A stretch of DNA of 24,822 bases, taken from positions 1-24,822 of IMG/VR virus record IMGVR_UViG_3300042337_000279; one strand, 5' to 3'. The translations under genes were made by a program, and so were the position numbers. The stretch is from a virus. Under the pieces are notes generated by a model. The model made no database searches. It was given only the letters and a program-made list of their open reading frames with translations, and was not told the origin of the DNA. Shown in pieces: positions 1-24,822 of the stretch. Position 1 is the stretch's first letter, and every line of letters begins with the position of its first letter.

Positions 1-289
1 CAGCACCCTGTCTGGTGAGCGAGAGCGTCTCGCCGTGCGCGTCTAGATAGGCACCCCAAGCGTAGTCGACCAGACTGGCGGCTACGGTGTCCGTTGTCGC
101 AACGTCCCAGAGTCGTTCGATCTCGAGTGCGAAGGCGGTCCTGATGTCGGAGTAGAAGCCGCCGGGGGTCGTGTCGATGAAGGCGTCGTCCTCGGGGTCG
201 ACTCCGGCATTTAGGTCGGCGTCGATCCGGGCGATGATTGTGTCGAGCGTCTCTACTCGAATCGGTACGAAGTCGGCGAGATCAGCCAT
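1..289 (-). CDS. Baseplate J-like protein, N-terminal part (runs off the window)
   Basis: This is the first 96 residues of a minus-strand gene that continues beyond the left edge. The protein starts MADLADFVPIRVETLD. It contains the pattern typical of the baseplate J / gp47 / XkdT family N-terminus: a TPGGFYSDIRTAFALEIERLW helix near residues 42-62, followed by AYLDAHGETLSLTR near residues 81-94. In this family the protein joins the wedge to the hub and holds the contractile baseplate ring. The ATG at 289 shares one base with the TGA of the preceding DUF2634 gene, matching the xkdS-xkdT order of PBSX-like tails. I translated this by hand from the reverse complement. The C-terminal domain cannot be seen. 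The family call rests on motif resemblance and position. Confidence 0.8.
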   Translation of the reverse strand, partial: MADLADFVPIRVETLDTIIARIDADLNAGVDPEDDAFIDTTPGGFYSDIRTAFALEIERLWDVATTDTVAASLVDYAWGAYLDAHGETLSLTRQGA

Positions 290-843
290 CAGACCGGCTC
301 TACCTCCAGCTCGCCATCGAACTCAATCTCGGAGCCGTCGCCTTGGACGATCAGGAAGCTGACGGCGACCGCCGTGTCCTCGCCCAGATCGGATTCGACT
401 ATCTCTATCTCCACGTCTTCGACGGCTTGGATGTTGGGGTGGAAGGTCAAGGCATCTACGATATCCGTCTCGAGCTGGACTGCCTCGTCTGGATCTCCAC
501 CGATGTAGTCGCCCAGCGGCCTTGCCAGCCCGAACTCTGGTGGCAGCGCGACCGCCGAGCCTTGGGCAGTCCGCAGGCACTTTTCGATCCAGCCGATCAG
601 GTTTCCGTCTCCGCGCAGCGTTGCGGGAGCCTTGCCATCCCTGACGAACTCCCCAGCTTGGAAGTCGTAGGCCCACGAGCGGCCCAGCGGTAGCGGTTCG
701 GCGTCAACGATCTCGATGTCCTCGTCCGCGTCGATGTTCTCAATCGCGTCGTCGCTGAGCGCCAGCAGGTCATCGACGTCTACCTCTTCCTCGTCTGGGA
801 ACAGGTCGTCTGTCTCGACCGCGTCTTCGGGCAGCTCAGCCAC
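289..843 (-). CDS. Baseplate wedge protein, DUF2634 (XkdS/gp25-like)
   Basis: The protein has 184 residues. The first 45 or so are strongly acidic (many Asp/Glu). The core then reads LGRSWAYDFQAGEFV and later GNLIGWIEKCLRTAQGSAVALP, GLARPLGDYIGG, which is the DUF2634/gp25 pattern: a conserved W-x-F/Y-D segment, a helix leading into the L-x-T motif, then the G-x-x-L-x-x-x-I-G stretch. In contractile tails this family forms part of the baseplate wedge next to the J protein. The start is GTG at 843, overlapping the upstream small gene by 8 bases, with an AAGGGA-type ribosome binding site about 9 bases upstream inside that gene. It abuts the baseplate J gene downstream. The acidic N-terminal extension is not part of the family core and its role is unknown. 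Confidence 0.8.
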   Translation of the reverse strand: MAELPEDAVETDDLFPDEEEVDVDDLLALSDDAIENIDADEDIEIVDAEPLPLGRSWAYDFQAGEFVRDGKAPATLRGDGNLIGWIEKCLRTAQGSAVALPPEFGLARPLGDYIGGDPDEAVQLETDIVDALTFHPNIQAVEDVEIEIVESDLGEDTAVAVSFLIVQGDGSEIEFDGELEVEPV

Positions 844-985
844 GCTTTTTCTTTCCCTTCAGCTCGATCTCGAGCTTGGCGCACTCGTCGCTGAGTCGCT
901 TCAGCTCAGCCTGCAGCATCTCGATCTGGATCGATTGCTTTCCGATTTTGGCCCACAGAGCCTCTTCGGTCACTTCGAAGGTCAT
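836..985 (-). CDS. Small coiled-coil protein of unknown function
   Basis: This short gene encodes 49 residues starting MTFEVTEEALWAKIG and ending in a basic tail, KGKKKRG. The middle (residues about 16-42) has leucine/isoleucine at heptad-like spacing among Glu and Lys, so it probably forms a short coiled coil. I chose the ATG at 985 over longer in-frame starts because it overlaps the TGA of the glycosyltransferase gene as ATGA, the same coupling used by many neighbours. Its 3' end overlaps the DUF2634 gene by 8 bases. I do not recognise the family. Its place between adhesin genes and the baseplate wedge suggests a minor structural or chaperone-like role, which is inference only. Confidence 0.6.
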   Translation of the reverse strand: MTFEVTEEALWAKIGKQSIQIEMLQAELKRLSDECAKLEIELKGKKKRG

Positions 986-2076
986 GTATCTAGTGTAGCC
1001 GCGATTTTGGCGCTGGCCGGTCGTGGCCCGTAGCGCGAGTGCTCGAGTCCTGACCACTTTTCATACCAGCCCTTCCCCGTCAGGGTTTGGAGTTGCTCAA
1101 AGTAGGCGGTGTAGCGTGGCCGGATGGCGTTGTAGGAGTGGTTGGCGATGGCATGCGCTCGGATCTGGCCGCTGTCCAGCTCTGAGCAGCGCTCGACGGC
1201 GTCGCAGAACTCGCCGAAGGTCCGTGCACGGAATCCAGTTAGGCCGTGCACATTTGTCTCTGGGAAGGCACCGAAGTCTGTGGTCACCGTTGGGCACCCG
1301 TTCAGGTGAGCCTCCGGAACGATGTTGCCGAACGGTTCTGCGTAGGTGGTCGGAGCAAGCAGCGCGGTCGCCCCCGCCATCAGGTCGTTGCGCTCTTCCG
1401 GCAGGACTGGACCGATGTATTCGGCCATGTCGTAGTCGGGGCGGCAGTCGCCGCTACCGGCCAGCAAGATAGGCAGTCCCAGCTCCCGCGCTACATCGAC
1501 CGCGATCGCTACTCCCTTCCGGTCGATCAGTCGCCCGACGTATAGGAGGTATCCCATATCGTCCCTGTCGTCAGGGAACTCGCTCGGGTCGAAGTATCCG
1601 GGTATCACCGCGTCGTAGAAGGATGGGTTCACGTTCCCGATCCCCCCGTCCGCCTCTTTGCCGTAGGTCATGTTCATCCAAGCGTAGGATTCGAAAACTC
1701 GGTGCACCGAATGCATGCTTCCGGGGTATCCGATTCCCAGCTCGAATGCTGTCAGCTCGGGCAGCTCGCGGACCAGCTCGGCTTGACAGAGACCGCCGGG
1801 TAGCGCAAGCAGATCACCCGGCTCGGCCCGCTCCCTGATCTCGGCAGTCGCTAGTTTGTTGCTTTCAGCCCATCCTGCTTCGGTGAACTCTGGTGGTTCC
1901 TGCTCGTCGTAGCAGGCGACATAGTTCGGCAGGTCGTCGTGCCGGGGATCGCCGTAGACGATGACCTCGATGCCCTCCATCATCTCGGGAAAGCGCACCA
2001 CCTTGTTGGTGAAGGCGCAAGTCGAGTTAGCCTTAGTGACGGGCTGGCCGGGGAGGGCCGGTAGGTGGATTCTCAC
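982..2076 (-). CDS. GT4-type glycosyltransferase (glycosyl transferases group 1)
   Basis: The protein has about 364 residues if it starts at GTG 2076, which overlaps the TGA of the preceding gene as GTGA. The C-terminal half is a typical GT-B donor-binding domain: LLYVGRLIDRKG near 177-188, ILLAGSGD near 203-210, and the GT4 E-x7-E motif (E247 in AEPFGNIVPEA, with the second Glu at 255), followed by GAFPETNVHGLTG. Enzymes of this family move a sugar from a nucleotide donor to an acceptor; neither donor nor acceptor can be read from the sequence. No signal peptide or membrane segment is evident, so it should act in the cytoplasm. It lies between collagen-like/glycine-rich adhesin genes and baseplate genes, which suggests that it modifies virion tail proteins. 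Modification of host envelope sugars is the alternative. Confidence 0.85.
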   Translation of the reverse strand: MRIHLPALPGQPVTKANSTCAFTNKVVRFPEMMEGIEVIVYGDPRHDDLPNYVACYDEQEPPEFTEAGWAESNKLATAEIRERAEPGDLLALPGGLCQAELVRELPELTAFELGIGYPGSMHSVHRVFESYAWMNMTYGKEADGGIGNVNPSFYDAVIPGYFDPSEFPDDRDDMGYLLYVGRLIDRKGVAIAVDVARELGLPILLAGSGDCRPDYDMAEYIGPVLPEERNDLMAGATALLAPTTYAEPFGNIVPEAHLNGCPTVTTDFGAFPETNVHGLTGFRARTFGEFCDAVERCSELDSGQIRAHAIANHSYNAIRPRYTAYFEQLQTLTGKGWYEKWSGLEHSRYGPRPASAKIAATLDT

Positions 2077-2264
2077 TCGTCGGGTTCCTCGGGCGGTGCC
2101 GTGAAGGTCTCGGTCTCGGGGTCGTAGGTCCACCCGATCCACGCTCCGGACTCCCCACGCTCGACGAGGGCGAGGCCTTCGGGCGGGGTGTAGTCATCGG
2201 TCCCGTCGTAGACGATCGCGTTCACGATCAGGCCGTCGTCGGTTCTGTATTCGAGGAAGATCAT
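2073..2264 (-). CDS. Small hypothetical protein of the tail-fibre cluster (63 aa)
   Basis: The protein has 63 residues, is acidic, and starts [21 protein letters not shown]. The end carries a Trp/Tyr segment ([12 protein letters not shown]) followed by a Pro/Glu tail. I do not recognise a named family. Short proteins with a W-x-Y-D...F-x-x-P ending are often found beside phage fibre genes, where some help fibre folding or attachment, but that is only a contextual hint. ATG 2264 overlaps the TGA of the glycine-rich adhesin gene by 4 bases, and its own TGA overlaps the GTG of the glycosyltransferase by 4 bases, so the three genes look translationally coupled. Confidence 0.65.
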
Positions 2265-3652
2265 CCGTAGACCCAGACCTTTACCTCGGCCCTGCCTCCG
2301 TCGCCGCCCTTACCGGCGGTTGTTCCTGACGATCCGGCGCTTGCTCCTCCGCCTCCGCCTGCTCCGCCGGGGACCCCTCCGTTACCGCCTGCTCCGGCCG
2401 AATAGGTCGAGGCTCCCCCTCCTCCCCCTCCTCCTCCTTGCGAGGCCGATCCGTTGCCACCCGCTCCCCCGGTAGTGCCGGTCCCGGCCGTTCCTGCCGA
2501 CCCGCCTCCCCCGGTAGCGACGGCCGCAGTCCGGGCCGCTGTGAAGATGTTCGTCGGGTCGGTCTCGTAAGAACCTCCCGCCCCTCCTACGAAGGCGGTA
2601 GTCGGAGTCGCGGCGACTCCTCCCCCTGCTCCTCCGCCTCCGGCTCCCTTGTAACCCTTAGATCCGGCCGCCCCTGCCCCGGCGAGGGCGGCGGTTCCGC
2701 CGCCTCCGGTAGCCGGGTTTATCTGCTGCGAGATCCCGACTCCGCCGAGGGCCGATCCCGTAGATGCCCCGCCGTTGAACCCTCCGCCTCCGCCGATGTA
2801 GTAGAGAGGCCCGAACCGAGAAAGACCGCCCCGGACGCCGTGGAAGCCGGTCCCGGACGGGTTCGCCCCGGTAGGGCCGACCCCCCCTGCCCCGACGGTA
2901 ACGGTTACCGATCCGGTGACCTCGTCGCCGGTCAGGACATCGCGGTAGATTCCGCCGCCCGCTCCGCCTCCTCCTCCGAAAGAGTTAGAAGCCCCGGAAC
3001 CTGATCCTCCGGACCCTCCGGCCGCTACGGTCTCGACGACGATTACCTTCGCCCCTGCGGGGATCGAGTAGGTCGTGGACGATGTAAAGGTCTCGGAGTC
3101 GAGGAGGGACATCGCTCCTGCCGGACCGGAGGGACCACTTGGGCCACTCGCGCCCGCCGGACCACTTGCGCCCGTTGCTCCTGCGGCTCCCGAGGGTCCG
3201 GTCGCGCCTGTGGCTCCGGTCGCGCCCTCTGGCCCGCTCGGACCCGATGGGCCGGACGGACCCGTCGCGCCAGCCGGACCACTTGGCCCGGTTGCCCCCG
3301 TCTCCCCAATGATGCTTGCGCCGCTATCTACCCAAGTGAAACCGGCTCCCGGATCGGTCCAAGTCCAGATCGAGCCGTCGCTCAGGTCTATGTAGAGGTC
3401 ATCGGGGTCCGGGGAGATCGTGAGGCCACCCGGTGGAGTGCCGTTGTCAGCGTAGAGGTAGGTGTCACCAGCAGGTCCGGTGGCACCCGCCGAGCCAGCC
3501 GCTCCGCTTGGGCCGGTTGCTCCTGTCAAGCCGGTGGGACCGCTTGGGCCGGACGGACCGGAGGGGCCACTCGGTCCACTCGGTCCCCCCGTAATGTCGC
3601 CCTGAGTGGCTAGGTTAGCGGGATCAGTTTTCGGGCCGACATACTTCGCCAT
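2261..3652 (-). CDS. Collagen-like and glycine-rich tail adhesin
   Basis: The protein has 463 residues and a modular layout. Residues 1-22 are a short head. Residues 23-62 and 116-180 are Gly-X-Y tracts, rich in GPSG and GATG. Between them, residues 64-110 form a small Trp/Asp-rich segment. Residues 181-212 begin a beta-type segment ([16 protein letters not shown]), and residues 213 to about 452 are extremely glycine-rich with GGGG runs. The end is AEVKVWVYG. Collagen-like tracts in phages are expected to trimerise into rods. Glycine-rich C-terminal domains are known in phage receptor-binding tips, where they pack as polyglycine helices. Together these suggest a trimeric side fibre or tip adhesin. 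The order in the operon fits: fibre gene upstream, small protein and glycosyltransferase downstream. No receptor can be inferred. Confidence 0.8.
3113..3307 (-). repeat. Gly-X-Y collagen-like tract 2 of the glycine-rich adhesin
   Basis: These bases code for residues 116-180 of the adhesin, about 21 consecutive Gly-X-Y triplets, mostly GPS, GAT and GPA. At the DNA level it is an imperfect 9-base-type repeat, so it is prone to length change by slippage or recombination with the other two collagen-like tracts in this window. Confidence 0.85.
3467..3586 (-). repeat. Gly-X-Y collagen-like tract 1 of the glycine-rich adhesin
   Basis: These bases code for residues 23-62 of the adhesin: a run of GPS triplets followed by mixed GAT/GPA triplets. 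It ends before the Trp-rich segment. The DNA resembles that of tract 2 and of the tract in the tail-collar gene. Confidence 0.85.
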
Positions 3653-3664
3653 CGGCTAAGTGTC

Positions 3665-5143
3665 CTAGACCGCTCGGACGAGAACCCGATACTGATTTGA
3701 GGTCGGCGCGGTGCCGAATACGAGCGTCACAACGCTTGTGGAGGTTCTCTGAACATCACAGATGACCGTATCGTAGTCGCCCGAGTTACGGAAAACCTCG
3801 ACAGCGACATCGCGAGTCCCGAGACTGTGGGTAACGGCAATACTCGTGGCGGACCCGTCACCAATGTTAGCCTTGTAGCTACTCGCTCCGACCTGAGCAT
3901 CGACGTATGCCTTGGTAGCGGCATCTTGGGCGCTCGACGGGTCGACGAGGTTGACGATTTTGCCTTCGGAGTTGGCGTCGAACGCCGCGCCGGTTCCGTG
4001 CCCGCTCGTTACCTTGAAGGCCGGGTCGGTGCCGTGGCTGGACTCGACCTTGCCGGTGAAGGTTGCTCCGGTCAGGCGAGCGACGCTCGAGTCGACGGCC
4101 AGCGTAGCGCCCGTCTTGGTCAGTCCGTCGCCAGCGATCAGCTCCCCGGCCCTTGAGAACACGGCCCAGTCATGAGCCGTCGTGCCGGGCGTGATGGAGC
4201 CGTTGGTCGTGATGACCCAACCGGTGTCGGCATTCGCGGTTCCCTCTTCGACGAATACAAAGCTTCCGCCGGAAAGCTCACCGGCACCATCGGCGTCCCC
4301 TGCCCTTGCGGGAGTTGCGGCTACGACCCAGATTCCGTTCTCGGCCTTGTCGGTCTGATTTTTGACCAAGATTCGGTCGCCGTTGGAAAGCGTGACTCCG
4401 TCCAGCGAGTCTCCGGAGTTCAGCGCGGTTGCGATGGTGATGTTAGCGGTGGTCGCGGCCCTCACCGATGCTTTGACGTCCAGCCCGTTCTGGGCGGCGT
4501 CGAGCTGGCCCTTGTTGACCGCGTCTCCGGCGCTGGTGCCGTCGGCCAGTCCGGTGATTTTCTGAGAGTTGAGGGAGACTCCGGCGGTCGGTGCCGCCAT
4601 TTCATTGAGTTTGTTGGTCTGGACTGCCGTGTTGAAGTCCGAGATGGTGGAAGCCGTCTGGGTGCCGGTGTGGTTGGCCCTTGCTAGCGGGTCGGATGCC
4701 AGTTTCGAGAGGGCAATGGCGGCGCTTGCGTTGATGTCCTCATTGACGATGGTTCCATTGGCGATGGCAGTGCTGGTGACGGCACCCGAAGCGATGGTCG
4801 GGTTCGGGTAGGTGCCAGCGAGATCGCCGCCTGCGGATCCCGTCGGCGTTCTCGAGTCGCTCAGCCGAGAGTCGTTGCCTTGTGCTGCGGTTCCGGACGA
4901 GGTGCCGTAGGTGACGGAGAAGGTCGTGTCGCTGAGGGTAAGGCCGGTTCCTGCCGTGTAGGTGAAGCCCTGCGAGGTGAGGTCTACCCACCCTGCGGTC
5001 GTGTAGACATACAGGTTGTCGTTGCTTGTGTCGTAGTAAATCTGACCCTCGACCGGCGAACTCGGTGCAGTGGCGAGGTTCTGGATCCTCGCGTTCTGCA
5101 GCTCGTTTTTGGTCAGGTCAAGATTTGCGAGATACTGCGGCAT
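3665..5143 (-). CDS. Tail fibre protein
   Basis: The protein has 492 residues. The N-terminus (LANLDLTKNELQNARIQNLATAP then EGQIYYDTSNDNLYVYTTAGWVDL, residues about 7-56) is a segment common at the start of phage fibres. Residues about 90-115 carry GNDSRLSDSRTPTGSAGGDLAGTYPNPTI, another recurrent fibre motif. Residues about 225-350 form a domain with DGVTLSNGDRILVKNQTDKAENGIW, also frequent in tail fibres. The C-terminal 80 residues (TKAYVDAQVG, then ATSIAVTHSLGTRDVAVEVF) look like a beta-rich tip. The role inferred is host attachment. The ATG at 5143 has an AGGAGG ribosome binding site. The gene begins a new segment after a 68-base gap that contains a hairpin and a possible -10 element, so the fibre/adhesin genes may have their own transcript. 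Confidence 0.85.
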   Translation of the reverse strand: MPQYLANLDLTKNELQNARIQNLATAPSSPVEGQIYYDTSNDNLYVYTTAGWVDLTSQGFTYTAGTGLTLSDTTFSVTYGTSSGTAAQGNDSRLSDSRTPTGSAGGDLAGTYPNPTIASGAVTSTAIANGTIVNEDINASAAIALSKLASDPLARANHTGTQTASTISDFNTAVQTNKLNEMAAPTAGVSLNSQKITGLADGTSAGDAVNKGQLDAAQNGLDVKASVRAATTANITIATALNSGDSLDGVTLSNGDRILVKNQTDKAENGIWVVAATPARAGDADGAGELSGGSFVFVEEGTANADTGWVITTNGSITPGTTAHDWAVFSRAGELIAGDGLTKTGATLAVDSSVARLTGATFTGKVESSHGTDPAFKVTSGHGTGAAFDANSEGKIVNLVDPSSAQDAATKAYVDAQVGASSYKANIGDGSATSIAVTHSLGTRDVAVEVFRNSGDYDTVICDVQRTSTSVVTLVFGTAPTSNQYRVLVRAV

Positions 5144-5170
5144 CTGGCCTCCTGTTTGGCTTCCTAGATC

Positions 5171-5206
5171 AGTATAAGTTCGGACGGCCAGCTGGCCCCA
5201 TCCGGA
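5171..5206 (-). promoter_or_regulatory. Hairpin and possible -10 element in the gap before the tail fibre
   Basis: The 68-base gap 5144-5211 is the longest in the tail cluster. It holds a perfect 12-base palindrome GGCCAGCTGGCC (5186-5197) flanked by nearly matched TCCGGA arms (about 5179-5206). Just downstream on the minus strand is TATACT (complement of 5171-5176), one mismatch from the -10 consensus in an otherwise GC-rich setting. I see no good -35 hexamer. It may be a partial terminator for the upstream operon followed by a promoter for the fibre genes. Both readings are tentative. Confidence 0.3.
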
Positions 5207-5211
5207 CCGCG

Positions 5212-6219
5212 CTAGGTCTTGATGATGTGGTTCAGCACCATGTAGGGCTGGACATTGTTATGCGCTCCGCTACCGCCGGTCGCAGCCGAGGTAGCGTCAT
5301 CGTTGCCTGTGGTGCCAGCGGAAAGAGCCGTCAACCTGTTTTGACTGCCAGTCGCGGTCGTAGTGGCGGATTGGTTGGCGCTGATGGCGTGAGTGTGGGA
5401 CGGGATTTCACTTTCCGTCAGCGTGTGCGTTTTGGCACCGCCAGTTTCGCCGAGGGTGTCGAAGTCGGTATCCCCAGAGTCCCTAGTGATGGTCACCCGC
5501 CCGCGTAGGTCGGGCAGCCCAAAGGTTGAGAAGCCGTCCCCGTTGCCATAGGTCGTTCCGATAACGGCAAACAGGGCTGCGTATGTCGTCCGGCTTGCAG
5601 TCGTGCCATTGAGAAGCAGCCAGCCACTCGGGGCCGTTGCCGTTGGCCACGCAACGATTGAGCCAGTTGGAGCAACGGGGCCGCTAGGACCGCTAGGACC
5701 GCTTGGCCCGCTCGGTCCTGTAGGCCCGGTTCCAGAAGGCCCCGAGGGTCCGCTCGGTCCCGACGGTCCGCTCGGTCCGCTCGGTCCCGACGGTCCAGAA
5801 GGGCCGGTAGCGCCGCTTGGCCCCGAAGGGCCGGTGGCCCCGGCTACTCCGGTCGCGCCGCTTGGACCCGAAGGGCCGCTCGGTCCGCTTGGGCCGGTTG
5901 CGCCAGTCGGACCGGTAGCTCCGGCACCCGCGCTTGGGGCGGAGTTGCTTACCACGTCGGTGACTAGCCACTTGCCGCTTCGCATTTGCTTGATCGCCAG
6001 AGTGTCGCCCGCCAAGATCCCGACGGTGTCATCGTAGGTTCGGACCCACTGTGTCAGCGTCAGGTCTTCCTCGTCTAGGCTAAGCCTGCTGTCTTGCATC
6101 TCGAGGCTTAGCGGAGCTATCCGGCGAACGTCGGCGTATTCGATCTCGCGGACGCCGCGCTCAGCGGTTTCCCTGTCCTGCTCGCGGATTGCTCGAGCTA
6201 CCCGCTTTACCGCGCTCAT
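5212..6219 (-). CDS. DUF2577-like / collagen-like / tail-collar fusion protein
   Basis: With the start at ATG 6219 (ATGA overlap with the upstream stop) the protein has 335 residues. Residues 1-92 resemble the DUF2577 (XkdR-like) baseplate domain: [21 protein letters not shown], then [23 protein letters not shown]. Residues about 98-181 are a Gly-X-Y tract dominated by GPS triplets. Residues about 185-245 are a phage tail collar domain ([20 protein letters not shown], then [10 protein letters not shown]), and the end, [14 protein letters not shown], is typical for collar-domain fibres. The collar domain is established as a fibre-tip element. The DUF2577-like reading of the N-terminus is my inference. 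If right, the protein anchors a collagen-like rod directly in the baseplate and displays a collar tip. A longer start further upstream would overlap the neighbour by 76 bases and is unlikely. Confidence 0.8.
5677..5928 (-). repeat. Gly-X-Y collagen-like tract of the tail-collar protein
   Basis: This codes for residues about 98-181, about 28 Gly-X-Y triplets with one small interruption (SGTGPTG). GPS triplets dominate. On the opposite strand the same DNA reads as Pro-Leu-Gly repeats, an artefact of the repeat and not a gene. Confidence 0.85.
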
Positions 6220-7064
6220 TCGACGTCTCCGGGCACGACCTCTGTCGTTACGAGCAGGGTATCGGCTGCGAGTGGCGATAGCGCCTGCCACGCCCGCCTG
6301 CTCAGACTGATCTGGGTGTCGTCATCTAGGTCAAGGTCGGTTTCGCGGTGGATGTAGACGGTGGTCGAGCGGTTGCGGCCTGCCGTGATCCTGACCCGTT
6401 CTCCCACTAGGTCTGACAGCTCCCCGCCACGCTGGACGATTGCCACACTTGCACCTTGTGGCAGCGGGTCGATGAAGGTTCCGTGCCACGTCGCGTAGAC
6501 CCGGCGACGTGTTCTTGCATCGGGCGGGTCGCCGAGTGTTCTCTGGGCGGTCGGGTAGGCCAGCGTTGCCAAGTAGAGGTCGTCTTCGCTCGGCGGGGTC
6601 CAAGGGTAGGCGTAGGTTGCGTAGGCGATTAGCTCTCCGGTGGCGGCGCTCCCCGGCGAGACGGTCCCCGGAGTCGACAGGCTGGCGGTGTAGAGGTTGG
6701 TCGGGCCTGTGTTCTGGTAGAGCTGTGCCCCGTCGCTTGTCGGTCCCGCGATGACCCCGAGCAGCGCGTCGGCACTCGCTTCGACCGCAATAGGCGTAGC
6801 AAACTTGAGGTCAACCCAAGCCGGGGCTGCGAGGTTCTGGATGGTGATCGTCTCGGTGTAGCCCAGCAGGTTTCCGGCGTCGTCGTGGATCGTCCCCACC
6901 AGAGTCTGCTCGGCGTTGCCGCTGCCCTGTCCATTCACCACAATGGAAAGCTTTGACACGAGCACATCCCGGTTTGGCGCTGTGAAGCTCGAGGCTACCC
7001 ATGTCCCGTCGGCCTGCTCGAGGATGTCGTCCGGGTCTGCGGTGCTGTGTCCGAAGATCATCAT
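6216..7064 (-). CDS. Putative baseplate-associated minor tail protein
   Basis: The protein has 282 residues starting [17 protein letters not shown]. The N-terminal part (about 20-160) is predicted-looking beta sandwich: alternating hydrophobic residues, Asn/Gly turns, and phrases such as [25 protein letters not shown]. The C-terminal part (about 185-282) has [21 protein letters not shown] and later [36 protein letters not shown]. That ending loosely recalls double-psi beta barrel proteins, where an L-S-x-x-A-x-x-x-L helix follows the conserved strand, but I cannot confirm the fold. The gene sits between the hub and the collar-tipped fibre and overlaps both by 4 bases (ATGA), so it is probably a baseplate or fibre-anchor protein. 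I do not recognise a named family. Confidence 0.6.
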
Positions 7065-8368
7065 GGCCTTACTCCGCCAGTTGGCCGCTTGTCCCCGCGA
7101 TTTCTAGCCTTGGGCTTCTGCTTCCGGGTTGGCGCGAAGGGATCGAAGTTCTCTCCGCACCACTTCGGCTCTTTCCGACCATTTTCCTTGGCCTTCTTGC
7201 ACAGTTTCTCGCGTATTTTCTCGCCCTCTTTATCGATATAGAACTCGTCGAAGCTAAGGGTCAGGTCGGTCGTGTAGTCCCCCGGTGTCACGCTGTGGCT
7301 CGCTGCGGTGACATAAAGCAGCTCGGTAAACCCTTCGGCTGGCATCGCCACCTTGATCGCATCGCCGCGCTGGAGGCCGGGGTATCCGGGGACGGTCAGG
7401 CTGACCTCCCGCTTCGGCTCCTGTCGGTCGACCAGCTCCCGTTTTGCCTGCTTTCGGAGGTCTGCGAGCGATTCGGCTGGCTCATCCAGCGACCAGAAGT
7501 CATGGATGAACCCATAGCGCCGCTGCACCTTCTTTTTCGCCCGGACTCGGACGGTTTGCTTTTTCTCGGTGCCGTCGCCCTCGACCTGTGCTCGGACCGT
7601 CAGGACCGTAGCGACCTTGTCGGCCAGTGAACGAGTGATCGTCGCGTCGAGCGCCTGCCCTCCGTAGATCAGAAGCTCCTTGGATCGGCGCAGGCGGGTC
7701 ACGTAGAGTTTCCCGTTCCGCATCCGGATCACGTATTTGAAGCCGGTGTTCTCGCGCTCCTGTTTGTATGCCTCCTCGATCACCGAAAGCGGGCTGGCGT
7801 TCTTTTTCTCAAGCTTTTTTATCTTGTGTGTGCCCTTGACGAGCCGCCCGACCTTGATTCCGTAGCGTTTGCAGACATCGCGCACGATCTGGTGGGCATA
7901 CCAGCCCTCTGGACGCTTGTCGCTACTCTTGCCCTCACCCTTCCGGTAGAAGAAGTCGTCCTTGCTTTTCTGCAGCCAGAACAGCTCGTCGGCAGCCTGT
8001 ATTTCGTAGGACTCGCTGCTGATCGATTGCGTGACGCTGGTGATCCGGAGCGTCCAGAGCTTTCGCCACCTTGCCTGCTTGCTTGCTCGGTAGAAGACGG
8101 TGACCCTGTGGCCCTCGGCCAGCTTTAGGGAGCGGTTCAGGTTCGGGTTTTCGACGGTGATGTTCACGGTTTGGATCAGTGTGTCGTCCCAGCTCAGCGA
8201 GGTCACCATCGTGCCGAGGGGCAGCCGCATTCGGTCTTCACCACGCCATGCGATGATTTTCCATTCGTAGTCCTGTATGGCGAGTGGTTCCTTGAAGCGC
8301 TGCCAGTAGTTCCGGATCTCGAGGTCTTCGTCCTGCTTGTTGCGAGCTTTCTTGGCTGCCTTTGCCAT
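7061..8368 (-). CDS. Tail hub protein (XkdQ/gp27-like)
   Basis: The protein has 435 residues. Features of the XkdQ/YqbQ hub family are visible: an early LPLGTMVTSLSWDDTLIQTVNITVENPN (about 50-76), VTVFYRASKQARWRKLWTLRITSV (about 89-112), SSESYEIQAADELFWLQKSKDDFFY (about 117-141), AHQIVRDVCKRYGI, and late strands such as YPGLQRGDAIKVAMP. In contractile tails this trimeric hub sits at the centre of the baseplate beneath the tube. It follows the LysM gene, exactly as xkdP-xkdQ do. The start at ATG 8368 shares one base with the TAA of the LysM gene. The basic, disordered-looking C-terminus ends in TGGVRP, identical to the end of the LysM protein although every codon differs. Confidence 0.85.
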   Translation of the reverse strand: MAKAAKKARNKQDEDLEIRNYWQRFKEPLAIQDYEWKIIAWRGEDRMRLPLGTMVTSLSWDDTLIQTVNITVENPNLNRSLKLAEGHRVTVFYRASKQARWRKLWTLRITSVTQSISSESYEIQAADELFWLQKSKDDFFYRKGEGKSSDKRPEGWYAHQIVRDVCKRYGIKVGRLVKGTHKIKKLEKKNASPLSVIEEAYKQERENTGFKYVIRMRNGKLYVTRLRRSKELLIYGGQALDATITRSLADKVATVLTVRAQVEGDGTEKKQTVRVRAKKKVQRRYGFIHDFWSLDEPAESLADLRKQAKRELVDRQEPKREVSLTVPGYPGLQRGDAIKVAMPAEGFTELLYVTAASHSVTPGDYTTDLTLSFDEFYIDKEGEKIREKLCKKAKENGRKEPKWCGENFDPFAPTRKQKPKARNRGDKRPTGGVRP

Positions 8369-9333
8369 TAGGGTCTGACCCCCCCGGTGTTGACACCACG
8401 CTTGCCCCTAGGCTTAGCCTTGTCGCGGTTCTTCCCGTCGTCGTCCGAGTCCCCGCCGGGGATGTGAAGTCTGACCGGCCCCTTCCGAGTCTGGACTTTG
8501 ACGCCGCCCGAGGCCGTCCCAACCACCTTGTGTCGCCGTCGCTGCCACAGCTTTTCGAGAGAGTCGTCTGGCCCCAGTCCCTTGAGGCTCACGTTGTTCC
8601 GCTTTGCTATCCGCTTCCATTTGTTCGGTGTGCCGTAGTAGTGCTTGCTCAGCTTGCGCAAAGTCGCGGGGCTTGACTTTGATCCGATCTTGTGCCGCTG
8701 CTCTTCTTTGAGCTTGTCCCCGCCGCGATTGATCTCGAGCGCCACGCCCTCCTTGTTGATGTGGACGATCGCGGGCAGCTCATGCCTTCCGTATTGCCTC
8801 CGGCCTACCTTCGGTCGACGCCACTCCGTGAAGCTCAGCTCGAAGTAGCGTGCGTCTGGCTCTCCGGCTCGCTCGCGCAGTGATGCACTTCGCAGCGTCA
8901 CATACATCTGGACGTCGGGCTTGTCGTAGAGGCCGGGGTTCTGGACGATAAGGAGCATCGGGGTTCCCTGTATCACCAAGCGGTCTAGGCGCTGTGAGAG
9001 CTTCCAAGGGCCAAGGGCCGGGTCGATCTCGTAGTCGTCTCGCACCCGGCGGCGGGTGCCGTCAGGCTTGTGTGGCGCGACCGCCCAAGGCGGGTTGTAG
9101 TCCATCGCCAGCGTGCTGATCGTAAGGCTTCTGAGCTGTCGCCCGCCGGGTCGAGAGAACTGGCCCGCGCTCACGGTGTCGTAATCGTTCCAGCTATGCG
9201 ATACGTCCCAGCCGAACGAGTCAAGCGGCGCGATTTGGAACTGCAGCGGCTGCTTCAGGACACCCTTTTTCGTAATTCCCCTGATGCGGCGCAGCGTCAT
9301 GATCAGTCCGGCGTCTCGGTTTCTCTCCAGCAT
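8368..9333 (-). CDS. LysM-domain baseplate/tail protein (XkdP-like)
   Basis: The protein has 321 residues. Residues about 25-200 form the conserved body of XkdP-type proteins (PLQFQIAPLDSFGWDVSHSWNDYDTVS, later LVIQGTPMLLIVQNPG and LRSASLRERAGEPDARYFELSFTEWR). Residues about 220-260 are a LysM motif (TLRKLSKHYYGTPNKWKRIAKRN). LysM motifs are known to bind peptidoglycan or, in phages, to act in baseplate hub assembly. ATG 9333 shares one base with the stop of the tape measure gene. The last 30 residues are Lys/Arg/Asp-rich and end in TGGVRP, as does the hub protein. It belongs to the baseplate centre with the hub and tape measure. Confidence 0.85.
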   Translation of the reverse strand: MLERNRDAGLIMTLRRIRGITKKGVLKQPLQFQIAPLDSFGWDVSHSWNDYDTVSAGQFSRPGGRQLRSLTISTLAMDYNPPWAVAPHKPDGTRRRVRDDYEIDPALGPWKLSQRLDRLVIQGTPMLLIVQNPGLYDKPDVQMYVTLRSASLRERAGEPDARYFELSFTEWRRPKVGRRQYGRHELPAIVHINKEGVALEINRGGDKLKEEQRHKIGSKSSPATLRKLSKHYYGTPNKWKRIAKRNNVSLKGLGPDDSLEKLWQRRRHKVVGTASGGVKVQTRKGPVRLHIPGGDSDDDGKNRDKAKPRGKRGVNTGGVRP

Positions 9334-12300
9334 CAGACGATCCCCGTCCCGGTGTCGGTGCCGATCTCGTCGCTTAGCTCGTTGAACGCCTGCTGCAGCT
9401 CCTGCTTGATCTGCTTCTTGATATCGCCCTTGCGGTGGTTTTCGATGTTGATATTCCCGATCGAGATTCCGCCGCCGCTTGAGGCCGTGCCCTTGTTGGC
9501 GGGCTTCACGGTGACCTCTTCCCTGCCGCTTTCGCCTACGCCGATCAGGGTCGGCTGGTCTGCGGTGAACTTGCCGCCGTTGCCATACCAGCCGCCGAAC
9601 TTGGGTGTCCTGCCGCCGTGAGCCATCTTCTGCACCTTGACCAGCCCCACGCCGAACGGGAAGCCAAGGGCGGCAGCGGTTTCGTGCCAGAGATCGATTG
9701 CTCGGGGCTGGCCCTGCACGTCTCCGCCACCGGCACCGATGTCGCGCTTGCGGGCGACTACAGACTTCCCGCCGTAGGAGATCCGGAGCGGTGCCTTGTA
9801 GGGAAGACCGCCGAGCAGGTTGGCGGACGAAGCATCGCCCCCGGAGTAGCCAAGCTCGGCGTAGGTCATGGTGCCGGGGAGCTGGTCGCCCTTGTAGCCC
9901 TCGGTGCCCGACGTAGCATCCCGTGCCCCGCCGTAAACCGAAGCTCCGACGAGCCGCCCCCCGCCAGCGGGTCCGACCATCGCCCCACCGCGCTTGTTGA
10001 GCATGCGCTCCATGCCAGCGGTCTGAGCACCCATTGCTCGAGTTGACATGGCCCCTAGGAAGCCCCCCACGTTTGACATGCGGCGCTTGAGCTTGATCAT
10101 CTGCTGCTTCATGCCGGGGCCGCTGGGCAGCATGACGCCACCGGCTCCCTTGGCAAGTCTGGCGACCGCTGCGGGGTTCCGGGCGTAGGCTTCATTCAGC
10201 GCGACGTGGATATGGTCGAAGTGGTTTCCGCCGATCATGGTCCGGTAGAGCATCTGCTTGATCGCGCCGCTGAAGTTTGCCTGCAGCCAAGCATGGGCCG
10301 CGTCCATCTGCGGGGTGGTGACTCCGTTCGAGACGTCGATTGCGCCTCCCCAGCCGTGATCGGACGGGTTGCCGGACGAGGTTATGTCTCCGGGCCTGAT
10401 GCCCGACGTCACGGACAGCCCGAACTTTTGCTTCAGGAAGTAGGCCAGCGCATCCAGCCCCGGTAGTGCACCGTCTGCATCTGGGTAGGCGACCCTGCCG
10501 CCTCGAGCGTAGTAGGCGTCCGTTTTGGGACGACGACGGTGTCCGGGCTTCGGCGTGCCGCTGTGGGGCACGTTCTCTCTCCCGACTTCCCCGTCAAGGC
10601 TGGTGCCGAACATTCCCAGCATGTTGTTGACCCTGCCCTCGGTGTGGCGGTTGACGATCAGCTCGCCGGGTGCGGCCATGCCCATAGTTATTGGGACTGT
10701 ATCTCGTTTTCCTTGGCCCCTGATTCTGCCACCGCCAGCGTAGCCCTCGACGCGACCCCCGAGTGCCTTGTCTTTGCCGGTTTTCACGGGCACCTTGACG
10801 CCCTTGAGTGCGTCCTTGGCCTCCTTGCCCGACATGCCGTATTCGTTTGTCAGCTGCTGGAAGGTTCGCTGATACATCTGGGCTGCGTTGGTCAGCACCT
10901 CGCGCATGGCGCGGTCCGACTGGTTGATCTGGACGTCAGCGATGTTCTTCCAGACCTCTTTTGTGTCTGTCCGGATCCCGACGTTGTTCTTTCGGAACGA
11001 TTCACGCAGCCGCTTCTGCTTTGCTTCCGAGCGCCGTTGCACCTCGGCCTGCGCAGCGTCGGATGCTTTCATGTATGCATCCCAGTCTTGAGTTCCGCTG
11101 GTTGCCCGGCGGGTTCGTGTGTCGGGTAGGTCGGTTCGGCTCAGCTCGCCGCTCGTCGTCCGGCGGGTCCGGTTGTCCTGCCTCGAGGTCTGGCGACGGT
11201 CGGCCCATTGGATCGCGTCGCGGAGCTGCTCTTGGATTCGGGCCTGCAGCACAATTGCTCGCTCGTTGGTTACGCTGGTCAGGTTCTGCTGCCGAAGGAT
11301 CTCGGCTGTCGTTCGCCCTGTCGCTTCGTTAGCCTGCGCAGCATTACGGAAGGGCGTGCCCTGCGCAAGTGCCCTCTGCGAGTCTGAGACAAACTCACCG
11401 CGCTGTGCTCGGCCCCTCTGTCTATCACGGATTCGGTCCTTTTCGGACGTGTTGGTGAATGGACTGCGGTCGCCGCCGGGAAGCAAACCAAAGGCGAAGA
11501 AGTCTGCTGTTTTGTATAGGGCGTTCGGGACGTTGTTTTCGCCTAGGTTGACGAAAAGATCGATGAGTGCGGTCCACTTGACGATTTTCCCAACCGGGGT
11601 TTGCGAGAACTTCAGAAGCGGGGCAAAGACCTTCCCAAGCGCACCACCAACTCGACCGAGTACTCCGCCACCGGGCAGTCCCGGTATCGGGAGGGGGCGC
11701 TGCGTTGGCGGCACTCGGCCCGGATTTCCCGGTGCCCCCGGCCTCCCCCTCGTTGGCGTGGGCATAACCCCCGGACCGCCTACGCCCCCGAGCTGTGTCA
11801 CGGCGATTGGGTTGGTTGCGCTACCGGGATTCGACGATCCGAACATTCCGCTGATGCCGCCTCCGACGCCCCCACCGAACATGCCGAAGCGCTTTCCTAG
11901 CCGGTAGCCACCGAAGGCACCCAGCAGCGCCGTCAGGCCGCTTATCTCGGTTCCCGGTATCCGGAAGTTTGCGATGGCCGTCGTGATCCGCTCAAAGGAT
12001 TTCACCAGTGGTTCCATCGCGTCGTTGACGTTTCGCAGCGGTCCGATCAGGCTGCTGAAGAGCCGCGCCAGCTCTTTGGTCCCTTCGATCGACTCTCGCC
12101 AGAAGTTGTCCATCGCCTCTGGGTTGCCCGTGACGAACTCGGTGTATTCCGCGATCCGGGCCGTCATGTCCCGCACCAGCCCCTGCCCCTCGTCAGCCCC
12201 GCTTCCGAAGACAGCCTTGGTGAGATCCCAGATACCCGCGAAGAGCCGGAACCAGTCACGGGTCTGGCTGACGGCTGCGCCTAGGCTCCGGCGCAGCGCC

Positions 12301-13190
12301 GACGTGTTGCTCGTAGCAGCCACCCAGTCCCCGGTTATCGAGCTGAAGGACCGCATCATCCTTTCGACCATCGGAGCCGACGCTACGGCGATGTTGCCAA
12401 GCGTCTCTCCGATATCGGCGATTGCCTTTGCGATCGGTCCCGCGATCCGCTCGAAGCTCAGGGTCATGCGGCTGATGAAGCGCTCGAACGCAGGGCTGTC
12501 CAGCCGGTTCATAAACAGGGTGATGGCGTCTGACGCAGCGGCCATGCTTCGGTTTGCGCTCCGGGCGAACATGGGAAGCATCTTGTTAGTCCGCTCGAGC
12601 ACGTCGCGCAGGGTGCTCATGAAGTCATCCTGTCCCGGTCGGGTCAGCTCTCGGAAGTTGTCGCGCAGGTCTTTGAACTCGTCTTTCAGGTTCTTGATTC
12701 GATTGCTCGCCGCAAGTCCCGCCGCTGCCACACCCACAAGGCCGGTCACGAGGGCACCCCCGAGACCCACAGCCAGAGCACCCGCTCCCTTGAGTGCCGC
12801 ACCCAGCGATCCGATCAGGGCACCCAAGGCACCCGACAGGTCAATCACGATCGGCAGGAGTGCCGCGAACGCTCCACCCAGAAGCAGCGCGACCCGAGCC
12901 ATTCTGCCCATTCGTCCAGCTGCCCGCCCGCTTGAGGCTGCCACAGCATCGGTAGCTCCGGACATCTGATCCATAGCCCCGCTGCTCGATTTCGCCTGTC
13001 GTTCGTTTTGCTGCAGCTGCTTGTTGACGTCGTCGAGCTGTCCCAGCTGGTTGCTAGTCCCGATCGAGTCCATCGTGTCGCCGAGGGCGGCGAGAGCCAC
13101 GTCTGTGTTGGCCGCTTGAGCTTCGATTCGTGCCAGCGGACCGGATGCCCTGTCGATGAGCCGGAAGGTGCCGGTTACTGTCGCCGCCAT
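9333..13190 (-). CDS. Tape measure protein with embedded M15-type peptidase
   Basis: The protein has 1285 residues, the longest in the window. Residues 1-95 are helical and rich in Ala/Gln. Residues about 98-162 are strongly hydrophobic (ALLLGGAFAALLPIVIDL and later stretches), suitable for membrane insertion during DNA delivery. A Pro/Gly-rich hinge lies near 465-510. Residues about 905-1005 look like a zinc peptidase of the M15/VanY type: SDHGWGGAIDVS gives H945 and D952, and FDHIHVAL gives H995, the expected His-Asp-His ligand set. The C-terminus (LIGVGESGREEVTVKP, then IGNINIENHR) is typical of tape measures. Known role: sets tail length and is ejected ahead of DNA. The peptidase probably trims cell-wall peptides at entry. 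The ATG at 13190 follows a GGAAGGG ribosome binding site. Confidence 0.92.
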   Translation of the reverse strand: MAATVTGTFRLIDRASGPLARIEAQAANTDVALAALGDTMDSIGTSNQLGQLDDVNKQLQQNERQAKSSSGAMDQMSGATDAVAASSGRAAGRMGRMARVALLLGGAFAALLPIVIDLSGALGALIGSLGAALKGAGALAVGLGGALVTGLVGVAAAGLAASNRIKNLKDEFKDLRDNFRELTRPGQDDFMSTLRDVLERTNKMLPMFARSANRSMAAASDAITLFMNRLDSPAFERFISRMTLSFERIAGPIAKAIADIGETLGNIAVASAPMVERMMRSFSSITGDWVAATSNTSALRRSLGAAVSQTRDWFRLFAGIWDLTKAVFGSGADEGQGLVRDMTARIAEYTEFVTGNPEAMDNFWRESIEGTKELARLFSSLIGPLRNVNDAMEPLVKSFERITTAIANFRIPGTEISGLTALLGAFGGYRLGKRFGMFGGGVGGGISGMFGSSNPGSATNPIAVTQLGGVGGPGVMPTPTRGRPGAPGNPGRVPPTQRPLPIPGLPGGGVLGRVGGALGKVFAPLLKFSQTPVGKIVKWTALIDLFVNLGENNVPNALYKTADFFAFGLLPGGDRSPFTNTSEKDRIRDRQRGRAQRGEFVSDSQRALAQGTPFRNAAQANEATGRTTAEILRQQNLTSVTNERAIVLQARIQEQLRDAIQWADRRQTSRQDNRTRRTTSGELSRTDLPDTRTRRATSGTQDWDAYMKASDAAQAEVQRRSEAKQKRLRESFRKNNVGIRTDTKEVWKNIADVQINQSDRAMREVLTNAAQMYQRTFQQLTNEYGMSGKEAKDALKGVKVPVKTGKDKALGGRVEGYAGGGRIRGQGKRDTVPITMGMAAPGELIVNRHTEGRVNNMLGMFGTSLDGEVGRENVPHSGTPKPGHRRRPKTDAYYARGGRVAYPDADGALPGLDALAYFLKQKFGLSVTSGIRPGDITSSGNPSDHGWGGAIDVSNGVTTPQMDAAHAWLQANFSGAIKQMLYRTMIGGNHFDHIHVALNEAYARNPAAVARLAKGAGGVMLPSGPGMKQQMIKLKRRMSNVGGFLGAMSTRAMGAQTAGMERMLNKRGGAMVGPAGGGRLVGASVYGGARDATSGTEGYKGDQLPGTMTYAELGYSGGDASSANLLGGLPYKAPLRISYGGKSVVARKRDIGAGGGDVQGQPRAIDLWHETAAALGFPFGVGLVKVQKMAHGGRTPKFGGWYGNGGKFTADQPTLIGVGESGREEVTVKPANKGTASSGGGISIGNINIENHRKGDIKKQIKQELQQAFNELSDEIGTDTGTGIV

Positions 13191-13202
13191 TTGGCCCTTC
13201 CT

Positions 13203-13233
13203 GCCGGAGCGCCCTTCCTTCGAGCGCCCCGGC
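13203..13233 (-). promoter_or_regulatory. Hairpin between chaperone and tape measure genes
   Basis: In the minus-strand transcript a 10-base-pair stem (GCCGGGGCGC with GCGCTCCGGC, one G-U pair) encloses an 11-base purine-rich loop containing GAAGGAAGG. It starts 2 bases after the TAA of the frameshifted chaperone. The tape measure ribosome binding site follows directly. No T-run follows, so a classical terminator is unlikely. It could be an RNA-processing or translation-control element separating the chaperone and tape measure coding regions. Confidence 0.45.
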
Positions 13234-13235
13234 GC

Positions 13236-14152
13236 TTAGCCAGCGATCCCGCCAATCGCTCGGGCTTGGTTCTGTTTGATCTGCCGTTCCTCGAGCGCGA
13301 GCGATACTCCGTAAAGGAAGTTCCGATAACGCTTGGGGTAGGGTGGCGGTGTCGGCTCACCGGGAGTCTCCAGCGGAAGCTCGACGTAACCGCGCCAGCC
13401 GCACGTAGAGCATGGCTCCACGCTCCGGCGTAGCGACCAGCAAGACGGACACGGGTGTCTGTGAGCGAGCGGTCGATACGACTCGTCAAGGCCGTTGTAG
13501 ACGCAGTAGGGATCTGCTCCCCGCTGCCACGCCAATGCCAAGAAAGCCGCTTCACCGCCCGCCCTTACGAGTTTCCCGCCGCAGCCACCTGTGTGGCGTC
13601 CTGCACGTCCTCCTCGTCGAAGCCGGATGCGGTCAGCACCTTGCCAGCCAGCTGGGTGATGTAGCCGGGCCGGTTGTAGAACCGCTGCCGCAGGGCTTCC
13701 GCCGGGTCACCGATCTGGAGCGCCTCTGCAGCGGCTCGAAGATCCGGCTCGACGGTGGCTGCTGCCACGATCTCGAGGTTGACGCGGAACTCGTCGACGT
13801 TGCCGGTCCGACGGGCTTCCCGTGTGTTGGCGGCACGCTTCCGAATGCTGCGGAGCGCGTCCAGCTCGATTGCCCGCAGCTTCCAGTCGATCCACTTCGG
13901 CGACCCTTCGGTGCCGACGTTCAGCCGGACGGTCGTTGTCGCGCCGTCGGCACCGCCGATTGGCTCGGATGAGATGAACCAGTCCAGCGCGTTCTGCTGC
14001 GTGGATGCGTCCACGTCGTTTGCCTTGGCGGGCTTGGCGGCTGCTACGGTCTTCACCGCTTCCACGCCTTCCGCCGAGTCCACCGGAGCGGACGAGCCGC
14101 TCAAGTCCTTCAGGGGTTCACCCGAGAGTGTGTCTGTGTTCTTTGTTGCCAT
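13236..14152 (-). CDS. Tail assembly chaperone, long form made by -1 frameshift
   Basis: This is the inferred fusion product: residues 1-194 from the upstream frame, then a -1 shift at GGGAAAC, then 111 residues from the downstream frame (L-V-R-A-G-G-E-A-A-F..., ending AIGGIAG), about 305 residues in all. The downstream frame has no good start of its own: its first candidate is a TTG without a ribosome binding site. It also stays open through the overlap and lies in the -1 frame. The added part contains a Cys4 cluster, CPSC (235-238) and CSTC (248-251), resembling a zinc ribbon. Paired chaperones made this way (lambda G/GT type, XkdN region) guide the tape measure during tail assembly. They always lie just upstream of the tape measure gene, as here. 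Frameshift efficiency cannot be judged. Confidence 0.8.
13565..14152 (-). CDS. Tail assembly chaperone, short form (XkdN-like)
   Basis: The protein has 195 residues and begins MATKNTDTLSGEP at ATG 14152. The first 55 residues are Ala/Ser/Asp-rich and probably flexible. The body (NALDWFISSEPIGG, WIDWKLRAIELDALRSIRKRAANT, later DPAEALRQRFYNRPGYITQLAGKVLTASGF) resembles XkdN-type tail assembly chaperones, where a small helical protein coats the tape measure. The frame continues upstream without a start that fits better. A longer start at 14263 would lie deep inside the preceding gene. The last codons are GGA AAC TCG TAA and hold the slippery sequence. It overlaps the upstream 89-residue gene by 35 bases. 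Confidence 0.82.
   Translation of the reverse strand: MATKNTDTLSGEPLKDLSGSSAPVDSAEGVEAVKTVAAAKPAKANDVDASTQQNALDWFISSEPIGGADGATTTVRLNVGTEGSPKWIDWKLRAIELDALRSIRKRAANTREARRTGNVDEFRVNLEIVAAATVEPDLRAAAEALQIGDPAEALRQRFYNRPGYITQLAGKVLTASGFDEEDVQDATQVAAAGNS
13571..13577 (-). other. Slippery heptamer GGGAAAC for -1 ribosomal frameshift
   Basis: The minus strand reads G GGA AAC in the chaperone frame, 2 codons before the TAA at 13565-13567. This fits the X-XXY-YYZ rule and differs by one base from the lambda G-T slippery site GGGAAAG. After slipping, the reading frame continues for 111 codons to the TAA at 13236. Position, frame direction and gene context agree. Confidence 0.85.
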
Positions 14153-14387
14153 GCCTTGCCTCCTGAGCAAGTAGTGGGTTTTTGTTGTCTGGCATAACGG
14201 GCGCGGACGTATCCGCAGCCGATAGTGGCCGTGTTGCCGTCGCTTCGGGCGGCGGCTCGTCATTATCGAGCATGCACTCGACCTCTAGATTAGCCATCGC
14301 CAAGGCCAGATCTCTCTGACCGTGGCTCCGCTTCTCCGAAACGACTCGCTTGAGCTTAAGCCAAGCCCGCTCGTAGTCAACGAGCAT
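14118..14387 (-). CDS. Small conserved-type tail protein (89 aa), function unknown
   Basis: The protein has 89 residues. The N-terminal half (DYERAWLKLKRVVSEKRSHGQRDLALAMANLEVECML) looks like a helical hairpin of a kind I associate with short proteins near tail genes of actinobacterial phages. The C-terminal half is Pro/Ala/Thr-rich and low in complexity. Its 3' end runs 35 bases into the chaperone gene in another frame, so that end may be constrained by the chaperone start. It lies between the tail tube and the chaperone. Function is unknown; a minor tail or assembly role is inferred from position only. Confidence 0.65.
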   Translation of the reverse strand: MLVDYERAWLKLKRVVSEKRSHGQRDLALAMANLEVECMLDNDEPPPEATATRPLSAADTSAPVMPDNKNPLLAQEARHGNKEHRHTLG

Positions 14388-14398
14388 TTGCCTATGTC

Positions 14399-14962
14399 CT
14401 AGACGCCGGACTGCTCGTCAGGCTTATGCGGCGTGGTGACGTTTGGCAGACCCGTCGCTTGGTTGAGGGTATCCCCCACCACGAAGGTGTTCAGCGGGAT
14501 CTCCTTCTCGTAGGAGAAGGGGAACTCGAGGTCGCGGATGTCGTCGCCGATGTTGAAGCCCAGCGGCAGCCTCCAGAGCAGGCAGCCGTCCAGCCGCCAC
14601 TGCTCCTTGCCGAGAGCCTCGGGATCGTCGTAGCCGATCTTCAGCGAGAAGGGCTTGAGGTAGGACTCATCGGATCCCCTGACCCGACGCCTGTCCTCGA
14701 TCGAGGTCGAGATGAAGGAGTAGACGGCCAGCTCCCACTTGGTATCGATCTTCTGGACCCGGAACGTGCCCTCGCGGGTGATCCGTCCCGGCTTGTAGCC
14801 CTGCCGGTTGGTCCCCACGAGCGGGACTTCGATCCGGTTGACCTCAGCGGTTGCCGTGACTTCGGTGACCTCGGCCAGCAGGTTGCCACCAGCGTCCTGC
14901 GCCTCTCCCCACATTCCTGTGATCCGGAAGAGTCCCTCGTTACCTGCCATTGGGTTCGCCAT
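14399..14962 (-). CDS. Tail tube protein (XkdM-like)
   Basis: The protein has 187 residues. Characteristic parts of the contractile-tail tube family (XkdM, DUF2001) are GNEGLFRITGMWGEAQDAGGNLLAEVTEVTATAEVNRIEVPLVGTNRQGYKPGRITREGTFRV (residues about 7-70) and a late EKEIPLNTFVVGD-like segment. Established role: hexameric rings of this protein stack to form the inner tube through which DNA passes. The gene immediately follows the sheath, the usual pairing. ATG 14962 is preceded by AGGAACAC, a moderate ribosome binding site, with a further AGGAG upstream. No oddity seen. Confidence 0.9.
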   Translation of the reverse strand: MANPMAGNEGLFRITGMWGEAQDAGGNLLAEVTEVTATAEVNRIEVPLVGTNRQGYKPGRITREGTFRVQKIDTKWELAVYSFISTSIEDRRRVRGSDESYLKPFSLKIGYDDPEALGKEQWRLDGCLLWRLPLGFNIGDDIRDLEFPFSYEKEIPLNTFVVGDTLNQATGLPNVTTPHKPDEQSGV

Positions 14963-14988
14963 GTGTTCCTAGTTCTCCTGTTCTGGCC

Positions 14989-16473
14989 CTAGCTGACCGA
15001 TACCGTGAAGTAGACCTGCTCCAGAGAGCGGGCGAAGGAGACGGCGAGCACCAGTGCGATGAACTCGTCGTCGTCGCTCGGCGGCGGGTTCTGGTCGATG
15101 CCGACCGTCCAGCCTCCCTGAATCGAGCCGGTCCGCTCACGCTCGAGCAGGGTTGTCTTGACCTGCCCGACGACCGTTTCGCGGGTGTTTTCGTTGATTA
15201 CCTGAGTGCCGATGATGTTCTCCTCGGCCCACTGAGTCAGGTCCGACTCGATGCCATGAATCGTCCGAACGTACTTGGGCTGCCTGTAGATCAGGTAGGG
15301 CAGCGACGGGGTCGAGTCCGCGTCAGTCTGAGTCCATGTGGTCAGGCCGGTCTTGATGTGCACCGGGGCGGTCGAGTGGCTGTCCCTTGCCAGCGCGATG
15401 ACGCCGGAGTCGAAGGCAGTCTCGAGATCGCTCAGGGTTGCGCCGACGGTCAGCTCGATTCCCGCGAAGCGAGCGTGGGTCAGCGACTGGGACTCCCCGC
15501 GAGCCGCCAGAGCACCGGCGACCCTTGCGCAGAACTGGGCCGTGCCGAGGGTCAGCTCGGTCTGACCGGACCCCAGCGTGCTGTCGGTGATCGTGCCGAT
15601 TCCTACGTTCAGGATGTTCGGGCTAGCCAGTCCGCCGGACCTCGTGGCCGCAGTGGAGGCACTCTCTGCTGCGGCTCCACCGAACACGGTGAAGAACCGC
15701 CTGCCGAGATCGTTCTGATCGTCGGTCCAAGTGGCGACTGTCGTCCGGATGCCGGAGTCGGTCAGGCCGTAGGCGCAGAGCACGGCGAACCTGTGGACTT
15801 CGAACGCGTCCAGCGCGTCGGCCCACTCGGTGCTGGTGGTCGAGGTGCCGTCGTTACCCCCGGTGAAGGAGGAGCCGGAAACCTCGGCCAGCGCGGTTCC
15901 GGTTGTGACGGAGCCTGCCGTGATCCAGTTTGACGAGGCGTTGATCTGGGCAGCCAGATCGGTGATGTTGGTGTTGGCGTAGCGATACCGCTCGAGGACC
16001 GTCGTGCCGTCGAGCACGATCAGCTCGTTCTTGTCCGAGTCGGCTGCGTAGTCCTGAGTGGTGACCCGCAGGTCGTTGCCCCGCGTGCCCTCGTAGCGTG
16101 CCGTCAGGGTGATGGCCGCAGCAGGGGTGCTCGCCGTGTTGTTGAGAGTCTTGGCTGCCTTGGCTGCAGCAGATGCACCGAAGCGGTAGCAGACAACCTC
16201 ACCAGCGCCTCCGCGACCCTCGAGTCCCTCGCCCTGAAATGCCTGCTTGACGGCGCGGTAGCCGTCGGTGTCGTCAGAGGCACCGAAGATGCTCTGGAAC
16301 TCGGCGAAGCTGCTGACGCGGGTGACGGTTTCGAACGGACCCCAGTCGTGGGTGAAGGGAATGGCGACAGCGGTTCCCGATGCGACGGGGACGGCCTCGA
16401 CGACCTGATTCTCGAAGTTGAAGTACGCTCCCGGCAGGCTCGGCCTGTTGGACTTGGAGAAGATGCCTCCCAT
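14989..16473 (-). CDS. Contractile tail sheath protein
   Basis: The protein has 494 residues, normal for phage sheaths. The N-terminus (RPSLPGAYFNFENQVVEAVPVASGTAVAIPFTHDWGPFETVTRVSSFAEFQSIFG) is the conserved sheath entry segment. Further marks are the central AVLCAYGLTDSG...RTTVATWTDDQND, and the C-terminal RYIHGIE-like segment (YVRTIHGIESDLTQWAEENIIGTQVINENTRETV) before TLLERERTGSIQGGWTVGID. Established role: the outer, contracting cylinder of a myovirus tail. This gene, with tube, hub and wedge, fixes the morphology as contractile. The ribosome binding site GGAAGGG lies at the end of the preceding gene. Sheath, tube and chaperone genes follow in standard order. Confidence 0.95.
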   Translation of the reverse strand: MGGIFSKSNRPSLPGAYFNFENQVVEAVPVASGTAVAIPFTHDWGPFETVTRVSSFAEFQSIFGASDDTDGYRAVKQAFQGEGLEGRGGAGEVVCYRFGASAAAKAAKTLNNTASTPAAAITLTARYEGTRGNDLRVTTQDYAADSDKNELIVLDGTTVLERYRYANTNITDLAAQINASSNWITAGSVTTGTALAEVSGSSFTGGNDGTSTTSTEWADALDAFEVHRFAVLCAYGLTDSGIRTTVATWTDDQNDLGRRFFTVFGGAAAESASTAATRSGGLASPNILNVGIGTITDSTLGSGQTELTLGTAQFCARVAGALAARGESQSLTHARFAGIELTVGATLSDLETAFDSGVIALARDSHSTAPVHIKTGLTTWTQTDADSTPSLPYLIYRQPKYVRTIHGIESDLTQWAEENIIGTQVINENTRETVVGQVKTTLLERERTGSIQGGWTVGIDQNPPPSDDDEFIALVLAVSFARSLEQVYFTVSVS

Positions 16474-16479
16474 GTTGTT

Positions 16480-16716
16480 CTACCCTTCCTTCACTTCGGA
16501 GTTGAGGAACTTCTCGCAAGCAGACTTGACCTGATCGATGGTCAGGTCACCGGTCTTGCCGTCGAGTGCTCCGGCGATGATGTGACGCCGGTAGCCGGTA
16601 AGCGCGTGGCCGTCGGCGAGCAGGCGCTCCTTGCTGTACTTGGTCTTTGCCTCCGAGGACGACGACTCTGCCTTCTTTGGCGCGTCTGTCTCGGTCTGTT
16701 CAGATTTTGTAGACAA
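16480..16716 (-). CDS. Small protein preceding the tail sheath (78 aa)
   Basis: The protein has 78 residues. The first 25 are Ser/Glu/Lys-rich. The remainder (YSKERLLADGHALTGYRRHIIAGALDGKTGDLTIDQVKSACEKFLNSEV) resembles a short helical protein commonly found directly before sheath genes in PBSX-like clusters, where the pattern is Y-x-K-E-x-L...Y-R...L...T-x-x-x-V...I-x-x-F. Its function is not established. The start is TTG at 16716, chosen because GGAGG lies 4 bases upstream and there is no ATG at the right place. The stop lies 6 bases before the sheath ATG. Confidence 0.75.
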   Translation of the reverse strand: MSTKSEQTETDAPKKAESSSSEAKTKYSKERLLADGHALTGYRRHIIAGALDGKTGDLTIDQVKSACEKFLNSEVKEG

Positions 16717-16734
16717 TTGTCCTCCGGTGGTTTC

Positions 16735-17268
16735 CTAGGTGACTCGGCTTCGGACCTCTTGTGCCACCCTTCCCTGAGAGGGTAGCCGACCATTTCGACG
16801 CCATCCCAAACGGACTTCTACCGAGACCGTGAAAAGCAATTCGTCGCTTGGGCTTTGTGTGCGGCTAATCTCGAGGTCAAGGATCCGAGCGTAGTCTGGA
16901 TCCCGACGGGCGGTTGACGGTGAGCTGGCGTCGACATTTTCGTAGTCGTAGAGCGGGACTCTGGCGACCCTTCCCTTGTCGATCCCGACCCTAAAGGCTT
17001 GGACGAGAGCTTCTTCGGTCGCCGAAGCGTTTATCAGGCTCTCCATTACCGTTGTCCCCGGCTCGGGGAATGCGTTGATCACGAAGGTTTGGATGACGTC
17101 CATCGTGTGGGCTGGCCCCGTAATGGTCTGGCCTGTCGCTTCGCCTATCTGGGCAGTCGGCCTTCCGAACGTGCCCTCTTCCACGAGCAGGCGGACTTCC
17201 CACTCGTTGCCAAGGGCTATGGCGGAGTAGCGTTTCAGGCTTCTTAGGACGTCTATGCTGGTTCTCAT
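16735..17268 (-). CDS. Probable tail terminator / tail completion protein
   Basis: The protein has 177 residues beginning MRTSIDVLRSLKRYSAIALGNEWEVRLLVEEGTFGRP. The pattern of a short N-terminal helix, beta strands, a VIQTFVINAFPEPGTTV segment near 58-75, and a late LDLEISRTQSPSDELLFTVSVEVRLGWRR resembles phage tail terminator or minor tail proteins. In this family the protein caps the tube and sheath and joins them to the neck. The assignment depends mainly on position: last neck gene before the sheath, after an HK97-gp10-like gene. ATG 17268 overlaps the previous TGA by 4 bases. No single diagnostic residue can be pointed to. Confidence 0.6.
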   Translation of the reverse strand: MRTSIDVLRSLKRYSAIALGNEWEVRLLVEEGTFGRPTAQIGEATGQTITGPAHTMDVIQTFVINAFPEPGTTVMESLINASATEEALVQAFRVGIDKGRVARVPLYDYENVDASSPSTARRDPDYARILDLEISRTQSPSDELLFTVSVEVRLGWRRNGRLPSQGRVAQEVRSRVT

Positions 17269-17774
17269 GTGAATGTCGCGTAGGGGTTCTGGCGCTCCAT
17301 CAGCCTAACCCACTGGCGCAGGACGGGCCGAATGATTTTGTCCCATGTCGCTTCGATTGTGTCGGCGCTTATCTCGAGCATGTAGTTTCCGGGCGAGCCG
17401 GGGTGCAGGACGGCCTTGGCGAAGACGTCCTGTCCCGTTATGCGATCCACCCAATGCAGGGTTCCACCGGGTTTCTTGGGAAGGATCAGGTATGCCTTGT
17501 GTTCGGGGCCGTAGAGACCCGTGCCGTAGTTGACGTAGGGCGCGTATTCCAGCTTGTTGAACCACTTGGCCTCCCAGCCGAGTCCCACCATCTGGATCTG
17601 ACTAGCCACCTTGTCGCTCATCCAAGCAGCGCGTAGGTCGCCGGTTTCGATCGGTGTGTTCTTCTCGGCGATCTCCCGTGCGTTGGTTACGACCAGCACG
17701 GCTGCATTTCGCAGCAGGAAGTCGACCGGCTTGTTGTCGAACCAAGGCGCGAGCTTTCCCCCGGTGTAGCCCAT
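17265..17774 (-). CDS. HK97-gp10-like neck/tail completion protein
   Basis: The protein has 169 residues. The hallmarks of the HK97 gp10-like group are visible: an N-terminal helix leading to NAREIAEKNTPIETGDLRAAWMSDK (residues about 31-55; the P-x-x-T-G-x-L-R element) and KLEYAPYVNYGTG near 73-85 (the Y-A-x-x-x-x-x-G-T element), followed by a His/Trp-containing middle and a C-terminal helix. These proteins act at the head-tail joint or tail end during assembly. It overlaps the head-closure gene by one base and the terminator gene by four, in the usual neck order. Confidence 0.8.
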   Translation of the reverse strand: MGYTGGKLAPWFDNKPVDFLLRNAAVLVVTNAREIAEKNTPIETGDLRAAWMSDKVASQIQMVGLGWEAKWFNKLEYAPYVNYGTGLYGPEHKAYLILPKKPGGTLHWVDRITGQDVFAKAVLHPGSPGNYMLEISADTIEATWDKIIRPVLRQWVRLMERQNPYATFT

Positions 17775-18169
17775 CAGCTACCGCGCCTTCCCCAGACTTC
17801 GTTCTCTTCGGTCCTGCGGAGCGTGAATGTCCAGCCGATGACGCGCCGCTTCTTTCGCATCGGCTGCGGCTCGCCCTGTATCTCGAAGTCATGCGTGCCC
17901 AGCTCTACGGACTCGACCCTGATTCTGTCGCTTGCTTTCCAGTCGAGCGTCTCGCCCAGCAGGTCTTTCCTGTAGACGACTAGGGTTGGCTGCGGCTCCG
18001 TCAACACCCTGCCGTCCTCGGTTCGCTCCCCAGCGGTGTTGATCGTCAGGCGTGCCTTGATTGGCTCGCTCTCGTTTGGCTGGAATACCGTGCTGCCCTC
18101 TACGCGCTTTCGGGTAGGGCTTTGGCGGATTCGATAGGCCGTGTCTACGAGAGCGCCACGGAAGCCCAT
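17774..18169 (-). CDS. Head closure / stopper protein
   Basis: The protein has 131 residues starting MGFRGALVDTAYRIRQSP. The rest is beta-rich, with strands such as IKARLTINTAGERTE, PQPTLVVYRKD and IRVESVELGTHDFEIQGEPQPM, ending in an Arg-rich WTFTLRRTEENEVWGRRGS. This small beta-barrel character, together with the place between the adaptor and the gp10-like gene, fits the head-closure (SPP1 gp16 / HK97 gp9) type that seals the portal exit. The sequence match is not strong enough to be certain. TAATG and TGATG one-base overlaps couple it to both neighbours. Confidence 0.65.
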   Translation of the reverse strand: MGFRGALVDTAYRIRQSPTRKRVEGSTVFQPNESEPIKARLTINTAGERTEDGRVLTEPQPTLVVYRKDLLGETLDWKASDRIRVESVELGTHDFEIQGEPQPMRKKRRVIGWTFTLRRTEENEVWGRRGS

Positions 18170-18672
18170 TACGCTCCCGGCGACAGATAGCTCGGCGGTA
18201 GCGCGGACTCATCCCAGTCCATTTCGCTGACTTCGAAGGCCGGACGGTCGGACCCACCGGCCCAGTAGTCGTCCCATTCGTCGCGCCGGTCTTCGGTAGC
18301 CATTCGCCAGAGCAAGTCGTGCAGTAGCGGCCAAGGGTTGATCATCTGGGCCTTGCGCAGGTCGTCCATGTTCCGGCGGCTCTCTGAGTAGCCGGTGACG
18401 TTGAAGTTTGCGATTGTCTCGAAGTCTGCCGCCACCTCGATCGCGTCTTCCTGCGACCGCAGCGCACTCTGCTCGACGGTCCGCTGGATCGCCTCCTTGC
18501 AGGTGTTCTCGTATTGGCTGGGCAGGGTGCTCAGGGTCCGTCCGGTGACCTCCTGCACGTATTCGATGGCTCTGTCGAGCAGCACCTGCAGGTCAGCATC
18601 GTCCTGATAGTCGTAGGCCGCGAAGTCCATTCGTGACCATGTCTTGATCTCGGCAAGCGTAGGCGCGTTCAT
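18169..18672 (-). CDS. Head-tail adaptor (connector) protein
   Basis: The protein has 167 residues. The N-terminus (PTLAEIKTWSRMDFAAYDYQDDADLQVLLDRAIEYVQEVTGRTL, residues about 4-47) is the helical pattern of gp6/gp15-type adaptors: D-x-x-L-x-x-x-L-x-x-A-x-x-x-V-x-x-x-T-G. A second helix with TCKEAIQRTVEQSALRSQEDA follows. The acidic, Trp-rich C-terminus (WDDYWAGG, MDWDESALP) is an extension. Adaptors of this type form a ring under the portal. The gene is the first after a 74-base gap containing a hairpin, which separates the capsid genes from the neck genes. Confidence 0.75.
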   Translation of the reverse strand: MNAPTLAEIKTWSRMDFAAYDYQDDADLQVLLDRAIEYVQEVTGRTLSTLPSQYENTCKEAIQRTVEQSALRSQEDAIEVAADFETIANFNVTGYSESRRNMDDLRKAQMINPWPLLHDLLWRMATEDRRDEWDDYWAGGSDRPAFEVSEMDWDESALPPSYLSPGA

Positions 18673-18700
18673 CTCTTACATTCTGCCCCAAGAAGGAGCG

Positions 18701-18726
18701 AAGGGCCGGGAGTTACCCCGACCCTT
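18701..18726 (-). terminator. Possible partial terminator after the capsid genes
   Basis: In the minus-strand transcript a 10-base-pair stem (AAGGGTCGGG with CCCGGCCCTT, one U-G pair) has a 6-base loop, GTAACT. It is followed by a pyrimidine-rich stretch (TTCGCTCCTTCTT) with no long T-run. It lies 20 bases after the stop of the 124-residue gene that follows the major capsid gene. I infer a partial terminator or processing site that lowers expression of the neck genes. Confidence 0.5.
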
Positions 18727-18746
18727 GCCCAGATACTTGCCCTAGG

Positions 18747-19121
18747 TCACTCCGCCTCGGGAGCCTTCTCCTTCTTCGACTTCTTGGCCGGAGCCGGAGT
18801 CGGTGCGGGTGCCGGGGCGGACGAGCCGACCTTGTCGGCAGCGACCACGCCCTTGACGAGTCGGCCTTGGCCGTCCTCGTGGACGTAGACGACAGTGTCG
18901 CCACGCTTGGTGGCGGACACGACGTCCTTGACACCTGCAGCCTTCGCTACGGCATCGAGCGACAGCTCGACGTCGTCAGCGTTCTTGAGCTGGGCGGCAC
19001 CAAGGTCACCGGCGTAGCGAGCGCGGCTCGTCTTCACCAGTTCATCGGCGCTACCAACTCCCTTGCCGAACTGATCGGCAAGTTCTGTGGCTGCGTTCTT
19101 TGCATCGTTACCTGCGGGCAT
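18747..19121 (-). CDS. Small capsid-adjacent protein with Ala/Pro/Lys tail (124 aa)
   Basis: The protein has 124 residues beginning MPAGNDAKNAATELADQFGKGV. A helical N-terminal half leads to VELSLDAVAKAAGVKDVVSATKRGDTVVYVHEDGQGRLVKGVVAADKV, a small beta-like part. The end (about 102-124) is a low-complexity Ala/Pro stretch followed by KKSKKEKAPEAE. I do not recognise a named family. The strong AGGAGGTGATTC ribosome binding site implies high expression, and the place directly after the major capsid gene suggests a virion or capsid-accessory role. A head fibre or minor capsid component is possible but unproved. Confidence 0.6.
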   Translation of the reverse strand: MPAGNDAKNAATELADQFGKGVGSADELVKTSRARYAGDLGAAQLKNADDVELSLDAVAKAAGVKDVVSATKRGDTVVYVHEDGQGRLVKGVVAADKVGSSAPAPAPTPAPAKKSKKEKAPEAE

Positions 19122-19143
19122 GAATCACCTCCTGCGGTGCCTC

Positions 19144-20205
19144 TTACGAGACAACGCTCCTGTAGACGCCTCGGGGATCGACGACGGCGACACCGAAGTC
19201 CAGACGGACCTTGAAGTCGACGCTGTCCAGCTCCCAAGTGTAGGGATCGTCTCCGCTGCCAGCAGCGGCACGCGCCTCCGGGTTCTTCAGGAACACCGAC
19301 GGCTCCTCCCGACCGTTCAGGAAGCCCACAGCGAAGCTGGGGACGTCGTTCGGGTCGGCGAACAGGTACCAGTCGTTCGCGTCTGACCAGTAGGGGTCGC
19401 GGACGACGGCATCGTTCGGCAGGATCCCGACGAGCGGGTTCATGTTGCCCTTGTCGAACGCGGCGGACGTCGGGTCGTTGACAGTCGTGCCCGTCTGCTG
19501 CGACCGGATGATCCGGTTCGCTACCAGCTCGAGCTTGACGTTCTTGACCGCGAGTGTCCGGGGCCGCACGACGATCCTACGACCGTCGTCGTCGGTCTGA
19601 GACTCGAGAGCGCTGATCGCGTCAGCGAGCGATGTCTCGGACAGAGCTGCGGTTGCCGTGTTGCTCCTCGACGAGTGGAACGTCGCCGTGCCGTCAGGCG
19701 CGGTCGGGTTCGACTCGATGTAGGCGATGATGGTTTCGGTGACGAACACAGCCGCCGAGTAGCCCATCTCTGCCGGGTTGTCCCTGAGCAGGGCACCGGA
19801 GTCATCATTGACGATCGCCTGACGGGTGATCGAGTAGACCCCACCGTAGGTGTCGATGATGAGTTCGGCGTTGTCCCGCTCATTGCGGTTCATCTCCGGG
19901 TACTCGCCGCCGTCTCCGACGTATCCGATCCCGGTGACGCCGTTGATGCCCCTGATGCGACGGGCGCGGAAGTCGTTGACCGACTCGATGCGTCCGTAGC
20001 GCCTGTACTGCGGCTCTACACGGGTGTAGCCGTTGTAGACCGAGGTGCTGACAGGGCCGTAGAGGAACGAGGCGAAATCCGCCTTCGTCTTGGCTTCTGC
20101 GAGGTCCATCTCTCCTGCCTCGGCCTTGCCGAGCAGGTCGTCACGGTAGTCCATGTAAGCCTCGTAGAGGAGAACAGGGCGACCGATGCTTCCGAACTTA
20201 GACAT
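19144..20205 (-). CDS. Major capsid protein (HK97-fold, Mu gpT-like)
   Basis: The protein has 353 residues from ATG 20205, which I chose because MSKFGSIGRPVLLYEAYMDYRDD begins just after the preceding gene and AAGGA lies about 13 bases upstream. Longer starts run into the decoration-protein gene. The sequence shows the gpT-like major head pattern: GDGGEYPEMNRNERDNAELIIDTYGGVYSITRQAIVNDDSGAL (residues about 106-150), then MGYSAAVFVTETIIAYI, and the C-terminal WELDSVDFKVRLDFGVAVVDPRGVYRSV. The protein forms the icosahedral shell. It follows a protease/scaffold and a decoration protein, the standard head-operon order. No separate delta domain is obvious, consistent with scaffold function lying on the upstream gene. 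Confidence 0.9.
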   Translation of the reverse strand: MSKFGSIGRPVLLYEAYMDYRDDLLGKAEAGEMDLAEAKTKADFASFLYGPVSTSVYNGYTRVEPQYRRYGRIESVNDFRARRIRGINGVTGIGYVGDGGEYPEMNRNERDNAELIIDTYGGVYSITRQAIVNDDSGALLRDNPAEMGYSAAVFVTETIIAYIESNPTAPDGTATFHSSRSNTATAALSETSLADAISALESQTDDDGRRIVVRPRTLAVKNVKLELVANRIIRSQQTGTTVNDPTSAAFDKGNMNPLVGILPNDAVVRDPYWSDANDWYLFADPNDVPSFAVGFLNGREEPSVFLKNPEARAAAGSGDDPYTWELDSVDFKVRLDFGVAVVDPRGVYRSVVS

Positions 20206-20224
20206 TTTTCGTCGAAGTCCTTTC

Positions 20225-20599
20225 TTACTTGAGATCGAGGTCGATCCGCACCTTACCGGTGGGGGTTCCTCGCTCGTTTTCCGTTTCCACAACCGTGCCG
20301 AACTTCGTGTTACTGCTGCTCGTTTCGGTCAGGGCGTTAGCCGAGGTGATGTAGATGGTCTCGCCCTTGGCGAAACCGGCCACCTTGTCGACCTGCACGA
20401 CACCCTTCGTGATGAGGAAGTACTCCTCGTTGTCCTCGATGGTGGTCGCATCGGCAATCGTGCTATCGAAGCCGGGCGACACCTGCTTGACGGCGATACC
20501 CACGAAGTTTCCCTCCTTGACAGGCTGACCATGAGTCAGCGCAGCCGAAGCAGTTTCGTTCGTGACGTAGACGCCGCGTCCGGGCCTGTTGTAAGGCAT
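20225..20599 (-). CDS. Capsid decoration protein (DUF2190-like)
   Basis: The protein has 124 residues: MPYNRPGRGVYVTNETASAALTHGQPVKEGNFVGIAVKQVSPGF, then EEYFLITKGVVQVDK, and FAKGETIYITSAN. The G-x-P-V...G-x-x-V/I-G-I-A pattern followed by a G-V-V-x-V strand is that of the DUF2190 family, small beta-barrel cement proteins that sit on HK97-type capsids. Its place between the protease/scaffold and the major capsid gene supports this. The ATG directly follows the upstream TAA, and the ribosome binding site (AAGGAGAG) lies within the last codons of that gene. Confidence 0.82.
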   Translation of the reverse strand: MPYNRPGRGVYVTNETASAALTHGQPVKEGNFVGIAVKQVSPGFDSTIADATTIEDNEEYFLITKGVVQVDKVAGFAKGETIYITSANALTETSSSNTKFGTVVETENERGTPTGKVRIDLDLK

Positions 20600-21811
20600 T
20601 TAGACGCTCTCCTTGTCGGTGTTGTTTCCGTATGCCACTTCGGGATCGATCCCGGCTTCCTCCAAGAACTCTTGGTAGAAAGGCTTGTCCACCGGTGCCG
20701 GAGCCACCTCGCCGTCCGAGTTGGACGGTCCCTGACCCTCGACCTTGGCAGGCATTACCTCCGCGAGCAGCTCACGCGCCTCGCGGATGTCTGTGTCGAC
20801 GCTCTCCTTGAGAATGTCGGCAGCGCTTTTGTTCTCGGTGTCGAACACGTCGAGCTTGGCGGTCGGGGCGTCACCCTCGAGCGAGTATTCGCTCTTGAGC
20901 TTTGCCTCGGCCTTGCTCGGCAGGGCCGACTCCGAGATCAGCTTGTGTGCCTCGTCGCGGAGGTCACGGAGTTCGATCTTGCGCTCAGCGGCCTTTGCAA
21001 GCTCCTGCGCCTCTTCGATCGCCTTCTGTGCACCCTCTTCGACAGCGGCAGCCCTTGCCTCCTCAAGCTCACGCTTGTGGCGCTCGGCCTGCACCTTGAT
21101 TGCGGCAGCGGTGCGTTCAGCCACCAGCTCCCTGACGGCCTGCGATGCACCCGACTCAGGGTCACGCAGAGCCTCTTCCAGCTCCTTCACGATGTCGCCT
21201 CCTTCGGCGTGCTCGTTTGCAGACTCGTCAACCTCTTCGGCCACGAGACCCTCGATAAGGTCAGCAACGCGGCCACCTGCACCGCCCTCGCTGACCCAGT
21301 CCACCGAACCGGGTGGGTTCTGGCGAATGCCTTCGACTACCCAGACCTGCTCGCCGCCCTCTTCGATGGCGTGCACCTCGGTTGCCTTTGCCCTGATGGA
21401 AGCCTCGAGCAGCTCGGGATCTTCCTCGATCAGTCTCTTGACCTGTCCGACGGGCTTGACCTTGGCGACAACAGCGCCCTGCCCGAAGCGACCCTCGGCG
21501 GGGACGGAGTCGTCCCACCAGCTCTCGAGGATCCTGCCGCCCAGATCGCGGATGCTGCGAGGCAGCCCGCCTGCGGCCTTCCGTGCCTCTGGCGACTGGT
21601 GGTCGATATACATCTTCCAGCCGGTGAAGACGTCGGCGTTCTCGCGCAGCATCTCAGGCGTGTACTTGTGCCTGCCGAGTCCCTGCCCGATCGTCGGTCG
21701 GATTACGTGAATGTGAACCGTGCCGTCGTCTTGCAGGGCGGAGGGCCGAGAGGCGAGTGCCTCCTGCAGCTCGAGGGCGGCGGTGTTGGAAACTTCTGTC
21801 GTAGGGGCCAC
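20600..21811 (-). CDS. Capsid maturation protease fused to scaffold
   Basis: The protein has 403 residues from GTG 21811. Residues about 30-180 resemble phage head maturation proteases: GRHKYTPEMLRENADVF, MYIDHQ (H71), RDLGGRILESWW, KPVGQVKRLIEEDPELLEASIRA (S138), and SVDWVSEGGAGG. H71 and S138 are candidate catalytic residues by analogy with S78/U35-type proteases; the assignment is inference. Residues about 205-295 are a long, charged, Ala/Glu-rich coiled coil, followed by an acidic tail to PFYQEFLEEAGIDPE, typical of a scaffold. Such fusions assemble the procapsid and then cut scaffold away. The start is uncertain because no ribosome binding site is close to the GTG; GGGAAGG lies about 25 bases upstream. 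Confidence 0.82.
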   Translation of the reverse strand: MAPTTEVSNTAALELQEALASRPSALQDDGTVHIHVIRPTIGQGLGRHKYTPEMLRENADVFTGWKMYIDHQSPEARKAAGGLPRSIRDLGGRILESWWDDSVPAEGRFGQGAVVAKVKPVGQVKRLIEEDPELLEASIRAKATEVHAIEEGGEQVWVVEGIRQNPPGSVDWVSEGGAGGRVADLIEGLVAEEVDESANEHAEGGDIVKELEEALRDPESGASQAVRELVAERTAAAIKVQAERHKRELEEARAAAVEEGAQKAIEEAQELAKAAERKIELRDLRDEAHKLISESALPSKAEAKLKSEYSLEGDAPTAKLDVFDTENKSAADILKESVDTDIREARELLAEVMPAKVEGQGPSNSDGEVAPAPVDKPFYQEFLEEAGIDPEVAYGNNTDKESV

Positions 21812-21878
21812 GTGAAAATCGTAGACAACGGGCCGGACCTTCCCACGAATGGACTTTTAGCCACATTCTAAAGCAAGG
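21812..21878 (-). promoter_or_regulatory. AT-richer gap before the head operon, possible promoter
   Basis: This 67-base gap is richer in A/T than its surroundings. The minus strand reads TTGCTTTAGAATGTGG, in which TAGAAT is a plausible -10 element, but no matching -35 hexamer is found 16-18 bases upstream. GGGAAGG follows about 25 bases before the GTG start. It may be the start of the head-gene transcript. Evidence is weak. Confidence 0.25.
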
Positions 21879-22328
21879 TCACGCAGCTTGACTTTGCTCG
21901 ATCACCATCTGTAGCGCGTCCCCGATCGGGCTTTCGAGCTGCTCGGCCTGCTCCCACTCTCCCACCTGTGGGCGCTTCCCACTGCGGTCGATGCCCGCCA
22001 TCCACAGCTCCGAGACTCCCTTGGCGTAGACCTGCACGATCACCACTTCGTTTCGCTGATGAGGCTCTTCGTCGGGTGCTCGCATCCAGCCGGTCTGGAC
22101 TTTGCAGACAATCGTTGGCCGGATCTCCGTCAGGGCAGGTGGGACCAGCTTCAGCATCTCGAGCTGGTCGAGCACCCGTCCGTCCTCGGTCACCAAGGGC
22201 ATAGCGTTGAACCCGCGCTCGGTTTCCATGAGCAGGCAGGGCGTCCAGTCGTCGTCGCCCTTCAGCGTCTTGCCGATGTCCTCGACCCCGCGCAGGATGC
22301 TGTCGCGGAAGGCTTCCGGGCTAACCAT
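21879..22328 (-). CDS. Hypothetical protein between DNA ligase and head genes (149 aa)
   Basis: The protein has 149 residues. The N-terminus MVSPEAFRDSILRGVEDIGKTL is helical. The middle (DDDWTPCLLMETERGFNAMPLVTEDGR) and later VVIVQVYAKGVSELWMAGIDRSGKRPQVGEWEQAEQ look like alternating strands, and the end is a helix (SPIGDALQMVIEQSQAA). I do not recognise the family, and no catalytic motif stands out. Its ATG overlaps the stop region of the ligase gene by 8 bases, so it is probably co-translated with the ligase, while the next gene downstream is separated by 67 bases. The coupling therefore suggests that it belongs with the ligase/Ku group and not with the head genes. Confidence 0.65.
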   Translation of the reverse strand: MVSPEAFRDSILRGVEDIGKTLKGDDDWTPCLLMETERGFNAMPLVTEDGRVLDQLEMLKLVPPALTEIRPTIVCKVQTGWMRAPDEEPHQRNEVVIVQVYAKGVSELWMAGIDRSGKRPQVGEWEQAEQLESPIGDALQMVIEQSQAA

Positions 22329-23259
22329 CGATCCGGCACTCCCCGGCAGGCTTGTCGTCTCGGCGCTTGGCGAATTGCGGGTGCCTGTATCCGCCGGTCG
22401 GCATCTGGCCCATGTGCTTGATCTCGATGACCGCCCCGAGCCACGCTTCGGCGTTGTCGGTCATGTGCTTGCGGGTTGTCATGTTCATCCCGCTGCACCG
22501 CCCGACCTCGACCAGCTTGCCGTTCGCGTCGTGCTGGCCGAAGATGACCGCGCCGACCATTCCGGCGAAGCCGTTCTCTCCGGGCTTGAAGCCCATGACC
22601 ACCGCGTCGAGGTTGTCTTGCGGCTTGACCTTGACCCAGCCTGCCCCGCGCTTGCCAGAGGCGTATCGGGCGGCGGTGTCCTTGATCACCATGCCCTCGA
22701 AGCCCTGTGCGAGCAGAGCCTGCAGGCTGTTATCGGTGACTTCGACCTGTGGCACCAGCTGGAGCCGGTTCATCGATGCCTTCTCGAAGACCCGCTCGAG
22801 CAGATCCCGCCGCTTGGCGTAGGGCAGGCTCCGGGCGTCGATTCCGCCGTGCGCGATCAGGTCGAAGGCCATGTAGGTGATCTTGTCAGATTGGGCAGCC
22901 GCCTTTTCGGTCGAGCTTCCGAGGACGCTCTGGACCGTTCCCCATTCGTGGGTGACCGTCCCGTCCTTGACCGTCATGGCGACCGCTTCGCCATCGAGCC
23001 ATGTCCCGGCTGGCAGGTGCTCGCCCACCTCGGCTTCGATCATCGGCAGGGAGCCGTCGTGCGACTTGCCGGTGCGGGTGTAGAGGTGGACGCCGTCGTC
23101 GGCGACGTGGATCAGGAGCCGCCAGCCGTCGAGCTTCGGCTCGGCGATGTATCGCTCGGTGTCGTAGCTGCTCGGCGTCATACCCTTCTTGGGGGCTTCG
23201 GCGTTCTGGGCCAGCTTGTCTGGGCTGGTGGGTGCGGCGGTGCTTGTGAGTGTTGGCAT
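22321..23259 (-). CDS. ATP-dependent DNA ligase (LigD/LigC-like minimal ligase)
   Basis: The protein has 312 residues, the size of a minimal ligase with nucleotidyltransferase and OB domains. Motif I is AEPKLDGWR with K42 as the expected AMP-accepting lysine; TRTGK follows at 61-65; an acidic LDGEAV at 88-93; motif III-like FDLI at 132; motif IV EGMVIK at 188-193; motif V WVKVKP at 208-213; and a motif VI-like RHPQFAKRRDDK near 292-303. The enzyme seals nicks or ends in DNA using ATP. It is divergent from Ku with a 141-base shared control region, which strongly suggests joint action in end joining. No polymerase or nuclease domain of full LigD is attached. ATG 23259 has an AAGGAGA site 4 bases upstream. 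Confidence 0.92.
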   Translation of the reverse strand: MPTLTSTAAPTSPDKLAQNAEAPKKGMTPSSYDTERYIAEPKLDGWRLLIHVADDGVHLYTRTGKSHDGSLPMIEAEVGEHLPAGTWLDGEAVAMTVKDGTVTHEWGTVQSVLGSSTEKAAAQSDKITYMAFDLIAHGGIDARSLPYAKRRDLLERVFEKASMNRLQLVPQVEVTDNSLQALLAQGFEGMVIKDTAARYASGKRGAGWVKVKPQDNLDAVVMGFKPGENGFAGMVGAVIFGQHDANGKLVEVGRCSGMNMTTRKHMTDNAEAWLGAVIEIKHMGQMPTGGYRHPQFAKRRDDKPAGECRIDG

Positions 23260-23264
23260 GTGTT

Positions 23265-23276
23265 CTCCTTGGTCGG
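23265..23276 (-). repeat. Leader element CCGACCAAGGAG before the ligase gene
   Basis: On the minus strand the 12-base sequence CCGACCAAGGAG covers the ribosome binding site and the six bases upstream of it. It is identical to the leader of Ku on the plus strand, so as DNA the two form a 12-base inverted repeat 105 bases apart. Confidence 0.8.
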
Positions 23277-23292
23277 TTGTGGTGCGCTACGG

Positions 23293-23301
23293 ATTGTAGC
23301 A
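23293..23301 (-). promoter_or_regulatory. Probable extended -10 promoter for the ligase gene
   Basis: The minus strand reads TGCTACAAT: a TG-N extension followed by TACAAT, one base from the -10 consensus. Transcription starting about 7 bases downstream would give a leader of about 26 bases. The -35 region is weak (TTCCAT at 17 bases). Confidence 0.5.
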
Positions 23302-23357
23302 CAGGGTCAGTGGTAATGGAAGTATTTCGTTGGATGCCAACATTTCTCTGGGATCTA

Positions 23358-23366
23358 TGCTATTCT
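23358..23366 (+). promoter_or_regulatory. Possible extended -10 promoter for Ku
   Basis: The plus strand reads TGCTATTCT, again TG-N followed by a -10-like hexamer (TATTCT). The expected leader is about 28 bases. No good -35 is seen. The arrangement mirrors the ligase side. Confidence 0.4.
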
Positions 23367-23381
23367 GCTTGCACATTGAAT

Positions 23382-23395
23382 CCGACCAAGGAGGT
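23382..23395 (+). promoter_or_regulatory. Ku leader element with a near-perfect ribosome binding site
   Basis: CCGACCAAGGAGGT precedes the ATG at 23401 by 5 bases. AAGGAGGT is close to the ideal complement of the 16S rRNA end. The first 12 bases are identical to the ligase leader, and CCGGCCAAAGGAGG precedes the SSB gene, so the element extends beyond what ribosome binding needs. Confidence 0.75.
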
Positions 23396-23400
23396 ATCGC

Positions 23401-24231
23401 ATGAGAGGCATCCATTCCAACCTGATTGTCACGCAGACCACTGACGACGCCACCGGCGAGGCCAAGCCGCTTTTCGCCTTCCCCGTCCAGATCTGCAAGG
23501 CAGTCGACAACAAGGAGGTCCGCTTCGACCGGGCCGCTCCCTCCGGTGCTCAGGTCCAGCAGGTCTACCGTGACTCGGTGACCGGCGAGATCCTTGAGAC
23601 CGGCGACCTGATCCGGGGCATCCGGACGGGTGACTCGTTCCAGCAGATCGCGGACGAGCAGATCAAGGCCATCGACGAGCAGCTGTCGTCGAAGGAGATC
23701 GTCGTGGACCGCACGGTCGAGCTGGACGAGGTTCCGTTCGAGCGGGTGACCGCCTGCTACTTCCTGCAGGTTCCCGCCAAGAACGGTTCGGCCAAGCACT
23801 ACCGCCTGCTCTACGAGGCTCTGCAGGGTCGCACCAAGAAGGAAGGGCCGCGTGCCCTGCAGGTCAGCTTCGTGTCGCGGACGCGGCAGAAGCTCGGCGT
23901 GATCTACGCCGATCCGAAGACGCAGTGCCTCGTGCTGGTCACCCTGACCTACGCGCAGGCTCTCCGCCAGCCCGACGAGCAGGTGCTGTCGCATCTCTCC
24001 GCCGAGGTGACCAAGGAGATGGTCGGGAAGGCCCGGTCGGTCGTCGACGCTCTGGCCGAAGGCGATCGCGGGGACTTCGATACCCCGGTCGACGAGACCA
24101 TCGCTCGCCGTCAGGAGCTGGTCGAGGCCGCTCTCGCAGGCGAGGGCATCGAGGCTCCGGTGGCAGCGGCCCCGGTCGATGCCAACGCCGAGGTGGAGTC
24201 GATGCTCGAGGCCAGTCTCGCCGCCGTCTGA
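23401..24231 (+). CDS. ku: Phage Ku-like DNA end-binding protein
   Basis: The protein has 276 residues and is the only plus-strand gene here. It follows the bacterial/mycobacteriophage Ku core: MRGIHSNLIV at the start, a segment with RDSVTGEILETGDLIRGIRTGDSF (57-80), KEIVVDRTVELDEVPFERVTACYFLQVP (98-125), KHYRLLYEAL (132-141), VSFVSRTRQKLGVIYADPKTQCLVLVTLTYA (155-185) and a helical end around TKEM...DFDTPVDETIARRQELVEAA. After residue 246 the tail is Ala/Pro/Val-rich. Ku homodimers are known to thread onto double-strand ends and recruit a ligase. Mycobacteriophages with Ku but using host LigD are known. Here a ligase is encoded next door. The ribosome binding site is very strong and the gene ends at a shared terminator. 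Confidence 0.88.
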   Translation: MRGIHSNLIVTQTTDDATGEAKPLFAFPVQICKAVDNKEVRFDRAAPSGAQVQQVYRDSVTGEILETGDLIRGIRTGDSFQQIADEQIKAIDEQLSSKEIVVDRTVELDEVPFERVTACYFLQVPAKNGSAKHYRLLYEALQGRTKKEGPRALQVSFVSRTRQKLGVIYADPKTQCLVLVTLTYAQALRQPDEQVLSHLSAEVTKEMVGKARSVVDALAEGDRGDFDTPVDETIARRQELVEAALAGEGIEAPVAAAPVDANAEVESMLEASLAAV

Positions 24232-24245
24232 GCAACGGCTGACCT

Positions 24246-24284
24246 AACGACAGAGGCCCGGAGGTTATCCGGGCCTTTGTCGTT
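24246..24284. terminator. Bidirectional terminator between Ku and SSB
   Basis: Two 16-base arms, AACGACAGAGGCCCGG and CCGGGCCTTTGTCGTT, pair with a single mismatch around a 7-base loop (AGGTTAT). The structure sits in the 67-base gap between two converging genes, 14 bases after the Ku stop and 14 bases before the SSB stop, so it can end both transcripts. The run of T after the stem is short. Confidence 0.8.
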
Positions 24285-24298
24285 CTTGGTCGTGAGCC

Positions 24299-24718
24299 TT
24301 AGAAGGGTATGTCGTCGCTGGCCGGAGCGCCCGTGCTGGCGAAGTCTCCGACGCCGGTCCCGCTCGAGGCAGCAGCCGGGGCGTTTCCGCCCTCTTCCCG
24401 TCCGCCGATGAAGGCGACGTTGTCGGCGTGGATCTCGACGGCCTGCCGCTTGCCGTTGTCGCTTTCCCACTCGCGCCACCTGAGCTTGCCGGTGATGGCG
24501 ACCTTGCGACCCTTGCTCAGATACTGGGCGACGTTCTCGCCCTGTGCACCCCAGACGACCACGTCGAAGAAGTTGGGAGCGTCGACCCACTGGTCGCCGT
24601 CCTTCTTCCGTCCGTTATTGGCGACCCTGATCCGACAGATGGATCCGCCGGGGGTCTGCTTCAGCTCGGGGTCACGGGTCAGGTTGCCTGTGAGAGCTAC
24701 GGTGTTGATGTCCTGCAT
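24299..24718 (-). CDS. ssb: Single-stranded DNA-binding protein (SSB)
   Basis: The protein has 139 residues. The OB-fold pattern is clear: INTVALTGNLTRDPELKQTPGGSICRIRVANNGR (residues about 4-37), then FFDVVVWGAQGENVAQYLSKGRKVAITGKLRWREWE (about 50-85) and AVEIHADNVAFIGG. A Gly/Ala-rich linker leads to the acidic tip SDDIPF, the standard SSB tail that binds partner proteins. It coats single-stranded DNA in replication and recombination. The ATG at 24718 is preceded by AAAGGAGG at 10 bases, within a longer leader similar to those of Ku and ligase. A partial SSB-like neighbour is not seen. Identification is safe. Confidence 0.95.
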   Translation of the reverse strand: MQDINTVALTGNLTRDPELKQTPGGSICRIRVANNGRKKDGDQWVDAPNFFDVVVWGAQGENVAQYLSKGRKVAITGKLRWREWESDNGKRQAVEIHADNVAFIGGREEGGNAPAAASSGTGVGDFASTGAPASDDIPF

Positions 24719-24822
24719 CTAGTTTCAGCCTCCTTTGGCCGGGTAGTGAGCGGCCTAGGCTACAGCATGGACCGGATGCAAGTCTAGTTCAGGTATGCCT
24801 TGCCGGAGAATGCGGCTATGAA
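24719..24822 (-). other. SSB upstream region and possible end of a further gene
   Basis: This stretch holds the SSB leader (CCGGCCAAAGGAGG at 24729-24742 on the minus strand) and a TGCT at the same distance upstream as in the ligase leader. At the right edge one minus-strand frame reads FIAAFSGKAYLN and stops with TAG at 24784-24786, which could be the C-terminus of an upstream gene; another frame is also open, to a TAG near 24755. Too little is visible to decide. Confidence 0.3.

Follow-up and report, generated by a model that had tools for sequence, protein, structure and literature searches.

A conserved Ku-ligase gene pair in an uncultured phage family, a candidate end-joining module

Can a phage supply both the protein that binds DNA ends and the ligase that joins them? 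Characterised phage Ku proteins reportedly depend on host LigD. A phage with both parts would have one of the smallest natural NHEJ systems. The question is raised by a 24.8-kb IMG/VR fragment (the window, i.e. the whole stretch of DNA analysed), in which the original prediction placed a Ku gene back to back with a ligase gene, both supplied by the phage.

The two genes and the region between them

The window derives from a contractile-tailed phage, with sheath and capsid genes. Its tail sheath protein at 14989-16473 (PHROG 279, E 6e-75) bears out the contractile tail that had been predicted. No cultured phage has a match to this protein at E 1e-10, which places the phage family far from isolates. 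Among the tail genes of the window is a glycosyltransferase (982-2142, minus strand; PHROG 3408, E 4e-51), and two putative virion proteins (2261-3652 and 5212-6291, minus strand) have collagen-like GPSGPSG repeats.

The Ku gene (23401..24231, plus strand) is a complete ORF for a 276-aa end-binding protein of the homodimer type. The identity originally proposed for it is confirmed by profile search: the protein matches PF02735 with 57.2 bits (cut-off 25, E 2.6e-15) from profile positions 3 to 188 of 190, spanning the Ku beta-barrel domain, and also matches PHROG 4873 ('Ku-like DNA end binding'). A PDB sequence search likewise led to bacterial Ku. Against TIGR02772, the equivalog for bacterial NHEJ Ku, it scores 82.9 bits, under the curated cut-off of 150 bits, so we regard it as a diverged homologue and do not assign it to the bacterial equivalog. 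Judged by these matches, the gene is a diverged yet clear Ku. A structure model predicted from seven relatives (pLDDT 63.7) has M. tuberculosis and B. subtilis Ku as its best fold matches in the PDB (E 6e-12 to 2e-9, TM about 0.43), and human Ku ranks after bacterial Ku; the predicted fold assignment is of modest confidence. The window Ku has no basic extended tail, and its sequence ends immediately behind LEAS, the minimal C-terminal motif. At most five residues follow this motif (LQES in G006) in six of the seven phage lineages described below; a longer basic tail is present in the remaining lineage, G007, and in both mycophage Ku proteins compared.

The ligase gene (22321..23259, minus strand), also a complete ORF, encodes a minimal ATP-dependent DNA ligase of 312 aa, consisting of a nucleotidyltransferase domain and an OB fold. 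It matches PF01068 (102.8 bits, E 2.7e-29) and PHROG 114, and a PDB sequence search gave ATP-dependent ligases, among them the ligase domain of M. tuberculosis LigD. Its structure model (pLDDT 84.1) likewise has ATP-dependent ligases as fold matches, and the LigD ligase domain is one of them. The predicted motif I (EPKLDGWR, with K42) and later motifs are all present, namely III, IIIa, IV, V and VI, the last being the C-terminal R300-x-D302-K303 (RxDK). An alignment of seven sequences has K42, D44, G45, E91, F132-D133, E188-G189, K210, K212 and R300-x-D302-K303 as invariant residues. The best NCBIfam model by E-value is the NHEJ ligase TIGR02779, whose equivalog cut-off of 227.75 bits lies above the score of 132.1 bits. 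A pattern-based scan found no cellular ligase homologue above 32% identity, so a recent capture of the gene from a sequenced host is unsupported.

A comparison with the nearest other species, a relative at 75-79% identity, gave dN/dS values of 0.23 (Ku) and 0.21 (ligase). By these ratios both genes are under purifying selection, which suggests that they are used in the phage life cycle.

The end of the ligase gene is overlapped by the gene of a 149-aa protein (21879..22328, minus strand), whose function is unassigned and which has homologues in the related contigs G003, G013 and G016. The other neighbour of Ku, here as in G003 and G013, is a single-stranded DNA-binding protein (SSB; 24299..24718, minus strand). 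The Ku and SSB genes are convergent, with a terminator-like stem-loop between them (24259..24279, plus strand); there are three such sites across the scanned region, with 2.1 expected by chance.

As predicted, the Ku and ligase genes are divergent, with 141 bases between their start codons (23260..23400). This region holds the start signals of both genes. The extended Shine-Dalgarno sequence CCGACCAAGGAG occurs at 23265..23276 (minus strand) for the ligase gene and at 23382..23393 (plus strand) for the Ku gene, and these are the only two exact copies of the 12-mer in the window. We considered it as a private operator of the pair, and rejected this idea because the motif is phage-wide, being common in G013 and G016 before many other genes. 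Upstream of the Shine-Dalgarno sequence sits a TGCTA-type element. One copy, TGCTACAATCCGTAGC (23286..23301, minus strand), is a candidate promoter or operator dyad of the ligase gene, and a weaker copy before Ku, TGCTATTCTGCTTGCA (23358..23373, plus strand), is a putative counterpart. The element of G016 is TGCTAACTTT[GC]TTGGC, which has 6 copies in 134.7 kb, two of them preceding Ku and ligase. The Ku and ligase promoter elements of a phage resemble each other to a degree that 3 of 120 permutations reached or surpassed, which is only suggestive of joint control. A promoter scan gave no sigma-70 sites near the pair.

Pairing in related phages

Relatives in which the two genes never occur together had been named as evidence against the original prediction, and the survey came out on the side of the prediction. 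Profile and pattern searches for the Ku clade yielded seven sequence lineages (the window species, G003, G004, G006, G007, G013 and G016), and Ku adjoins a matching ligase in all seven, with ligases down to 44% identity. The intact pair is retained in two near-identical contigs of the window species. The genes are divergent in six lineages and co-directional in G007, where they overlap by 4 bases (ATGA). Given that gene order varies in this way between lineages, the link between Ku and ligase survives rearrangement. An eighth contig, G005 (8 kb), is uninformative about Ku, as it begins about 450 bases upstream of its ligase match. Ku is absent from the viral contigs with more distant ligases, those that match at no more than 35% over the best segment.

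The phage Ku proteins form a single phage-only clade (SH-aLRT 100), which the tree separates from every Ku of bacteria or mycobacteriophages. The ligases also form a single phage-only clade (SH-aLRT 95), which lies outside the bacterial NHEJ ligase clades, and the branching order inside the phage clades is nearly identical in the two trees. Deep placement is unsure, since the trees were built from quick searches with Actinomycetota as the only bacterial references. LigD polymerase (TIGR02778) and phosphoesterase (TIGR02777) have no match in the seven phage contigs, of which most are incomplete and one, G016, is apparently a complete circle of 134.6 kb; this agrees with the predicted lack of LigD polymerase and nuclease domains. 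A conserved phage Ku-ligase module is thereby established at the level of comparative sequence evidence. The original prediction is supported in part, namely for a conserved pair of phage genes that have start signals in common and stay together in every lineage found.

The setting of the pair is also conserved. G003 (80.9 kb, 75-79% protein identity) has the same order of capsid, 149-aa protein, ligase, Ku and SSB genes. It also encodes a GpA-type terminase, RecT, a PD-(D/E)XK nuclease, RusA and DNA methyltransferases, several of which are common to G013 and G016. The gene maps of these three contigs are circular permutations of each other. G016, with 134,735 bases and 26 predicted tRNA genes, is listed as linear, and its ends overlap by exactly 127 bases, so it is probably complete, with a circular map of about 134.6 kb. 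Reading physical genome ends from contig breaks was rejected, given that G013 apparently lacks about 6 kb and G016 closes.

Other genes in these contigs are noted here in their own right. A homing-endonuclease-like ORF (PHROG 5046, HNH endonuclease; L040 9461-9937, plus strand) separates ligase from Ku in G016, and a gene of the RNA-repair polymerase-beta family, RlaP (PF10127; L056 13467-14261, plus strand), is close to Ku. G003 has giant ORFs of 3786 aa (L028 7306-18666), 1781 aa (L029 4707-10052) and 2659 aa (L029 10543-18522), all on the minus strand, with 24, 4 and 10 copies, respectively, of a (G)M[AQEK]SP motif. The copies in the 3786-aa ORF are often about 100 residues apart, and the motifs may mark sites of processing. 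No copy occurs in a 2598-aa ORF that lies to the right of Ku in L002, from the window species. The 2659-aa protein also has a weak PI3/PI4-kinase-like match, under the curated cut-off.

Possible functions of the pair

Ku and ligase probably constitute a phage-encoded two-protein end-joining module, as far as can be judged from their sequences. Ku would dimerise into a ring and thread onto the double-stranded ends of phage DNA, protecting the ends and holding two of them together. The stand-alone ligase would be stimulated by the Ku core with its minimal C-terminus and would use ATP to join blunt or compatible ends, in place of the host LigD on which Ku mycobacteriophages reportedly draw. It is an evenly balanced matter whether the pair might amount to self-sufficient viral NHEJ, in which Ku and a dedicated, Ku-stimulated ligase work without host LigD and without a LigD polymerase or phosphoesterase domain. 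In M. tuberculosis, the isolated ligase domain of LigD seals nicks best when Ku without its extended tail is present, and is not stimulated by full-length Ku (PMC9638933). The Ku core of B. subtilis also supports its cognate ligase domain (PMC13201618). By analogy, the short-tailed phage Ku fits a protein that evolved for a ligase-only partner.

As to the purpose of the module, we prefer repair of broken phage DNA and rank circularisation of incoming DNA second. Circularisation of the injected linear genome, as reported for Omega and Corndog but with the phage's own ligase, is the module explanation with another purpose, and we consider it possible, if rather doubtful. Its precedent is cluster J, whose genomes have 4-base 3′ overhangs (PMC3706429) and in whose circularisation Ku is implicated (PMC3706429, and Pitcher 2006 as cited there). 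The permuted maps of G003, G013 and G016 and the overlap by which G016 closes are in line with it. However, circular assembly is equally compatible with terminal redundancy. Moreover, because one relative's map closes and RecT, the PD-(D/E)XK nuclease and RusA are present, recombination could circularise the genome as well. The best cultured-phage matches of the terminase by E-value, among the matches listed, are in SPO1-like phages, and are weak (about 25% identity). SPO1-like phages have long terminal repeats.

An explanation that we regard as unlikely is that Ku chiefly shields phage ends from host nucleases and that the adjoining ligase is an ordinary enzyme of replication or repair. Ligases without Ku are common in phages (144 cultured records match), the tree places the ligase outside the NHEJ clades, and an SSB gene adjoins. 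Yet the pairing is strict in seven lineages despite changing gene order, with one overlapping pair, and in G016 a promoter element is common to Ku and ligase. DNA polymerase A, the only polymerase family looked for, was not found in four large contigs, which also argues against an ordinary replication role. Recruitment of host LigD by the phage Ku, with the phage ligase as an auxiliary, is quite improbable. In mycobacteriophages, Ku reportedly works with the LigD of M. smegmatis (PMC7719229), but the Ku clade described here stands apart in the tree from such proteins and the phage always supplies a ligase. Most members also lack the extended C-terminus that takes part in LigD binding in M. tuberculosis (PMC9638933). 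Least probable is that the main effect of error-prone joining is to rearrange the genome and bring in genes, not to help each infection succeed; phages with recent gene transfers include a disproportionate share of Ku phages (PMC8136500), but any influence on mosaicism would be incidental.

Under the preferred reading, a joining module used first for repair, this uncultured phage family may need no host ligase to mend breaks or join the ends of linear DNA. The pair would then be a candidate answer to DNA-cutting defences; models of defence systems (PADLOC) gave no match. If real, the module would also offer a simple test of what Ku requires from a ligase.

Comparison with known systems

The pairing of Ku with a ligase thus extends beyond cells, to phages only distantly related to cultured ones. 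Bacterial NHEJ by Ku and LigD resembles it in that Ku goes together with an ATP-dependent ligase of the kind found as the ligase domain of LigD, but the phage pair differs in the absence of polymerase and phosphoesterase domains (seven contigs) and in its separate clades. The split NHEJ operons of Actinomycetota and the kuA/ligC/polK sets of Streptomyces (PMC5124664) also have a stand-alone ligase of about 320-370 aa adjoining Ku. However, the bacterial sets examined carry a LigD-polymerase gene beside the pair, and the phage pair has none.

Phage Ku proteins are listed in PMC11936186, PMC3706429 and PMC8136500. Ku matches among 50,697 cultured-phage records were to mycobacteriophages and one unannotated fecal fragment. 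Three Ku proteins from the phage family (window, G004 and G007) had no match in INPHARED. The Ku queries did not match Streptomyces phage BillNye, which PMC11936186 lists as carrying Ku; the neighbourhood survey left out BillNye and the uncultured-phage Ku A0A6J5RUZ1. In our partial coverage of the literature, we met no account of a phage Ku that is accompanied by a neighbouring ligase of the phage.

Among minimal ATP-dependent phage ligases, SPO1 gp32.95 is likewise small and stand-alone (about 30% identity), but other viral contigs with such distant ligases have no Ku. The Ku proteins of Omega (cluster J) and Corndog (cluster O) are, like the new ones, phage-encoded and single-domain, with a conserved minimal C-terminal LEAS motif. 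They differ in having basic or Lsr2-like C-terminal tails, in their 21-26% identity to Ku of the phage family and in grouping with bacterial Ku in the tree. The whole genomes of two Ku mycobacteriophages, Ryadel and Courthouse (the two tested), have no ATP-dependent ligase. Gam of phage Mu belongs to a different family from Ku. According to work cited in PMC8136500, this Ku-like protein promotes NHEJ with plain E. coli ligase, so that the likeness lies in a phage end-binding protein and joining by a plain ligase. Phage Mu borrows that ligase from its host, whereas the phage family described here encodes its own.
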